From contig JAMLHK010000012.1 in NCBI GenBank assembly GCA_023957155.1, forward strand, positions 62,001 through 126,000: 64,000 bases of DNA. The letters are read 5' to 3'. This document shows positions 1 through 64,000 of this stretch, in pieces. Both the position numbers and the translations under genes were made by a program. The first letter of the stretch is position 1; each line of letters opens with the position of its first letter. Under the pieces are notes generated by a model that did not search any database, was not told the DNA's origin, and saw only the letters and a list, made by a program, of their open reading frames with translations. This DNA comes from Chitinophagaceae bacterium (GTDB lineage: Bacteria > Bacteroidota > Bacteroidia > Chitinophagales > Chitinophagaceae).

Positions 1-567
1 TATGTGGTTGTATTTATCATTGGCTGGTCGGTTAATTTTATTAAGCTCAGGGGAGAAGATACCGTCCGGGTTTTTATTACGGCTAAGGTTGTTAAGACCT
101 TACTGTCTGTGTTCTTACATACGGCCCTTTTTGAAGAGCTGGTTTTTCGTGGGCTGTTGCAGAATATGCTGGCTAAGCGTATTGAACAGTCGGGTTCATG
201 GAAAATATTCTGGAAGTGGGGAATGGTGATCCTGGTGGTGTTTTCATTGCTGACAGGATATGCATTAAAAGGAAATATGCAGTGGTTTCCGGCAATGGTT
301 ACCCTTTTGTTGTTTGCCGCAGCGTACGGGCTGGAACGAAAAGGCCGGGGCAGGGCCGGGGCTTATACATCGCTGGCTGTTACCAGTGTGATTTTTGGAT
401 TGGTACATGCCCATTCGGGGTCTATTATTTTTGTTGGACTTGCTGCTGTTGGCGGCTGGGCTTACGGGTATGTGTATAAAAAAACGGAAAATGTATTTTA
501 TGCGGCATTGCTTCATGCCCTGGTCAATACTACACCTTTAATATTTGGACTTGAACTGGCAAAATAA
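1..567 (+). CDS. CPBP (CAAX/ABI-type) intramembrane metalloprotease, 5'-partial
   Basis: The reading frame is open at the window edge, so the N-terminus lies upstream. The visible 187 residues are strongly hydrophobic with several membrane spans. The three family motifs are present: FEELVFRG (the EExxxR motif, E44/E45/R49 of the visible part), FGLVHAH (H135) and HALVN (H171, N174). In this family these residues bind the catalytic metal inside the membrane. Family members process prenylated proteins or confer self-immunity; the substrate here cannot be inferred. The next gene is convergent. Confidence 0.85.
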   Translation, partial: YVVVFIIGWSVNFIKLRGEDTVRVFITAKVVKTLLSVFLHTALFEELVFRGLLQNMLAKRIEQSGSWKIFWKWGMVILVVFSLLTGYALKGNMQWFPAMVTLLLFAAAYGLERKGRGRAGAYTSLAVTSVIFGLVHAHSGSIIFVGLAAVGGWAYGYVYKKTENVFYAALLHALVNTTPLIFGLELAK

Positions 568-602
568 AGCTCCCGGTATCCGGGTGGCAAATCCCCGGTG
601 TG

Positions 603-1673
603 CTATTCTTTTCGCCTAAAACGAACCGTTCCGCTTGATTTTTCTGTTGACGTGATATATACTTCATGGCGTTTACCCCCAACGGTTACGATCATGAGCG
701 CTGTATTGGGAGGTATGGCGCCCAGGTTATCGGCATACATGACTAACTCATTCTCTTCCCGGGTCGTATCAAGCTGAAGGGTCAGGGAGAGCGGTTTGTC
801 GGTTAGCCGTTGACGTGATAAGAGCAATTTATTATTAAAAAAAACGGAGATGGTATCGCCATCAATTTCACCGTTGTCGTAAAAATCTATCTTAAATTCT
901 TTATCTGCCGGTACTTCTATTGTCTTTAATATGTTTTTGCTTCTTTTAACGTAACCCGGGAGGGCAGGGGTATAGATATCAGGTAAGCCCGACCGGTTAC
1001 TGTCACCTACTTTTTGCGGCTTGCCGGGTATAGTGGCCATTTTGTCGGCAGTTGCGGGTGTTGATTTTTCAGGCTCCTGTTTTACCGCAGGTGGGGCGGG
1101 TTTCCGGTTAGCCGGCGGGGAGGTACGGGGGCGCTGGGTAAGATTTTGTTGGGGAAGGGTTCTTGTTTTTGCCACAGGCGGATTTGCCGGCGAAGAAGAT
1201 TTCTTTGGGATAGTCCGGGACAGGGTTTTTCTTTCCAGCTCGGTACTGCCTGCCCCGCAGTCGCCGGACCGGTAGCCTCTCCATCTCCCTACTAATTTTT
1301 CCGTATTGCCCTGTTTTAGATAAGTAAGAATATGCGTTTGCAGGCAGTCGCTCCAGGTGGGGGGTGTATTCCCTTTTATCCGTTCTTCTTCGTTTACGAT
1401 GATAGATTTACTGCCGGGATCATAACTCCCTTCTAACCTGCAGATCACATAGTACCTTTTTTCCGGGTAATTAAAATACGAATACGAATAGCCGGTAACT
1501 TTTTCGTTTTGAATGAACAGCTCCAGCACATATTCGGTATCGCCTTCACCGCTAACGATATTGTTCGTAGCCGAATTGAACGTGCCGCTCCATTGACCAT
1601 CCAGTTTCTGACTAAAACCGGGGCAGCTTATCAGTAAGAATATCAGCAAAAACCAGCCTTTCATTACATACAA
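603..1673 (-). CDS. Exported protein with Pro-rich linker and Bacteroidota-type C-terminal beta domain
   Basis: The protein has 356 residues. It starts with a signal peptide ending near PGFSQ (about 1-22); a start at Met4 is equally possible. About residues 24-145 form a beta-rich domain beginning DGQWSGTF. Residues 150-225 are a Pro/Lys/Thr-rich low-complexity linker. Residues 235-356 (DFYDNGEIDGDTISVFFN, then LGAIPPNTALMIV) match, from memory, a module that recurs at the C-terminus of secreted Bacteroidota proteins of unknown function. No catalytic motif is visible. It is transcribed alone, convergent with the protease and divergent from thrS. I do not recognise a function; surface or periplasmic binding is a guess. 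Confidence 0.7.
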   Translation of the reverse strand: MYVMKGWFLLIFLLISCPGFSQKLDGQWSGTFNSATNNIVSGEGDTEYVLELFIQNEKVTGYSYSYFNYPEKRYYVICRLEGSYDPGSKSIIVNEEERIKGNTPPTWSDCLQTHILTYLKQGNTEKLVGRWRGYRSGDCGAGSTELERKTLSRTIPKKSSSPANPPVAKTRTLPQQNLTQRPRTSPPANRKPAPPAVKQEPEKSTPATADKMATIPGKPQKVGDSNRSGLPDIYTPALPGYVKRSKNILKTIEVPADKEFKIDFYDNGEIDGDTISVFFNNKLLLSRQRLTDKPLSLTLQLDTTREENELVMYADNLGAIPPNTALMIVTVGGKRHEVYITSTEKSSGTVRFRRKE

Positions 1674-1749
1674 TACTTTTATTCAGCAAAATTACCCCCA
1701 ATACTAAGGAAATACTCCCGTGAAATGAAATGATACGCCAATAGTTCGT

Positions 1750-1757
1750 TAAATTTG
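1750..1757 (+). promoter_or_regulatory. Probable thrS promoter (-7 box)
   Basis: TAAATTTG matches the Bacteroidota -7 consensus TAnnTTTG and lies 31 nt before the thrS ATG. No clear TTG -33 element is visible at the expected distance, so the call rests on the -7 box and its position. Confidence 0.4.
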
Positions 1758-1788
1758 CACTCTTTTTCAGGAACAGGAGGCATTATAT

Positions 1789-3723
1789 ATGATCAAAATA
1801 ACTTTTCCGGATGGTGCAGTACGTGAATATCAGCCTGGTACTACCGCATTAGACATCGCAAAAACGATCAGTGAAGGATTGGCGAAGAAGGTACTGGCTG
1901 CTAAAGTTAACGGACAGGTATGGGATGCCGTTCGCCCTATATACAGCGATAGTACATTACAATTGTTAACCTGGAATGAGGCAGAGGGTAAATCAACGTT
2001 CTGGCATTCTTCCGCGCATTTGTTAGCCGAAGCGGTGGAAGCTCAGTTTCCGGGTGTAAAGTTTTGGGTTGGTCCTCCCGTTGAAAATGGTTTTTATTAT
2101 GATATGGATCTGGGTGACAGGAAAATAAGTGAAGACGACCTGGCGGCTATTGAGAAAAAGATGACAGCGCTTGCCAAAGAAGGTAATTCCTATATCCGTA
2201 AGGAAATATCTAAGGCCGAAGCCGTAAAATATTTTGAAGAAAAAGGGGATGAATATAAGTTAGACTTACTCGGGAACCTGGAAGACGGAAGCATCACATT
2301 TTATACGCAGGGAGCGTTTACTGATCTTTGCCGTGGTCCCCATATACCTCAGACCGGGTTGATCAAAGCCATTAAGCTCACCAATATAGCCGGGGCTTAC
2401 TGGAAAGGAGATGAAAACAATAAACAACTTACCCGTATATACGGCATTACTTTTCCCAATCAAAAAGAATTGGATGAGTACCTGCAGATGCTGGAAGAAG
2501 CAAAAAAGCGGGATCACCGGAAACTGGGAAAAGAGTTAGGCATCTTTGCGTTTGATGATGATATCGGACCCGGTTTGCCTTTATGGCTGCCTAATGGAGC
2601 CCTCGTGATAGAACAGCTTGAAAAATTAGCTAAGGAAACGGAAGAAGCGGCGGGGTATAAAAGAGTAGTTACGCCGCATATTGCTAAAGAGAGCCTGTAT
2701 CTTACCAGTGGACACCTGCCTTATTACCAGGATAGCATGTATCCTCCCATGGAGCTGGACGGGACTAAATATTACCTGAAGTCTATGAACTGCCCGCACC
2801 ATCACAAGATATTTGCGGCAGAGCCTAAAAGCTATAAAGATCTGCCTTATCGCCTCGCAGAGTATGGAACCTGCTACCGGTATGAGCAGAGCGGGGAATT
2901 GTTTGGACTGATGAGGGTTCGTTGCCTGCACATGAATGATGCGCATATTTACTGCACTAAGGAGCAGTTTTATGAAGAGTTTAAGGCGGTAAACGAGATG
3001 TACCTGAAATATTTTAAGATTTTTGGTATAGAGAAATATGTAATGCGGCTCAGTTTGCACGAGCCCTCTAAGCTGGGTAAAAAATATGTGGATGAGCCGC
3101 TGTTATGGAAAGAAACGGAAGAGCTGGTAAGAGATGTGCTGGTACGCACCAATACACCTTTTGTGGAAGTGCAGGACGAAGCCGCTTTTTACGGCCCCAA
3201 AATTGATGTGCAGATATGGAGTACCATCGGACGTGAGTTTACCCTGGCTACCAACCAGGTGGATTTTGCACAGGGCAGGCGTTTTAAACTTGAGTTTACC
3301 AATAAGGATAATGCACCTGAAATACCGCTGATCATTCACCGGGCGCCCCTGGGTACCCATGAGCGTTTTATCGGCTTTTTATTAGAGCATTATGCCGGTA
3401 AATTTCCGGTATGGTTATCTCCCCTGCAGGTGAAGATTTTACCTATCAGTGATAAGTTCCTGGAATATGCACAAAATGTTTTGGAATCATTGAAAAAAGC
3501 AGATATTCGTGCTGAAATTGACGACAGACCGGAAAAGATCGGCAGGAAAATACGTGATACAGAGCTGGCTAAAGTGCCTTTTATGCTGGTAGTGGGAGAG
3601 AAGGAAGTGAATGAAAATAAAGTAGCGGTAAGAAGACACGGCAAAGGAGATCTGGGTTCAAAACCGGTAGCGGAGATTATCGAAGAGATAGCCGTGGAGA
3701 TCAGGGATAAACGGGCACAGTGA
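1789..3723 (+). CDS. thrS: Threonyl-tRNA synthetase
   Basis: The cytoplasmic enzyme charges tRNA-Thr. At 644 residues it is full length (E. coli has 642). An N-terminal TGS domain (about 1-62) is followed by the editing domain with HSSAH (about 77) and CRGPH. The class II catalytic core carries the zinc ligands in MNCPHHH, RCLHMNDAH and IIHRAPLGTHERF, and the C-terminal 100 residues are the anticodon-binding domain. GGAGG lies about 10 nt before the ATG, unusual among genes in this window. infC follows after 467 nt, the usual partner, but separated here by a large inverted-repeat element. Confidence 0.98.
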   Translation: MIKITFPDGAVREYQPGTTALDIAKTISEGLAKKVLAAKVNGQVWDAVRPIYSDSTLQLLTWNEAEGKSTFWHSSAHLLAEAVEAQFPGVKFWVGPPVENGFYYDMDLGDRKISEDDLAAIEKKMTALAKEGNSYIRKEISKAEAVKYFEEKGDEYKLDLLGNLEDGSITFYTQGAFTDLCRGPHIPQTGLIKAIKLTNIAGAYWKGDENNKQLTRIYGITFPNQKELDEYLQMLEEAKKRDHRKLGKELGIFAFDDDIGPGLPLWLPNGALVIEQLEKLAKETEEAAGYKRVVTPHIAKESLYLTSGHLPYYQDSMYPPMELDGTKYYLKSMNCPHHHKIFAAEPKSYKDLPYRLAEYGTCYRYEQSGELFGLMRVRCLHMNDAHIYCTKEQFYEEFKAVNEMYLKYFKIFGIEKYVMRLSLHEPSKLGKKYVDEPLLWKETEELVRDVLVRTNTPFVEVQDEAAFYGPKIDVQIWSTIGREFTLATNQVDFAQGRRFKLEFTNKDNAPEIPLIIHRAPLGTHERFIGFLLEHYAGKFPVWLSPLQVKILPISDKFLEYAQNVLESLKKADIRAEIDDRPEKIGRKIRDTELAKVPFMLVVGEKEVNENKVAVRRHGKGDLGSKPVAEIIEEIAVEIRDKRAQ

Positions 3724-3768
3724 AAACCGGTAGGTTGAATAAAAGAATACGAACATATTAAAGATAAA

Positions 3769-4081
3769 ACCGGCACATTTCAATTTTTTACCCGCAACGT
3801 TCCGGTCGGTGAGGCACTATGGCCGTCAACCTAAGCCCGGAGGGCTTGAACCGTACCTGCGGCAGGCAGGTTTGAATAGCCCCCAACTTTGTTGGGGGAC
3901 AAAATGTTGATGTTTTTGTTGAACCCCTACGGGGTTCAATGTAGAATATGGCAAATATACCACCGGTTACACCGATGGCTATTCAAATTAAACCCCATTC
4001 GGGGTGTTTGAGCGCATAGGCTCCTTAAGTTGACGGATATGGTGAGACACCAACCGGAAGCAAAAAATTGAGATGTACCCG
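3769..4081. repeat. 313-bp element with long imperfect terminal inverted repeats and nested palindromes
   Basis: This fills most of the 467-nt thrS-infC gap. The left arm (3769-3835) and right arm (4024-4081) are imperfect inverted repeats. CAATTTTTT at 3781-3789 pairs with AAAAAATTG at 4062-4070, and CCGTCAACCTAAG pairs with CTTAAGTTGACGG. Inside are smaller hairpins: AGCCCGGAGGGCTT (3834-3847), CCCCCAACTTTGTTGGGGG (3880-3898), GAACCCCTACGGGGTTC (3921-3937) and CCCCATTCGGGG (3993-4004). No ORF is present. It could be a MITE-like element or a large structured RNA in the thrS 3' region. Confidence 0.65.
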
Positions 4082-4190
4082 ATAAAGCAGATATAAGCTA
4101 TTTACTTATATTTGTTTGAAGAGATAATTTATCATTTTAAACAAAACAATAAAACCTCCCGGAAAAGGAGTATCACCTTAAAAGTTGTAA

Positions 4191-4775
4191 ATGGCATTTC
4201 CACCACGACCTCAATTTCCCAGGGGTAATTTCAATCCCCGCTTCAGAAAAGAACAACAGCAGGAACATCGCACCAATCACATGATCAGGGTACCCCAGGT
4301 AAGGCTGGTGGGGGAGAATGTGGAAGTAGGCGTATATTCTATCCAGGATGCTTTAAAATTTGCTAATGAGCAGGGGCTTGACCTTGTAGAAATATCTCCC
4401 AATGCCGATCCGCCGGTATGTAAGATCATAGATTATAATAAGTTCCTGTACGAAAAGAAAAAAAAGGAGAAGGAAATGAAAGCCAACTCCAAAGTTTCTG
4501 AAGTAAAGGAAATCCGGTTTACACCTAATACGGATGAGCATGATTTTAACTTTAAAGCCAAGCATGCGGAAGATTTTCTGAAAGATGGCAATAAGGTAAA
4601 AGCTTACGTACAGTTTAAGGGTCGCGCTATTATGTTTAAAGAACGCGGAGAGCTGCTATTGTTAAAGTTTGCCGAAAGACTTGCAGATACCGGCTCGCCC
4701 GAGGGAATGCCCAAGCTGGAAGGCAAGCGGATGATGATCATTTTTGCTCCGAAAAGTCAGAAAAAGAAGAAATAA
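4191..4775 (+). CDS. infC: Translation initiation factor IF-3
   Basis: IF-3 binds the 30S subunit and controls start-codon selection. The 194 residues comprise a 30-residue basic N-terminal extension, the N-domain ([35 protein letters not shown]), a Lys-rich linker (about 82-95) and the C-domain ([13 protein letters not shown] to the end), finishing in a Lys-rich tail. Motif spacing is normal for the family. rpmI and rplT, the usual downstream partners, are absent: the next gene encodes an OmpA-type protein. A weak ACCCG/CGGGT hairpin follows the stop at 4787-4801. Confidence 0.97.
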
Positions 4776-4879
4776 CGGATTATGCACACCCGTTGCGGGT
4801 ATCGTTTCTGCATTAACATTTTCTTGCATACCGGGGAATAAATATTGAATAGCTTCGTTATCATTTCTACCTGTATATA

Positions 4880-6799
4880 ATGATAACCCGAATAACGATA
4901 TCCCTTGTTTTATGCCTCTTCAGCTATTTATCTTTTGCCCAGCAGCATAAAAAAGATCAGAAGATCAAAAAGCGGGCAGTAAATTTCTATAATCTCGCAT
5001 TAGATAAAGCGCAGAACGGCGACTATAAAGAAGCCATCGGGTTTATTGATCACGCACTCAACGAAGATCGCCGGTTTGTTGATGCCTGGCTTACCAAGGC
5101 CGGTATATACGGAGAGCTGAAATTATATGACAGCTGTATTACGGCGTATGAGCAGGCTTTCTCCATAGATATGGAGTACACGGCGGATTATAAGTTGCCT
5201 TATGCCATAAACCTGGCGGGAGCGGGACGTTTTGAGGCAGCCCTCGAAGCCGTCAATACTTTTCTTACTAATTCCTACCTGAATGAGGTAAGCCGGAAGG
5301 CGGGTGAGTACCGCAAACGGTCATTTGAGTTTGCCGTGCAATATAAAAAAGAGCACAACACGGAAAAATATGTCTTTGCCCCGGTGAATATGGGTGACAG
5401 CATCAATAGCGCTGACCTGGAATATTACCCTTCTGTTACCATTGATAACAATACGCTGGTGTTTACAAGACGGGTAAGAGGACGTAACGAAGATTTTTTT
5501 GTAAGTGAACGGAAAGGCAATGACTGGTCGGGGGCTAAAGGTATGGATGGCGATATTAACAGCAATTATAATGAAGGGGCGCAAAATATTTCCCAGGATG
5601 GAGAATGGCTGGTTTTCACAGGCTGTAATTTTCCGGAAGGGCTGGGAAGCTGTGACCTGTTTTTTTCATCTCTCACTAAAAAGGGATGGAGTACCCCGGA
5701 GAATATAGGGGAACCGATAAATACGGAGTTCTGGGAATCCTCTCCCTGTCTTTCGCCTGATAAACGGGAGCTGTATTTTTCCAGTAACCGGCCGGGTGGG
5801 TACGGCGGAAAAGATATTTATGTTTCCAGGCGAATGTCTAATGGCAAATGGGGTGAGCCTGAAAACCTTGGCCCGGAAATTAATACTGCGGGCGATGAAA
5901 GCTGCCCGTATATTCATGCAGATAATCAAACCATGTATTTTACCTCTAACGGCTTAACGGGATATGGAGGAGATGATTTATACCTTGCCAGAAAGCAGGG
6001 TGACGGAACCTGGAAAGAGGTTGAAAATTTAGGCTATCCTATAAATACCATAGAAAATGAAGGCAGCCTGATTGTGGCGGCTGACGGGAAAACGGCTTAT
6101 TATGCAAGCGACCGGGCAGATACCCGCGGGGGGCTGGATATTTATACGTTTGAAATGAGGGAAGATATCCGCCCGAATAAAACATTATGGGTGCAGGGCA
6201 AAGTATTTGATGGTATAACCCGGGAAGGATTACCTTCTGCTGTGGAGCTGATAGATATCCAATCGGGAAATACCTTGCTTAAAGTGCAAACCAATGAAAG
6301 CGGCAATTACCTGATTACTTTACCGTTAGGCAAAGACTATGCGTTTAATGTAAACAGAAAGGGGTATTTATTTTATTCAAAAAACTTCCCGTTTGCACAT
6401 AAAAACCCTGATTCCACCTATACTATTGATATCGGGTTACAGCCTATAGAAGCCAATGCATCGGTGGTGCTTAACAATATTTTCTTTGAGATTAACCGCT
6501 ACGAACTGGAGTCGCAATCTATCGCCGAGCTGAACCGGGTGGTTGAATTGTTGAATGATAATCCCGGGATTAAAATACTGATCGGCGGGCATACGGATAA
6601 TACGGGTAAGGCAGCGGATAATCTTACACTTTCCAATAACCGGGCAAAGGCGGTAATAGATTACCTGATCGGTAAAGGGATTGATGCCTTCCGTCTGCAA
6701 TACAAAGGATTTGGTGCTTCCCGGCCGGTAAAGGATAATACTACCGAAGAAGGGCGGGCTGCAAACAGGAGAACGGAACTGACGATTTTGTCGAAATAG
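4880..6799 (+). CDS. OmpA-family envelope protein with TPR and PD40 repeats
   Basis: The protein has 639 residues and a signal peptide ending LSFAQQ (about 1-21). A TPR-like helical region (about 30-125) is followed by PD40/WD40-like blades (about 160-410) with repeats such as PCLSPDKRELYFSSNRPGG and TMYFTSNGLTGYGGDDLY. A carboxypeptidase-regulatory-like beta domain (about 435-505) and a C-terminal OmpA peptidoglycan-binding domain (about 530-639, GGHTDNTG and NRRTEL) complete it. This architecture is common in Bacteroidota, where relatives include gliding and type IX secretion components such as PorE, so envelope anchoring is likely. The specific role is not deducible. Confidence 0.9.
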   Translation: MITRITISLVLCLFSYLSFAQQHKKDQKIKKRAVNFYNLALDKAQNGDYKEAIGFIDHALNEDRRFVDAWLTKAGIYGELKLYDSCITAYEQAFSIDMEYTADYKLPYAINLAGAGRFEAALEAVNTFLTNSYLNEVSRKAGEYRKRSFEFAVQYKKEHNTEKYVFAPVNMGDSINSADLEYYPSVTIDNNTLVFTRRVRGRNEDFFVSERKGNDWSGAKGMDGDINSNYNEGAQNISQDGEWLVFTGCNFPEGLGSCDLFFSSLTKKGWSTPENIGEPINTEFWESSPCLSPDKRELYFSSNRPGGYGGKDIYVSRRMSNGKWGEPENLGPEINTAGDESCPYIHADNQTMYFTSNGLTGYGGDDLYLARKQGDGTWKEVENLGYPINTIENEGSLIVAADGKTAYYASDRADTRGGLDIYTFEMREDIRPNKTLWVQGKVFDGITREGLPSAVELIDIQSGNTLLKVQTNESGNYLITLPLGKDYAFNVNRKGYLFYSKNFPFAHKNPDSTYTIDIGLQPIEANASVVLNNIFFEINRYELESQSIAELNRVVELLNDNPGIKILIGGHTDNTGKAADNLTLSNNRAKAVIDYLIGKGIDAFRLQYKGFGASRPVKDNTTEEGRAANRRTELTILSK

Positions 6800-7024
6800 C
6801 GGGGAACAATTAGGTATTTGATATTTAAAATTAGAGAAGGGTTGCAGGTTTCAGGTCGCAGGTTTCAGGATAATTACCTTCTACCTTTTACCTTATGTCT
6901 TCAACCCTTTATGGTTTAAGGTTCTGCTGATCGTCTGTAGCCTCCGTTTCAGGGGTTCTTCCTATAGGCACTACTGCCAACTTGTAATTTTAAATCCGTA
7001 CTTTTAACAGAATACTACAACTAT

Positions 7025-8428
7025 ATGAAGATCGCTTTTCATGGGGCAGCCCGTACCGTAACCGGTTCTAAACACCTGGTTACTTTAAAGAACGGCAAAA
7101 AGATATTACTTGATTGCGGAATGTACCAGGGACTGGGGAAGGAAACGGATGTGCTGAACAGGGATTGGGGGTTTGAGCCTGCTGATATCAATTACCTGAT
7201 ATTATCTCATGCTCATATAGACCACAGTGGATTGATACCCAAGTTAGTGAAGGATGGTTTCAGGGGAAAGATCTTTTGCACTCCGGCTACCTTTGAATTA
7301 ACAGAAGTTTTACTTGAAGATTCCGCAGGCATTCAGGAAGATGAAGTTAAATACATCAATAAGCGGAGGGCTGCTTCGGGTGAAGGATACCTGCAACCTT
7401 TGTATAATACGGAAGATGCTAAAAAGACATCCGGGTTTTTCCGTATGGTGGAATATGGCAATTGGTTTACCATAGAAGACGGGATCGAATTGCTGTATAC
7501 CGATGCGGGACATATTATTGGCAGCGCTGCCGTACATTTAAAGATAACAGAGAACGGTAAAACGACCCGCATCAGCTTTAGCGGAGATGTTGGCCGGTAC
7601 CGGGATATTATCCTCCGGTCTCCGCAAAATTTTCCCCAGGCCGATTATATAATACTGGAGTCAACATACGGTAACAGCCTGCACGACCAGCATACTACCA
7701 CACCGGATCAGATACTGCACTGGATAGAAAAAGCATGTTTACAGAAAAAAGGAAAATTGGTCGTACCGGCTTTCAGTGTGGGGCGTACACAGGAAATTTT
7801 ATTTGCGCTTAACCAGCTTGAGTTAGAAAGGAGATTGCCCGATCTGGATTATTTTGTAGACAGCCCTTTAAGCGTTAAAGCCACGGAGATCATAAAAAGG
7901 TATCCGAAGTATTTTAATAATACCATTCAGAAAGTAATGGAATCAGACAAGGATCCCTTTGGATTCAGGGGATTGAAATTTATAAAAACGGTTGAAGAAT
8001 CAAAGCTGCTTAATTTCCGCAATGAACCCTGTGTTATTATTTCCGCCAGCGGTATGGCAGAAGGGGGCAGGGTAAAACATCATATCAGTAATACGATTGA
8101 AAACAGCCGCAATACGATTTTGTTTACCGGGTATTGTGAACCGCATTCATTAGGTGGCCGGCTGATTGCCGGTGCCGGGGAAGTGACGATTTTTGGCGTA
8201 TACCACCAAGTCAATGCGGAAATCGGGTCAATCCGCAGCATGAGCGCGCATGGGGACTATGAGGATCTTTCCCAGTTCCTTGCCTGCCAGAACCCGCGTG
8301 AGGTAAAAACATTATTCCTTGTTCATGGAGAATACGATGTGCAGCAGGATTTCAAAAACCGCCTGCTGAAAAAAGGCTTTCTCGATGTTCAGATACCTGA
8401 AAGACATTTTGAGATTGGCTTGGGATAG
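7025..8428 (+). CDS. Beta-CASP metallo-beta-lactamase-fold hydrolase (CPSF/Ysh1-like)
   Basis: The protein has 467 residues. The N-terminal metallo-beta-lactamase fold carries the metal motif SHAHIDHSGLIP (about 60-71), DAGHIIGSA (His) and FSGDVGR (Asp). A beta-CASP insert covers about 180-370, with PAFSVGRTQEIL and SASGMAEGGRVKHH. The C-terminal RMMBL part has SMSAHGDYEDL and LVHGE. Relatives are RNA endonucleases or RNA-processing enzymes, so a cytoplasmic RNase-like role is plausible. It is transcribed alone. The 225-nt gap before it holds only a short GCAGGTTTCAGG direct repeat. Confidence 0.93.
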   Translation: MKIAFHGAARTVTGSKHLVTLKNGKKILLDCGMYQGLGKETDVLNRDWGFEPADINYLILSHAHIDHSGLIPKLVKDGFRGKIFCTPATFELTEVLLEDSAGIQEDEVKYINKRRAASGEGYLQPLYNTEDAKKTSGFFRMVEYGNWFTIEDGIELLYTDAGHIIGSAAVHLKITENGKTTRISFSGDVGRYRDIILRSPQNFPQADYIILESTYGNSLHDQHTTTPDQILHWIEKACLQKKGKLVVPAFSVGRTQEILFALNQLELERRLPDLDYFVDSPLSVKATEIIKRYPKYFNNTIQKVMESDKDPFGFRGLKFIKTVEESKLLNFRNEPCVIISASGMAEGGRVKHHISNTIENSRNTILFTGYCEPHSLGGRLIAGAGEVTIFGVYHQVNAEIGSIRSMSAHGDYEDLSQFLACQNPREVKTLFLVHGEYDVQQDFKNRLLKKGFLDVQIPERHFEIGLG

Positions 8429-8652
8429 TATGATGTACCCCGGCTGTACAACCGGATGCTGTGCCTTGCAATAGGACAGGGGCTTGCTAATGAATTGTTA
8501 ACGGTTTCGTAAATGGGTTGCCGTTTTCATCACGGGTATGCATCCCGGGCTTACAGGTTTCAAAAGCGGAATACAGGGAAATCGGGGTTTCACCAATAAG
8601 AACAGTTACTAAATTTCGGGCGTCAAATTTCTTCTCCTCTTCTTAGTTTTCT

Positions 8653-8660
8653 TACCTTTG
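8653..8660 (+). promoter_or_regulatory. Candidate secA promoter (-7 box)
   Basis: TACCTTTG matches TAnnTTTG in the 333-nt gap 8429-8761. The distance to the secA ATG is 101 nt, giving a leader of roughly 95 nt. No clear -33 TTG is present. I see nothing else convincing in this gap. Confidence 0.35.
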
Positions 8661-8761
8661 CCCTCCCTCTGTCATTATGGCTGCCTGCAAAAGCAGCATT
8701 ATTTTTGTCAGAAAAAAGGTCAGGTGGGTCATAAGTACATCTTATTAATATACATTCAATT

Positions 8762-11700
8762 ATGCTGCAATTTATTTCTAAAATATTTGGAGGAAACAAG
8801 TCGCTAAAGGATATCAGGAGCATTTCGCATTACGTGGAAGAGATCAACCAACATTTCACTGCCTATGCATCGCTTACCAATGATGAACTGAGAAACAAAA
8901 CTAACGAATTTAAAGCCCGCATCAAAGAGCATATTTCGGCAGTTGAAAATGAAATAGCCGGGCTGAAGCAACAGGTGGAAGACCCGGAATTTACTGAAAT
9001 TAATCAAAAAGATGAGATATACCAGCAGATAGACAAGTTGGATAAACAGCGTAATGAAAAAATTGAAGAGGCATTAAATATCATTCTTCCCGAAGCATTT
9101 GCCGTGGTGAAAGAAACGGCCCGCCGTTTTACGGAGAACACCGAATTAGTGGCAATGGCTACTGAACTTGACCGTGATCTCAGCGTTAAGCGGCCGCATA
9201 TTATTATAGATGGCGATAAGGTGACCTATAAAAACAGTTGGATGGCAGGTGGTAATCTGATAACCTGGAACATGGTGCATTATGATGTACAGTTGTTAGG
9301 TGGTATAGTATTGCACCAGGGAAAAATAGCAGAGATGGCAACCGGTGAAGGTAAAACACTGGTATCTACCCTGCCGGCTTATCTTAATGCCCTTGCTGAC
9401 GAGGGCGTGCATATTGTAACGGTAAATGATTACCTCGCTAAACGTGACTCGGAATGGAATGGAACGATATACGAGTTCCTGGGACTTACGGTGGATTGTA
9501 TAGACCGTCATTACCCTAACAGTGCGGAACGGCGCAAGGCATACCAGGCCAGTATTACATACGGTACCAATAACGAATTTGGTTTTGATTACCTGCGCGA
9601 TAACATGGTGCATAATCCTGATGAGATGGTGCAGCGAAAACATCATTATGCTATGGTGGATGAAGTGGATAGTGTATTGATTGATGATGCCCGTACGCCG
9701 CTGATCATTTCCGGGCCGATATCAAAAGGGGGAGATGATCAACAGTATATGCAGCTGAAACCCCGGGTAAACCAATTAGTGGAAGCCCAAAAGCAGGTGG
9801 TGAATAAAGCCCTGATTGATGCTAAAAAACTGATAGCGGAAGGTAAAGACGATCCTAAAGAAGGAGGACTAGCCTTGCTGCGGGCTTACCGGGGATTACC
9901 TAAGAATACGGCATTGATCAAATACCTGAGTGAGCCGGGGATACGGGTGAAATTGCAGAAGGCGGAGAGCTTTTATCTTGCCGAGCAGGAAAAGAATATG
10001 CACATCGTAGATGAAGGCCTGTTGTTCCATATTGACGAAAAGAACAACCAGGTAGAGCTAACGGATAAAGGGTTGCAGTACATCACAAAAGGAGGTGAAG
10101 ATCCTAACTTTTTTATATTGCCTGATCTGAGCATACAATTGTCGGATATTGAAAACGGGGCTGAAACAACGGAAGTAAAGCTGCAGCAAAAGGAAGCGGT
10201 TTTGAACGAATACTCACAAAAGGCCAATCGTATACATACCGTGCAACAATTGCTGAAGGCCTATGCTTTGTTTGAAAAAGATGTTGAATACATTGTAATA
10301 GACGGTCAGGTAAAAATTGTTGATGAACAAACCGGTCGTATTATGGAAGGCCGCCGCTATAGTGATGGTTTACACCAGGCTATTGAAGCCAAGGAAAACG
10401 TGAAGGTGGAGGCGGCTACTCAAACCTATGCCACGGTTACGTTGCAGAACTTCTTCCGCATGTATCATAAGCTGGCAGGTATGACGGGTACGGCAGAAAC
10501 AGAAGCCGGTGAGTTCTGGAGCATTTATAAGCTGGATGTGGTGTCAGTTCCTACCAATATACCAGTAGTACGTAAAGATGAACAGGACCTGGTATATAAG
10601 ACCAAGCGTGAAAAATACAGGGCGGTTATTGAAGAGATCGAGCGGCTCCGCAACAGCGGGCGTCCTTCCTTAGTGGGTACTACTTCCGTTGAAGTAAGTG
10701 AGCTGCTGAGTAAGATGCTTCAGGCAAGAAAAATTCCGCACAATGTATTGAATGCAAAGCAGCATGCCCGTGAAGCACAGGTGGTGCTGGAAGCCGGGTT
10801 GAGTGGAGCCGTAACCATTGCAACCAACATGGCCGGACGTGGTACGGATATTAAATTAGGACCCGGTGTGAAGGAGGCAGGCGGACTTGCTATTATTGGT
10901 ACGGAAAGGCATGAATCAAGACGGGTAGACCGGCAGTTGCGTGGTCGTGCCGGTCGCCAGGGCGACCCCGGTACCTCACAGTTTTATGTGTCCCTGGAAG
11001 ACGATCTGATGCGGATGTTCGGTAGTGAGCGTATAGCTTCCCTGATGGACCGGATGGGCTATAAGGAGGGAGAGGTGATACAGCACAGTATGATTACGAA
11101 AAGTATTGAGAGAGCACAGAAAAAAGTAGAGGAAAATAACTTTGGTATTCGTAAGCGGTTGCTGGAATATGATGATGTAATGAACAAACAGCGCAATGTG
11201 ATCTATACGAAACGCGAACATGCTTTATTTGGCGACCGCCTGGCACTTGATCTGGACAATGCATTTTATAATGTTTCAGAAGGGCTGATTAATTCTTTTC
11301 GTGAGCTGGAAGATTATGAAGGCTTTAAGCTGGCCGCTATCATTCATTTCGGGATTGATACTTCCATTGGTCATGATGAGTTTATGAAGGGAGATGTAGT
11401 GCGCGTTACGGAACATTTGTATAATGAAGCATCGGCGCATTACCAGGAACGCAAAGAAAACCTGACTAAGCAGTCCATGCCTGTTTTTCAGAACATTAAA
11501 CTTATGCAGGGAAATCATATCGAAAATGTGGTAGTACCGTTTTCGGATGGAAAGAAAGGTATCCAGGTGCTGGCCAATATGAAAAAAACGCTGGAATCGA
11601 AAGGGCGTGAATTAGCGAACGCATTGGAAAGAACAATTACCCTGGCGGTAATTGACGATGCCTGGAAAGAACACCTGCGGGCGATGGATGATTTAAAACA

Positions 11701-12097
11701 TAGTGTTCAGACCGCAGTGTATGAGCAAAAAGATCCCCTGGTTATATATAAAACATCCGCTTTTGAAATGTTCCGTAATATGGATGGCGATGTGAACAAG
11801 GATATTGTTTCCTTCCTAAGCCATGCGGCCATACCTGTTGAACAGCAAAATGCCGGTCAGATAAGAGAAGGCAGGGAACAAAAAACGGATATGAGTAAGC
11901 TGAAGATCAATAAAGATGAGATTGATGCACGGGGCGAAGATTATGCTGCAAATGAGAATGATTATTTTGATCCTTCGGGTACGGCCGTTAAACGGGAGCC
12001 GGTTAAAGTAGGTCCAAAAATAGGACGCAATGATCCATGTCCCTGCGGCAGTGGAAAGAAGTATAAGCAATGTCATGGAAGGGATGCAGGAAACTGA
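8762..12097 (+). CDS. secA: Preprotein translocase ATPase SecA
   Basis: SecA drives secretory proteins through SecYEG at the inner membrane. The 1111 residues exceed the 901 of E. coli; the excess is mostly an insertion after the DEAD region (about 320-480), which I recall as typical of Bacteroidota. Visible motifs are ATGEGKT (Walker A), VDEVDSVLIDDARTPLIIS (Walker B), TNMAGRGTDI and GRAGRQGD (helicase motifs), ATP-binding and preprotein-binding regions in order. The zinc-binding C-terminal tail CPCGSGKKYKQCHG for SecB or lipid contact is present. It is transcribed alone. Confidence 0.98.
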   Translation: MLQFISKIFGGNKSLKDIRSISHYVEEINQHFTAYASLTNDELRNKTNEFKARIKEHISAVENEIAGLKQQVEDPEFTEINQKDEIYQQIDKLDKQRNEKIEEALNIILPEAFAVVKETARRFTENTELVAMATELDRDLSVKRPHIIIDGDKVTYKNSWMAGGNLITWNMVHYDVQLLGGIVLHQGKIAEMATGEGKTLVSTLPAYLNALADEGVHIVTVNDYLAKRDSEWNGTIYEFLGLTVDCIDRHYPNSAERRKAYQASITYGTNNEFGFDYLRDNMVHNPDEMVQRKHHYAMVDEVDSVLIDDARTPLIISGPISKGGDDQQYMQLKPRVNQLVEAQKQVVNKALIDAKKLIAEGKDDPKEGGLALLRAYRGLPKNTALIKYLSEPGIRVKLQKAESFYLAEQEKNMHIVDEGLLFHIDEKNNQVELTDKGLQYITKGGEDPNFFILPDLSIQLSDIENGAETTEVKLQQKEAVLNEYSQKANRIHTVQQLLKAYALFEKDVEYIVIDGQVKIVDEQTGRIMEGRRYSDGLHQAIEAKENVKVEAATQTYATVTLQNFFRMYHKLAGMTGTAETEAGEFWSIYKLDVVSVPTNIPVVRKDEQDLVYKTKREKYRAVIEEIERLRNSGRPSLVGTTSVEVSELLSKMLQARKIPHNVLNAKQHAREAQVVLEAGLSGAVTIATNMAGRGTDIKLGPGVKEAGGLAIIGTERHESRRVDRQLRGRAGRQGDPGTSQFYVSLEDDLMRMFGSERIASLMDRMGYKEGEVIQHSMITKSIERAQKKVEENNFGIRKRLLEYDDVMNKQRNVIYTKREHALFGDRLALDLDNAFYNVSEGLINSFRELEDYEGFKLAAIIHFGIDTSIGHDEFMKGDVVRVTEHLYNEASAHYQERKENLTKQSMPVFQNIKLMQGNHIENVVVPFSDGKKGIQVLANMKKTLESKGRELANALERTITLAVIDDAWKEHLRAMDDLKHSVQTAVYEQKDPLVIYKTSAFEMFRNMDGDVNKDIVSFLSHAAIPVEQQNAGQIREGREQKTDMSKLKINKDEIDARGEDYAANENDYFDPSGTAVKREPVKVGPKIGRNDPCPCGSGKKYKQCHGRDAGN

Positions 12098-12185
12098 GCC
12101 GGGGATCAGGTATAAATTGCTGTTTTAAAGGGGTGAAAAAGAGCGTGTATATACTAAATGCCGTATACACATTAAATATCACGAT

Positions 12186-12653
12186 ATGAAGAAAGCAATT
12201 GTCGGTATTATTGTCTTATTCCTGGCAGCTGATATTATTGCACAGGATACAGCAAAAGATACATTGCATAATATTTCAGTATACCGGGATGCGAGAATTG
12301 ATGCCCTGGTCCAAAAGAACCGGGAAGCTAATGAAGAAGTGTACTTTAAAACCCTTCGCAATGTACGCGGATTCCGGCTGCAGGTTATTAATACGAACGA
12401 TCGCAACAGTGCGCTTGCGGTGAAGACCCGCATGTTAAGCGAATTTCCTGCAGAAAAAACGTACCTGCTTTACCATTCCCCTTACTTTAAAATTCAGATG
12501 GGTAACTTCAGAACAAAAGAAGATGCAGAGGAGCTGATGAGGCAGGTGAGTAAAATTTACCCTTCCGGTGTATTCATTGTGCCTGCAAAAATAGAAATAA
12601 TGCCATCCAAAGACGGAGAGGTTGAGCTGGATATCTTAAATGCCAGGCCTTAA
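12186..12653 (+). CDS. Exported SPOR-like domain protein
   Basis: The protein has 155 residues with a signal peptide (about 1-20, ending DIIAQD). About residues 60-140 resemble a SPOR fold: FRLQVINTNDRNSALAVKTRM, then YFKIQMGNFRTKEDAEELM and VFIVPAKIE. SPOR domains bind denuded peptidoglycan glycans, often at division sites. The similarity is by pattern (YxxQxGxFxxxxxA), not by search. It stands alone and is convergent with the nucleoside hydrolase operon. Confidence 0.7.
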   Translation: MKKAIVGIIVLFLAADIIAQDTAKDTLHNISVYRDARIDALVQKNREANEEVYFKTLRNVRGFRLQVINTNDRNSALAVKTRMLSEFPAEKTYLLYHSPYFKIQMGNFRTKEDAEELMRQVSKIYPSGVFIVPAKIEIMPSKDGEVELDILNARP

Positions 12654-12763
12654 CCGGTTTGGGGTTATATCCGTTCTGCTGCTGTTACGTTAATCTGCTG
12701 CCTCTTTATTTCATCATATTGGGTACGGCAATTCCATATACACGTTGTCATATTGATTTCCGC

Positions 12764-13768
12764 TTATTTTGAAGCCGGCTGATGCATCATGAGTGATTCA
12801 ATTTCAGCTCTAACCTGCTCTGCTGTCATGCGTTCTACAATATAAGACTGCTTGCCTTTGGGGTCATATTTCCATTCATTATTTCCTCCTTTCAGCACAA
12901 TATGTCCCCGTTGTATATTATAATAAGGAGAATAACCTCTTACGGCGATCAGTACTGCGGTCTGGTCCCAGCTATGCCGCCCGTTATAGTCACTTTTCCA
13001 GTAAGGCATAGCTTTAGTATATGCATCTTTTACCGGGCTGTTTTGAATGCTTTCGTCTGAGGTAAGCTGCTTACCGGTAATGATTTTTTCTCCGATTTCA
13101 AATCCGCTGTACATAACGGGAGTGGGCCAGTGCAGGAATACTTTTTCGGATGCTACGGAATCCACGAAAACATTATACTCCCGTCCTGCCGGGAATTTTC
13201 CTGCCATAGATACCAATTGTTTTACCTTTTTAGCTACGAGCGCCCTGCCATCTAACTTTGAATACTGGTCGGGCGGAGAATCTAAGAGTTTGGCCAGGTT
13301 GGTTAAAAAACCTACCGTAACGATAGTAACGCTCTTATTGGGTTGGGCAGCCAGCAGCTTTCGGTACAGTTCTACGGCATCCGGTACCTCATCTGTGCTT
13401 TTGATCGTATGCGGGTATTTGCTTACCAGCAGCTCCGGCCATTGTTGCGGGGCCCCATGATCCGGCGCATCAGCAGCTTTCGGTGCGCCTATGGGCAAAT
13501 CAGCACGCCCAAAGTAGGTATTCAGGATATTAATGGTAGGAGCTACCAATTTATTTTTATTGCTGGCAATAACAGCCAGTGGCTTTGCTTCTCCCTTATC
13601 AGCCAGGGCATGCAATACCGCCACAGCACCTACGTCATCGTAATCGGGGCCAATATCGGTGTCGAGGATAATGGGAACGGGCTTGGGGGCTTTGGACTGG
13701 GCATACAGAAACGTACCATAAAGGCTGGTACTCAGTAAAGCGATGAAAAGGAGGAAATGCTTTTGCAT
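12764..13768 (-). CDS. Secreted nucleoside hydrolase (inosine/uridine-preferring type)
   Basis: The predicted reaction cleaves ribonucleosides to base plus ribose. The calcium-site motif is DTDIGPDYDDVGAV after the signal peptide, followed by IVTVGFLTNLAKLL and SWDQTAVLIAV. Met at 13768 (MQKHFLLFIALL) gives a clean signal peptide; an in-frame ATG at 13804 would add 12 residues. It is the last gene of the minus-strand operon beginning with ribokinase, which suits release of ribose for uptake and phosphorylation. It is paralogous to the gene ending at 15282, and the two share a closely similar 5' leader and signal-peptide sequence. Confidence 0.9.
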   Translation of the reverse strand: MQKHFLLFIALLSTSLYGTFLYAQSKAPKPVPIILDTDIGPDYDDVGAVAVLHALADKGEAKPLAVIASNKNKLVAPTINILNTYFGRADLPIGAPKAADAPDHGAPQQWPELLVSKYPHTIKSTDEVPDAVELYRKLLAAQPNKSVTIVTVGFLTNLAKLLDSPPDQYSKLDGRALVAKKVKQLVSMAGKFPAGREYNVFVDSVASEKVFLHWPTPVMYSGFEIGEKIITGKQLTSDESIQNSPVKDAYTKAMPYWKSDYNGRHSWDQTAVLIAVRGYSPYYNIQRGHIVLKGGNNEWKYDPKGKQSYIVERMTAEQVRAEIESLMMHQPASK

Positions 13769-13835
13769 TATGTATGGGTATTTAAAATGATCAAAGAATT
13801 TCATGCCGATTTTCCGTTATTCTTATATTGATTAA

Positions 13836-15242
13836 CTATCTGTTGTCTGATCTTGCAGGTGTTTCTATCCATTTTATATTAAACCGGTAATAGAGGCGGC
13901 TTGAAATAAGATGGATCACTCCGTCAGGTGTTTGCGTGGCCGCAAGATATCCTTTCGGTTCTGCCCGGGTAGGCGATGCCTGGAAGATTCCTGTCCAGCC
14001 TCCGCCATCATAGGTGCCGCTTCCGGGTGTAACTAATTTCCTTACGGGCCAGGTCTTTCCCTCGTCATACGACAACGCAGCGAACAACCCGTTACCCACA
14101 AACTCTTTTCCTGTGTCATCAACAAAAGTCATCCCTTCGCCTTTATCTGCCATCTCGGGCATGTGAGTAAAAGACAGCAATAAAATCGGTCCTTCATTTG
14201 TTCGCATCAGGACTAATCGTTGACCATTGTGTATGGGAAGAAACGGGCTTGCAGCATATTTCCATGTCTTCCCAAGGTCATCTGATATGCTTAGCGGCAT
14301 TCGCCAGTCAATATTATCAGATCTTCCCAATGCAAGCAATTTGCCGTCCTTTAATTCCACTACCCCGGCATGAATACCTGCTATGGTACCTTCTCCTGTT
14401 TGTTGCGGGCTAAATGCCGGTGTCGGTTTGTTTTCACCCGGATCTGCCCAGGTCTTACCTCCGTCTGTGCTGATGTGCAAGGCTGTGCCTCCGGAGGAAC
14501 TCCAGTGGGCATCGCAAGGCTGGATGAATACTCCTTTGGACGTTTTTATAGTGCCGCTTATTACCTGGTGCCGTCCCCTGATCTCAGGCATGACGGGCTT
14601 AGCGGCTGTCCATGACCTTCCATTATCTTTGCTGATACGCATCAATACAGCCAGGTTGGCCCAACCGCTTTCTCCGGATGTGCCCATACTATTGAAATGA
14701 TAGAGCGTTCCGTTTTTGTCTCTAAATAGGCTGGAGCCCGTCATATTCCGGTCCTTTGCTTTAAAGAATTCTGATGCAGGATCCCATTCCCCGCTTCCCG
14801 AACGGAGGCGGCTTGCCAAAACCGTCATTTCCGTACCCGCCTCTTCTTTGGTCGAAAACCATATCGCCAGCAAATCACCGTTGTTCAACCATTGGATAGA
14901 GGGCTGATGATTATGTTTATGGAACGGTTCTCCCGAATTTTTATCCGGTGGAACAACAAAGGGAACCGGGGCAACAAAATAAGGCTTTTCTGATGTTTTA
15001 CCGGGCTTTTTCCATTTCTTCCGCGACTGACTTACACCATCTGCCCATCGGGGTAAGCTTTGTTCAACTACCGGAATGGTTTTCAGTACCTTTCCTTCTA
15101 CCTCTGTTACTTCAAAATGTTTATAAACGACAGGTTTATCTTCCTGGGCAATTACCTGTTGGGAATAAAACATCGTGATCAAAATGCCTGATAAAATCCT
15201 GACCAGATATGATCTGCCATTACTATTGTTTTCTGCTGCCAT
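13836..15242 (-). CDS. Exported BNR/Asp-box sialidase-like protein
   Basis: The protein has 468 residues with a signal peptide (about 1-32, ending VIAQED). Four Asp boxes (SxDxGxxW) are visible: SKDNGRSW, STDGGKTW, SDDLGKTW and SYDEGKTW, the signature of a six-bladed sialidase-like propeller. The N-terminal part has HNHQPSIQWLNNGDLLAIWF, common in Bacteroidota BNR proteins annotated as exo-alpha-sialidase. Context between two nucleoside hydrolases argues for action on a ribose- or nucleoside-containing glycoconjugate and against true sialic acid release. Substrate is unknown. Confidence 0.82.
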   Translation of the reverse strand: MAAENNSNGRSYLVRILSGILITMFYSQQVIAQEDKPVVYKHFEVTEVEGKVLKTIPVVEQSLPRWADGVSQSRKKWKKPGKTSEKPYFVAPVPFVVPPDKNSGEPFHKHNHQPSIQWLNNGDLLAIWFSTKEEAGTEMTVLASRLRSGSGEWDPASEFFKAKDRNMTGSSLFRDKNGTLYHFNSMGTSGESGWANLAVLMRISKDNGRSWTAAKPVMPEIRGRHQVISGTIKTSKGVFIQPCDAHWSSSGGTALHISTDGGKTWADPGENKPTPAFSPQQTGEGTIAGIHAGVVELKDGKLLALGRSDNIDWRMPLSISDDLGKTWKYAASPFLPIHNGQRLVLMRTNEGPILLLSFTHMPEMADKGEGMTFVDDTGKEFVGNGLFAALSYDEGKTWPVRKLVTPGSGTYDGGGWTGIFQASPTRAEPKGYLAATQTPDGVIHLISSRLYYRFNIKWIETPARSDNR

Positions 15243-15281
15243 ACACTCGTTTTTATATTCCCGGATATTTCAATTATAGCG

Positions 15282-16400
15282 CTACTGGTACGTTGACTCC
15301 TGCTTTCCTGTAACCTGGTTCACCATCTTTTTCAGTATCCTCTCCTTTTTATCTTCAGGTACTTTTAAATAACGATGCTTCCCGTTTGGGTTATCTGTAA
15401 AAATGCCATTGCCCGCGCTGTCAATAGCAATTGTCCCGGATCCGGATAGGTCAAAATAACCTGCATCCGGCTCAATAGCATACAGCACTGATGTGAGATC
15501 CCAGGTGGGACGGTCATACGGCATAGGTTCGTAAGCCTTGTACGATACGCATAAGGGATGCTTGTATCCATCTGTAAAATCATTTAATATGCTCTGGTGC
15601 GGATAAAGCAGGTCATTTCCCACCTCGGGGCCGCTAACCACGATCCCGCCGGGCCATTTTTCAAAAAGCATTTGGGCCGCTTTTATATCCTGAACAATAT
15701 TCCAATCCAAAAGGGTAGAACCTTTCGTATATAATCCTCCCATAACGGAAAGCAGGCGAACTTTTCTTTTTACTAATGCTATCCCGTTTAAGTTACTGTG
15801 CTCATCCGGTTCCGATTCCAGCAAGCGTTGAATATTCGTCTGCGGACCGACTACGATCATGACAACAGAGTGGTCGGGCTGTGCTGCCAGTAATTGGCGT
15901 TGCAGCATATACCCTTCGGGAATATCGTTTGCCAGGCTACGCTGAGAAAACAGTACCCTCTCCCCGTTAACAAGCGTATCCAACGTGGTTGGAACATACC
16001 TGTATGGCTCAGGATTTACACCGTTATAAGCATGCCCCAAAGGCATATTTTCCCTTCCGTTAAACCGGCAATAGCCATCTATATATTCCACCACCCTCGG
16101 ATTACTTTTGCTGATAGTGATCCCCAGGATATTTACTTTCCCTTCCTTTTCATAATTGAAGAGCATCTGGAGCGCCAGTACATCATCTATGTCATTGCCA
16201 ATGTCGGTATCAAAAATTACAGGGACGGAAATTTCTTTTGATTGCTGCTGAGCGCATCCCGCTAACAACAGCAGTAACATGAAGCAAACCAGGGAAGCAG
16301 ATGTTTTCTTCCGGGGTGCATTTAAAATTGTCACAGGTTGAAACGTATTATAAAGGCTGCTATTCAGGAAGCTGGCGAGAAGGAAGAAAGGCTTTTGCAT
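15282..16400 (-). CDS. Second nucleoside hydrolase-like lipoprotein
   Basis: The motif DTDIGNDIDDVLALQML marks the nucleoside hydrolase fold, followed by MIVVGPQTNIQRLL and YDRPTWDLTSVLYAI. The 5' end is composite. From Met at 16400 the sequence MQKPFFLLASFLNSSLYNTF copies the signal peptide of the hydrolase at 12764-13768. A second, lipoprotein-type signal (CFMLLLLLAGC) follows. A GTG at 16334 would start directly at this second signal (350 residues) and may be the true start. The frame is also open up to 16472, overlapping the next gene. Likely an outer-membrane or periplasmic lipoprotein. Confidence 0.85.
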   Translation of the reverse strand: MQKPFFLLASFLNSSLYNTFQPVTILNAPRKKTSASLVCFMLLLLLAGCAQQQSKEISVPVIFDTDIGNDIDDVLALQMLFNYEKEGKVNILGITISKSNPRVVEYIDGYCRFNGRENMPLGHAYNGVNPEPYRYVPTTLDTLVNGERVLFSQRSLANDIPEGYMLQRQLLAAQPDHSVVMIVVGPQTNIQRLLESEPDEHSNLNGIALVKRKVRLLSVMGGLYTKGSTLLDWNIVQDIKAAQMLFEKWPGGIVVSGPEVGNDLLYPHQSILNDFTDGYKHPLCVSYKAYEPMPYDRPTWDLTSVLYAIEPDAGYFDLSGSGTIAIDSAGNGIFTDNPNGKHRYLKVPEDKKERILKKMVNQVTGKQESTYQ

Positions 16401-16438
16401 ACTTTTTAAGTATTTAAAAGGATCATTAGGGTAGAACT

Positions 16439-18799
16439 TTAAGGACGGACTGTTATCAACAAGGTTTGCCATTTTTTAAAAGTTAAAGGAATACTATACT
16501 CCGGTTTGGTGCCTTTGGTTTTTTTTGCGTAAACTTTTTTCACGCTTCCACTAACAGGATCCCATACTTTTATTTCCTGGCCTTTTTGATATAGCAAAAG
16601 ATTTACTCTTTGTTTGTTTTCATCCGTATTGACCATCAGGTAGGTATCATGATCGGTTCCTTTTTTCTGCAATACTACAAAGTCTGACTGATTTTTATCT
16701 AATTGATATTCTCTTACAGTTTTCTGTATAGCCCAATCAACTAATTGCTCTAAAGATGATGCAAAAAAAACATTAGAGTATCCTGTAAAATGATGTGCAA
16801 GATCGTAATTTTCGGGTTCGGACTGACCTGGCGAGAATAGTAATACCTCTTTTTGTTGAAATGTTATCCATCCTCCCCGGGAGGCATAATATGTGAGCTT
16901 ATCTATAAGCTTTTTGTTAATAATTTTTATTGAAGGGATCACCAGCACCTTTTCTGAGGATACTGTTTCCAATAGGTGCTGTTCATCAACGTAATCAAAA
17001 TCAACCTGCTTATTTACCAGATTTAAAGCCAGCTTCTTAAAATTGTCGCTAAGAGATACTGCTTCCTGACTAAAATACTTACGTCCAAGTGTAAAAGGTA
17101 CCTGGGTTACAGCATAAATGCTTTCTATAGGATAATAGATGTCAATTTGAGGTGATCTTTGCCCTTCGGATAGTAAGTAGCCGACTCTGCCTATATAATT
17201 TGTGAATAACCTGTTTTCTGCCTGACTCATTTTTTCATGTTCATAATATGAATTAAAATGGTCTACACCGAAAGCAAACTGAACACCTATAGATGCTAAT
17301 CTTCCATCTATGCCAGCCTCGTTTGAGTCAAAAGCGTTGGATATCTCACTCATTACATGTGGGCGATGATATTGATTGGCAATGGACGAAGCAAACTTGG
17401 CTGTTGTTACACCCCATTCCCTGGCTGTAGCAGGAAATGCTGTAAGCAGGTCAATACCAGGGTATTGCATGTGTCTGTATACCTGCATGATATTACCCTG
17501 GAACACAGGATGATAAAATAGCTCTTCTTCAAGCAGGAGATGGCCCGAAGATGCTATGTTATTCCTGTTGCCAAAATCCTGCAATGGTTTAAAGTAATTA
17601 CGAACAACCAACTCATTCAATGTTGTATAAAAATCTACGCGTACTTTAGCGCAATGTGGTGAAAAATGCCCGATCAGACAATGCATTTCTGGTAAGAGAT
17701 CATATCCCCGCCGATTTCTAAATTCGAATGGTAAATCTCTACTCCAATTCATAGTTGGGTATATGGGAACCAGGGTGTCTGGAGTGTTTTGTATCATGGG
17801 TGTTACAGGCGGCTTGTTTTCTATGAAATGTACCCCTACCATTGAGGGCTCATCCGTAAAGAAAGCTTCAATCCCTCTGCCAAAGTAATTGCCGACATTC
17901 TTTTTGTATTTTTCATGTGTTGCTTCAATAAAAGCGTTTCCTGTTGCAGGCTCGAGCATATTTACCATTCTTCGCATAGCAAACCAGTTATTAGTAGCAT
18001 GTGTATTTTCATAAAAAGGTTTTGCTGCAAAGTAATAGACGGTCCATCCGTTATCGGGGGATTTCCAACGCAAATGACCACTACTGTGGAGATAGGGACG
18101 AAGATCAACTACGTCTTGTTTCTCCGTATCCTCTCGCACTGCCTGCACATTTACTACTTGTGTGTGCCCGTGAGGAAGAGTAATATCTATTATGGAGTCT
18201 TTTATGGAATGACGGGTGATTACTGAAAGTCCCACCGCCTCAAGTCCCGGCATTTTTTTTAATACATCCCCTCCCGCAGACCCGCTGGGATAGCCTGCCT
18301 CATCATATATCCAAACGCGCAACTTTAATGAATCAATAGTGTTGGCTATGGTATTGTTGAAGTATCTCCATTCAAGAGAATCGTTCAGGTAATTTTTATA
18401 AGACACATTGGTTACAATGCCTCCATAGCCCAATTGCTTGAGCCTGACTAATACACTATCCGGTGGAGGAGTATGCAGAATGCGGAGGGGGCGGTAAATT
18501 GTGGGAGGATTGATAAAGTCTTCAGCAGAAACTTTTAATTGTAATTGTTGCATTTGGTAGTTACTGATAAGAGGAGCGTAGTGTTTTACAATTCGTTCTG
18601 CTTGTTGGGATGTGGAAGGTAATAGTAATTGGTTTTTTTGGGGTGATATAGTGTCAAAATTGGTAGTTCCATTCGGCTTAATAGTTACTTTTCCCAGAGT
18701 TAAGGAAGAAATATTATTTGCCAGGCAATACTGCTCAGTTACACAACTGAGCAGTATTGCAACAAGCATTAAGTTTACTATTTTATTCTTGAAATGCAT
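16439..18799 (-). CDS. Exported glycoside hydrolase, GH106-like (TIM-barrel)
   Basis: The protein has 786 residues from Met at 18799; the ATG at 18811 would overlap susD by 7 nt. A signal peptide covers about 1-28. The central region has features of large alpha-L-rhamnosidase-type (GH106-like) enzymes: VWIYDEAGYPSGSAGG, IEAFFTDEPSM, GYDLLPEMHCLIG, SSGHLLLEEELF and HVMSEISNAFDS, with conserved acidic residues after the strands. A C-terminal beta domain ends in a hydrophobic strand. The family assignment is from memory and moderate. It sits directly after susD in the ribose-type locus, the position of the hydrolase gene in known rus loci, so it may release ribosyl units. Confidence 0.7.
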   Translation of the reverse strand: MHFKNKIVNLMLVAILLSCVTEQYCLANNISSLTLGKVTIKPNGTTNFDTISPQKNQLLLPSTSQQAERIVKHYAPLISNYQMQQLQLKVSAEDFINPPTIYRPLRILHTPPPDSVLVRLKQLGYGGIVTNVSYKNYLNDSLEWRYFNNTIANTIDSLKLRVWIYDEAGYPSGSAGGDVLKKMPGLEAVGLSVITRHSIKDSIIDITLPHGHTQVVNVQAVREDTEKQDVVDLRPYLHSSGHLRWKSPDNGWTVYYFAAKPFYENTHATNNWFAMRRMVNMLEPATGNAFIEATHEKYKKNVGNYFGRGIEAFFTDEPSMVGVHFIENKPPVTPMIQNTPDTLVPIYPTMNWSRDLPFEFRNRRGYDLLPEMHCLIGHFSPHCAKVRVDFYTTLNELVVRNYFKPLQDFGNRNNIASSGHLLLEEELFYHPVFQGNIMQVYRHMQYPGIDLLTAFPATAREWGVTTAKFASSIANQYHRPHVMSEISNAFDSNEAGIDGRLASIGVQFAFGVDHFNSYYEHEKMSQAENRLFTNYIGRVGYLLSEGQRSPQIDIYYPIESIYAVTQVPFTLGRKYFSQEAVSLSDNFKKLALNLVNKQVDFDYVDEQHLLETVSSEKVLVIPSIKIINKKLIDKLTYYASRGGWITFQQKEVLLFSPGQSEPENYDLAHHFTGYSNVFFASSLEQLVDWAIQKTVREYQLDKNQSDFVVLQKKGTDHDTYLMVNTDENKQRVNLLLYQKGQEIKVWDPVSGSVKKVYAKKTKGTKPEYSIPLTFKKWQTLLITVRP

Positions 18800-18804
18800 G
18801 GTAA

Positions 18805-20937
18805 TTACCATCCGGGATTTTGGTGTGAATTGAAATCAGGAATGATCGCTGTTTCTTTCGTGGGAATCGGCATTATAAGATACTTGTCCTGCCAGGCATT
18901 CCTGGTTTCTGTTATAAATCTTTGATATGTATAGGCACCGCTTACTTTTGTCAGCGCAAAATCATCAATCATCCCACTGTTACCGGCAGGCCACTTACTG
19001 AATATCTCTGCAGTAGTATTGCCGGATCCGGTAGTAAATTGGATTTTTTTCTGAGTTAAACCGTCTGCTCCAGTCGCCTGGGATGTGATCTCGTCTCCTC
19101 CGTAATTTCTTACACCCAGATAACCAGTGCCAGCCTGAACAAGCATCACCATCGATAATTCATAAGTGGTATTGGGTTGCAACCCGCTTATTGTTGTCCA
19201 TACATGACCACCGTCAGGCATTGCGACAACATAGCTACTGGTATAGCCGTCAATCGGTATAATGGTGGCACCCAGGTCAAAATTCCATCCTGTTGTTCCG
19301 TCTTCAAAGCTTGCATTGGGGATATTAATATTCGTTGGTCCATTGGCCTGTTTAATTTCCATTCCGGTAGCTACCTTATCCGTTTGATCCAGTATTTTCC
19401 ATCTCCGTACATCCCAGAATCTGTGTTCTTCAATTGCGAGTTCCACCCGTCGTTCACGACGAATGCGGTCGCGCATTTGTTCTTTTGTTAAGCTCGCTGG
19501 TAATGGGGGCATTTCTACCCGGGTGCGAATGGTGTTAATGGCATTGTGTGCTTCTATGGTTGGACCGTTAGCTTCATTCTCTGCTTCTGCAAAATTAAGA
19601 TACAATTCGGCCAAGCGGTATTTTTTCCAACGGGTATCTTCTGGTTGCCCGGATTGCAACCGCGGGTCAACAAATTTACGAAGATAATATCCGGTTCGGG
19701 TAAATGCCCATCCAATAGGTGCTTTTAATAACTGATCGGCACCTCCAATATAGGTTTCCATAGTATGAACAGTTCCGCCAATATTATTATATTGGGCTCC
19801 ATTATACCAGCAAGTGGCATAGAACCTGGGGTCGCGATCAACGTACGGATTATTAGGGTCATAACCCGATGCTACATTGATTATAGGTTCTAAATGGTCT
19901 TCATCGTTATATCCTAATATAGCGGGTTCTCCTGTTGACTGCATATCGTAGCTGTCTACTAACTCCTGGGTTGGTGTTGCTCCTACTTTGAACATACCGG
20001 GCTTACTGGGTATACTGTTGATGATACTGAAAACAGGATCAACCTGAGGGTCATTGATTTCATAAATGGTTTCTTTGTCGCTTGGATTATTGCTGATATC
20101 GGAACGGCTAAGAAAATAAGATTCATAATCATTTACTAAGGCATAGCCGTTACTTGTAAGTACATCCAGCGCTTCTTTTGCGGCAGAAGCTGCGGCCTGC
20201 CATTTTTCAGTACTGTTTCCAGGATTCCATAAGGGACTGGCGTTGTATAATAAAGCCTCAGATTTAATAGCATAGGCAACTGCTTTTGTAAATCGTCCCC
20301 TTTCTCCGCCAATAGAAATACGCATTGGTAAATCAGGATTATTGATTGCAGCATCACAATCACTTACAATAAAATCCACACATTCCTGGAAACCGGGTCG
20401 TGCCAGAGATGTATAATCGTATGTGGGGGTAAATGGTTCTTTGATAATTGGCATGGGCCCAAACTCCTTTATCAATTCCCAATAATAAAAAGCCCTAAGC
20501 AATTGTGCCTCTGCCCGGAAGCGGTTGCGGTTGGTTGTGCCTGGCACGTTAGCCTGATCTATATTTGACAAAAAAACATTGGCATCTTTAATTCCTGTCC
20601 AAAAGGTTGGATAGTGATTTGAACCTTTACCCCGCTCCTGCACATTGGCGATTGGATTTCCCTGAGGACTGAGGGCGCCGGCCCACCAGGCTATTACATT
20701 TCCTCCATAAGCATAGCATTCATCGGTATAGGCTGCAAGAAAATTAAAAAATTCGTATTTCCAGAAATAGCTTGGGATACTTCCGTACACGGTGTTGAGA
20801 TAGGCTTCTGTTCTTTTTTCATCGCTGAAAACATCCTCCAGTGAGATTCTTCCATCGGGAGTGATATCGAGGAAGTCTTTTTTACACCCAGACAAAAGGA
20901 TTGTTAATGTATATAGTCCTATAAATATTTTTTTCAT
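18805..20937 (-). CDS. SusD/RagB-type outer-membrane lipoprotein with inserted carbohydrate-binding-like domain
   Basis: This is the surface glycan-binding partner of the SusC transporter encoded next to it. The lipoprotein signal ends LLSGC (Cys18). The SusD fold is recognisable from ITPDGRISLEDVF, RAEAQLLRAFYYWELIKEFG, RLAELYLNFAEAENEA and RRERRVELAIEEHRFWDVRRWKI, and closes with YLIMPIPTKETAI and NPGW at the C-terminus. At 710 residues it is longer than usual. Residues 535-665 (DNA 18943-19335) are a beta-rich insert beginning NASFEDGTTGWNFD and ending MIDDFALTKV, resembling a galactose-binding-like CBM. It lies between the RRWK helix and the terminal strand of the SusD fold. Confidence 0.95.
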   Translation of the reverse strand: MKKIFIGLYTLTILLSGCKKDFLDITPDGRISLEDVFSDEKRTEAYLNTVYGSIPSYFWKYEFFNFLAAYTDECYAYGGNVIAWWAGALSPQGNPIANVQERGKGSNHYPTFWTGIKDANVFLSNIDQANVPGTTNRNRFRAEAQLLRAFYYWELIKEFGPMPIIKEPFTPTYDYTSLARPGFQECVDFIVSDCDAAINNPDLPMRISIGGERGRFTKAVAYAIKSEALLYNASPLWNPGNSTEKWQAAASAAKEALDVLTSNGYALVNDYESYFLSRSDISNNPSDKETIYEINDPQVDPVFSIINSIPSKPGMFKVGATPTQELVDSYDMQSTGEPAILGYNDEDHLEPIINVASGYDPNNPYVDRDPRFYATCWYNGAQYNNIGGTVHTMETYIGGADQLLKAPIGWAFTRTGYYLRKFVDPRLQSGQPEDTRWKKYRLAELYLNFAEAENEANGPTIEAHNAINTIRTRVEMPPLPASLTKEQMRDRIRRERRVELAIEEHRFWDVRRWKILDQTDKVATGMEIKQANGPTNINIPNASFEDGTTGWNFDLGATIIPIDGYTSSYVVAMPDGGHVWTTISGLQPNTTYELSMVMLVQAGTGYLGVRNYGGDEITSQATGADGLTQKKIQFTTGSGNTTAEIFSKWPAGNSGMIDDFALTKVSGAYTYQRFITETRNAWQDKYLIMPIPTKETAIIPDFNSHQNPGW

Positions 20938-20955
20938 GATCTGTTGTATTAAAGT

Positions 20956-23900
20956 TTAAAATGCCACATTGATTCCACAATTAAAAACACGTACAATTGG
21001 ATATACCCTGCTGTTTGTTAATTCCGGATCAAAATCTTTTGTGGGAAGTTTGTCCCACGTTACCAGGTTCAGACCGTTCACATAGATACGAATACGCTTG
21101 GATGATATTTTTGATGAAATTTTTATCGGCAAGGTGTAACCTATCTCAATGTTTTTGAGACGCAGGTAACCTGCATTGATAATGAAAAATGAATTACGAA
21201 TTTCATTGGGGTTAGATTGAGTTGTAAGTCTCGGGTAAAGTATCTCTTCTCCATTACTTGCCTTTTCAGGGGTCCAACTGGACAGATGACGTTCTACATA
21301 ATTAGTCACTCCATTGGTCGCAAACACCCCTTGTTCTGAGTAATAATTCGACAAGTTAGATACCCCCTGAAATAATATACTGAAATCGAACTGTTTATAA
21401 TTGATATTGAAAGCAGCTCCATACTGGTATTCGGGAATATTGGAGTATCCAATGGGTGCTATATCACGTTCATTGATCACCTTGTCTCCATTAAGGTCCT
21501 TATACTTAAAATCTCCGGGTCTGGACTCATGTCCGCCCACAGTTTGGACAGAAGAATTATCAATGTCAGCCTGGTCTTTAAAATATCCCTCTACAATATA
21601 TCCGAAGTATTGACCAATGCTGTACCCGGTTTCCCGATAGCGGTAAGCATAGGTTTCAGGAAGTTGGGCTTCATCAGCATACACTTGTTTATTCTTGGCA
21701 TAGTTTAAATTAATACGGCTAAGAACAGATAGATTTTTGCTTACAGACTTCCGGTATCCCAATTCAATTTCATATCCCTTGTTTTTTACTTTGCCGATGT
21801 TTACCGGGGGTAATACGTTTATAGGATAACCATTAAGTATAGGAATTATTCCCCTGTTCCGGAGAATATTATCTCTGTTTTCTGTAAATATATCTACAGT
21901 AATAGAGAGGTCATTGAATAAACCGACTTCAAGCCCTATGTTTGCTTTGCTGGCTTCTTCCCATTGCAATTGTTCATTTTTAAGTAAATTTGTAGCAATC
22001 TCTCTGCCTTCACCTAAACTTCCCGAAAATCCGCCTCCGGTAACCTGAATATCATCCAGATATAAGAACCTGCGACTGCCGATACGGTCGTTCCCTACTT
22101 TTCCGTACGATCCTCTGATTTTTAAATTGGTTATTGCATCCATATTTCTCATAAATTCCTCATTTGAGACCACCCAGCTTGCCGATACTGCCGGGAAGAA
22201 ACCAAAGCGGTTCTTCTTGGCGAACTGTTCAGATCCGTTATAACCTGCGTTGAGCTCAAGGAAATAGCGATTGTCAAAGCCATAGGTGGCGCGTAATGCC
22301 CATCCGGAAAGCTTATAAGGCAATTCATTGTTAATGATCCTTGTTTGACGCTGGTAAAGAGCTAATCCGGTTATAGCATGTTTATTAAAGCGACCTGTAT
22401 AATTCAGGGAAAGTTGTGTATTAGATTGGGTTGCAAATTCACGACCACCGCCAATAGAAAGCGGGGTATTTTGATCGTTGTTAAATGGTCTGAAGTATAC
22501 ACTGTCTTTTCCGTCCATACCTTTTAAGTTCGGATCAATAATCTGAATATATTTTTCGTAATTACGGCTGGCTTCCAGATTGTTGATGGTTTTTGAATCG
22601 AACGACATTACTCCCTTAACAGACAGCCCTTTTGTGATAAAATCAAGGCTCTGATCCATACCGAAAGTTGCCAGCACATTGCTTCTCGTTTGTTGAATAT
22701 AGCCTGTGCGGTTTATTAGCCCGTAAGCTGGCCGGTCGACATCACCATAGGTTATTACCTCACCATCTTCGGTAACCGGACCCGGCACTATAGAAGGCAG
22801 CCGATTAAGAAAATAAATGATCCAGTTCATCGGGTCATCTCCACCTAACGCAAAAGGATTATTTCTTTTTTCCAGATAGCCGGCTACGTTCAGGAAGGCA
22901 TTCAGTGATTTATTAACCTTTACATCTATGTTTGACCGGAAATTGTATCGCTCCAGTTTGAAGGATGGGTCATAGCTTAGGTCTTTTTCGGTATTGAACT
23001 GACCAGCCTGGTTAAGGTATCCTGCATTGACGAAATATTTAACTGTTTTTCCAGCGCCAGAAATGTTGAGATTATAGCGTTGTTGCGGAGCATACTTTTT
23101 AATCAGCAGGTTTTCCCAGTTAGTGTTAGGATATCGCCTGGGGTCATCTTGTAAACGATATCTTTCAACAGCATCTTCGGAATAAGCAGCTGGTAATCCA
23201 TCGTTTGCCAGAGCCAGGTTTTTGAGCGTTGCAAATTCATAAGCATTTACCGGGTGTATAAAACGGGGAAAATCCTGTGTTCCAAATTCCGAGGTAAAAC
23301 TAATTTCAGGCTTTTCCTGTGTGCCCCGTTTTGTGGTAACCATAATTACTCCGTTCGCGCCTCTTACACCGAAGAGAGCGGTTGAAGAAGCATCTTTTAA
23401 AATGGTAACTGATTCCACTTCATTGGGATCAATGTAAGTAAGTTCTCTTTCAACACCATCCACAAGTACAATTGGGCTTTGTTCATTTACCGTTCCCTGT
23501 CCACGTATAAACAATTGAGTGATGTCTCGCCCGGGTTGGCCACTGCGTTGAATAGAGGTGAGCCCCGGTAAACGCCCGGCCAGGGAAACTGCCAGGTTGG
23601 CTGCGGGACTTTGCTTAATCTCTTTGGTACGAATGCTGGAAATGGCCCCGGTAACTGTTTCTTTTCTTTGGGTACCGTAGGCAATCACAACTACTTCTCC
23701 CATACTCCCATCCGACATTTCGAGCACAACGTTAACCCTGCTTTTGCCATTTAAAGCAACTTCCTGTTCCTGATACCCTGTTGCACTAATTACCAATATT
23801 GCCTGCGGAGTTTTTACCTGAATGGAGAACTCTCCATTATTGTTTGTGGTTGTTCCGTTAGACGTATTTTTTTCGATGATGCTGGCGGATACCGGCTCAT

Positions 23901-24060
23901 CGGATAAATTGGTAATTTTCCCGGTTACTGTGATATTTCCCGTTTGCTGGCTGTATACAGCGGGATTATAGATAATATTTATCAATATGCTTAGACAAAG
24001 TATTATGACCGGACGTGGTCCGAAGAGGTGATGAAACAGCATTAAATGTTTTTGATTCAT
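20956..24060 (-). CDS. SusC/RagA-type TonB-dependent outer-membrane transporter
   Basis: The protein has 1034 residues. After a signal peptide (about 1-38) comes a carboxypeptidase-regulatory-like domain (about 42-115, GNITVTGKITN), then the plug domain with AYGTQRKETVTGAISS and LFIRGQGTVNEQSPIVLVDG, and a long beta barrel ending in an aromatic residue (INVAF). It is stop-proximal to susD by 18 nt, so the pair is co-transcribed. It is predicted to import nucleoside- or ribose-containing oligosaccharides using TonB energy. No N-terminal TonB-box signalling (STN) domain is visible, so it probably does not signal to a sigma/anti-sigma pair. Confidence 0.96.
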   Translation of the reverse strand: MNQKHLMLFHHLFGPRPVIILCLSILINIIYNPAVYSQQTGNITVTGKITNLSDEPVSASIIEKNTSNGTTTNNNGEFSIQVKTPQAILVISATGYQEQEVALNGKSRVNVVLEMSDGSMGEVVVIAYGTQRKETVTGAISSIRTKEIKQSPAANLAVSLAGRLPGLTSIQRSGQPGRDITQLFIRGQGTVNEQSPIVLVDGVERELTYIDPNEVESVTILKDASSTALFGVRGANGVIMVTTKRGTQEKPEISFTSEFGTQDFPRFIHPVNAYEFATLKNLALANDGLPAAYSEDAVERYRLQDDPRRYPNTNWENLLIKKYAPQQRYNLNISGAGKTVKYFVNAGYLNQAGQFNTEKDLSYDPSFKLERYNFRSNIDVKVNKSLNAFLNVAGYLEKRNNPFALGGDDPMNWIIYFLNRLPSIVPGPVTEDGEVITYGDVDRPAYGLINRTGYIQQTRSNVLATFGMDQSLDFITKGLSVKGVMSFDSKTINNLEASRNYEKYIQIIDPNLKGMDGKDSVYFRPFNNDQNTPLSIGGGREFATQSNTQLSLNYTGRFNKHAITGLALYQRQTRIINNELPYKLSGWALRATYGFDNRYFLELNAGYNGSEQFAKKNRFGFFPAVSASWVVSNEEFMRNMDAITNLKIRGSYGKVGNDRIGSRRFLYLDDIQVTGGGFSGSLGEGREIATNLLKNEQLQWEEASKANIGLEVGLFNDLSITVDIFTENRDNILRNRGIIPILNGYPINVLPPVNIGKVKNKGYEIELGYRKSVSKNLSVLSRINLNYAKNKQVYADEAQLPETYAYRYRETGYSIGQYFGYIVEGYFKDQADIDNSSVQTVGGHESRPGDFKYKDLNGDKVINERDIAPIGYSNIPEYQYGAAFNINYKQFDFSILFQGVSNLSNYYSEQGVFATNGVTNYVERHLSSWTPEKASNGEEILYPRLTTQSNPNEIRNSFFIINAGYLRLKNIEIGYTLPIKISSKISSKRIRIYVNGLNLVTWDKLPTKDFDPELTNSRVYPIVRVFNCGINVAF

Positions 24061-24163
24061 TTTCTAATTCATTTTAGCAGTTATTAAATAGAATGGTATA
24101 CTATAAGGAAAAGGTTATAGATATTATTTTATAAATCATGTCCCCGGTGCGACTTCAATGACT

Positions 24164-25165
24164 TCAGGTTCCCGCCGCTATGATCAACGCCAGCCCTGCA
24201 ACAAAAAGCACGAACATGGCAGCGATCATTTTTCTTACAGATGCGTTACTTCCTTTAAACTCTTTCCAGATAAGTACACCCCATAAGGCGGCAACAAGTG
24301 TGGCGCCTTGTCCCAGTCCATAAGAAATAGCCGGTCCGGCTTTACCTGCGGCGATTAAGTTGAACAGGTTACCTGTACCCCATATTGTTCCTCCTATGAT
24401 CCCTACCCAATGCACGCCCCTGCCTTTAAAATAGTCTGCATAACGGGCAGGGCTACCCTCAAACGGTCTGCGCATCAATACCGTGTTGAAAATAATATTG
24501 CTGAGCAGGATCCCTGCAGCGAAAATCACAAAAGCAGTGTAGGGCGTCATTTTACCGGCAGCCGGCGACATGAAATTTTCAAGATCCATTCCGGATGCTA
24601 CAAAAGGGTAAAAAGTAGACATGAGGATACCTGCAATGATGGACACTACAATCCATTTACCGGCACCTTTTTTACCCGAACCGCCCGAATGTTTTCCATA
24701 GGCCAGGGCGTTCACGATTATTGCTGCCGTTACAAGCAGTACACCGGAGAACAGCAGGACAGGGTTGCCTTTGCTTAAAAGTATATAGTTGATGATCACT
24801 CCTATGATCAGCGCCAGCCCGATCCCTACAGGAAAGGCTACTGCCATACCCGCTCCGGCTATGGCAGCGGTAAGTAAAATGTTTGCCAGGTTAAACACCA
24901 CACCGCCTATCAGCGCGTTGCGGATATTAATGCCTTCCGCCTGGCTGATATCGGTAAGGAAAGGTCTTCCGCCTTCACCGTTGCTGCCGAGTGTAAATGC
25001 GGCAAGCAGGGAAAGCAGGAATATACCGATCACGTAGTCCCAGTAAAACAATTCGAAGCGCCATTGCTTTTGCACTAATTTTTGGGTATTGGCCCAGGAG
25101 CCCCAGCAAAGCATGGTGATAAAACAGAATACAATGGCCAAGGAGTAGCTGTCTACAATAAACAT
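24164..25165 (-). CDS. GRP-family sugar (ribose-type) inner-membrane transporter
   Basis: The protein has 333 residues and about ten membrane segments, with Gly/Ala-rich helices. Motifs include CWGSWANTQKL near the N-terminus, GGVVFNLANILLTAAIAGAG and GGTIWGTGNLFNLIAA, typical of the glucose/ribose porter (GRP/RhaT-like) family. Lying 40 nt downstream of ribokinase, it most likely carries ribose across the inner membrane, the job of RusT in the B. thetaiotaomicron ribose system. A 103-nt A/T-rich gap separates it from susC. Confidence 0.85.
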   Translation of the reverse strand: MFIVDSYSLAIVFCFITMLCWGSWANTQKLVQKQWRFELFYWDYVIGIFLLSLLAAFTLGSNGEGGRPFLTDISQAEGINIRNALIGGVVFNLANILLTAAIAGAGMAVAFPVGIGLALIIGVIINYILLSKGNPVLLFSGVLLVTAAIIVNALAYGKHSGGSGKKGAGKWIVVSIIAGILMSTFYPFVASGMDLENFMSPAAGKMTPYTAFVIFAAGILLSNIIFNTVLMRRPFEGSPARYADYFKGRGVHWVGIIGGTIWGTGNLFNLIAAGKAGPAISYGLGQGATLVAALWGVLIWKEFKGSNASVRKMIAAMFVLFVAGLALIIAAGT

Positions 25166-25205
25166 AATGGCAGAGATTTTAGTGAAACGATTTGATGATG
25201 ACTTT

Positions 25206-26135
25206 CTATTCCGGAATGTGTAAGGTTTGTGCTATCAGTTCGTTGCGGTAGGGGATAGAAGACTGCGCTCCCAGGCGGGTAACCGAAATAGCTGCCGCAT
25301 CACAGGCAAAACGTACAGCTCCCCGTATATCCTTTCCTTCAGAGAGTGCTACGGCCAGCGCTCCATTGAATACATCACCTGCGGCAGTGGTATCAACAGG
25401 CTGCACTTTCCTGGCTTCCACCATTGAACACCGGCTTCCTTCACAGATCAAAGCGCCTTTTGAGCCGAGTGTTACAATTACCGTATTTACCCCTTTTTCA
25501 CAGATCAGTATCGCCGCTTTTTTTGCATCTTCTATATTGCTGACCGGTATACCGGCTATCATAGCTGCTTCTGTTTCATTGGGGGTCAGGATATCAATCC
25601 GGCTTAATAATGATTCCGATAAAACTGCCGCCGGAGCCGGGTTAAGAATAGTGCTCACCTTGTGGGAAGCTGCATAGCCTGCTACATATTCTACTACGTC
25701 CATTGGGATCTCTAATTGCAGCAATGTGATACCCGCGTCAGCGATGGCGGGTAATGCTGTTTTGATATCGTCAACCTTGAGGTTGGCATTGGCGCCGGAA
25801 GCTACCACAATGCTGTTCTCCCCCTCCCGGTCTACGGTAATCAGCGCAACACCGCTCGGGAGCGTATCGTCCGATACAAGAAAAGAAGTATCTATGTTCT
25901 CTTCACTGAACAGTTGTGAAAATTGCTTACCAAAAACGTCATTGCCTAACTTGGAGATGAATATTACTTCGGCGCCCAGCCGTGAGGCGGCAACTGCCTG
26001 GTTGGCTCCTTTTCCGCCGGGATTCATAAAGAAGGAGCCGGAAAGAACCGTTTCCCCGGGTACCGGGATATGTGCGGTTTTAACAACCATATCCATATTG
26101 GAGCTACCTACCACTACTATTTTTTTCGCACTCAT
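25206..26135 (-). CDS. rbsK: Ribokinase
   Basis: This PfkB-family kinase converts ribose plus ATP to ribose 5-phosphate in the cytoplasm. Of 309 residues (E. coli RbsK 309), the substrate-binding motif GGKGANQAVAASRLG begins at residue 40 and the ATP/anion-hole motif DTTAAGD lies at 248-254, with Asp254 as catalytic base. It is the first gene of the minus-strand operon of transporter, SusC/D and nucleoside hydrolases, closing the pathway from nucleoside to pentose phosphate. The upstream divergent region carries a candidate promoter at 26175-26182. Confidence 0.93.
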   Translation of the reverse strand: MSAKKIVVVGSSNMDMVVKTAHIPVPGETVLSGSFFMNPGGKGANQAVAASRLGAEVIFISKLGNDVFGKQFSQLFSEENIDTSFLVSDDTLPSGVALITVDREGENSIVVASGANANLKVDDIKTALPAIADAGITLLQLEIPMDVVEYVAGYAASHKVSTILNPAPAAVLSESLLSRIDILTPNETEAAMIAGIPVSNIEDAKKAAILICEKGVNTVIVTLGSKGALICEGSRCSMVEARKVQPVDTTAAGDVFNGALAVALSEGKDIRGAVRFACDAAAISVTRLGAQSSIPYRNELIAQTLHIPE

Positions 26136-26174
26136 AGAGCAAGCTGTTTTTGTGATCTTCTGTAATCGTTATTT

Positions 26175-26182
26175 CAAAGCTA
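26175..26182 (-). promoter_or_regulatory. Candidate promoter of the ribose operon (-7 box)
   Basis: On the minus strand TAGCTTTG matches TAnnTTTG, 39 nt upstream of the rbsK ATG. No clean TTG is visible at -33, as expected if an activator is needed. Confidence 0.45.
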
Positions 26183-26285
26183 TCTTATCTCTGTCCTAAA
26201 TAAAAATCATTAATTTCACTTTTTAATAATTGTAAAATACTAACCTTCATAATTATTATATCATAAATAATTGATTGTTATAGTA

Positions 26286-26313
26286 TTGCATTTTGTATAT
26301 TGGTGTAATTTTG
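26286..26313 (+). promoter_or_regulatory. Promoter of the divergent 498-residue gene
   Basis: TTG (26286-26288), a 17-nt spacer and TAATTTTG (26306-26313) fit the Bacteroidota sigma-A consensus TTG-N17-23-TAnnTTTG. The box ends 36 nt before the ATG at 26350. The 214-nt divergent region is very A/T-rich. Confidence 0.6.
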
Positions 26314-26349
26314 TGGATTATGATATAGCCGGTTTTTAATTTTAGAAAG

Positions 26350-27846
26350 ATGTCCAAAACAGCAGCCATACGGTTAGTTAAATCCTTATCGGGACCGGAA
26401 AAGCGTTTTTTTAAGCTGTATGTAAAGCGCCAGTCGGTGGGAAGGGTTTATCTTGATCTGTTTCATATCATAGATAAGGCAAATCATGATGCAGCATCGG
26501 CAGTGGAGGCAATATTTAAAAAAAAGCATCCCGGCGTGTCTGTCCATAATACCGCAAGATACTTAGTTAAGATACTCACGGATTGCCTCATTCAGCTTAA
26601 AACGGAAAAAGATCCGCTGTTCTGGCTACTGCAAAATATCATGCGGATAAGGGTTTTGCAGGAGCGGTCGTTACAGGATGAGGGTTACCAGGAAATACTT
26701 AAGATACGTACTAAGGCCGGTGCGTTCCAGCATCCGTTGATTGAATATATCAGCTATCGTGAAGAACTGAACTATTTTGTGGATAGTAATTTTCCTGCGG
26801 TAACAGATAAGCAGGTCGTTGAGCTGCAAATGAGGGCCAAGCGCCTGTTGGGAGATATGAACAGCATACATGATCATCATTCTCTTTTTGAGCAGTTGAA
26901 ATACCGGGTGGTGCATGCCGGGAAAATATCTTCACAGGAGCAGATGAAGATGCTGAATGACCTGGTATTAAGTGAAATGGGATTGGTAACGCATAAACCG
27001 GTCAAAAGCTTTGCCGCACAAAAATTACATTTATTATTCCAGTCTTTTTTCTTTACCCATACCGGTGAATACAAAACGGCATTAAAGACTTTCGCTTCGC
27101 TTAACCGACTCTTTGAAGAAAACATGAAGTTGCTGGATCATCCTCCCTTAGATTATCTTTCTGTGCTCAACGGAACATTAGACAGCCTGCACATGCTTGG
27201 ACTTGTTGAGGAAATGAGCTTTTATATCGGGAAAGCAGGGCAGTTAGATCAGTCTGTATACCCGGAATATTTCAGAAGCCAGGTGCAAAAAACAGTGCTG
27301 TTATACCGGCTGATATCCCTGGTGGCTCAACATAGCTTTTCGGCAGCTGTACATCTCAGTGCTATGGAAAAGGACCGGATAACGGCTTACAATATGGTGG
27401 ATGAAGAGAAGCAATGGGAGCTATATTTTTATACGGCGCTTTCTTTTTTTAAGCTGAATAATTATAAGCAGGCGCATCGTTGGATTAGTGAAGCGATGCA
27501 GAAGCAACGCAGTTATAAGCACTGGCTGGTGTGTAAAGCTGCCAGGTTATTGAATATCATCGTGTATTATGAAAGGGGAGAAAGGGATTACCTGGATTAT
27601 GAGATCACAGCGTATAAAAGATTTTTTGGAAACCGGCAGTTGCTGAAGACGGAACAGCTTTTGTTTAAGGGTATCCGGATGAATGTTCATGTTAAAATTT
27701 CCGGGAAGATGCAGGTGCAGAAGATGAAGGAGGAACTCGATGCTTTACAGCAGAATCGTTTTGAAAAGCAGTTGCTCAAATATTTTGATTTTGCCGGGTG
27801 GACTGCGGAAAAAATAAAAGCCGGTACCCGGTATTTGTCAGGATAA
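26350..27846 (+). CDS. Helical protein divergent from ribose operon, candidate regulator
   Basis: The protein has 498 residues, with no signal peptide and no membrane segment. It is almost entirely alpha-helical with TPR-like periodicity. The N-terminus (IRLVKSLSGPEKRFFKLYV, later ARYLVKILTDCLIQLK) resembles, from memory, a large uncharacterised Bacteroidota family starting SLSxxEKRYFK. The C-terminus is basic. No classical HTH is obvious. It is divergent from rbsK and shares its promoter region, the position occupied by the regulator gene rusR in the B. thetaiotaomicron ribose locus, so a regulatory role is inferred from position only. Confidence 0.75.
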   Translation: MSKTAAIRLVKSLSGPEKRFFKLYVKRQSVGRVYLDLFHIIDKANHDAASAVEAIFKKKHPGVSVHNTARYLVKILTDCLIQLKTEKDPLFWLLQNIMRIRVLQERSLQDEGYQEILKIRTKAGAFQHPLIEYISYREELNYFVDSNFPAVTDKQVVELQMRAKRLLGDMNSIHDHHSLFEQLKYRVVHAGKISSQEQMKMLNDLVLSEMGLVTHKPVKSFAAQKLHLLFQSFFFTHTGEYKTALKTFASLNRLFEENMKLLDHPPLDYLSVLNGTLDSLHMLGLVEEMSFYIGKAGQLDQSVYPEYFRSQVQKTVLLYRLISLVAQHSFSAAVHLSAMEKDRITAYNMVDEEKQWELYFYTALSFFKLNNYKQAHRWISEAMQKQRSYKHWLVCKAARLLNIIVYYERGERDYLDYEITAYKRFFGNRQLLKTEQLLFKGIRMNVHVKISGKMQVQKMKEELDALQQNRFEKQLLKYFDFAGWTAEKIKAGTRYLSG

Positions 27847-27928
27847 ATTTTTGATATACGCAGTCCTGCCGGGAAAGGAATACCCGGTGATGGAGCAGGA
27901 GCAAAACATCAGCACGCCGTAGGCGTAA

Positions 27929-29266
27929 TTACAACATGGTAAATGTTTCCAGGAACTTAGTCGTAAAATTTCCTTTTCTGAAATCTTCATTCCGCATAAG
28001 CTGCTGGTGAAAGGGGATCGTTGTTTTCACGCCTTCAATAACATACTCACTTAAGGCGCGGCTCATGGTATTGATAGCTTCCTCCCGGGTTCGGGCTACG
28101 GCAATGATTTTAGCGATCATCGAGTCATAATAAGGAGGGATCACGTAACCTGCGTAGGTATGGGAATCAATACGTACACCATGCCCGCCGGGCTGGTGTA
28201 AGACCGTAATCTTTCCGGGGGAAGGTCTGAAATCATTATAGGGATCTTCTGCATTAATGCGACATTCAATGGCATGCATTTCGGGATAATAATTCCTGCC
28301 CGAAATGGATTCACCCGAAGCGATCTTGATCTGCTCTTTAACTAAGTCGAAATTGGTTACTTCTTCAGTAACACAATGCTCTACCTGTATACGGGTATTC
28401 ATCTCCATAAAATAAAAATTCCTGTGTTTATCAACCAGGAACTCTATGGTGCCCACACTTTCATAGTTAATGGCAGATGCTGCTTTTACGGCAGCTTCGC
28501 CCATCTTTTCACGCAGTTCATTGGTCATGAAAGGAGAAGGCGATTCTTCCACCAGCTTCTGGTGGCGGCGTTGTATAGAACAGTCGCGCTCGCTTAAATG
28601 GCAGACTTTGCCATAGCGGTCGCCGGCTATCTGAATTTCTATATGACGGGGCTCTTCCACAAACTTTTCCATATATATCCCGTCATTTTTGAAAGCGGCT
28701 CCGGCTTCGGCTTTTGCAGTGTTATAGGCTTTTTCTATTTCAGCTTCTTCCCAAACCACCCGCATTCCCTTTCCTCCGCCACCGGCAGTAGCTTTTAAAA
28801 TTACAGGGTACCCGATATCTTTAGCCAGGCTTTTGGCTTCCTCTATATTTTCCAGCAGTCCTTCACCTCCGGGTACAACAGGAACACCGGCCCTGATCAT
28901 CGTTTCCTTGGCCGTAATTTTATCGCCCATAGCAGTGATCATCTGTGGGGTAGGTCCGATAAATTTTATACCATGTTCGCAGCAAATCTGGGCAAATCGT
29001 GCATTCTCTGCCAGGAAGCCGTATCCGGGATGGATGGCATCCGCATTGGTGATTTCCACGGCTGCCATAAGTTGGGGAATATTAAGGTAAGAATCCACGC
29101 TTTGCGGGCGCCCGATACACACGGCTTCATCAGCAAATTTTACATGCAGGCTGTCTTTGTCAGCAGTGGAATAAACAGCTACTGTTTTGATACCCATCTC
29201 CCGGCAGGTACGGATAACCCGTAATGCAATTTCACCACGGTTTGCAATTAGTATTTTTTTGAACAT
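27929..29266 (-). CDS. accC: Biotin carboxylase subunit of acetyl-CoA carboxylase
   Basis: The enzyme carboxylates biotin on AccB using ATP and bicarbonate, the first step of fatty acid synthesis. The 445 residues have the usual domain order: N-terminal biotin carboxylase domain ([19 protein letters not shown]), ATP-grasp with the glycine-rich loop [14 protein letters not shown] and [16 protein letters not shown], and the C-terminal domain ([18 protein letters not shown]). It follows accB after 104 nt that contain a perfect inverted repeat. Confidence 0.97.
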
Positions 29267-29288
29267 GTAGTCAATTTGAAAATTCAGG

Positions 29289-29372
29289 AATTTGAAAATT
29301 TGAAAATAACAGGGAAATTCAGAAATGAGTGTAACTCATTCTCAAATCAGCACATTTTCAAATTTTCAAATT
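29289..29372. repeat. 19-bp perfect inverted repeat between accB and accC with a nested hairpin
   Basis: The left arm 29289-29307 (AATTTGAAAATTTGAAAAT) is the exact reverse complement of 29354-29372. Between them a second perfect hairpin reads AATGAGT/ACTCATT with loop GTA. The right arm overlaps the accB stop codon. It could be an mRNA-stabilising or attenuating structure between the two cistrons; runs of this TTTGAAAATT type are also common interspersed sequence in Bacteroidota. Confidence 0.6.
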
Positions 29373-29838
29373 AATTAGGTTCTACCAGGAACAAAGGCTG
29401 ATCATATTCCACAGGGCTGGCATCATCTACCAGTACCTTTACCACCCTGCCGCTGATTTCGCTTTCTATTTCATTGAACAGCTTCATGGCTTCAATAATA
29501 CAAACAACCATTCCGGGTGTTACTTCATCTCCTACTTCAACGAACAAGGGTTTGTCAGGAGAGGAACGGCGGTAAAAAGTGCCGATCATGGGGCTTTTTA
29601 TGGTGATCAGGTTGTCGGCTTTGGTCTCAGCTGCAGCCCGGGGTTTTTCATGCGTGGGGGGTACGGAAGACGGGGGAGCAAAGGATTGAACAGGCTGGGA
29701 TACAGCGGGTACCACCTGGGTAATGTGCTCCTCTTTTTGCCTTATCGTGATTTTAAACTCTTTATCTTCTATGCTTATTTCCCCTATATTCGATTTGTTG
29801 ATGATCTTAATCAGCTCCTGAATTTGCTTAAAATCCAT
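29371..29838 (-). CDS. accB: Biotin carboxyl carrier protein of acetyl-CoA carboxylase
   Basis: The carrier has 155 residues, a normal length. The N-terminal helical domain (IQELIKIINKSNIGEISI) is followed by a Pro/Ala-rich linker (about 40-75) and the biotinyl domain (about 80-155) with IKSPMIGTFYRRSSPDKP. The biotin-accepting lysine is in the invariant EAMK motif (CIIEAMKLFNEIESE). It lies between efp and accC, a conserved cluster order. Confidence 0.97.
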   Translation of the reverse strand: MDFKQIQELIKIINKSNIGEISIEDKEFKITIRQKEEHITQVVPAVSQPVQSFAPPSSVPPTHEKPRAAAETKADNLITIKSPMIGTFYRRSSPDKPLFVEVGDEVTPGMVVCIIEAMKLFNEIESEISGRVVKVLVDDASPVEYDQPLFLVEPN

Positions 29839-29921
29839 CTGCGTAAATTTAATGTATTAAAAACCGTCAATTATAGTAACGGGCGGCTAAGATAGGAATT
29901 CACGATAAATATACCCAAAAA

Positions 29922-30488
29922 TCACTGTTTTACCCTTTCAACGTATTCCCCGTTTTTGGTATTGATCCTGATCAGCTCTCCTTCTTCCACAAAAAGAGGT
30001 ACCATAACGGTAGCCCCGGTTTCTATGGTGGCTGCTTTTAACGTACGGGTTGCGGTATCGCCTTTAATGCCCGGCTCGCTGTACGTTACCTGTACAACAA
30101 TTTTATCCGGCAATTCCACGCTCATCGGCAGCTCTGTTTCCGTATTCATCAGCACGGAAACTTCCTGGGCTTCTTTTAAAAACTGGGGAGCATCTACCAG
30201 CGACTCCTGTACCACGATTTGTTCAAAGGTTTCATTATCCATAAAATTATATCCCGAATCGTCCTTATACAAAAACTGGTAGTTCTTTCTCTCTACCCTC
30301 ACCGGGTAAATGCTGTCGCCGGAGTTCCATGTTTTTTCGATACTCCGGTTATTTTCAATACCCTTAAGCTTAGCCCATACTTTAGCGGCGGCCCTGGCGG
30401 TTTTATTCTCACCGAATTCTATTACGGTATACAGGCTGCCGTCTAATTTCAGGATCATGCCTCTGCTGATGTCTGCTGTAGTTGCCAT
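29922..30488 (-). CDS. efp: Translation elongation factor P
   Basis: EF-P relieves ribosome stalling at polyproline stretches. The 188 residues contain the three-domain fold: KOW-like N-domain (ILKLDGSLYTVIEF), central OB domain (LDGSLYTV to VSVLMNTETELPMSVELPD) and the C-terminal OB domain (TLKAATIETGATVMVPLFV, RINTKNGEYVERV). The N-domain tip carries ARAAAKVWAKL where many bacteria have KPGKG, so the modified residue may differ here. It is first in the efp-accB-accC unit. Confidence 0.95.
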   Translation of the reverse strand: MATTADISRGMILKLDGSLYTVIEFGENKTARAAAKVWAKLKGIENNRSIEKTWNSGDSIYPVRVERKNYQFLYKDDSGYNFMDNETFEQIVVQESLVDAPQFLKEAQEVSVLMNTETELPMSVELPDKIVVQVTYSEPGIKGDTATRTLKAATIETGATVMVPLFVEEGELIRINTKNGEYVERVKQ

Positions 30489-30515
30489 ATTATATTATAT
30501 GTTTTGAAAGTGGCG

Positions 30516-30523
30516 CAAAGATA
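30516..30523 (-). promoter_or_regulatory. Promoter of efp-accB-accC (-7 box)
   Basis: The minus strand reads TATCTTTG, matching TAnnTTTG, 27 nt before the efp ATG at 30488. The -33 region is not recognisable. Confidence 0.5.
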
Positions 30524-30613
30524 AGAGGTTTTTGTTTTATATAATGAAGAACCGGGGCCGGTAAACATTTTTCCCCACTGTGAATTATGCCTGTTAATTA
30601 AATAATTTTCGGG

Positions 30614-30621
30614 TATTTTTG
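30614..30621 (+). promoter_or_regulatory. -7 box immediately before the E1 dehydrogenase gene
   Basis: TATTTTTG matches TAnnTTTG and ends only 5 nt before the ATG at 30627. If used, transcription would start at or within a few bases of the start codon, giving a leaderless or near-leaderless mRNA. Confidence 0.4.
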
Positions 30622-30626
30622 CCTTT

Positions 30627-33008
30627 ATGCAGCACACTATTCCCAACGATATTCAGTCCGAAGAAAAACTTTCTTTTGATCGCTTCCGTGAAGAAGTGCT
30701 TAATGATTACCGGCTTGCATGTGAAAGCAGGGAAGCCAGTCTGCTGGGGCGAAAGGAGGTATTGACAGGTAAGGCCAAATTCGGCATTTTTGGAGATGGT
30801 AAGGAAGTGCCCCAGATTGCATTGTCTAAATTTTTTCAGCCCGGTGATTTTTATGCGGGATATTACCGTGATCAAACCATTGCCTTTGCTACGGGTACCG
30901 CTACGATAGAAGATTTTTTTGCACAATTATATGCCAACCCGGATGAAAAGGAGGAGCCTCATAGCGCCGGGAGGCAGATGAATGCCCATTTTGCATCTGC
31001 TTTTGTAGATGAGCAGGGTGAATTTTTGGACCTGGTTAACCGGAAAAATATAACCAACGGCATTGCTCCCACTGCGGGGCAGATGCCGAGAGCGCTGGGA
31101 CTTGCTTTTGCATCAAAAACATTTCGTGAAATTGAATTATTGCATCAGTATAAAAGTCTGTCCGATAATGGAAATGAAGTGTGTTTTTGTACGATAGGAG
31201 ATGGATCGGTTTCCGAAGGTCACTTTTGGGAAACGGTTAATGCCGCCGCCGTACTGGAGGTGCCGCTGGCTATTTTTATATGGGACGATGGTTACGGTAT
31301 TTCTGTTCCATCCGATGGACAGATAGTAAAAGGTTCTGTATCCGAAGCATTGAGAGGATTCCAGAAAAAGGGAGATAGCACGGGCGTTGATATTTATAAG
31401 GTAAAAGGCTGGGATTATGCCGGGCTTTGTGAAATATTTGAGCAGGGTATACATAAAGTACGTACCACCCATATTCCCGCTATTTTTCATGTGGAAGAGG
31501 CAACCCAGCCGCAGGGACATTCTACTTCGGGTAGTCATGAGCGCTATAAATCTCCCTCCCGGCTGGAATGGGAAAGGGAGTGGGATTGTATAAAAAAAAT
31601 GAAAGAGTGGATCATCGCCAATGCGCTGGCTGATGAAGAAGAGCTGAATGTCATCGGGATCAACGCCAAGGCTACCATAAAGGCAGCCCGCCAGTTAGCG
31701 TGGGATAAATACACTTTACCCATCAAAGAGATGCTGGCGAAAACGCTTTCTCTTTTACAACATGTTATCCGGGAAGGAAAAGATAAAACCGGCCGGATAG
31801 AGGCGGCGGTTAAAAGCCTGCAGGCAAACCGCGAACCGGTGCGCAGGGATATCTTAAAAACACTGGCAACCGGCGCCTGTTTCAGCGACGATGCTTCCGT
31901 ACAACATTATTACAATACGCTGCTGTCTGAGCAGGATGGCTTATATCATTCGCATTTATATAACGAGGGAACAAAAAGCCTCCGGCTTGTGCAGCCTGTT
32001 CCCCTGCAGTATGATGAAAATGCTCCCCTGCTTAACGGTTACCAGGTGCTGAACCGGTATTTTGATGAATTGTTTGCTCATAATCCGAGGGTATTGGCAT
32101 TTGGAGAAGACCTGGGGTTAATTGGAGATGTTAACCAGGGATTTGCCGGGTTGCAGCAAAAGCACGGAAATAAAAGAATTTTTGATACCGGCATCCGGGA
32201 GCTCACCATTATGGGGCAGGGTATCGGTTTGGCCATGAGAGGACTACGGCCTATTGCAGAAATTCAGTATGTGGATTATATGCTTTACGGGCTTCAGCCT
32301 TTAAGTGATGATGTAGCTTCTTTGCATTACCGCACTAAAGGAAAGCAAAGCTGTCCGATTATCGTCCGTACCCGCGGACACCGGCTGGAGGGTATCTGGC
32401 ATAGCGGATCCCCGATGGCGATGCTTATAAATGCCCTGCGCGGATTTTATATATGTGTACCCCGGAATATGGTGCAGGCCGTGGGCATGTATAACACCTT
32501 ATTGGAGGTGAATGATCCGGCATTAATGGTAGAGTGCCTGAACGCCTATCGTCTTAAAGAAAAGCTGCCGTCCAACCTGCTGGGCTACAGGGTGGCATTG
32601 GGTGTTCCCGAAGTAATAAAAGAGGGCAGTGATCTTACCATTGTTTCCTATGGCGCAACCCTGCGTATTGCGCATGAAGCGGCCATACTGCTGGAGGAAA
32701 TGGGCATCTCCTGTGAGGTGATTGATGTACAGACCCTTTTGCCTTTCGATATCAACAACAGTATCCTGGATTCTCTTAAGAAAACCAGCCGTATCCTCTT
32801 TGCCGATGAAGATCTGCCCGGTGGCGCTGCCGCCTATATGTTTAACCAGGTGATGGAAATACAGGGAGGATATCGCTGGTTAGATGTTGCGCCCAGAACG
32901 CTTACCGCTCATCCGCATCGCCCGGCATACGGAACAGATGGAGACTATTTCAGTAAGCCCAATACCGAAGATTTTATCCGGGTGATTAAGGAGATGATGA
33001 GCGAATAG
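30627..33008 (+). CDS. Fused alpha/beta E1 component of a 2-oxoacid dehydrogenase complex
   Basis: This thiamine-diphosphate enzyme decarboxylates a 2-oxoacid and passes the acyl group to lipoyl-E2. The 793 residues join E1-alpha (about 1-400) and E1-beta (about 450-793) in one chain. E1-alpha shows the ThDP motif starting GDG at 191-193 and the HFASAF and TSGSHERYKSPS segments. E1-beta shows FGEDLGLIGDVNQGFAGL, FDTGIRELTIMGQGIGLAM and the C-terminal transketolase domain (TIVSYGATLRIAHEAA, DVQTLLPFD). Bacteroidota fusions of this type usually act on branched-chain oxoacids or pyruvate; the substrate is not certain. No E2 or E3 gene is adjacent. Confidence 0.93.
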   Translation: MQHTIPNDIQSEEKLSFDRFREEVLNDYRLACESREASLLGRKEVLTGKAKFGIFGDGKEVPQIALSKFFQPGDFYAGYYRDQTIAFATGTATIEDFFAQLYANPDEKEEPHSAGRQMNAHFASAFVDEQGEFLDLVNRKNITNGIAPTAGQMPRALGLAFASKTFREIELLHQYKSLSDNGNEVCFCTIGDGSVSEGHFWETVNAAAVLEVPLAIFIWDDGYGISVPSDGQIVKGSVSEALRGFQKKGDSTGVDIYKVKGWDYAGLCEIFEQGIHKVRTTHIPAIFHVEEATQPQGHSTSGSHERYKSPSRLEWEREWDCIKKMKEWIIANALADEEELNVIGINAKATIKAARQLAWDKYTLPIKEMLAKTLSLLQHVIREGKDKTGRIEAAVKSLQANREPVRRDILKTLATGACFSDDASVQHYYNTLLSEQDGLYHSHLYNEGTKSLRLVQPVPLQYDENAPLLNGYQVLNRYFDELFAHNPRVLAFGEDLGLIGDVNQGFAGLQQKHGNKRIFDTGIRELTIMGQGIGLAMRGLRPIAEIQYVDYMLYGLQPLSDDVASLHYRTKGKQSCPIIVRTRGHRLEGIWHSGSPMAMLINALRGFYICVPRNMVQAVGMYNTLLEVNDPALMVECLNAYRLKEKLPSNLLGYRVALGVPEVIKEGSDLTIVSYGATLRIAHEAAILLEEMGISCEVIDVQTLLPFDINNSILDSLKKTSRILFADEDLPGGAAAYMFNQVMEIQGGYRWLDVAPRTLTAHPHRPAYGTDGDYFSKPNTEDFIRVIKEMMSE

Positions 33009-33135
33009 GAGTTGCAAGTCCCAGGTTTCAGGCGGGAGGTATAAGTAAGATAGAAGCTTTCAGCGATCAACTTTTGATAGTGGGTAATAAAATCACAAAT
33101 CAGAAATCAATCTCAAATCATAAATTGGCTACACG

Positions 33136-33462
33136 GTGAGTAAACCTATCAGTAAAAGCGATATTCGTTTTACGGAATCATGGAAGGAGCAAAGAGAAGG
33201 GTCAAAAGCGGGATACTATCTGCTTTATACTTTCAGTTGGGGACTGGCCATTATTTTTATTATTTTTTTTATCCTCATGTTTTTAGGTGGTATTAGTATC
33301 ATCCCTATAGCGCAGGACAATAACAAAATAGTCCTCATCGTGGTTACCGGGTTTGTTCTTGGTTTTGCCACTTCTCTTTTTGTAAGAGCAAGGAATGAAA
33401 AAAGATACTGGAAAATATTGTCTGAAGTAAAGAAAGACAGGGCGGAAATCTCTCTGAGTTAA
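33136..33462 (+). CDS. Small membrane protein, two predicted transmembrane helices
   Basis: The protein has 108 residues and a GTG start. Two strongly hydrophobic segments lie at about 27-58 (LLYTFSWGLAIIFIIFFIL) and 68-86 (IVLIVVTGFVLGFATSLFV), followed by a basic cytoplasmic tail (RARNEKRYWKILSEVKKDR). No motif of known function is recognised. The stop is 6 nt before the methyltransferase start, suggesting co-transcription with it. Confidence 0.65.
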   Translation: MSKPISKSDIRFTESWKEQREGSKAGYYLLYTFSWGLAIIFIIFFILMFLGGISIIPIAQDNNKIVLIVVTGFVLGFATSLFVRARNEKRYWKILSEVKKDRAEISLS

Positions 33463-33468
33463 TTACGT

Positions 33469-34251
33469 ATGAAAATTTTACAAACAGCGGAAAGGGTTTC
33501 ACAAAAGGATCACTCTGATAATTATGTTTTTCAGCGTTCCCTGCTGGCCTATTTAGAGGCGGCAAAGCTGATTTCGGGTAAAGTGCTGGAAATTGGCACG
33601 GGGAGCGGCTATGGTGTTGAAATTGTTGCCCCGCATACCGATGCGTTTATCACCATAGATAAGTATAAAACTGATATTGCCGGCGAAACACCTGCCGCTG
33701 AAAATAAGGTAACATTCCTGCAAATGAATGTGCCTCCCCTGCAAAATATTCCTTCAGCTTCTTTTGATTTTGTCATTACTTTCCAGGTTATTGAGCATAT
33801 ACAAAGGGATGATGTTTTTTTGCAGGAAATATACCGGGTATTAAAAAGCGGGGGCAAACTCATCGTTACCACGCCCAATAAAAAAATGTCGCTTACCCGT
33901 AATCCCTGGCATGTGAGGGAATATACCGTGCAGGAACTGGAGAAATTATTGCTGACCTGCTTTCAAAGGGTACAGTGCCTCGGGGTATTTGGCAATGAAG
34001 CGATCATGGATTATTATGCAAAGAATAAAGCGGCTGTAAAAAAGATAACCCGGTTTGACATTTTTGATCTACAACACAGGCTGCCCCGCAGGCTGCTCCA
34101 GATACCGTATGATATTCTGAATCGCCTGAACAGAAGAAAGCTGCTGAACAGGAACCAGGAGCTGGTAACGGGTATCACCCATAAAGACTATACCATCCGT
34201 GTTGCGGATGATGAATGTTTCGACCTTTTTTTTATTGCAGAAAAGACGTAA
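33469..34251 (+). CDS. Class I SAM-dependent methyltransferase
   Basis: The protein has 260 residues. Motif I is VLEIGTGSGYGVEI (about 40-53), the acidic motif II end is FITIDKYK, and the methyltransferase-11 type motif DFVITFQVIEHIQRDDVFL with RVLKSGGKLIVTTPNK (about 125-138) is typical of UbiE/MenG-like and cell-surface-modifying enzymes. The C-terminal 90 residues are basic, with RLPRRLLQIPYDILNRLNRR. The substrate is unknown. It lies directly after the small membrane protein gene and is convergent with a response-regulator gene. Confidence 0.88.
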   Translation: MKILQTAERVSQKDHSDNYVFQRSLLAYLEAAKLISGKVLEIGTGSGYGVEIVAPHTDAFITIDKYKTDIAGETPAAENKVTFLQMNVPPLQNIPSASFDFVITFQVIEHIQRDDVFLQEIYRVLKSGGKLIVTTPNKKMSLTRNPWHVREYTVQELEKLLLTCFQRVQCLGVFGNEAIMDYYAKNKAAVKKITRFDIFDLQHRLPRRLLQIPYDILNRLNRRKLLNRNQELVTGITHKDYTIRVADDECFDLFFIAEKT

Positions 34252-34267
34252 ATGCCCGGGCTGTAGT

Positions 34268-34897
34268 TTAACGTCCGAAGTATTTGTTAACCGCTTCAAT
34301 ACGATTATTGACGTGAAGCTTTTCGTAAATATGGTAAACGTGTTTGCGGACGGTTTCATGCGCTATGCCAAGCCGGGTTGAAATTTCTTTATACAACATA
34401 CCTTTGGCAAGCAGCTCAAGGATTTCGTGTTCCCGGTTGGAAAGGCTGTCTAAAAGTCCCGAGGCAGGATTTTTTTCCTGGAAGGCAGCTACTACTTTCC
34501 TGGCTATCTGGCTGCTCATGGGGGCTCCGCCCTCTGCCAGCTCACGAATGGATTCCAGGAGCTTCCCGGGAGCTGTTTTCTTTAAGATATAGCCGCTGGC
34601 GCCGGCAGAAAGCGCTTCAAATATTTTTTCATCTTCTTCATATACGGTACACATCATAAACAGCATGTCGGGGTACCTGGGTTTCAGCTCTCTTACACAA
34701 TCAATGCCGCTCATTCCGCCTAAGTTAATATCCATAAGCACTACATCGGGCTGCAGGTCAGCTATACCGCTTATCGCACTTTCTCCACTGATAAAAGATC
34801 CCTTTAACTGGTATCCATCAGCCATCATGATAATTTGCTCTAATGCCTGGCGTATATCATGATTGTCTTCTACTATGCAAACGGAGATCACATCCAT
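34268..34897 (-). CDS. NarL/LuxR-family response regulator
   Basis: The protein has 209 residues. The receiver domain has D11 in IVEDNHD, phosphoacceptor D56 in VVLMDINLGGMSG and K in SGYILKK. The C-terminal LuxR-type HTH is clear (LSNREHEILELLAKGM, ISTRLGIAHETVRKHVYHI, LHVNNRIEAV). It follows the histidine kinase gene after 63 nt on the same strand, forming a two-component pair. The signal and targets are unknown. Confidence 0.95.
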   Translation of the reverse strand: MDVISVCIVEDNHDIRQALEQIIMMADGYQLKGSFISGESAISGIADLQPDVVLMDINLGGMSGIDCVRELKPRYPDMLFMMCTVYEEDEKIFEALSAGASGYILKKTAPGKLLESIRELAEGGAPMSSQIARKVVAAFQEKNPASGLLDSLSNREHEILELLAKGMLYKEISTRLGIAHETVRKHVYHIYEKLHVNNRIEAVNKYFGR

Positions 34898-34960
34898 ATT
34901 AAATATATGATCTGCTAAATTAAACTTTAATAATGATACCGCTCTACCCTAAACCGGGTA

Positions 34961-36865
34961 CTATGGTAAAGGCAATTCGAATAAAACGGAAGTCCCGTTA
35001 TGGTGTGATATGGTGCAGGAACCGCCTATAGCCTGAAGCCGGTCTTTGATATTTTGCAAACCGTTATTATGGGGGTTTACCCGGGCGGGGTTAAAGCCTA
35101 TTCCGTTGTCTGATATGGTAATGGATAATTGGGTATCAGTGGTAAAATGAACGTTGACTTCTGTTGCCTTTGCATGTTTAACAATATTATGCAGCACTTC
35201 TTTTACGGAAAGCAGGATGTTGCGGCGTATTTTTCCGCTTACGGGTATTTCATTGAGTGTATCCGGTATTGCAATACGCAATTGTATGGGAAGAGGCTCG
35301 AAATATTCAACAATGAAATGGCGAAGATAGGCTATGAGATTGGGAAGGGTATCGTTCTTTGAGTTTAAGGTCCAGATGATCTCGTTCATGTTATCCATCA
35401 GCGAATTGGCGGTATCTGAAATCTTTTCAAATACCTTATTCGTTTCATCATTGGCAGCTTTAATCCGGTTAATTTCACTGAGCAGGCGGATTGAAGTTAA
35501 TCCCGAACCTATTTCATCGTGAATTTCCTGTGAGATGCGGTTTCTTTCTTTATCCCTGGCATCAATGACGGCTTTGTATTTTTCAAGGTCTTTCCGGTCA
35601 TTCGTGAGCTTTAATCTTTCCAGCTCCCGTATCTGTGCGGCTTCCTGCATTCTTTTTCTATAGAAGAGCGCCTGCATAAAAAACAGCATTTCAATAATTA
35701 TACCGGTCATGAAAGACAGGGTGGTAATACCGGAATGTTCCAGGAAATGGTATTTGTATTCGCCTCCCCGGTCAATAATTACAATAAGACACCATACCAC
35801 TATGGCGGTGATGGAGCCCGCCGCAATATATCTCACTTCTTTATCCCGCCACAGTTTCAGCAATACGATCAGCATATATATAAAATAGGGAAGCGCGATC
35901 AGCCTGGCGGTGTCAAAAGCGATATTCCCGATATAGTTATATTGATCGGTATAGGTAAGGGGAAGATTAACGATCAGAAAGATGATCTGTACTATTATAA
36001 TTCTGCGTGCATGCCGGTACAGCCGGGGTATCTTTTTCTTCAGATTTAAGAAAGAAGTGATAAACAGCAAGGCGAGCGTACTTTCGCCTAATTGAAGCAC
36101 CTGGTATCTTAAATCATAGAAATAATAATAATAGCCGTTAAATATAAAAGTGTTGAATAAGCGGAGAGAGAAGTAAACAATAAAGCCAAACATGGCAAGG
36201 GTATAGTACAGGTATTCATTCTTTAATGACTGTATGAAAGCCATAAGGGTATATACCAGCATGCTGAGCATCACACCGAGGAAGACCAGGGTAGCGTAAA
36301 TGAACAGCTTGTTGGGCCGAATGAAATGATCGAATATAAAGTCGGTCTGCTTATGTGGTATTACAACAACCGGATCGAATTGATGCCAGTTATAAAAATT
36401 GATTTTTGCCTGTATATAAAAATGCTTGTATTCGCCTTGCTTAACAACAAAATAAGCATAGGGCACTTTACTTAATACCCGGTAGGCGGTGGACGTGATC
36501 TTATTGTTCAGCACCTTCATTTTCCGGCTGCTGCTGTCGTATTCGTACATGGTATAGTGCTGGGCTCTTCCCATATAGAGCCAGAAAGTATCCGGTATTC
36601 CGCTGTTGGTAACCGACAGCCGGATAAAATAATCGGCGCCGAGTTTTTTCTCACTGAACGGAAAAATTCCCCCGGGGTAAGAGAATGGGGCCTCCAGGGC
36701 ATCATCTATGGTGGTTTTTCTGCTGTAATCAATAAAGTAGGATAACCGGTTAAGCATGGTATCATACTTCTCAATCTTTCCAAGGTCTGTGAATCCGGCA
36801 TTTTGTGCCTTTACGGTAGGGAGGCTCAAAAGAAGGATGACGGTTATAGCAAGCTTCTTAAACAA
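34961..36865 (-). CDS. 7TMR-DISM sensor histidine kinase (HisKA_3 type)
   Basis: The protein has 634 residues. A signal peptide (about 1-20) precedes an extracytoplasmic 7TMR-DISMED2-like sensor domain (about 25-165). Seven membrane helices (about 185-395) and a coiled-coil linker (about 400-435) follow. The kinase core has the HisKA_3 phospho-His motif RISQEIHDEIGSGLTSIRLL, then HATPase motifs VLHNIVKHAKA (N box) and ISDNGIGFNP (G1). The sensor domain is the type often proposed to bind carbohydrates or other small ligands. The partner response regulator gene is immediately downstream. Confidence 0.95.
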   Translation of the reverse strand: MFKKLAITVILLLSLPTVKAQNAGFTDLGKIEKYDTMLNRLSYFIDYSRKTTIDDALEAPFSYPGGIFPFSEKKLGADYFIRLSVTNSGIPDTFWLYMGRAQHYTMYEYDSSSRKMKVLNNKITSTAYRVLSKVPYAYFVVKQGEYKHFYIQAKINFYNWHQFDPVVVIPHKQTDFIFDHFIRPNKLFIYATLVFLGVMLSMLVYTLMAFIQSLKNEYLYYTLAMFGFIVYFSLRLFNTFIFNGYYYYFYDLRYQVLQLGESTLALLFITSFLNLKKKIPRLYRHARRIIIVQIIFLIVNLPLTYTDQYNYIGNIAFDTARLIALPYFIYMLIVLLKLWRDKEVRYIAAGSITAIVVWCLIVIIDRGGEYKYHFLEHSGITTLSFMTGIIIEMLFFMQALFYRKRMQEAAQIRELERLKLTNDRKDLEKYKAVIDARDKERNRISQEIHDEIGSGLTSIRLLSEINRIKAANDETNKVFEKISDTANSLMDNMNEIIWTLNSKNDTLPNLIAYLRHFIVEYFEPLPIQLRIAIPDTLNEIPVSGKIRRNILLSVKEVLHNIVKHAKATEVNVHFTTDTQLSITISDNGIGFNPARVNPHNNGLQNIKDRLQAIGGSCTISHHNGTSVLFELPLP

Positions 36866-37027
36866 AAGGCAGATGGGGGTTTTATACGGAGTGAATGATA
36901 ATGTAATTTAATATATTATTCAGCATTTAGCTTGGTTTATCCGGCATATTTCACGGGCGTTATACAGGAGGAACAGCGCAGCGTATTTTTCCCGTACCAT
37001 CACGTTGCCATGTAGATGAAACCCATG

Positions 37028-37675
37028 CTATACCGGGATGTAGAGAATATATTTTTCGTTGAACCAGGCTTCTTTAAAAAAGTCGGATATTTTCCATATA
37101 CGGGGTTTAAGCCGGCTTTCCTCTATTTCCCGGGTGAGGTCTCCGCCTTTCATACAGATCAGCCCGTTTTTAAACGCATCCGTTTTCCTGTCTTTTTTTA
37201 ACAGCGGCTTACTCCAGTGCCACAGGTCTTTTAACGGGGCTACTGCCCGGCTCACTGCAAAATCAAATCTTCTGTCGCGGATGTCTTCAACGCGGGTATG
37301 CCGGGCGGTTACATTCTTAAGTTGTAGCTCATGAATAACCTCCTGCACTACTTTTATTTTTTTGCCTGTTGAATCTACAAGATGAAACCGTACCCCGGGA
37401 AATGCTATGGCGAGAGGAATGCCGGGAAAGCCGCCGCCGGTTCCGATATCAATAACTTCTGTCCCATCGGGGAACGTAAAAACAGCAGCGATAGCAAGAG
37501 AATGTAAAACATGCTTTTCCAAAAGAGAGCCGATATCTTTACGCGAGATCACATTGATCTTCTCATTCCACAGGGAATAGATATTTTCAAGCCGGGCAAA
37601 CCGGCTCAACTGGTCGCTGGAAAAGCCGGTAAAATACCGGGTGATTATTTCCAGTTGATCCGGGGCTTTTTCCAT
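37028..37675 (-). CDS. rsmG: 16S rRNA (guanine527-N7)-methyltransferase RsmG
   Basis: The enzyme methylates G527 of 16S rRNA; loss gives low-level streptomycin resistance in other bacteria. The 215 residues carry the GidB signature: EKHVLHSLAIAAV, SAM motif VIDIGTGGGFPGIPLAIAFP, HLVDSTGKKIKVV and DFAVSRAVAPLKDL. Its start overlaps the 3' end of the glycosyltransferase gene by 31 nt, so translation is probably coupled. Confidence 0.96.
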   Translation of the reverse strand: MEKAPDQLEIITRYFTGFSSDQLSRFARLENIYSLWNEKINVISRKDIGSLLEKHVLHSLAIAAVFTFPDGTEVIDIGTGGGFPGIPLAIAFPGVRFHLVDSTGKKIKVVQEVIHELQLKNVTARHTRVEDIRDRRFDFAVSRAVAPLKDLWHWSKPLLKKDRKTDAFKNGLICMKGGDLTREIEESRLKPRIWKISDFFKEAWFNEKYILYIPV

Positions 37676-38769
37676 AATGCCGGCGTAAAAATGAGGTAGT
37701 AAAAAAACATAAAGATATCAAAAGCCCAGAACCATTTCCAAAGATCTTTCTCGTCTAATTTTTCCATAGCGTGATGCCAGATAACACCTTGTACGATGAG
37801 GCGCAGCGCCCATACCCCGATTACCGGCTCCCAATGGAAAAGCAGGAGCGAAGCGATAAAAGCCGGGTAAAATAAGAAATGCGTAAAAGCGTATAATCCC
37901 AATAAAAACCGGTGTTTCGCTTTATATAGCCTGGCGGTGGTGAAATGCCTTTGCTTTTGTTTCATCCATTCTTTCCAGGTTTTTTTAGGTTCCGACAGCG
38001 TAAAGGTTTCTTTATCTATGATCACCGTGGTATTCAGGCTGTTGGCTGTAGCGTTGATGAACAGATCATCATCGCCGCCGGGTAAATGGTTGTGCGCGGA
38101 GAAGCCTTTATTCCGCAGAAAAACGTCTTTTTTATAGGCGAGATTTCTTCCCGTTCCCATATAAGGTAATCCCGCCAGGGCATAGGAAAGATATTGTATC
38201 CCGGTATGGAAGGTTTCAAAGCGGATGATTTTATTCAGTATTCCTTTTCGCTTTTGATAGCCGCCGTATCCTAATACGATTTCAGTTTTTCCGTTAAAAG
38301 CAGCTGCCATCTTTTGCATCCAGAATTCACTGACAGGAACGCAGTCTGCATCGGTTAACAACACCACATCATATTTTGCCGTTTTGATACCTACCGATAA
38401 AGGAAATTTTTTCCCGGCAATGAAACGCGCTTCCTGCTTTAATTCGATAACATGCAGTTGTGGAAAATCTTTCTGCAGGGCTTCCAGCAGGTATTTAGAT
38501 TCGTCTAAGGAATTGTCATTCACTAAAATCACCTCGTGGGTGCCTGTAAATTCCTGTACCAGTAATCCGGGAAGATTTTTAGCTAAATTTGCGGCTTCAT
38601 CACGGGCACAAACAATAACAGAAACGGGTTGCTGATGGTATGAAATGGAAGAATCATCACGATAAAAAGCCAGCTTTCTGAAAAAATACAGGTAATAAAT
38701 GATCTGGATCAAAGTAATGCAGCAAAATGCTCCAAAAACGATTATAGGCCAATCCGGTCTTTCTATCAT
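37645..38769 (-). CDS. Family 2 glycosyltransferase with C-terminal membrane segments
   Basis: The protein has 374 residues. An N-terminal membrane helix (about 8-30) is followed by a GT-A domain: VSVIVCARDEAANL, the nucleotide-binding VILVNDNSLDESKYLLEAL, DVVLLTDADCVP (DxD-like) and LPGGDDDLFINA. Three or so hydrophobic segments close the C-terminus (LGLYAFTHFLFYPAFIASLL, FMFFYYLIF). Probably an inner-membrane enzyme for envelope glycan or lipid glycosylation; donor and acceptor are unknown. The 3' end overlaps rsmG. Confidence 0.9.
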   Translation of the reverse strand: MIERPDWPIIVFGAFCCITLIQIIYYLYFFRKLAFYRDDSSISYHQQPVSVIVCARDEAANLAKNLPGLLVQEFTGTHEVILVNDNSLDESKYLLEALQKDFPQLHVIELKQEARFIAGKKFPLSVGIKTAKYDVVLLTDADCVPVSEFWMQKMAAAFNGKTEIVLGYGGYQKRKGILNKIIRFETFHTGIQYLSYALAGLPYMGTGRNLAYKKDVFLRNKGFSAHNHLPGGDDDLFINATANSLNTTVIIDKETFTLSEPKKTWKEWMKQKQRHFTTARLYKAKHRFLLGLYAFTHFLFYPAFIASLLLFHWEPVIGVWALRLIVQGVIWHHAMEKLDEKDLWKWFWAFDIFMFFYYLIFTPALWKKPRINWK

Positions 38770-38841
38770 GGCGGCGAAGGTAAGAAATAGAAGAATTGAT
38801 TATTATGGATTTACGGTAATGTGAAAATATGTTGAAAAATT

Positions 38842-39981
38842 ATGGCTGCATTAAAGTTTGAAATACAAAAGACTGATCCTTTATCGGGAGCGAGGGCGGG
38901 TATGATCACTACCGATCACGGCAGTATCCCCACACCTGTATTTATGCCCGTAGGTACGGCCGGTACGGTAAAAGCCGTTACCCAAAGCCAGTTGGAACAG
39001 GAAGTGAGGGCAAAGATCATCCTCGGGAATACCTATCATTTGTATCTGCGGCCGGGGGTGGACGTGTTGGAGCAGGCGGGCGGCTTACACCGGTTTATGA
39101 ACTGGCAGCGGCCGATATTGACAGACAGCGGAGGCTACCAGGTTTTTTCTTTGGCCGGTACCCGGAAAATTAAAGAAGAGGGCGTGATGTTTCAAAGCCA
39201 TATTGACGGGAGCCGGCATTTGTTCTCCCCCGAGAAGGTAATGGATATCCAGCGAAGTATCGGGGCGGATATCATCATGGCCTTTGATGAATGCCCGCCT
39301 TACCCCAGTGAATATGCTTATGCACAGAAGTCTATGGAGCTTACCCATCGCTGGCTTGACCGGTGTTTTCAGCGATTGGGTGAAACAGACCACCGGTATG
39401 GTTATTCCCAAAATCTTTTTCCTATTGTGCAGGGCGGAACATACCCGGACCTGAGAAAAGCATCCTGTTCTTATATCAGCGCACAAAATGCAGTGGGTAA
39501 TGCAATCGGGGGACTGAGTGTAGGAGAGCCGGAAAATATGATGTATGAATTGTGCGGACTGTGCTGTAACCACCTGCCGGCAGACCGGCCCCGCTACCTG
39601 ATGGGGGTGGGCACACCCTGGAATATCCTGGAATGTATTGCCCTGGGGGTAGACATGTTTGATTGTGTTATGCCTACCCGCAACGGGCGGAACGCTATGT
39701 TGTTTACATCAAAAGGCGTTATAAATATTGATAATAAAAAATGGGAGAAAGATTATTCACCTATTGATGACGGTATAGATTGTGCAACCAGCAATTATTA
39801 TAGTAAAGCTTATCTGCGGCATCTTATCAAGTCGAAGGAAATACTGGGACTGACCATTGCCAGCATTCATAATCTTGCTTTTTATCTGCACGTGGTTACA
39901 GAAGCCCGCCGGCACATTGAAGCCGGCGATTTTAACAGTTGGATGCGGGTGGCTATTGAGCAGTATAAACAGAAAGTATAG
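38842..39981 (+). CDS. tgt: tRNA-guanine (queuine) transglycosylase
   Basis: The enzyme inserts the queuosine precursor preQ1 at G34 of tRNAs with GUN anticodons. The 379 residues match the family length. Substrate motifs are DSGGYQVFSLAG, AFDECPPYPSEYAYA, GIVQGG-like FPIVQGGTYPDL, IGGLSVGEP and DMFDCVMPTRNGRNA. The zinc site normally reads CxCxxC plus a His; here it reads IDCATS, so two of three cysteines are missing, although the later SIHNLAFYL histidine is present. I believe this is a lineage trait of Bacteroidota Tgt, but did not check. Confidence 0.95.
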   Translation: MAALKFEIQKTDPLSGARAGMITTDHGSIPTPVFMPVGTAGTVKAVTQSQLEQEVRAKIILGNTYHLYLRPGVDVLEQAGGLHRFMNWQRPILTDSGGYQVFSLAGTRKIKEEGVMFQSHIDGSRHLFSPEKVMDIQRSIGADIIMAFDECPPYPSEYAYAQKSMELTHRWLDRCFQRLGETDHRYGYSQNLFPIVQGGTYPDLRKASCSYISAQNAVGNAIGGLSVGEPENMMYELCGLCCNHLPADRPRYLMGVGTPWNILECIALGVDMFDCVMPTRNGRNAMLFTSKGVINIDNKKWEKDYSPIDDGIDCATSNYYSKAYLRHLIKSKEILGLTIASIHNLAFYLHVVTEARRHIEAGDFNSWMRVAIEQYKQKV

Positions 39982-40030
39982 GGATATCGTATATGCCGGA
40001 TCAGCATTTACTACCCCGGTAAGCCGTACC

Positions 40031-40858
40031 TTATTTTCGCTTTTGTTCAAAAAGCCAGGGCAGGAGCGTGGGTTCGGCAAAGGCATTTATCCAGCTATCG
40101 TGCTTTACTCCCGGGTATTCCGTGAATTTTACTTTGGCGCCTGCTTCCTGCAGGGCATTGACCATGCTCTTAGATTGGGCTATGGGTACCACGCTGTCAT
40201 CAGTGCCGTGAAATACCCATATTGGGAAATGTTTTCCATATCGTTTTGCACCTGCCGGGTTGCCGCCACCGCAAATAGAAATTGCCGCAGCAAATTGTTT
40301 GGGTTTGCGCCATAATAGTTCGAAGGTTCCAAAGCCTCCCATCGAAAGACCGCCGATGTATATTCGTTTCGGATCAACAATGCCGCTGTTTACTAAAGTG
40401 TCAATAAAATTCATAACCAGTTGAAGCGGACGGGTAGGAGGTACATCCATGGGAAAACGATAAACTATGGAAGAGTCGGCAGCTTTGCTTTTTTCCCGTA
40501 CACTCCAGGAAGAATCGGCCGGGCATTGCGGAAAAACAACAATAGCCGGGAATTTTTCCCTGTTGACGGAATCCAGGAAAAGATCACCGCCCCATTTTAA
40601 CTGGGCTTCATTGTCATTGCCTCTTTCACCGGAGCCGTGTAAAAAAACAATTAACGGGTATTTTTTGTCTGCGGAAAAATGTATCGGGGAAAGTATCCTG
40701 CAGGGCAGGCTGTCATCGCCCTGCAAAAAAAGCTGCCGTTCAAATAGCTCCAGGTCCGGAACTTGCGCTTTTATGATGCCGGGAAGCAGACCGAGCAGCA
40801 AATAAGCCGGGATAAGTTTGAAACTATTGTGAATATTTTTCATAATAGAAAGATACAA
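40031..40858 (-). CDS. Exported alpha/beta hydrolase (esterase, PHB-depolymerase/dienelactone-hydrolase type)
   Basis: The protein has 275 residues with a signal peptide (about 1-31). The fold is given by YPLIVFLHGSGERGND (oxyanion region), the nucleophile elbow GGLSMGGFGTFELL (GxSxG), VFHGTDDSVVP (Asp) and GVKHDSWINAF (His), completing a Ser-Asp-His triad. Such proteins are often phospholipase/carboxylesterases in Bacteroidota. The substrate is unknown. It is divergent from the lptF/G-type permease gene. Confidence 0.9.
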   Translation of the reverse strand: MYLSIMKNIHNSFKLIPAYLLLGLLPGIIKAQVPDLELFERQLFLQGDDSLPCRILSPIHFSADKKYPLIVFLHGSGERGNDNEAQLKWGGDLFLDSVNREKFPAIVVFPQCPADSSWSVREKSKAADSSIVYRFPMDVPPTRPLQLVMNFIDTLVNSGIVDPKRIYIGGLSMGGFGTFELLWRKPKQFAAAISICGGGNPAGAKRYGKHFPIWVFHGTDDSVVPIAQSKSMVNALQEAGAKVKFTEYPGVKHDSWINAFAEPTLLPWLFEQKRK

Positions 40859-40880
40859 AGTTCTTGTTAGAGTTTTAGTT

Positions 40881-40888
40881 TACTTTTG
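40881..40888 (+). promoter_or_regulatory. Candidate -7 box for the LptF/LptG permease gene
   Basis: TACTTTTG matches TAnnTTTG, 38 nt before the ATG at 40927. A TTG at 40864-40866 leaves a 14-nt spacer, shorter than consensus. Confidence 0.35.
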
Positions 40889-40926
40889 TCCATTCCGGTG
40901 TAGTAACGTTTACCCGAGCTGAATGC

Positions 40927-42006
40927 ATGAAAAAAATAGACTGGTACATATTTAAAGATTTTATTTTCACTTTTATTTATTGTATCGTGCTGTTTACTGC
41001 TATTTCCGTTGTGGTAGACATCAGCGAAAAAACAGATGATTTTGCCAAAGCTAATCTCTCCGCAAAATATGTCATAATACACTACTATGTGGGTTTTGTG
41101 CCGTTTATTGTATCTTTTTTATTTCCCCTGTTTACTTTTATTTCCGTTATTTTTTTTACCTCCCGTTTAGCCAACCGGTCAGAAATTATTGCCATGCTGG
41201 CCAGTGGCACCAGTTTCAACCGCCTGTTAAAGCCTTATATCCTGGGAGGTATCGTACTGGCTTTGCTGCTTTGGGCAGGCAACCGTTCATTTGTTCCCAG
41301 GGCAAATGAAATAAGAACCGCTTTTGAATTAAAATATATTCCGTCACCGGGACAACACAACAGCAGCAACAATATCTATATGCGCATTGATTCGGTTTCG
41401 TATTGCGGTATCCGGTACTATGATACGACCTCCAAAAGTGGCGGCGGCTTTTTTATGGACAGGTTAAACGGAGAAAAAGTTGCATATAATTTAAGGGCTA
41501 ACTCAATTGACTGGGACGCCGTGCAAAAGAAGTGGAAGCTGACCGGCATAATTGAGAGAACTGTTAATGACCTGGGGGAAGAGATCAGGGAGGATACGGT
41601 GAGAAGAATGGATTTTAATTTTACACCGGAGGATTTAAAGCGCGATGAGTATGTAAAAAGCCGGCTTACCACTCCGGAGCTGCGGAATATGATCCGGATG
41701 GAAAAATTAAGAGGCGCTGAGGGAATTAAGGACCTGGAAGTTGAGTTATACCGCAGGGATGCCACACCCGTAACCGTGATCATCCTTACTTTAATAGGTG
41801 CTGTTCTCGCTTCGCGGAAGATACGGGGAGGAAGCGGTATACACCTTGCTGCGGGTTTTGCCATAGCGGCCCTGTTTATCCTCTTTGACCGCTTTTCTAC
41901 TATCTTCAGTGTTAAGGGAAGTCTGCCGCCTGTTATAGCAGCCTGGCTGCCGAATGTAATATTTGGCATGCTGACATGGTATCTCTACAAAAAGGCTCCG
42001 AAATAG
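40927..42006 (+). CDS. LptF/LptG (YjgP/YjgQ) family permease
   Basis: The protein has 359 residues with the family layout: transmembrane segments at about 10-32, 50-72 and 95-115, a large periplasmic beta-jellyroll (about 130-265) and three C-terminal helices (about 278-350). The N-terminal IDWYIFKDFIFTF matches the family opening KRYILKEFL. It forms the inner-membrane part of the LPS export machine. Only one of the usual two paralogs is here; which of LptF or LptG it is cannot be decided. Confidence 0.9.
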   Translation: MKKIDWYIFKDFIFTFIYCIVLFTAISVVVDISEKTDDFAKANLSAKYVIIHYYVGFVPFIVSFLFPLFTFISVIFFTSRLANRSEIIAMLASGTSFNRLLKPYILGGIVLALLLWAGNRSFVPRANEIRTAFELKYIPSPGQHNSSNNIYMRIDSVSYCGIRYYDTTSKSGGGFFMDRLNGEKVAYNLRANSIDWDAVQKKWKLTGIIERTVNDLGEEIREDTVRRMDFNFTPEDLKRDEYVKSRLTTPELRNMIRMEKLRGAEGIKDLEVELYRRDATPVTVIILTLIGAVLASRKIRGGSGIHLAAGFAIAALFILFDRFSTIFSVKGSLPPVIAAWLPNVIFGMLTWYLYKKAPK

Positions 42007-42036
42007 GTTAAATAATTTCATTGAAATCCCGGATTT

Positions 42037-42069
42037 TTGCCGGTTATAACGGTGTTTTAGCTAACTTTA
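42037..42069 (+). promoter_or_regulatory. Candidate gltA promoter
   Basis: TTG (42037-42039), a 22-nt spacer and TAACTTTA (42062-42069) fit the Bacteroidota consensus with one mismatch in the -7 box. The ATG follows at 42123. Confidence 0.45.
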
Positions 42070-42122
42070 GCGCTCTCGCTTATCCTGCGCAATGAGATGG
42101 TATCTAAGAAACACTTAACTAT

Positions 42123-43448
42123 ATGGCAACTATAAAAGAAAGGTTTAAAGCGAAAGCTGACGAACTATCAGAAGAAATCAAAGAAATTCTTAAAGAGCAC
42201 GGCAATAAAAAAATCGGGGAGGTAATGCTTTCCCAGATTTACCAGGGTATGAGGGGAATGACCGGGCTGGTAAGTGAAACTTCTTTGCTTGATGCGCAGG
42301 AGGGTATACGTTTCAGAGGATTTACTATTCCGGAATTACAAAAGAAGCTCCCCAAGGCGCCAAACGGGAATGAACCGCTTCCGGAGGGACTGTTTTACCT
42401 GATGCTTATGGGTAAGCTGCCCACAGAGAATGATGTAAACGATATTACGAATGCCTGGCAGCGCCGCTCTCATGTTCCCAATCATGTTTTTGATGCCATT
42501 GATGCTTTGCCGAAATCATCCCACCCGATGACGCAGTTTGTAGTGGCCATTATGGCTTTGCAAACGGAAAGCATTTTTGTTCGTAAATATAGCCAGGGGC
42601 TTGGTAAGAAAGATTACTGGGATGCGGTATATGATGATGCTATGAACCTGATTGCCCGTTTACCCCGGGTAGCTGCGTATATTTACCGGCGTAAGTACAA
42701 AGATGACAAGCATATTCAGCCGGATGGACTGCTTGACTGGGCGGGTAATTTTGCCCACATGCTGGGTTTTGAAGATGAGAGCTTTAAGGAGCTGATGCGC
42801 TTATACATGACCATACATGCCGATCATGAAGGAGGTAACGTGTCTGCGCATACCACGCACCTGGTGGGTTCGGCTTTAAGCGATCCCTACCTGAGCCTGG
42901 CAGCAGGTATGAACGGGCTCGCCGGTCCTTTGCACGGGTTAGCTAACCAGGAAGTGATAAAATGGATATATGAAATGCGGGAAGAGCTGGGTGTTCAGTT
43001 ACCTTCAAAAGCCCAGATAGAAAAATACGTAAAGAAAACGCTGAAAGAAGGGAAAGTAGTTCCCGGATACGGACATGCGGTATTGCGTAAAACCGATCCC
43101 CGGTTTTCAGCTCAAATGGAATTTGGTAAAAAGCACCTGCCTGACGACCCGCTTGTAAATACGGTTTGGCGGATATATGAAGTTGTTCCCGCTGTATTGA
43201 AATCGTTGGGGAAAGTAAAAAACCCCTGGCCGAATGTTGATGCCCACAGTGGTGCGTTACTGGTACATTACGGGTTGGTGGAGTATGAGTTTTATACGGT
43301 GCTGTTTGGAGTCAGCCGATCGCTGGGTGTATTGGCCAGCCTGTGTTGGGACAGGGCTTTGGGATTGCCGATAGAACGTCCCAAGTCGGTAACTACGGCT
43401 TTGGTAAAAGACTGGCTGAAAGGTAAAGGGGAAATCTGGGGCGATTAG
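42123..43448 (+). CDS. gltA: Citrate synthase, mitochondrial-like type
   Basis: The enzyme condenses oxaloacetate and acetyl-CoA at entry to the TCA cycle. The 441 residues align by eye with eukaryotic mitochondrial citrate synthase throughout: EGIRFRGFTIPE, PLPEGLF, LYMTIHADHEGGNVSAHT, LVGSALSDPYLS, MNGLAGPLHGLANQEV, KVVPGYGHAVLRKTDPR and KNPWPNVDAHSG. The catalytic His-His-Asp are in PLHGLA, GYGHAV and VDAHSG. This is clearly closer to the eukaryotic type than to the NADH-regulated E. coli type. It is monocistronic with its own promoter and terminator. Confidence 0.97.
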   Translation: MATIKERFKAKADELSEEIKEILKEHGNKKIGEVMLSQIYQGMRGMTGLVSETSLLDAQEGIRFRGFTIPELQKKLPKAPNGNEPLPEGLFYLMLMGKLPTENDVNDITNAWQRRSHVPNHVFDAIDALPKSSHPMTQFVVAIMALQTESIFVRKYSQGLGKKDYWDAVYDDAMNLIARLPRVAAYIYRRKYKDDKHIQPDGLLDWAGNFAHMLGFEDESFKELMRLYMTIHADHEGGNVSAHTTHLVGSALSDPYLSLAAGMNGLAGPLHGLANQEVIKWIYEMREELGVQLPSKAQIEKYVKKTLKEGKVVPGYGHAVLRKTDPRFSAQMEFGKKHLPDDPLVNTVWRIYEVVPAVLKSLGKVKNPWPNVDAHSGALLVHYGLVEYEFYTVLFGVSRSLGVLASLCWDRALGLPIERPKSVTTALVKDWLKGKGEIWGD

Positions 43449-43475
43449 CGGACAGGAAAAATTACGTTTAATAAT

Positions 43476-43506
43476 AACCAGGCCATTCCGGTCTGGTTTT
43501 TATTTT
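43476..43506 (+). terminator. Intrinsic terminator after gltA
   Basis: AACCAGGCC pairs with GGTCTGGTT (one G-T pair) around the loop ATTCC, followed by a T-rich run. It ends where the -33 element of the tRNA-array promoter begins. Confidence 0.8.
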
Positions 43507-43534
43507 GACAGAACGCATCGGCAATCTATATTTG
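43505..43534 (+). promoter_or_regulatory. Strong consensus promoter of the tRNA-like array
   Basis: TTG (43505-43507), a 19-nt spacer and TATATTTG (43527-43534) match the Bacteroidota consensus fully. Transcription would start near 43541, about 11 nt before the first tRNA-like unit. Confidence 0.7.
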
Positions 43535-43551
43535 CACTCCTGAAAAAGAAA

Positions 43552-43812
43552 CGGGGTTTAGCTCAGCTGGCTGGAGCGTCCCGCGTGCTCGCGGGAAGGT
43601 CACCGGCAAAGAGTTATTTAGAAAAAGCGTTTTTAACAGGGGGTTTAGCTCAGCTGGCTAGAGCGTCCCGCGTGTTCGCGGGAAGGTCACCGGCAAAGAG
43701 TTATTTAGAAAAAGTGTTTTTAACAGGGGGTTTAGCTCAGCTGGTTAGAGCGTCCCGCGTGCTCGCGGGAAGGTCACCGGCAAAGAATTATTTAGAAAAA
43801 GCGTTTTTAACA
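43552..43812 (+). repeat. Three 87-bp tandem tRNA-Ala-like units lacking the 3' part
   Basis: Units start at 43552, 43639 and 43726, and an intact tRNA-Ala starts at 43813, an exact 87-nt period. Each unit has the tRNA-Ala acceptor 5' strand and D-arm (GGGGGTTTAGCTCAGCTGG, first G being C in unit 1). In place of the normal anticodon arm there is a 7-bp hairpin TCCCGCG/CGCGGGA with a 4-nt loop (TGCT or TGTT). AAGGTCACCGG then matches the tRNA again, but the T-loop and 3' acceptor are replaced by an A/T-rich spacer with AAAAAGCGTTTTT. No canonical anticodon loop or closed acceptor can form, so these are not functional tRNAs. Units differ by only a few bases. Confidence 0.85.
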
Positions 43813-43886
43813 GGGGGTTTAGCTCAGCTGGCTAGAGCGTTTGCATGGCATGCAAAAGGTCACCGGTTCGACTCCGGTAACCTCCA
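43813..43886 (+). tRNA. tRNA-Ala (anticodon GGC)
   Basis: A full 74-nt cloverleaf can be drawn. Acceptor GGGGGTT pairs with AACCTCC (one G-T), the D-arm is GCTC/GAGC, and anticodon stem TTTGC/GCAAA encloses loop ATGGCAT, giving anticodon GGC. The variable region is AGGTC, the T-arm ACCGG-TTCGACT-CCGGT and the discriminator A. CCA is not encoded (CACC follows). It is the fourth and only complete member of the 87-nt array. Confidence 0.93.
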
Positions 43887-43893
43887 CACCCCA

Positions 43894-43928
43894 AAGCAAG
43901 GCGGCAATGAACCGGCCTTGCTTTTTTT
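43894..43928 (+). terminator. Intrinsic terminator after tRNA-Ala
   Basis: AAGCAAGGC (43894-43902) pairs perfectly with GCCTTGCTT (43915-43923) and is followed by a T run to 43928. With the promoter at 43505 it defines one transcript of about 390 nt covering all four units. Confidence 0.85.
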
Positions 43929-43936
43929 ATAACAAC

Positions 43937-44134
43937 CAGATAAGCTGCGGAGCAGCCGTAATATTAAAGCCGGTTTCATACAGGTGGGCCACCATTGCTG
44001 ATCAAAAAAATCAAACAGATATTCCTTTTTGTACGTAGGGATTAGCCATAGCCGGTGTTTATGTTTCATAATTTATCGAACAATTTAATATTGCGCCGCG
44101 GCTTAGAGAAATGTGTTGAAATCCTTGTGGCTGC
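43937..44134. repeat. Long direct repeat, copy 1
   Basis: From CAGATAAGCTGCG to CTTGTGGCTGC this 198-nt block is repeated at 44681-44931 with high identity (for example TTCCTTTTTGTACGTAGGG and AATTTATCGAACAATTTAA are identical in both). It contains no convincing gene. The interval 44135-44680 between the copies (546 nt) holds only a terminator-like hairpin and a 20-codon ORF of doubtful reality. Confidence 0.8.
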
Positions 44135-44527
44135 AAATATTTTGGCATGCTGCGCCACTATAGCAGGAAAAGGCGCATATCATGATAACATTAAAGCCTG
44201 TTTCATATTAGACTGGCTGCTCATTCATCTTCAGAAATTTATACTTCAGGCATTTTTTGGAGGACAAGTCAGGAGTTAGCATATATCAACCATCCCCGGT
44301 AGGCTATTGGTCTGCACGCCGGTAAGTATTTATACTTATCGGGCAAAATCTACCGAAAAACGAAGGGAAAAACACATCTGCCGAATTAAGTTCCTTTAAG
44401 GGTAAATCTGTAGCATCTTTGTTATCGAATCATTAGGATAGATGATCAGGCAATAGTTAAACAGTAATAGAGGTTGCTTAATAACTCGCCAAACAAAGTC
44501 ACATTAACCCGGCACACCGGAATAATG

Positions 44528-44557
44528 ACCAGTTTTAAAAAACTGGTTTTTTATTTT
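44528..44557 (+). terminator. Terminator-like hairpin in the intergenic region
   Basis: ACCAGTT (44528-44534) pairs with AACTGGT (44541-44547), followed by a T-rich tail. It implies a transcript from the left, but no gene is recognised upstream between the direct repeats. Confidence 0.5.
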
Positions 44558-44680
44558 TACAACCTGTCCGACTTAAATCAGCAAATGATGAAAAAAGAAA
44601 TCACTGATTTTGATAATTCATGCGTTAAGCATTTTAAGAATGGATAAGTCAGACTAAAATTTGGTCTGTCTGCATACCGG

Positions 44681-44931
44681 CAGATAAGCTGCGTAGCAGC
44701 CCTAATATTTATAGGAAAAAATAGAGAAAAGTAAAAAGGCGCATGGTGCCGTAATATTAAAGCCGGTTTTATACAGGTGGCTACCATTCCTGGTCAAAAA
44801 AACCAAATAGATATTCCTTTTTGTACGTAGGGATTAGTCGTAGCTGGTGTTTATGTTTTATAATTTATCGAACAATTTAATATTGCGCCGCGCTGCGGCT
44901 TAGAGAAATGTGTTGAAACCCTTGTGGCTGC
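44681..44931. repeat. Long direct repeat, copy 2
   Basis: This is the 251-nt counterpart of 43937-44134. It carries an extra segment of about 48 nt after the GCTGCGTAGCAGC hairpin and a 5-nt GCTGC insertion near the 3' end. Copy 2 is followed by TTTTTTATAACAGTCAG, and copy 1 is preceded by the similar TTTTTTTATAACAACCAG, so the duplicated unit probably extends beyond the block itself. Confidence 0.8.
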
Positions 44932-44953
44932 TTTTTTATAACAGTCAGAACAA

Positions 44954-44971
44954 AGCAGAAGCCGCTCTGCT
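44954..44971 (-). terminator. Possible nrdBA terminator hairpin
   Basis: On the minus strand AGCAGA pairs with TCTGCT around GCGGCT, overlapping the nrdA stop codon and followed by TTGTT. The T tract is poor, so this is weak. Confidence 0.3.
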
Positions 44972-46646
44972 ATCCTTCACAACTTTTACAGGTCACCAGG
45001 CTGGTTACCAGCTCTTTTGAAACACTCTGGCTGCGTTGATAATACAACGATTTGATACCCAGCTTCCAGGCTTCTATGATCAGCTTATTCACTTCTTTTA
45101 TGGGTAGCGCAGAAGGAATGTTCAGGTTGAGACTTTGCCCCTGATCCACATACTTTTGCCGGATGGAAGCCTGTTGTATAATTTCAAGCTGACTGATCTC
45201 TTTAAAAGTCTTAAACACTTCCTTTTCATGGTCGCTGAGCCCCTGCAGGTGTTGTACGCTGCCGTGATGTAGCATGATGCTCCGCCAGGTATCTTCATTG
45301 TCCATTCCTTTTTCTTCGAGCAATATCCGGAGATATTTATTCTGCCGCATGAAATTTCCTTTAGACAGTCCTGCCTTGTAATAATTACTGCTATAAGGCT
45401 CTATACCCGGTGAAGTTTGTCCGAGTATCGCGGAGGATGAAGTAGTGGGTGCAATGGCTAACAGGGTGGTATTCCGTTTTCCGTAACCTTTCAACAGGGG
45501 AGGCTCCCCGTATATGTAGGCGAGATCCTGGGTGGCTTTTTCTGCACGTTCCCTGATATTGCCGAATATCTGGTGCGTCAGTTGTTTGGCCTGTAGCCCT
45601 TCAAAAGGGATCATATTCTTCTGCAGGTAAGAATGCCAGCCCAATACGCCAAGTCCTAACGCGCGATGATTCTTGGCGAACCGGTTGGCATTGGCGAGAT
45701 AATAGCTGTCTTCTGTTTTTGCAATAAACTCCTGCATTACGGCATCCAGGAAAAAGACAGCCAGTCGCACCAAATCCGAATCTTTCCATTCATCATACAA
45801 TTCCAGGTTTAAAGAGGAGAGGCAGCATACAAAAGATTCGTCTTCCTTGCTGGGCAGCATGATCTCAGAGCAAAGATTGCTGGCATTGATCACGTAATTA
45901 TAGTCCTTATAAACCTGGGGTCTGTTCCGGTTCACATTATCCGTAAAAAATATATATGGTAAACCTTTTTGTTGCCGGCATTCCAGCAACAAGGCCCAGG
46001 TGTTCCGTTTTTCTACATCTCCGTCAATCATGTCGTGCATCCAGTAGTCGGGTACACATACCCCGAAGAAAAGATTTTGAATAGGGTGCCCGATATTCTT
46101 GATTTGCAAATACTCCTGTATATCCGGGTGATCAATGTCAAGGTAAGCTGCAAATGCCCCGCGCCGTACGCCTCCCTGGGAGATCGTATCCATAGCGGTA
46201 TCGAACAGCCGCATAAAGCTTACCGCCCCGCTGCTTTTCCCGTTATCGGTTACTGCGCTGCCCCGTCCCCGTAGCTGCCCGAAATACCCGGAAGTGCCTC
46301 CTCCTAATTTGGTTTGCATGATTACCTCCCCGAGTTTATAGGTAATGCCTTCAATATTATCCGGAACATGTACATTAAAACAGGAAATAGGTAATCCTCT
46401 TTCCGTACCCATATTGGCCCACACCGGGGAGCTCAGGCTCATCCAGCCCCGTTCTATCATCTCGATAAAGGATTCCTTCAATTCGGGTTTGTACAGCCGC
46501 TGTGCCGCTGCCGAACAAACCCGTTCAATGGCTTTGTTTACCGTTTCTCCTTTAAGCAGGTATCCCCGGTTGAGATGTTGTTCGCTTTCCTCGTTTTTCC
46601 ACCAGTACCTTTCGGTTACCGGCGCTGTAGCAAATATGCTTTCCAT
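44970..46646 (-). CDS. nrdA: Ribonucleoside-diphosphate reductase alpha subunit, minimal class I (class Id-like)
   Basis: This subunit reduces ribonucleotides with radical help from NrdB. At 558 residues it is much shorter than E. coli NrdA (761) and has no N-terminal ATP-cone. The active-site residues are present: C89 in ISCFNVHVP, the N257/C259/E261 motif in NASNLCSEI, a second redox Cys in SFVCCLSS, and the C-terminal shuttle pair C553/C556 (TCKSC). From memory, this minimal architecture matches the class Id alpha subunit of Flavobacterium johnsoniae. It follows nrdB by 20 nt and is under the same cobalamin riboswitch. Confidence 0.95.
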   Translation of the reverse strand: MESIFATAPVTERYWWKNEESEQHLNRGYLLKGETVNKAIERVCSAAAQRLYKPELKESFIEMIERGWMSLSSPVWANMGTERGLPISCFNVHVPDNIEGITYKLGEVIMQTKLGGGTSGYFGQLRGRGSAVTDNGKSSGAVSFMRLFDTAMDTISQGGVRRGAFAAYLDIDHPDIQEYLQIKNIGHPIQNLFFGVCVPDYWMHDMIDGDVEKRNTWALLLECRQQKGLPYIFFTDNVNRNRPQVYKDYNYVINASNLCSEIMLPSKEDESFVCCLSSLNLELYDEWKDSDLVRLAVFFLDAVMQEFIAKTEDSYYLANANRFAKNHRALGLGVLGWHSYLQKNMIPFEGLQAKQLTHQIFGNIRERAEKATQDLAYIYGEPPLLKGYGKRNTTLLAIAPTTSSSAILGQTSPGIEPYSSNYYKAGLSKGNFMRQNKYLRILLEEKGMDNEDTWRSIMLHHGSVQHLQGLSDHEKEVFKTFKEISQLEIIQQASIRQKYVDQGQSLNLNIPSALPIKEVNKLIIEAWKLGIKSLYYQRSQSVSKELVTSLVTCKSCEG

Positions 46647-46666
46647 TGATACTTTTTTTGATTGGT

Positions 46667-47641
46667 TTAAAACAGGTCCTGGGCGGTAATGCTCTTATCG
46701 TGCTTGGTGTAATCTACCGGTCGTTTCGCAAAAAAATCATCCAGGCTGTTGGCAAATACTTCTTCTTCAAACCACTTCAGGGGTTTGTATTGTTCTGTTG
46801 TAATATGATATACTGCGGGAACGCCTATTTTTTCAAGGCTTTCATCAACCCGGAACTGTATAAAATGAAGCAGGTCATCCCGGCGAATGATATCTAATTC
46901 TCCTGCCTCGAAAATCCAGTCAATAATACGTTCCTCCACCTGCACCGACTCCCTCACCATATTTCCAATATGCTTTATGGTTTCTTCATTCAGTACTTCG
47001 GGGTATTCTTCCCTGATTTTATTGATGAGATAAATTCCTGCATTCGCATGTACCTGTTCATCTATGGAAGTCCAGGCAATAATATTGCTGATATTTTTCA
47101 TCCAGCCTTTGAACCGGGTGAATGAAAGGATGATGGCAAACTGGCTGAAAAGAGAAACGTTTTCAATTAAAATGGTAAACAGTACCAATGCCATGCTGTA
47201 TTCGCGCTTGTCCTCAGACCTGGTGGTACTTAATGCACGGGACAGGTATTCGATACGCTCTTTAATTACAGGCACTTCTATCAGCTTTTCAAATTCATTA
47301 TTATACCCCAGCACTTCCACTAACCTGGAATACGCTTCGGAATGTCTGAACTCACATTCGGCAAAAGTGCTGCCCAACCCGTTCAGCTCCGGCTTGGGAA
47401 AGTGATGGTAAAGATTTCCCCAGAAAGATTTTACGGCAACTTCGATTTGCGCAATGGCAAGCAGGCTGCGCTTTACGGCATTACGTTCTTCCGGTCGGAG
47501 ATGGGAATGAAAATCCTGGGTATCGGCCGTAAAGTCTACTTCGGAATGTACCCAGAACGTACGGTTAATAGCTTCGGTAAACTGGAGTATTTCAGGATAC
47601 TCAAAAGGTTTGTAATTGATCCTCTTTTCAAAAAGTCCCAT
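46667..47641 (-). CDS. nrdB: Ribonucleotide reductase beta subunit, class Id-like (dimanganese)
   Basis: The radical-generating subunit has 324 residues. The metal ligands are E67 (in AIAQIEVAV, where class Ia has Asp), E97 and H100 (EFRHSEAY), the Glu in LIENVSLFS and the Glu/His pair in SIDEQVHANAG. Tyr104 follows H100 by four. E67 and Y104 coincide with the numbering I recall for F. johnsoniae class Id beta, which uses an oxidised Mn2 cluster and leaves the Tyr unmodified. First gene of nrdBA, downstream of a cobalamin riboswitch. Confidence 0.95.
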   Translation of the reverse strand: MGLFEKRINYKPFEYPEILQFTEAINRTFWVHSEVDFTADTQDFHSHLRPEERNAVKRSLLAIAQIEVAVKSFWGNLYHHFPKPELNGLGSTFAECEFRHSEAYSRLVEVLGYNNEFEKLIEVPVIKERIEYLSRALSTTRSEDKREYSMALVLFTILIENVSLFSQFAIILSFTRFKGWMKNISNIIAWTSIDEQVHANAGIYLINKIREEYPEVLNEETIKHIGNMVRESVQVEERIIDWIFEAGELDIIRRDDLLHFIQFRVDESLEKIGVPAVYHITTEQYKPLKWFEEEVFANSLDDFFAKRPVDYTKHDKSITAQDLF

Positions 47642-47751
47642 GACAAAAGATTTAAAAAATAATACCGGCCAGGCATGGCAAACAGGTGGTGCCTGATCAG
47701 TGGTTGTTCACGCCGCAATTGCTTTTCCGCCGAAAGCGATTACCGAAATTA

Positions 47752-47939
47752 TTCCGGCAGGTCTTCTGACTCTCCCGATTTTCTGACACCTTCCCGTCAC
47801 GCTACGAGCGTAACAGTGGCTGTAGTTCCAGAAAATGCAATGCATAATACGCATCGGGATTACAGCTACGGGGATAGCTCCCGGTTTACACGGGATTCCC
47901 TTTTAATGAAAATTCGCCGATGGCGAACTTCAACCGGAA
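47752..47939 (-). promoter_or_regulatory. Cobalamin (B12) riboswitch upstream of nrdBA
   Basis: On the minus strand the conserved 3' B12 box reads GTCAGAAGACCTGCC (complement of 47756-47770). Further 5' are AAAAGGGAATCCCGTG, ACCGGGAGCT, CCCGTAGCTGTAATCCCG and GCCACTGTT, in the order expected for the class. P1 closes as TTCCGG (47934-47939) with CCGGAA (47752-47757). It ends 110 nt before the nrdB ATG. A hairpin GCTTT/AAAGC at 47721-47737 may belong to the expression platform. Cobalamin riboswitches normally repress in the presence of B12. Confidence 0.92.
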
Positions 47940-48161
47940 CAGGATGTAAAATAAAAGACTAAAATGTATTACAGGCGGAATTGTTATACACCGGATGTTG
48001 AAAACCTGCCAAACCGGCTCCCCGTTTCGTTTTTAACTATATGCTTATTTCCGGCGGGCATAAAGCAGATGCTGAAGTATTTTTAACTGCAGCGGCCGGC
48101 AAAGTATAGAAAATATATTCCCCGGCAGGTGGCTTTTTTCCGGGTTTTATGAGTATATAGT

Positions 48162-48195
48162 TTGACTTTTGACCTCCCCAAAAGGTATAATTTTG
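48162..48195 (+). promoter_or_regulatory. Candidate promoter of the phosphatase cluster
   Basis: TTG (48162-48164), 23 nt and TAATTTTG (48188-48195) fit the consensus; a second box TAACTTTG lies at 48260-48267, 27 nt before the ATG at 48295. No PhoB-type box is evident. The rest of 47940-48161 shows nothing recognisable. Confidence 0.45.
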
Positions 48196-48294
48196 ATTAA
48201 TGGGAGGGGGATTAAAATATTCATCCTGCGGACAATGTGGTATAGCTTATTGAATAAGCTAACTTTGAACCCGCTTCTCCATAAAAAAATAAAT

Positions 48295-49392
48295 ATGAAA
48301 ACAAAGACCATTTCCTGTTTTACACTGGCTTTATTTCTATGGTTTTCGGGCACTGCGCAAAATAAAATTGAGAATATTATTGTTGTTACAACCGATGGCT
48401 TACGCTGGCAGGAGTTTTTTAACGGAATGGATACAGCACTGGCTAATAATCCTGAATTTAACCAGAAGCAGAAAGATTATATTTACACTACTTACTGGGA
48501 TGCTGATGCCGGGGAAAGACGTAAAAAGCTGTTACCGTTTATCTGGAGTACATTTGCTGCCAACGGGCAATTATACGGTAACCGGGCTTATCATAATTAT
48601 GTCAATACCGTTAATCCGTACTGGTTTTCTTACCCGGGGTATAATGAAATGTTTACCGGTTTTGCCGATACCGCCATCAATAAAAACAGCTATCCCGATA
48701 ACCCGAACCTGAATGTGTTTGAGTTCCTGCATAACCAGCCCGGCTTTAAAAATAAAGTAGCGGCTTTCGGATCCTGGGAAGCCTACAGGCGTATTTTACG
48801 AAAGAAAACCGCCGGCTACCCGGTTATTTCCGCTTTTGATACGATTGACTGGAAAGATGCCACGTATACCGAAAAGATGATCAATAAAATGAAGCTGGAT
48901 TCGTATAAAGCCGAACAGGAAGAAGGCGCTATGGATGTGTTTACGCATTACCAGGCCATGGAATACCTCAAGATCAGGCAACCTAAAGTATTATATATCG
49001 CATATCTCGAAACAGATGAATGGGCGCATAGCAGGATGTACAGGAGTTATCTTGATGCGGCTCATCATGTAGATGCCTGGCTTCAGCAGCTCTGGAATTA
49101 TGTGCAGAGTCATCCTGCGTACAGGAATAAAACGGCATTATTGATTACAACGGATCATGGCAGGGGAGATGTTAATAAGGTGCAATGGACAAGCCATGGC
49201 AGTAAAGTAACAGGGGCTGACCAGATATGGATTGGGGTAATGGGTCCGGGTATACCGGCCAAAGGAGAAGTGCGGACCTCAATGCAACTGTATCAAAGGC
49301 AGGTAGCTCAGACTATTGCTTCTTTGTTAGGAAAAACATTTTCGGCTGCCCACCCGGTGGCCCCGGCAATTCAACAAATTAAAGAGAAATAA
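48295..49392 (+). CDS. Exported alkaline-phosphatase-superfamily protein
   Basis: The protein has 365 residues from the ATG at 48295, which starts a clean signal peptide (MKTKTISCFTLALFLWFSG, cleavage after TAQ). The frame is open to 48169 but the extra residues do not look coding. Motifs are IIVVTTDGLRWQEFF (first metal Asp), SYPGYNEMFTGFAD (nucleophile region), YLETDEWAH (Asp/His) and ITTDHGRGD (Asp-His) with TSHGSK. This pattern fits the phosphodiesterase/sulfatase-like AP fold. It is paralogous to the protein at 51052-52176, and opens a run of phosphorus-scavenging genes. Confidence 0.88.
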   Translation: MKTKTISCFTLALFLWFSGTAQNKIENIIVVTTDGLRWQEFFNGMDTALANNPEFNQKQKDYIYTTYWDADAGERRKKLLPFIWSTFAANGQLYGNRAYHNYVNTVNPYWFSYPGYNEMFTGFADTAINKNSYPDNPNLNVFEFLHNQPGFKNKVAAFGSWEAYRRILRKKTAGYPVISAFDTIDWKDATYTEKMINKMKLDSYKAEQEEGAMDVFTHYQAMEYLKIRQPKVLYIAYLETDEWAHSRMYRSYLDAAHHVDAWLQQLWNYVQSHPAYRNKTALLITTDHGRGDVNKVQWTSHGSKVTGADQIWIGVMGPGIPAKGEVRTSMQLYQRQVAQTIASLLGKTFSAAHPVAPAIQQIKEK

Positions 49393-49402
49393 ATAACCAC
49401 CC

Positions 49403-51052
49403 ATGCGAAGAATCCTGTTTGTATTCCCTCTTTTCCTCTCCGTTTTCCTTTGCTTTGGCCAGCAGAAAGCACCCTTGCCTGAAACGCAGTATAACCTGGC
49501 GGTAATTGCGCACCGGGGAGACCATACTCATGTGCCCGAAAATACACTTGCAGCCGTAAGAGCCGCTATTAAAAGCGGTGCAGATTATGTAGAAGTTGAT
49601 CTGCGTACTTCTAAAGACGGTTACCTTGTTAACCATCATGATGGTACGGTGGATCGTATGACCAATGGTACGGGTAACATCAAAGACCTGACCCTGCAGG
49701 AAATAAAACGGCTGAAAGTTGCCGACAAAGAAAAACCGACAAAAAAAACATACCGTATCCCCACCTTCGGTGAGATATTGAAGGTATGTAAAGGAAAAAT
49801 AAATATTTATCTTGATTTTAAAGATGCGGGCGTAGCCGAAACCTATAAGCAGATCCGGGAGGCGGGGATGGAAAGGCAGGTTGTGGTATATGTGAATAGT
49901 ATATCGCAGTATAAGGAATGGAGAAAGACCGCACCGGCAATGCCTTTGATCCTCAGCGTCCCCAAAGAGGTAAAAACAAAAGATCAGCTTACCTTCCTGC
50001 TTGGGCAGGGAAGCATTGAAGTGCTCGATAATGTGTATGATAAGGAAATGATATCGGCTGCCAACGATGAAGGAGTAGCTGTTTGGCTGGATGTACAGAG
50101 CAAAGAGGAGAACCCTGAAATATGGAATGCTGCTTTGCAAAAAGGTATACAGGGTATTCAAACCGACAATCCCGGGGCGTTGATCGCTTATTTGAAGAAG
50201 GATGGGTTGCGGAATGGTATGGGGAAGAATCTTGCTAAGGAAGATCCTTATTCGAAATACAAAAAGAAAGCCTACAGGGAGTTTAAAAATGTAAAATATG
50301 GAAAGGCGCCCGGAGATGAAAATATGCTTGACGTATATTTCCCGAAAGATATGCCGGCTAATGCCAGGGTAATTGTATACATACATGGTGGCGGCTGGAC
50401 CCGTGGCGACAAAGGTGAGTTTCCGAAGCAACTGGTTGAGGAACTGGTTGGGAAAAGAGGCTACCTCGTTGCTTCCATAAACTATCGTTTGGTAAAAGAC
50501 GGGAATGACCGTTTCCCTGCACAGATTGAAGATGTTAAAAAAGCGCTGGAGTTTATTTCGGGGAATGCCAAAAAATATGGCTATAACGGTAACGAATATG
50601 CGTTAATGGGAGGTAGTGCGGGGGCTCACCTGGCTATGCTGTATGCCTATGGCTATGATGAGAAGAAGCAGGTGAAAACAGTAGTTGACCTGTGGGGACC
50701 TACCGACCTTACCGACAAATCTGTACGTCCGGATGGAAGCGATGCGGATAAGACCGTGATTAATTTCCTCGGTGAAAAAGATGAAAACGCACCGATAGCT
50801 AAAGAAGCCAGTCCTGCTTACCACCTTACTAAGGAAACCGGGGTACCAACAATTTTATTTCACGGAGGTGAGGATCCGCTTGTAAAAGTGAGCCAGGCAG
50901 AAAACCTGTATAAAAAACTACAGGGACTGGGAATACCGGCACAGCTGGAAATTTACCCCGGGGAAAAGCATGGTGTCGGACCGGCTTCGGCTATTGATGT
51001 ATTTAATAAAACCTTTTCATGGCTTGAAAAATATTATCCTTCCACTAAATAA
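49403..51052 (+). CDS. Fusion of glycerophosphodiester phosphodiesterase and alpha/beta-hydrolase esterase
   Basis: The protein has 549 residues with a signal peptide (about 1-21, ending CFGQQ). The N-terminal half (about 28-275) is a GDPD TIM barrel: IAHRGDHTHVPENTLAAVR, YVEVDLRTSKDG, NHHDGTVDRMTNGTG and GIQTDNPGAL. The C-terminal half (about 300-549) is an acetyl-esterase-like alpha/beta hydrolase: VYIHGGGWTRGDKGE (oxyanion HGGG), MGGSAGAHLAMLY (nucleophile Ser), FHGGEDPLV (Asp) and GEKHGVG (His). A combined enzyme could deacylate and then cleave glycerophosphodiesters from phospholipids. It starts 10 nt after the previous gene and overlaps the next by one base. Confidence 0.92.
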   Translation: MRRILFVFPLFLSVFLCFGQQKAPLPETQYNLAVIAHRGDHTHVPENTLAAVRAAIKSGADYVEVDLRTSKDGYLVNHHDGTVDRMTNGTGNIKDLTLQEIKRLKVADKEKPTKKTYRIPTFGEILKVCKGKINIYLDFKDAGVAETYKQIREAGMERQVVVYVNSISQYKEWRKTAPAMPLILSVPKEVKTKDQLTFLLGQGSIEVLDNVYDKEMISAANDEGVAVWLDVQSKEENPEIWNAALQKGIQGIQTDNPGALIAYLKKDGLRNGMGKNLAKEDPYSKYKKKAYREFKNVKYGKAPGDENMLDVYFPKDMPANARVIVYIHGGGWTRGDKGEFPKQLVEELVGKRGYLVASINYRLVKDGNDRFPAQIEDVKKALEFISGNAKKYGYNGNEYALMGGSAGAHLAMLYAYGYDEKKQVKTVVDLWGPTDLTDKSVRPDGSDADKTVINFLGEKDENAPIAKEASPAYHLTKETGVPTILFHGGEDPLVKVSQAENLYKKLQGLGIPAQLEIYPGEKHGVGPASAIDVFNKTFSWLEKYYPSTK

Positions 51053-52176
51053 TGACAGAGGTGATGTATAAAATAATACTGCTTGCCGGGTGGCTTGCGC
51101 TGTATGGATGTTCTGCCGGGAATACTACCGGGGAAGAAGGTAAGATCGAAAACATAATCGTGATTACGTCTGACGGCTTGCGTTGGCAGGAGTTATTTAA
51201 AGGCATGGATAGTCTTATAGCCGCCAACGGCAGTTTTAACCAGGGACATCGTGACAGTACGGAGATGTTCAAAAATTATTGGGACGATAATGAGCTGGAA
51301 AGAAGAAAGAAGCTGCTTCCGTTTTTCTGGGATACTATTGCGCAAAAGGGGCAGCTCTATGGAAATCGAACTTATGATAATAAAGTGGATGTTGCTAATC
51401 CGTATTGGTTTTCTTACCCGGGATATAGTGAAATCTTTACGGGCTATCCGGATACAGCGATTAATACAAACGGATATAAAGCTAATCCTCATATTACGGT
51501 ACTGGAATACATTAATCAGCAGGAGGGATTTAAAGGGAAGGTAGCTGCTTTTGGTGCCTGGGGAGCTTTTGATCGTATTCTGAATAAGGAGCGTTGCGGA
51601 TTTCCGGTTGTGTCTGCTTTTAGCCCAACAGGCGGAGATCATCCGACACCTAAGGAAGAACTCATCAATGCTATGCTAAAAAATTCCTATAAACCTTTTG
51701 GTCAGGGAGAATGCCTTGATGTGTTTACACATTATGCCGCTATGGAACATCTGAAAGAGAAGAAACCCCGTTTGCTTTTTATTGGGTACGGTGAAACAGA
51801 TGAATGGGCGCATGCCGGAAGATACAGAGATTACCTTGATGCCGCAAAACAGGTGGATACCTGGATAAAGGAAATATGGGAGTTTATTCAAACCACTCCG
51901 CAGTACCGCAACAAAACAGCTCTTTTCATTACGGTGGATCATGGACGGGGTGATATCAACAAGGATCAGTGGACAGGTCATGGCAGTAAAAGTGTGCAGG
52001 ATTCTCATGAAATGTGGATGGCGGTGCTGGGCCCGGGGATACCTGCCAAAGGGGAAGTAAAAACACCCGGACAATTGTACCAGAAGCAGTCGGCCCAAAC
52101 CATTGCTTCTTTGCTTGGATTACATTACGAGGCGGAGCATCCCATAGCGGAGGAAATAAAAGAGATTAAGAACTAA
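51052..52176 (+). CDS. Second alkaline-phosphatase-superfamily protein, lipoprotein
   Basis: The protein has 374 residues with a lipoprotein signal (WLALYGCSAGN, Cys at about 20). The ATG overlaps the upstream stop (TAATG); the ATG at 51064 gives a shorter signal of equal quality. Catalytic regions match the 48295 protein: IIVITSDGLRWQELF, SYPGYSEIFTGYPD, YGETDEWAHAGRYRDYLDAA, ITVDHGRGDIN and GPGIPAKGEVKT. The two proteins are close paralogs over their whole length, one predicted soluble, the other membrane-anchored. Confidence 0.88.
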   Translation: MTEVMYKIILLAGWLALYGCSAGNTTGEEGKIENIIVITSDGLRWQELFKGMDSLIAANGSFNQGHRDSTEMFKNYWDDNELERRKKLLPFFWDTIAQKGQLYGNRTYDNKVDVANPYWFSYPGYSEIFTGYPDTAINTNGYKANPHITVLEYINQQEGFKGKVAAFGAWGAFDRILNKERCGFPVVSAFSPTGGDHPTPKEELINAMLKNSYKPFGQGECLDVFTHYAAMEHLKEKKPRLLFIGYGETDEWAHAGRYRDYLDAAKQVDTWIKEIWEFIQTTPQYRNKTALFITVDHGRGDINKDQWTGHGSKSVQDSHEMWMAVLGPGIPAKGEVKTPGQLYQKQSAQTIASLLGLHYEAEHPIAEEIKEIKN

Positions 52177-52198
52177 TTTTTAAGCGGCTTCATATCTT

Positions 52199-53485
52199 AT
52201 GATTTATTCACGTAAAAGTAAGGCCAGGGTTTGCGGGTATGCCGGCATGATAGGAATATGTCTTTTTTTTAGCATCATTGTTCATGCGCAGCCTGTAGCT
52301 GAAAATCCTTTTCCCCCGATGCCGGTACCGGACAGGATTGTGCTGAATGTTACGCAGGACCCTTCCTCTTCCATTGCCGTTAACTGGCGTACATGCGATA
52401 CCGTTAGAACCGGTTATATAGAGATCGCACCGTTAACGGCCGATCCGCGCCTTGCGGATAAGGCGTTGCGTATCCCGGCAAAAAGCGAAGCCTTCCGGTT
52501 CGAAAATATTTCGGCTACCTATCATTCGGCAACCGTGCAGGGATTAACACCCGGTACATCCTATATGTACAGGGTGGGGAAGGAGCGGTATTGGAGTGAA
52601 TGGTTTCATATTAAAACCGCCGGTAAGCCCGGTGATAAGCTCTCCTTTATATACCTGGGTGATGCACAGGTGGGATTAAAAACACTATGGCCCAGGGTAA
52701 TCCGGTCTGCTTACGCTAAAATGCCCGAAGCCAGTTTGATTTTATATGCCGGTGATATTGTGAACCGGGGTAATAATGACAGTGAATGGGGGGAATTATT
52801 TTATGGGGGAAGCTTTATTCACAGTACGATACCGGGGATGCATTCTCCGGGTAATCATGAATATGCCCGTACGGGAGACACCCTTTCCGCTTTCTGGCGT
52901 CCGCAATTTTCATTGCCTGAAAACGGCCCGGAAGGATTAAAAGAATCCTGCTATTATACCGATGTACAGGGTATGCGGTTTATTTCCATTAATTCATATC
53001 GTGTGGAAGAATCTGATGAGGATTTACAAAAGCAGCAAATCTGGGTGGATTCTTTGCTTCGAAATAATCCCAACCAATGGACGGCTGTTTTGTTTCATCA
53101 TCCGTTCTATTCCATCCGCCCGACACGGGATAATATCAGGATGAGAAATACCTTTAAGCCTTTGTTTGATAAATATAAAGTGGATATCGTATTGCAGGGA
53201 CACGATCATGCCTATGCACGGGGAATGCAGAAAATTGAAGGGGCTACACATAAGGAAAAGTCAGGAACCGTATATATCTTATCGGTAAGCGGGCCAAAAA
53301 TGTCTTCCGTATTTGAAGGCACCTGGATGGATGTGTCGGCAACATTTACGCAGCTGTATCAGCTGATAACGGTTGAAGGAAATACGCTGAGCTATAAAGC
53401 ATACACCGCTTCTGGAGATCTGTATGATGCTTTTGATTTAGTAAAAAGAAAAGGTAAGTCCAATAAGCTGGTGGAAAAAAAATAA
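52199..53485 (+). CDS. Exported purple-acid-phosphatase-like metallophosphoesterase, paralog 1
   Basis: The protein has 428 residues with a signal peptide (about 1-31). The N-terminal fibronectin-III-like domain (about 40-130, PDRIVLNVTQDPSSSIAVNW) is followed by the metallophosphoesterase domain with YLGDAQVG, YAGDIVNRGN, SPGNHEYA, VLFHHPFYS and LQGHDHAYARGMQ. These supply the Asp, Asn and His ligands of a dinuclear metal site. The enzyme probably removes phosphate from phosphomonoesters outside the cytoplasm. The tandem downstream gene is a close paralog. Confidence 0.92.
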   Translation: MIYSRKSKARVCGYAGMIGICLFFSIIVHAQPVAENPFPPMPVPDRIVLNVTQDPSSSIAVNWRTCDTVRTGYIEIAPLTADPRLADKALRIPAKSEAFRFENISATYHSATVQGLTPGTSYMYRVGKERYWSEWFHIKTAGKPGDKLSFIYLGDAQVGLKTLWPRVIRSAYAKMPEASLILYAGDIVNRGNNDSEWGELFYGGSFIHSTIPGMHSPGNHEYARTGDTLSAFWRPQFSLPENGPEGLKESCYYTDVQGMRFISINSYRVEESDEDLQKQQIWVDSLLRNNPNQWTAVLFHHPFYSIRPTRDNIRMRNTFKPLFDKYKVDIVLQGHDHAYARGMQKIEGATHKEKSGTVYILSVSGPKMSSVFEGTWMDVSATFTQLYQLITVEGNTLSYKAYTASGDLYDAFDLVKRKGKSNKLVEKK

Positions 53486-53543
53486 CCTGTCAGAAACAAC
53501 ACGTGTACATGTTTAATTATATCTCTTATCAGACCTGATTACC

Positions 53544-54827
53544 ATGAATTGTAAAATGAATCCTTCTTTTTTTGCGCATTGCACCCTTTGCGTTTTTATC
53601 TTATTAACAGGTGCAAAAGCACAGTCGCAGCCGGGTAATCTTTATCCTCCTTCTGCTTATCCCGACAGGATTGTATTGAATGTAACGGAGGATCCTTCCC
53701 GGTCTCTTGCGGTTAACTGGCGTACCCATGATAGTGTATTAACCGGAACAGCTGAAATTATGCCTGCGGTTTCCGAGCCGGCGGATGCGGTAAAAGCCGT
53801 TGCAACAAAGGCGGTAACGGAAACGGTTACCCATACCGGTATTGTAGCCAACTATCATTCGGTGGTATTCCGGGACCTGCAGCCGGGAACCCGGTATATG
53901 TACCGGGTGGGCAACGGTAATTTCTGGAGTGAATGGTTTCATGTAAAAACCGCCGGCAATCCGGGAGAGCCGTTTTCTTTTATCTATATGGGTGATGTAC
54001 AGGCGGGTATGAGAACCTTCTGGCCAAGGGTTATTCGTGAAGCATATACTAAGATGCCGGATGCCAGGCTGATCATGTATGCCGGGGATATCGTAAACCG
54101 GGGGCGTAATGATCATGAATGGGGTGAATTGTATTATGGTGGTGGATTTATTCATAGCACTATCCCCGGGATGATGTCGCCCGGGAATCATGAACATGCC
54201 GATAATGAACAGGGGATCAATGAATTGACCGCTTTGTGGCGGCCCCAGTTCACGTTGCCCGAAAATGGTCCCCGGGGATTGGAAGAAACCTGTTATTATA
54301 CGGATATACAGGGTGTGCGCTTTATTTCGCTGAACTCGCAGGCTATCTGGTTTGGTGGTGAGGGGATGCAAAAGCAGATGGACTGGTTAGAAAAGATCTT
54401 ATCTGATAATCCGAATCAATGGACCTGTGTTGTGTTTCATCACCCGGTATATTCCGTAAAAGCTAACCGCGATAATAAAAACCTGAGAGAAAACTTTCAA
54501 CCGATATTTAATAAGTATAAGGTAGACCTGGTATTACAGGGGCACGATCATGCGTATGGAAGAGGGATGCAGAAAATTCCTATGCCGGACAATAAGGGCA
54601 CATCACCCACTATGTATACCGTATCTATGAGTGGATCTAAAATGTACCAGGCTGATCAGCCTGCATGGGCGGATAAAAGTGGCGGACATCTCCAGCTTTA
54701 CCAGCTGATAACGGTTAATCGGAATAAGCTTTCCTATCGTTCCTATACCGCAACGGGTGAATTATTTGATGCCTTTGATCTGGTAAAAAGAAAAGGCAGA
54801 AATAACAAGATGATTGACCTGAACTAA
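53544..54827 (+). CDS. Exported purple-acid-phosphatase-like metallophosphoesterase, paralog 2
   Basis: The protein has 427 residues with a signal peptide (about 1-28, ending KAQSQ). The layout is the same as its upstream neighbour: FN3-like domain (PDRIVLNVTEDPSRSLAVNW), then YMGDVQAG, YAGDIVNRGRNDHEWGELY, SPGNHEHA, VVFHHPVYS and LQGHDHAYGRGMQ. The two genes are 58 nt apart and clearly arose by tandem duplication. The differences (for example TAEIMPAV against YIEIAPL) are enough to suggest separate substrate ranges, though none is demonstrated. Confidence 0.92.
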   Translation: MNCKMNPSFFAHCTLCVFILLTGAKAQSQPGNLYPPSAYPDRIVLNVTEDPSRSLAVNWRTHDSVLTGTAEIMPAVSEPADAVKAVATKAVTETVTHTGIVANYHSVVFRDLQPGTRYMYRVGNGNFWSEWFHVKTAGNPGEPFSFIYMGDVQAGMRTFWPRVIREAYTKMPDARLIMYAGDIVNRGRNDHEWGELYYGGGFIHSTIPGMMSPGNHEHADNEQGINELTALWRPQFTLPENGPRGLEETCYYTDIQGVRFISLNSQAIWFGGEGMQKQMDWLEKILSDNPNQWTCVVFHHPVYSVKANRDNKNLRENFQPIFNKYKVDLVLQGHDHAYGRGMQKIPMPDNKGTSPTMYTVSMSGSKMYQADQPAWADKSGGHLQLYQLITVNRNKLSYRSYTATGELFDAFDLVKRKGRNNKMIDLN

Positions 54828-54935
54828 CAGGCTGATTCGTTAAAGAAGGTATAACGCATGTAAAAATTCCCTTTAATTAATCAAATAGGCTTAATTTGTT
54901 CCCCAATATTTTATTAACAACAATAAATATATCTG

Positions 54936-56588
54936 ATGATGAAGTTTAAGTATTTTATTCATGGCCTGGTTATGTTTTCATTTGTATTTATAGCACAGGC
55001 CCAGACTCCCAAAACTGCTTCTGTGGCGCCGCGGCCCAAAATCATAGTAGGCATGATGGTAGACCAGATGCGTTGGGATTATTTATACCGTTTTCAGGAT
55101 CGTTATACGGAAGGCGGATTTAAAAGACTGGTAAGAGAAGGATTTTCCTGTGAGAACACCCTGATTGATTATTCTCCCACTATTACCGCCTGTGGACATA
55201 CCTGTGTATATACCGGCTCTGTTCCTGCGGTACACGGCATTGTGGGGAACGGCTGGTACGAACGGGCTATGGGTAAAGAGGTGGGATGCGTAGATGATGC
55301 ATCCGTGAATCTTGTAGGAGCAACCCAGGGCGGAACAGGTCAATCACCTCATAATAACCTTTCAACAACCATCACCGACCAGTTGCGTATCGCTTCAAAC
55401 TTCCAGAGTAAAACGGTAGGTGTTGCTATTAAGGACAGGGCTTCTATTTTACCGGCGGGACATGCTGCTACCGCTGCTTTCTGGTATAATGGACAGGATG
55501 GCAATTTCGTTACCAGTACCTATTATATGCAGGAACTGCCGGAATGGGCTAAGCGCTTTAATGAAAAGAAAGTAGTGGATAGTTACTATAAGAACGACTG
55601 GAATACCCTGTATCCCATTAGCACCTATACGTTAAGCACTGCCGATGATAAGCCGTATGAGAATACGTCGAATGGTGAAGCAAAACCTGTTTTTCCCCGT
55701 AACCTGAAACAATTTATAGGCAAGAACTATGGAGCGGTACGTACTACCCCTTATGGCAATACGCTGACATTTGACTTTGCAAAAGCAGCCATTGAAGGAT
55801 ATAATTTAGGCGGGGGAAAATTCACTGATTTCTTAGCCGTTAGCTTTTCCAGCCCCGATGCGATAGGGCACACTTACGGCCCCAATTCTATAGAAGTGGA
55901 AGATAATTATCTGCGTTTGGATAAAGAACTGGCTGACTTCTTTACTTATCTTGACAAGCGGTTTGGTAAAGGTAATTATCTCTATTTCATTACTGCTGAT
56001 CATGGTGTATCAGAATCTCCCGGCTTTTACCTGGAAAATAAAATGCCTTCGGGCGCCATCCTGGATACGGATTTTTCCAAGGCCGTAACAGAAGGGTTGA
56101 AAGAGAAATACGGGGTGGAAAAGCCGGTGCTTTCTTTTGCCAATTACCAGTTGTATATGAACTGGGAAGCGTTTGATAAGAAAGGGATCAATCGCAGCGA
56201 TGTGGGACGCACCATCAAAGAGATTCTGCTGAAAGCCCCCGGTATAGCCAATGTGTTGGAGAATGAAGGGTTAGGTACGGCCCCGATCCCCGAACACATC
56301 AGGTCTATGCTCATTAAAGGGTATAACATTAAACGCAGTGGCGACTATGTTGTCATTCCGCAACCTACCTGGAAGGGAGGAAATGTGAGAGGCGCTACTC
56401 ATGGTACCTGGTATCCGTATGACGCACATATTCCATTGGTATGGATGGGATGGAAAATACAGCCGGGTCATACCAACAGAGTAACCGGGATGGCAGATAT
56501 TGCGCCTACGCTTGCGGCTTTACTGCGTATACAAATGCCCAGCGGAGCTATAGGTGAACCTATTAATGAAATAACGGGAGGCAGGTAA
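54936..56588 (+). CDS. PafA-type alkaline phosphatase
   Basis: The protein has 550 residues with a signal peptide (about 1-23, ending AQAQ). The residues that define PafA-type phosphate monoesterases are visible: nucleophile T84 (SPTITACGH), N105 (VGNGW), K166 and R168 (AIKDRA), with MMVDQMR for the first metal ligand and TADHG for the second. They correspond to T79, N100, K162 and R164 that I recall for the Elizabethkingia enzyme. PafA enzymes release phosphate from many monoesters without inhibition by phosphate. It lies in the phosphorus-scavenging run. Confidence 0.93.
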   Translation: MMKFKYFIHGLVMFSFVFIAQAQTPKTASVAPRPKIIVGMMVDQMRWDYLYRFQDRYTEGGFKRLVREGFSCENTLIDYSPTITACGHTCVYTGSVPAVHGIVGNGWYERAMGKEVGCVDDASVNLVGATQGGTGQSPHNNLSTTITDQLRIASNFQSKTVGVAIKDRASILPAGHAATAAFWYNGQDGNFVTSTYYMQELPEWAKRFNEKKVVDSYYKNDWNTLYPISTYTLSTADDKPYENTSNGEAKPVFPRNLKQFIGKNYGAVRTTPYGNTLTFDFAKAAIEGYNLGGGKFTDFLAVSFSSPDAIGHTYGPNSIEVEDNYLRLDKELADFFTYLDKRFGKGNYLYFITADHGVSESPGFYLENKMPSGAILDTDFSKAVTEGLKEKYGVEKPVLSFANYQLYMNWEAFDKKGINRSDVGRTIKEILLKAPGIANVLENEGLGTAPIPEHIRSMLIKGYNIKRSGDYVVIPQPTWKGGNVRGATHGTWYPYDAHIPLVWMGWKIQPGHTNRVTGMADIAPTLAALLRIQMPSGAIGEPINEITGGR

Positions 56589-56592
56589 AAGC

Positions 56593-56875
56593 CTGCGGTC
56601 GGCACCGGAGGTCCAGACCGAAAAAAAAGCCAGCGATCGGTACCCGGAGGGGTCAGACCGCTGAAGAGTGCTATGTTAATTATAGCATGTCGCATTGTCC
56701 GCGTGAACAGGCAATTGTCAGTGAATTTATTCACCATTCACAAAATGATACAGCATGTTGTGGTTAACATAGCAATAGTATTAACCAACTTATTCGTTCC
56801 GTTAAGCATTACGGTCTGGCGCTGTTGCGTGCGACCGTAATGACTGCGGTCGGTACCGAAGGTCAGACCGCAGTC
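56593..56875. repeat. Repeated palindromic hairpins in the PafA-GDPD gap
   Basis: Three related palindromes share GGTCGGTACCGGAGGTCAGACC-like sequence: 56593-56620, 56631-56663 and 56842-56875. The last forms a perfect 10-bp stem (GACTGCGGTC/GACCGCAGTC) and is preceded by another 10-bp perfect stem (CATTACGGTC 56808-56817, GACCGTAATG 56833-56842). The MITE-like copy A lies between. This 315-nt gap has no gene. Confidence 0.65.
56669..56774. mobile_element. MITE-like palindromic element, copy A
   Basis: A 106-bp element bounded by perfect 11-bp inverted repeats TGCTATGTTAA (56669-56679) and TTAACATAGCA (56764-56774). The interior contains GGCAATTGTCAGT, GTGAATTTATTCAC and CACAAAATGAT. The same organisation occurs at 58725-58879. 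No coding capacity. Confidence 0.65.
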
Positions 56876-56903
56876 TTAGCTTTTAAATTTCGGATTTCAT
56901 TTT

Positions 56904-57764
56904 ATGTATATCAGGCGGATCTTTTTATTATTAGGTATTGTATGTTGTACGATCATTGCTGTTGGGCAATCAGCCTTAGACAGTATTCTCTATGACTTTC
57001 ATTACCGCCCGGACAGGGTGCTGGTAGCTGCACATCGTGCGGAAAACCCCGGGTTGCCCGAAAATTCCATTGCAGCCATGAAAGAAGCCATGCGGCATGC
57101 GGTGGATATTATTGAATTAGATGTAAGGGAAACCCGGGATGGCGTAATGGTGATCATGCACGATAAAACGCTTGATCGTACCACTACCGGTAAAGGTCTT
57201 GTTGCGGATATGACCTATAAGCAACTGCAGCAACTGTATCTGCTGCATGACGGTAAACCGACAACAGAAAAGATTCCCACCTTCAAAGAAGTGCTTGACC
57301 TGGTAAAAGGAAAGGTGATGCTGGATATAGATTATAAGGCGGAGGGTAAAAGAGCTGCTAAAACCACGACCAGAATGTTGCGGAAAAAGAAAATGGAAGG
57401 ACAGGTACTATTTTTCCTGTACGACTATACCGATGCTCCCGCATTGAACCGCATGAATAAAAGAATACAGTTCATGACCCGTTCATACAATAAGGATGAT
57501 GTGGATGGTATATTTAACCTGGGAATTAAAATTCCGGTGATACATGCGGATGATAAATTTTATTCAGATTCCCTGATGGGAGTGATCCGCGGTAAGGGTA
57601 TCCGGCTTTGGATGAATGCGCTGGGAAAATATGATAAAATGGAAAGGGAGCAAAAGAACAGTGGATTTGATGCCTTGCTGAAGATGCGGCATACGAATAT
57701 TATTCAGACCGACCTGTACGGGGAATTGCTGGCTTACCTGAGACAAAGAGGTTTACACCGGTAA
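56904..57764 (+). CDS. Exported glycerophosphodiester phosphodiesterase
   Basis: The protein has 286 residues with a signal peptide (about 1-22). GDPD signatures are VAAHRAENPGLPENSIAAM, IIELDVRETRDGVMVIMHD, TLDRTTTGKG, LDIDYK and IQTDLYGELLAYL; the paired His and Glu/Asp residues bind the metal and catalyse release of glycerol 3-phosphate. The usual HRG reads HRAE here, as in several Bacteroidota members. It closes the phosphorus-scavenging run, 315 nt after pafA, probably with its own promoter. Confidence 0.92.
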   Translation: MYIRRIFLLLGIVCCTIIAVGQSALDSILYDFHYRPDRVLVAAHRAENPGLPENSIAAMKEAMRHAVDIIELDVRETRDGVMVIMHDKTLDRTTTGKGLVADMTYKQLQQLYLLHDGKPTTEKIPTFKEVLDLVKGKVMLDIDYKAEGKRAAKTTTRMLRKKKMEGQVLFFLYDYTDAPALNRMNKRIQFMTRSYNKDDVDGIFNLGIKIPVIHADDKFYSDSLMGVIRGKGIRLWMNALGKYDKMEREQKNSGFDALLKMRHTNIIQTDLYGELLAYLRQRGLHR

Positions 57765-57980
57765 GAACATAAAGAGCGGGTAAATTATCCCGGTTTCCTG
57801 TAAGCAATCTTATATAACAGCATAATATACAACAAAAAGGAAGCCCGGTTTTTTTCTAAGGGTTTTCCATGAGCTTTTAGCAACCGTTATCTCGGGGGAT
57901 ATTACCGTTCCCTCATCTTGCCTTTTAATAGTGCGGACAGAAAGGTATTTTCACTGAAAAGTCTGTTAAATACCTTTTAT

Positions 57981-58553
57981 ATGAAATCATTCTTTATATC
58001 ACTCATAGCTACTTTACTGATAACGGGCTGCAGCAAAAAGAAAGAAACGGGGGCGCTTTTATCAGAATCCTTTCCCCAAAAGGTAATTATGGTAATAGAG
58101 AAACCTAACGATGATCTTTTCTACGACTATCTCACCGCCCCGGGAAGTGTTGTGCGCCGTGCGGCAGTTGACAAAACCGATGAAGCGGTAAAATATTTAT
58201 TCAACTCAACTCATGCTCCGGAATGTGTCTGGATCGCTAACCTGGAGGGAAATCTCATCTATTTTCAGCTGGCTGCTGCTTCTAATACCTACCTGCAGGT
58301 GGCGCCCAACCGCCTGAGTGATGAATACATGCTGAGAGCTTCAGCAAAGAACAATGACCAGTCACATCTTTTCAGGAGGCATCATATAGCATTTCAGAAC
58401 GGCATTAGAATAGTGGCCCTGGAAAGTGTAATGTACCCTGGATACTTTTTTTCCCGGGAAGGTGTAGTGGGCGAGAACAATGCCGTTAAGCTGGTTGAAA
58501 AGGCAGATCCAAAACAGGCTACCAAGGTAAGATGGTATGGAAGGCAGATGTAG
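57981..58553 (+). CDS. Lipoprotein of unknown function, beta-trefoil-like pattern
   Basis: Starting at ATG 57981 gives a lipoprotein signal (MKSFFISLIATLLITGCSKK, Cys17). The frame is open to 57918 but the extra N-terminus would not fit a signal peptide. The mature part (about 170 residues) has regular beta segments such as IYFQLAAASNTYLQVAPN, HHIAFQNGIRIVALES and YPGYFFSREGVVG. They are spaced like the repeated strands of beta-trefoil (AbfB/fascin-like) domains; this is a pattern impression only. It stands between GDPD and the GH20-like gene. Confidence 0.6.
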   Translation: MKSFFISLIATLLITGCSKKKETGALLSESFPQKVIMVIEKPNDDLFYDYLTAPGSVVRRAAVDKTDEAVKYLFNSTHAPECVWIANLEGNLIYFQLAAASNTYLQVAPNRLSDEYMLRASAKNNDQSHLFRRHHIAFQNGIRIVALESVMYPGYFFSREGVVGENNAVKLVEKADPKQATKVRWYGRQM

Positions 58554-58724
58554 GAATTGTGATATAAACCTGTTCCACGTTGCCCTGACGGGGTCTTCAC
58601 CGCCAGATAACTATGTGAAGGGGGAGACCCCGGCGGATTATTTAGCACCAGGGTCTCGTGGCAGCCCGCAATAGCCCTGAATGAAGACCCCGGTGCGACT
58701 TATTATGTGAGGCTTTGTGATACT

Positions 58725-58879
58725 AGTGCTATGTTAATTATAACATATCATATTGTCTTGGGAATAGGCAATTGTCAGTAGTGAATTTATTCACCACTCA
58801 CTACTCACTATTCACAAAATGATGCGACATATTATCCGAGGAAGCTTCAGTGATATAATTCAACAGTTAACATAACACT
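58725..58879. mobile_element. MITE-like palindromic element, copy B
   Basis: A 155-bp relative of copy A, bounded by AGTGCTATGTTAA (58725-58737) and TTAACATAACACT (58867-58879), inverted repeats with one mismatch. It shares GGCAATTGTCAGT, GTGAATTTATTCAC and the CACAAAATGAT segment, but has a longer right half. Its right end overlaps the last bases of the next gene's stop codon. Confidence 0.65.
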
Positions 58880-60548
58880 ATTTAATTACCGGAGGTTTTA
58901 CGGACATATTAAATGCTTTTTGTGCATAATAGATTTCTGTTAACTCATTAAATGCAGCTTTTATTACTTCTCCTTCCAGTTTGCCGTTATGCTCATATAT
59001 TTCCCGATCAATCAGTGCCCTCAGATATAATATACGCCAACGCCAGGATTTTAGTGTTTGGGCGCTTAATTTTTGTTCTGCCCGTTGTACAAGATCAAAA
59101 GCTTCGATAGCAGTTGCTTTAATTTGCTTTCGGTTGTGATTAGCTTCCAGTATTTCTATAACCCGACTTAACTCATTTACCACATCAGGAGAATATTCAT
59201 AAGCGATATACTCTTTTACAATATCGGAAGTTTGTCGGCTTCCCTCCCAATAAAGCTGTGCACAAATTACTTTATTCATATCCTCGTAAATGCCTTCTGA
59301 ATAAGGAAAACCACCGGATACTTTATTATTCGTTTGGTTCCACAATCGTTGAAAGCGGTTAGTCAACGGATTAGCTCCGTATCCGCCCCAGGGCCACTGT
59401 CCCCACATACTGATCTCGGGAAAATTCAGAAGGGGCAATCCGCCAGGAACCCCCTTGTCCAAAGGATAGCGTGGAAAATCTTCATGAGCATCTGCCATAA
59501 TATAGTTTAACCAGATTTTATCCTGGTTGAGAAATTTAGACAATCCTTCCCATTCACCCGCAGGTGGCGTATCATACATCCAGGTAGATAAAATAATATT
59601 GACACCGGGGGATTTTTCCTGTGTGATAGCTGCAAGCTCTTTACATAATACGGGGTAACCACGGGCGCCCCATGGCCAACATTGATCACAACCGCATCCC
59701 CCCTCATCGTAAGGCCAGAAAACAGCAAGATCTATACCCATATCCCTGAACTGATCTAACAGGTATGCCCAGTTTTCTTTCAGCAATAGTTTTGCCTGCT
59801 CATTCGAAGGATCCAGGTTTACTCCCAAATGTCCCCTCCTTCTCAAATCATCGGGTACCGGGGTATTCAGCCATTCATTTTTTGTAAACTTAAAGCCCTG
59901 GTTAGGTACCTGCAATAAGCCCACCTTCATGCCACATGCTTTTGCAATACCCATGATTTGCCGGGACCGTGTGAGCGCTTTTTGTGCTTCCGCATCATAA
60001 AAAGAAGTATATTGCCAGGTTGCAAAATGAATGACAAGATGATTGATGCCCCATAATGCCATATCTTCTACATATTTCTGTACCTCTTCAATGGGCGCTG
60101 CTTCATAAAAATTACCAAAATGCGTGGCGAAATACATTCCCCGTACCTTTCCCTTTGGGGCGGAAGTACCACGCCACGTGCCGGGGGTGAACCCGTTTTT
60201 GTCGTAGCGGGAAGTCCTCAAAAACCTGCCAACGCCATACAGCACAGCGGCATCTTCTGCCGCGGATATTTTTACATGCGTTTTTGTTTTATCAGCAATA
60301 TGGTACGATTCCGGATCCTTTGTTTGCTCTTTTGCCAATTCTATTGTAAACTGCGCCGATGCGTCTTTTACAATTTTTACATCGGTTCTGCCCGTAATCT
60401 GTGCTGCCAGTATCCTGCCCGCATTTTTCATTACAATACCGGCATCTTCCGGCATGATGATCCTGACGGTTTGTACCTGGCTGAAACCTTGTAATGCAAT
60501 AAAGGTTAACAGGAAGATTTTCATAATTGCCGAATACATTCCTTTCAT
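58878..60548 (-). CDS. Exported glycoside hydrolase, GH20-type N-domain plus TIM barrel
   Basis: The protein has 556 residues with a signal peptide (ending QGFSQ, about residue 24); Met at 60524 (MKIFLLTF) is an alternative start. Residues about 25-125 resemble the GH20b-like domain that precedes many glycosidase barrels (YHIADKTKTHVKISAAEDAA, VLYGVGRFLR). The barrel shows RGMYFATHFGNFYEAAP, INHLVIHFATWQYTSF, GVNLDPSNEQAK, FWPYDEGGCGCDQCWPWG and LSTWMYDTPP. The Cys-rich DEGGCGCDQC segment is where acid/base residues sit in related enzymes. It is not assignable to a numbered family here. Confidence 0.75.
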   Translation of the reverse strand: MKGMYSAIMKIFLLTFIALQGFSQVQTVRIIMPEDAGIVMKNAGRILAAQITGRTDVKIVKDASAQFTIELAKEQTKDPESYHIADKTKTHVKISAAEDAAVLYGVGRFLRTSRYDKNGFTPGTWRGTSAPKGKVRGMYFATHFGNFYEAAPIEEVQKYVEDMALWGINHLVIHFATWQYTSFYDAEAQKALTRSRQIMGIAKACGMKVGLLQVPNQGFKFTKNEWLNTPVPDDLRRRGHLGVNLDPSNEQAKLLLKENWAYLLDQFRDMGIDLAVFWPYDEGGCGCDQCWPWGARGYPVLCKELAAITQEKSPGVNIILSTWMYDTPPAGEWEGLSKFLNQDKIWLNYIMADAHEDFPRYPLDKGVPGGLPLLNFPEISMWGQWPWGGYGANPLTNRFQRLWNQTNNKVSGGFPYSEGIYEDMNKVICAQLYWEGSRQTSDIVKEYIAYEYSPDVVNELSRVIEILEANHNRKQIKATAIEAFDLVQRAEQKLSAQTLKSWRWRILYLRALIDREIYEHNGKLEGEVIKAAFNELTEIYYAQKAFNMSVKPPVIK

Positions 60549-60760
60549 TTTTCCGGTGTTACGTTTTGTAAAGAGGGTAGTGTATCCTCTTGGGCTATGG
60601 TTGTATACTTTTTACTAAACTATTCAAAACAATACTTTCGTCCTGATGGGGTCTTCACAGCGAGGCATTTTAACTGTAAAGTACCGTATCATAATTTCCC
60701 GCTGTGTGGGGCATGTTACAGAGAAGATATTATAATTTTTCCATAGGTTAAGAAACTGCT

Positions 60761-60811
60761 GATTCCTGCCCTTTATGCCCAATTCCTGCCCTTTATGCCC
60801 AATTCCTGCCC
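60761..60811. repeat. 20-bp tandem repeat, about 2.5 copies
   Basis: AATTCCTGCCCTTTATGCCC is repeated (60761-60780 with first base G, 60781-60800, partial 60801-60811), just downstream of the truncated AlbA-type gene on its coding strand. Confidence 0.8.
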
Positions 60812-60823
60812 AATTAGCCGGAT

Positions 60824-61576
60824 TTATCGCCTTGATTTAAGGCGGTAAAAAGTTCCTCTACCTCTTGTACCTATCTTCTCAATAAAATTTTCATTAGTCA
60901 AATATTGAAGGTCATTGGTGCTTTTACGCTTTGATACCTTAAAAATTTGCTGGTATTGAGAATTTGTTATGCTTCCATTTTCCTTAATAAACAAAAGAGT
61001 AGCTACAAAGTGCTCTTCCAAACCCAGGTTGATCAAATATTCTTCCGTGTAAATGTCTTTTAAGAAAATAACGCTGATACCCCCTTGTTCTTCCTCTATT
61101 TTAGGTTCAGGCAAACCGGCCTCCGTACAGGCATCAATAATCTTGTTGGTTCCGCGTCCCCAGGATTCAATATAGCCGGCCTTAAAGAAAACATTGGCAA
61201 TATTTCTATTTCTGGGGTACGAGGAGTGCGCCTTTCTTAACTCTTCAACTGTTAATTCTTCCGGCAGGCTTCCCGGGTTCCAAAGATGCAGGCGATCATC
61301 ATACACCCTAAGAAAAATATAGGTACTGGAATAATCCTTATGAATGATGGCGTTCAGCACAGCTTCTCTTAATGCCGGTTCAGGGTATTCAAGGGGTTCC
61401 AAACGCTCCAATCCCTTATACGATATTGGCCGGATCAGGTATTTTGATTTTAATATCTCCATAACCTTATCTGCCATATCAAAAATGTTCGTTTCAACAA
61501 TGTCCTGGAATAATAAATCGTGACTTGTTTTGCCAAATCTGCCGATTTTAAAACAGGCAGTGGGAGTAACTCCCAT
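60824..61576 (-). pseudogene. 5'-truncated AlbA_2-type regulator (HATPase_c_4 and winged-helix parts only)
   Basis: The 250 residues begin in the middle of the family. VTPTACFKIGRFG and IFDMADKVMEILKSKY correspond to the region after the N-terminal AlbA_2 domain. PEPALREAVLNAIIHKDYS, RLHLWNPGSLPEELTVEEL and GYIESWGRGTNKIIDAC are the ATPase-like domain, and the C-terminus is a winged-helix (LLFIKENGSITNSQYQQIF). About 200 N-terminal residues are missing, and the frame meets a stop 21 nt upstream of the ATG after a T9/A6 run. The break lies next to the integrative-element end, so insertion may have removed the 5' half. Confidence 0.7.
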
Positions 61577-61850
61577 AAGATTTTTTAAAAAAAAAGATTA
61601 GTAAAAAGCAAAAGTAAGCAAAACGATTAAAACCGTTGCTATACAACGCTTTGTAAAAGAGTAGTCTTAGTTTGGAACTCGGTGTCCGATAGGTTTTGGG
61701 CTTGAAAACACAAGGTTAGGTTACTAATTCGTTACCGATTGACAAAGGTAACTAAATAGCTTAACTGATTATATTTCAGTGTTTTGCACCCTTTTTTATA
61801 TTCCCTTGTAACTCAATGTAATTTAATTTTAAACATTAAACATTTGAGTT

Positions 61851-63179
61851 ATGGAGCAGACAAAAAAATCGACGTTCAAACTGCTTTTCTACCTGAAAAA
61901 GAACGAACTGAAAAAGAACGGTAACGCACCGGTTATGGCACGTATTACCATTGACGGAACAGCCAAGACTTTGGGTACAAAGTTAGAAATTAACCCCAAT
62001 AATTGGGATTTAAAGTACGGAAGAGTTGAGGGCAAAAGTGCAACAGCTTTAAGCATCAACCAAAAACTGGATAACATACGTGGGCGTATCGACAAGATTT
62101 ATGAAGATATGCTGAAGCACGAGGGTTTTGCGACCGCACAGAAAGTGAAACTTTCGTTTTTGGGTGTTGGCGTAATGGATGATGCCATATTGAAACTTTT
62201 CAAGGTTCAAAACGATGAGTTTGAAAATATGGTAGCAAAGGGCAAACGCACACAAGGCACTTATAATAAATATATCACGGTTTACAATCATCTTACTGAA
62301 TTTATAAGCGAACGATACCACAGGGATGATATGGCATTTCGGGAATTGACTGCCGATTTTATACGTGAATTTGATTTTTATCTCCGTATTGATAAAGGGT
62401 GTGCACATAATACGGTTTGGATTTACACAATGCCTGTCATAAGTTTAGTTAAGCTGGCGGTCAAGAAAGGTATGATACGTGAAAATCCGTTTGAGGATTA
62501 CGAAATCAGTATGGAAGAAACCGACAGGGGCTACATACTGAAAGAGGACGTAGAAAAGCTGATGATGTGTAAACCTCTACACAAAAGATATGAGCTTGTA
62601 AAGGATATTTTCATTTTTAGTTGCTTTACCGGATTGTCTTACGTTGATATTAAAAAATTGACAAAGAATAATATTCAGTCTTTCTTTGACGGTCATCAAT
62701 GGATTATCAGCCGAAGACAGAAATCAGATATTTCTTCCAATGTGAGGTTAATGGAAATACCTAAACGCATCATTGAGAAATACCAGGGTACTACCCGAAA
62801 TGAATTTATCTTTCCTGTTCCTACCAATGTAACCTGCAATAATCACGTTAAGAAACTGATTGAGGAAGCAGAAATTATTTCCGAACAAAAAGTAACCTTT
62901 CACACGGCAAGGCATACTTTCGGAACAATGTTTTTGACCGAGGGTGTACCACTTGAAAGCCTTAGCAAAATGATGGGGCATAAAAATATCTCCACTACAC
63001 AGATTTATGCTAAAATTACCAGCCAAAAGATTAGTAAGGATATGGATTTAGTAACCCCTAAATTTAAAACAATGGAAGATGCGTTTCTTATTAAAATGGA
63101 ACGGGAAGAAGTAGCATTGTTAAATACTCACAACGGAAAGACATCGAAAATTAAAAGTGTCGAAGAAATGATGGTTTAA
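61851..63179 (+). CDS. IntDOT-like tyrosine recombinase of an integrative conjugative element
   Basis: The protein has 442 residues: an N-terminal arm-binding domain (about 1-110), SAM-like core-binding domain (about 112-215) and catalytic domain (about 225-400). The catalytic residues are K291 (SRRQKS), H351 and R354 (FHTARHTF), H377 (MMGHKN) and Tyr386 (TQIYAKI). Where the first Arg is expected, the sequence reads CFTGLSYVDI with S263. IntDOT of CTnDOT also lacks this Arg (Ser259, from memory). The gene is followed by a clear terminator and then an ssb gene, typical of one end of a Bacteroidota ICE. Confidence 0.95.
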   Translation: MEQTKKSTFKLLFYLKKNELKKNGNAPVMARITIDGTAKTLGTKLEINPNNWDLKYGRVEGKSATALSINQKLDNIRGRIDKIYEDMLKHEGFATAQKVKLSFLGVGVMDDAILKLFKVQNDEFENMVAKGKRTQGTYNKYITVYNHLTEFISERYHRDDMAFRELTADFIREFDFYLRIDKGCAHNTVWIYTMPVISLVKLAVKKGMIRENPFEDYEISMEETDRGYILKEDVEKLMMCKPLHKRYELVKDIFIFSCFTGLSYVDIKKLTKNNIQSFFDGHQWIISRRQKSDISSNVRLMEIPKRIIEKYQGTTRNEFIFPVPTNVTCNNHVKKLIEEAEIISEQKVTFHTARHTFGTMFLTEGVPLESLSKMMGHKNISTTQIYAKITSQKISKDMDLVTPKFKTMEDAFLIKMEREEVALLNTHNGKTSKIKSVEEMMV

Positions 63180-63208
63180 ACATAGTATTTTCTTAACTAA
63201 TCAAATTG

Positions 63209-63234
63209 AAGCAGGATTAAGTCCTGCTTTTTTT
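63209..63234 (+). terminator. Intrinsic terminator after the integrase
   Basis: AAGCAGGA (63209-63216) pairs with TCCTGCTT (63222-63229) around TTAAG, followed by a T run to 63234. Confidence 0.85.
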
Positions 63235-63836
63235 ATGCCCATACTTTTTATAGCCAAAGCACATTTACTTTTCTCTCCTATTCCCTTTCTGTAAAAGAGC
63301 TTTCGGCTACTTCCGCAACAGAAGATTAAAAAATGTTGCCTTAGACTTCTCCCTCACAAAACAATTTTTCAACCCTCTGTAAGTGTGGCTGCCAAAGCCA
63401 CACGGTTAAAAAAAATATTTAAAAATCCAGCGAATTAGAAGTGTTATTTCAATTCACTGTGAACCATTTATCAATGCCATTTTCTCGGCTTCCACATTTT
63501 TTTAATTCAAAGAAGCCTGTATGCACTATTGTCCCATTTCAAGAGCAAAGGTATTTCCGTGTTCTTAACGCATCACAAAGGTCAGGCAAGTTTGGAAAAT
63601 AATCTCCACCCGTTGGGTAGTATTTTTTTCCAAAACCTTGGTGATGCTAAACACGAACCTTTTATGCTCGTGAAACGAAACATAGCATACTCCGGCTCTT
63701 TGGACGAATAAAAAAAATGTCAGTTGTGAAAATTAAAAACATTGAAAATGGTAATGAAACGAAACAGCACCTCCTCTCATTACCGAATAAATCAAAAAAA
63801 ATTAAATCAAATATTAATCACTAAAAATCAACGAAG
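63235..63836. other. Non-coding leader of the element, with hairpins
   Basis: About 600 nt without a convincing gene. A hairpin GTGTGGCT/AGCCACAC (63383-63390 and 63396-63403) lies near the left end. Around 63646-63690 are ATGCT/AGCAT and CACGA/TCGTG inverted pairs. A 60-codon frame with a TTG start exists at 63529-63711 but its reality is doubtful. The last 100 nt are very A-rich and lead to ssb. Confidence 0.5.
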
Positions 63837-64000
63837 ATGAACATCACAGGAAGACTGACAAGAAATGCGGAAGTACGCACATTGTCGAACGAAAAACAGG
63901 TAGTAAACTTTTCCGTAGCGGTAAACGACAGCTACAAAAACAAGCAGGGCGAATGGGTAGAGCAAACCGCCTATTTCGATTGCTCGTATTGGCGAACTCC
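63837..64000 (+). CDS. ssb: Single-stranded DNA-binding protein, 3'-partial
   Basis: The first 54 residues are visible before the window ends: MNITGRLTRNAEVRTL, VNFSVAVNDSYK and WVEQTAYFDCSYWR are the OB-fold opening of SSB (GRLTRDPE...FSVAVN...T.F.DC..W). SSB genes are common cargo near integrases of Bacteroidota conjugative elements. The Asp-Cys pair DCSYWR is typical of element-borne copies. Confidence 0.85.
   Translation, partial: MNITGRLTRNAEVRTLSNEKQVVNFSVAVNDSYKNKQGEWVEQTAYFDCSYWRT

Follow-up and report, generated by a model that had tools for sequence, protein, structure and literature searches.

The tandem array of tRNA-like units that precedes a tRNA-Ala gene in the window, the whole stretch of 64,000 nucleotides of a Chitinophagaceae genome that was analysed, is probably what survives of a small mobile element parasitic on tRNA genes: its left end, amplified, with the nuclease lost. 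In its full form, this element would consist of A, M, a remnant and spacer, an intact tRNA, a terminator, a GIY-YIG gene, a second M and B, with A standing for the 5' half and B for the 3' half of a host tRNA gene, and M being the name given to the palindrome TCCCG-N-CGGGA that replaces the anticodon arm. The insert would occupy the former position of the anticodon arm in the host gene, and the cell would survive because the element supplies a complete tRNA. The best reading is that the window holds a left-end-only state with three copies and that a congener, G003, holds the full form; the genus is probably Agriterribacter and G003 probably Agriterribacter humi. No GIY-YIG gene was found near the array among the ORFs or in the sequence of the window, so its place in this model rests on its relatives.

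Anatomy of the array

TRF reports a period of 87 with 3.3 copies and 96% matches at 43553-43840, and the units differ from each other at 3 (units 1 and 2), 3 (units 1 and 3) and 4 (units 2 and 3) of 87 positions; the three near-identical 87-nt units that the first-pass annotation had described are real, and its account of their anatomy was right. Each unit carries, in this order, the acceptor 5' strand and D-arm of a tRNA, a 7-bp hairpin with a 4-nt loop (TCCCGCG TGYT CGCGGGA) in place of the anticodon arm, the sequence AAGGTCACCGG, which represents the variable region and the T-stem 5' strand from the tRNA 3' half, and an A/T-rich spacer (Table 1). The fourth position is, as had been proposed, an intact tRNA-Ala(GGC), found by both ARAGORN and Rfam (64.7 bits). 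It is the sole tRNA called in the window, neither program calling a cloverleaf with an anticodon in the three units, and its mature sequence is identical in five congeners (G001, G003, G005, G010 and G011). When folded as RNA, the units bear the hairpin and form no cloverleaf; their folding is somewhat better than that of shuffled sequences, with z scores of -2.0, -3.5 and -2.7 for units 1, 2 and 3, respectively.

Table 1. Features of the tRNA-Ala array in the window. Positions are counted from the first letter of the window.
Feature	Position	Strand	Basis
Promoter TTGACA-16-TATATT	43505..43532	+	Promoter scan; 11/12 consensus matches
Left unit 1: tRNA-Ala 5' half, M (43579-43596), 3'-half remnant (43596-43606), spacer	43553..43639	+	Sequence, TRF
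Left unit 2: M (43666-43683), 3'-half remnant (43683-43693), spacer	43640..43726	+	Sequence, TRF
Left unit 3: M (43753-43770), 3'-half remnant (43770-43780), spacer	43727..43812	+	Sequence, TRF
Intact tRNA-Ala(GGC)	43813..43887	+	ARAGORN, Rfam
Terminator-like hairpin, 9-bp stem AAGCAAGGC/GCCTTGCTT, 12-nt loop, T-run after	43894..43923	+	Read by eye

The promoter had been described as a full-consensus one, which it is not; it is near-consensus. It can also be read as a Bacteroidota-type promoter, TATATTTG, and the promoter core TATATTTGCA is common to the genomes compared at this locus. The proposed terminator was recovered by eye, with a similar sequence after the tRNA in G010 and G011, and is absent from the list of the terminator scan, which was restricted to loops of 3-8 nt and listed one terminator upstream of the promoter (43476-43498). 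A single transcript across the three units and tRNA-Ala, as the annotation had suggested, is plausible from this arrangement.

A one-off assembly artefact was rejected, since the units are non-identical and other assemblies contain arrays that match, although that of G003 is itself broken by a contig end. The array goes beyond chance, as two other genomes of the same genus carry matching arrays at the same locus. The 115-aa ORF at 43585-43932 was likewise rejected as a protein, being merely a reading of the tRNA units (87 nucleotides are 29 codons).

Elsewhere in the window, a cobalamin riboswitch (47739-47953, minus strand; 93.1 bits, Rfam) lies ahead of the minus-strand ORFs 44970-46646 and 46667-47641, which we take by eye to be ribonucleotide reductase subunits, and the 20-mer ATTCCTGCCCTTTATGCCCA is repeated in tandem at 60762-60811 (2.5 perfect copies, TRF).

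The same locus across the genus

Twelve genomes of the genus were searched, including that of the window (G000), and the citrate synthase region was found in all of them. Downstream of citrate synthase, seven of the twelve have a plain promoter and tRNA-Ala (G001, G004, G005, G006, G009, G010 and G011), three have left arrays (G000, G003 and G007), G002 combines an eroded left unit with a tRNA and a fragment of a GIY-YIG gene, and in the last one, G008, tRNA-Ala is located elsewhere. The element is, in other words, polymorphic for presence and absence at one site. In G003, units and an intact tRNA-Ala are followed by an ORF of 83 aa with a GIY-YIG domain and, directly after its stop codon, by the right end, TAGTGCG-TCCCGCAGGCTTGCGGGA-AGGTC plus the tRNA 3' half. 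The GIY-YIG ORF is the only one between the intact tRNA and the right end, and no integrase is present there. The G003 locus appears to span two adjoining contigs, judging from the array present at both contig ends. Among the genomes that look plain, G006 has a KKMKSWKYIE stretch about 350 bases after the tRNA that resembles, by eye, the C-terminus of the nuclease.

The comparison also bears on the history of the tRNA-Ala gene, which seems to have been exchanged within the genus. Four types of tRNA-Ala(GGC) were distinguished by eye in the 12 genomes, with a mean pairwise identity of 0.875 and a minimum of 0.76, and six other tRNAs, each taken from 4 to 9 of the 12 genomes, have mean identities of 0.93-1.00. 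One outlying type each was found for tRNA-Tyr (G003) and tRNA-Thr(TGT) (G006), which may reflect tRNA swaps other than by the element. G002 is sister to G005 in a citrate synthase DNA tree (support 96/99; two of nine inner branches are firm), and their leader sequences are 0.93 identical, compared with 0.65-0.80 for the others. Its eroded 3' half is of the G005 type and its intact tRNA of the G004/G006 type. The sequence after the tRNA in G002 is 0.78 identical to that of G006, 0.74 to that of G004 and 0.68 to that of G005, with shuffle maxima of 0.70-0.72, and leans weakly toward co-transfer. In G007, the local tRNA is cut short beyond the anticodon arm, and the tRNA-Ala(GGC) that follows it is a different one. 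Our reading is that the tRNA-Ala genes of G002 and G007 were swapped by the element.

Related relics occur at other tRNA genes of G000. Two left units precede tRNA-Thr(GGT) on contig C6 (locus L275, about 63270-63550), followed by an ORF that is presumably EF-Tu, as recognised by eye. On contig C14, tRNA-Asp is accompanied by a left unit with a TCCC...GGGA palindrome, and the GIY-YIG gene after the intact tRNA is cut by the contig end. In the pseudo tRNA-Asp of this contig (L261, first 400 bases, minus strand), the anticodon is intact and TCCCAACCGTAGGTCGGGA follows it, while the D-loop holds a second palindrome; intact tRNA-Asp and the GIY-YIG gene come next. Ten GIY-YIG matches were obtained in the genome at E values up to 1, and none of them was traced to the window array. 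In G003, positions 2010-2295 of locus L266 hold a right-type array with three units after tRNA-Thr(GGT), the last unit of which has a small palindrome, TCCCGAAGATTCGGGA, within the T-arm, as if such palindromes were able to enter other tRNA hairpins also.

Distribution beyond the genus

The units were sought in related genomes with the pattern GAGCNTCCCGN{4,16}CGGGAAGGTC, and the same design was found in 27 of the 147 family genomes sampled and in 15 of 295 from the class, counts from which genuine tRNAs were not filtered out; the reversed control pattern gave no match in either set. At least 118 stretches were obtained in the named genomes scanned with the unit pattern. The collected loci contain 239 distinct pattern matches, and context was defined as a tRNA or a nuclease within 600 bp. 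Before any counting of base pairs, 22 genuine tRNAs and 60 matches lacking such context were removed, which leaves 157 units with 119 distinct loops. These 157 matches fall in up to 103 loci. Of these, 42 come from named Bacteroidota and 36 from the order of the window or closer; 18 belong to ten other phyla, and for 7 the origin is unstated. The ten phyla contribute one to three loci each, with a nuclease gene in only some, and many of these loci come from metagenome bins, in which misbinning is possible.

The recurring order, all on the same strand, is [5' half-M-eroded 3' half-spacer]n, intact tRNA, GIY-YIG gene and [eroded 5' half-M-3' half], and many loci show a partial form of it. The tRNAs that adjoin units or nucleases include those for Ala, Thr, Met, Val, Ile, Arg, Pro, Leu, Lys and Asp. 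The longest runs have eight units; at L067/L179, in another genus of the family, eight units follow tRNA-Thr(GGT) at an exact spacing of 86 bp. The right ends are multiplied at L066, L060 and L117, each with two nuclease copies. The palindrome itself occurs 72 times in the genome of the window, against 12 for the reversed pattern, which is not comparable with hairpins of other use. A separate A/T-rich palindromic stretch, TCAAATTTGAAATTTGAAATTTCAAAT (L044 region, query bases about 205-244), has many matches in the genomes of the genus. A description of such an element was not found in the open-licence literature searched.

Conservation of the tRNA halves and of the palindrome

The halves of each unit were scored against the best-matching intact tRNA nearby. 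This was possible for 125 of the 157 units; the others were set aside for want of a usable intact tRNA, because the flank was short or the context repeated, or because neither half reached 0.7, the last exclusion guaranteeing that one half is alike and leaving free which one it is. With medians taken from one unit per locus, left units have a 5' half at 0.96 and a 3' half at 0.61, the 5' half being the better kept in 37 of 38 loci. Right units have a 3' half at 0.91 and a 5' half at 0.69, and the 3' half is the better kept in 52 of 59 loci; the remaining seven, where the 5' half is better kept, count against the element model. The halves that face outward are kept and those that face inward are decayed. 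Such an asymmetry is expected if an insert has split a single host tRNA gene, and is not expected of a conserved tRNA-like RNA.

The palindrome varies in its inner bases and remains paired. Of 119 distinct loops, 117 have a Watson-Crick first inner pair (38 when shuffled) and none has G-U there (13.5 when shuffled); the second is Watson-Crick in 93 of 106 (33 when shuffled) and G-U in 2 (12.8 when shuffled). The third is less clear, with 23 of 36 Watson-Crick (10.7 when shuffled), 3 G-U (4.4 when shuffled) and 10 of neither kind. The excess of Watson-Crick pairs in loops of varied sequence indicates that compensating changes keep M palindromic; that G-U is so rare at the first two inner pairs points to M acting as DNA rather than as RNA. 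Both inner pairs are alike in the left and right M of the same locus in 13 of 17 loci (4.2 expected) and unlike in the other 4, which, like the less clear third pair, count against the element model.

The GIY-YIG nuclease

When the search started from the nuclease, matches turned up in 47 of the 198 genomes from the order, yielding 30 loci. An upstream tRNA on the same strand, called by ARAGORN and ending within 700 bp of the ORF end, was counted by eye at 24 of the 30 loci, and at 20 by a stricter script. At 24 of the 30 loci, the nuclease domain is followed within 160 nt by the palindrome T[CT]CCG-N-CGG[GA]A, compared with 326 of 4290 control windows. The six loci without the palindrome, and the six (ten by the stricter script) without an upstream tRNA, count against the element model. 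Exact M lies near the stop codon in 34 of the 69 distinct contexts of the nuclease; for 22 of the 34, the stop is the TAG of the tRNA D-loop.

The 83-aa protein of G003 matches PF01541, a known homing nuclease domain, at 1.3e-17, above the cut-off. Its nearest relatives with solved structures are the UPF0213 proteins 1ywl (E 3.8e-6) and 1zg2 (E 1.1e-5), and NCBIfam and PADLOC give weak matches only. Nineteen alignment columns are more than 80% conserved among 66 nuclease proteins, and the median dN/dS is 0.32 (range 0.08-0.67, 16 pairs, some of whose stretches include tRNA-derived extensions), which speaks for selection only moderately. In the nuclease tree, proteins group by tRNA isotype, with 13 changes against 23.4 in shuffled labels and none of 200 shuffles as low; 42 of the 65 rows carried a label. 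At E 1e-5, the nuclease matched none of 50,697 phage records and none of 72,556 plasmid records. Among 25 viral contigs with the unit pattern, only L203 and L205 have both a nuclease and a tRNA nearby, the rest having ordinary tRNAs or nothing. On both grounds, a phage or plasmid element was rejected.

Proposed mechanism and alternative explanations

The element could spread in a homing-like cycle of three steps. First, a tRNA gene would be cut by the nuclease, whose cue is most likely M or the similar anticodon-arm hairpin. Recombination through halves A and B, of about 25-35 bp each, would then copy the element in and replace the local tRNA, a step of which there are sequence traces. Recombination between direct repeats would finally delete the nuclease (B x B) or the left end (A x A), or multiply one end, unequal exchange being able to multiply either; the corresponding end states are seen among the loci, and it is the recombination behind them that we infer. 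One point counts against the model: the intact tRNA of the element keeps its anticodon arm, so that a nuclease directed at the arm should cut the element too.

With somewhat more doubt than confidence, we put forward a broader proposal, namely that these loci may form a distinct class of minimal mobile elements, common in Bacteroidota and also found in several other phyla, that break tRNA genes and supply the replacement. Their ends would be half-tRNA genes plus a palindrome read by their own small GIY-YIG nuclease, perhaps as single-stranded DNA, and they would turn over core tRNA genes and leave tandem pseudo-tRNA arrays as fossils. If this were true, many odd tRNA pseudogenes and small GIY-YIG genes next to tRNA genes would be one and the same element, and abrupt changes in tRNA-Ala sequence between sister species could be explained. 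The element would act as a parasite with an essential gene as its hostage, breaking a tRNA gene and handing back a copy, and the likely target would adjoin each small GIY-YIG gene, making the function of the protein directly testable.

A related account, which we judge rather unlikely, keeps the same element and dispenses with classical homing: M would be a single-stranded DNA site of the nuclease, the element would spread by DNA uptake and ordinary recombination, and nicks at M would drive the gain and loss of units. The near-perfect DNA palindrome with its compensating changes and the lack of phage and plasmid matches for the nuclease agree with it. Single-strand cutting of the kind that it invokes is reported for the Neisseria nuclease Ssn. 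The resemblance of M to the dRS3 repeat, given as ATTCCC(N8)GGGAAT in PMC3898611, speaks for this account, with the reservation that M matches the dRS3 ends inexactly.

That the units are working tRNA-like RNAs is improbable, whether they would act as decoys that bind tRNA-binding proteins, regulate the processing of tRNA-Ala or serve as antitoxin RNAs of the nuclease in the manner of type III systems. The likely shared transcript, the preserved hairpin, the better folding of units 2 and 3 (and less so of unit 1) than of shuffles and the tandem repeats upstream of the nuclease gene in some relatives are what one would cite for it. Each unit, however, keeps only the outward half of the tRNA, which one depending on the side, G-U pairs are few in M, and arrays persist without the nuclease, as in the window; the first two of these features, and the GIY-YIG gene flanked by units elsewhere, weigh against the regulated processing and the sponge that the first-pass annotation had offered as roles. 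Its third suggestion, a non-functional expansion, came nearest, with the qualification that the array appears to be the remnant of a mobile element instead of a chance duplication. Passive duplication, in which slippage or unequal crossing-over at a tRNA gene leaves extra copies to decay with no mobile element involved, would fit near-identical units in exact register and copy numbers that differ between loci. As a general explanation it is very improbable: the same palindrome at the same tRNA position across many isotypes and several phyla, and the association of units with a nuclease gene, make it hard to hold for the whole family, although it could explain the copy number in the window array. 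Least probable of all is the scar of a phage or integrative element with a tRNA gene as its attachment site. The tRNA halves repeated on both sides of the insert do recall attachment sites, but the nuclease is the sole ORF between the intact tRNA and the right end in G003, and the scarcity of element context in viral contigs and the absence of a phage match for the nuclease point the other way.

Comparison with known systems

The UPF0213 proteins of solved structure are relatives of the nuclease as compared by sequence alone. Among GIY-YIG nucleases of described behaviour, Neisseria Ssn is said to read dRS3-type repeats as single-stranded DNA, which, if right, would make a GIY-YIG reader a further likeness between those repeats and M. 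Small GIY-YIG proteins of the Ssn kind have a cognate repeat near their gene; here a palindrome lies near the nuclease gene at 24 of 30 loci, and M is a candidate for the cognate site. Type III toxin-antitoxin systems consist of tandem RNA repeats directly upstream of an endoribonuclease gene. The layout is different in G003, where an intact tRNA lies between and a further unit follows the gene, and in the window, where the array has no nuclease gene.

Some integrative elements use tRNA genes. The element proposed here resembles them in that a tRNA 3' half is repeated at the far end of the insert and an intact tRNA is kept, and it differs in that the G003 form has no integrase, the insert is a few hundred bases long and the 5' half is also repeated on the opposite side. 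That integrative elements leave fragments of tRNA genes behind is noted in PMC9897764.

The dRS3 repeat of Neisseria occurs in about 700 scattered copies (PMC3898611 and PMC3046118). As described there, dRS3/NIME arrays are like M in their TCCC...GGGA ends, variable middle and arrays of short units. M of the window, with its flanks, is GTCCCGCG TGYT CGCGGGAA, in which TCCC...GGGA is kept and the outer bases differ, so that the dRS3 ends ATTCCC/GGGAAT are not matched and the likeness is clear and inexact. Unlike dRS3, M lies inside half-tRNA genes and often adjoins a presumed nuclease gene.

The free-standing GIY-YIG homing endonucleases, especially SegB of phages, share with the proposed element a small GIY-YIG gene that adjoins tRNA genes (PMC13096335). 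According to that paper, a tRNA-Tyr/segB segment is amplified in tandem in a SegB-dependent manner, and the 3' end of segB has microhomology to the 5' end of the tRNA. Compared with SegB, the element of this study is set apart by its location in bacterial chromosomes, its split tRNA genes, the palindrome found at each end and the replacement tRNA carried within.
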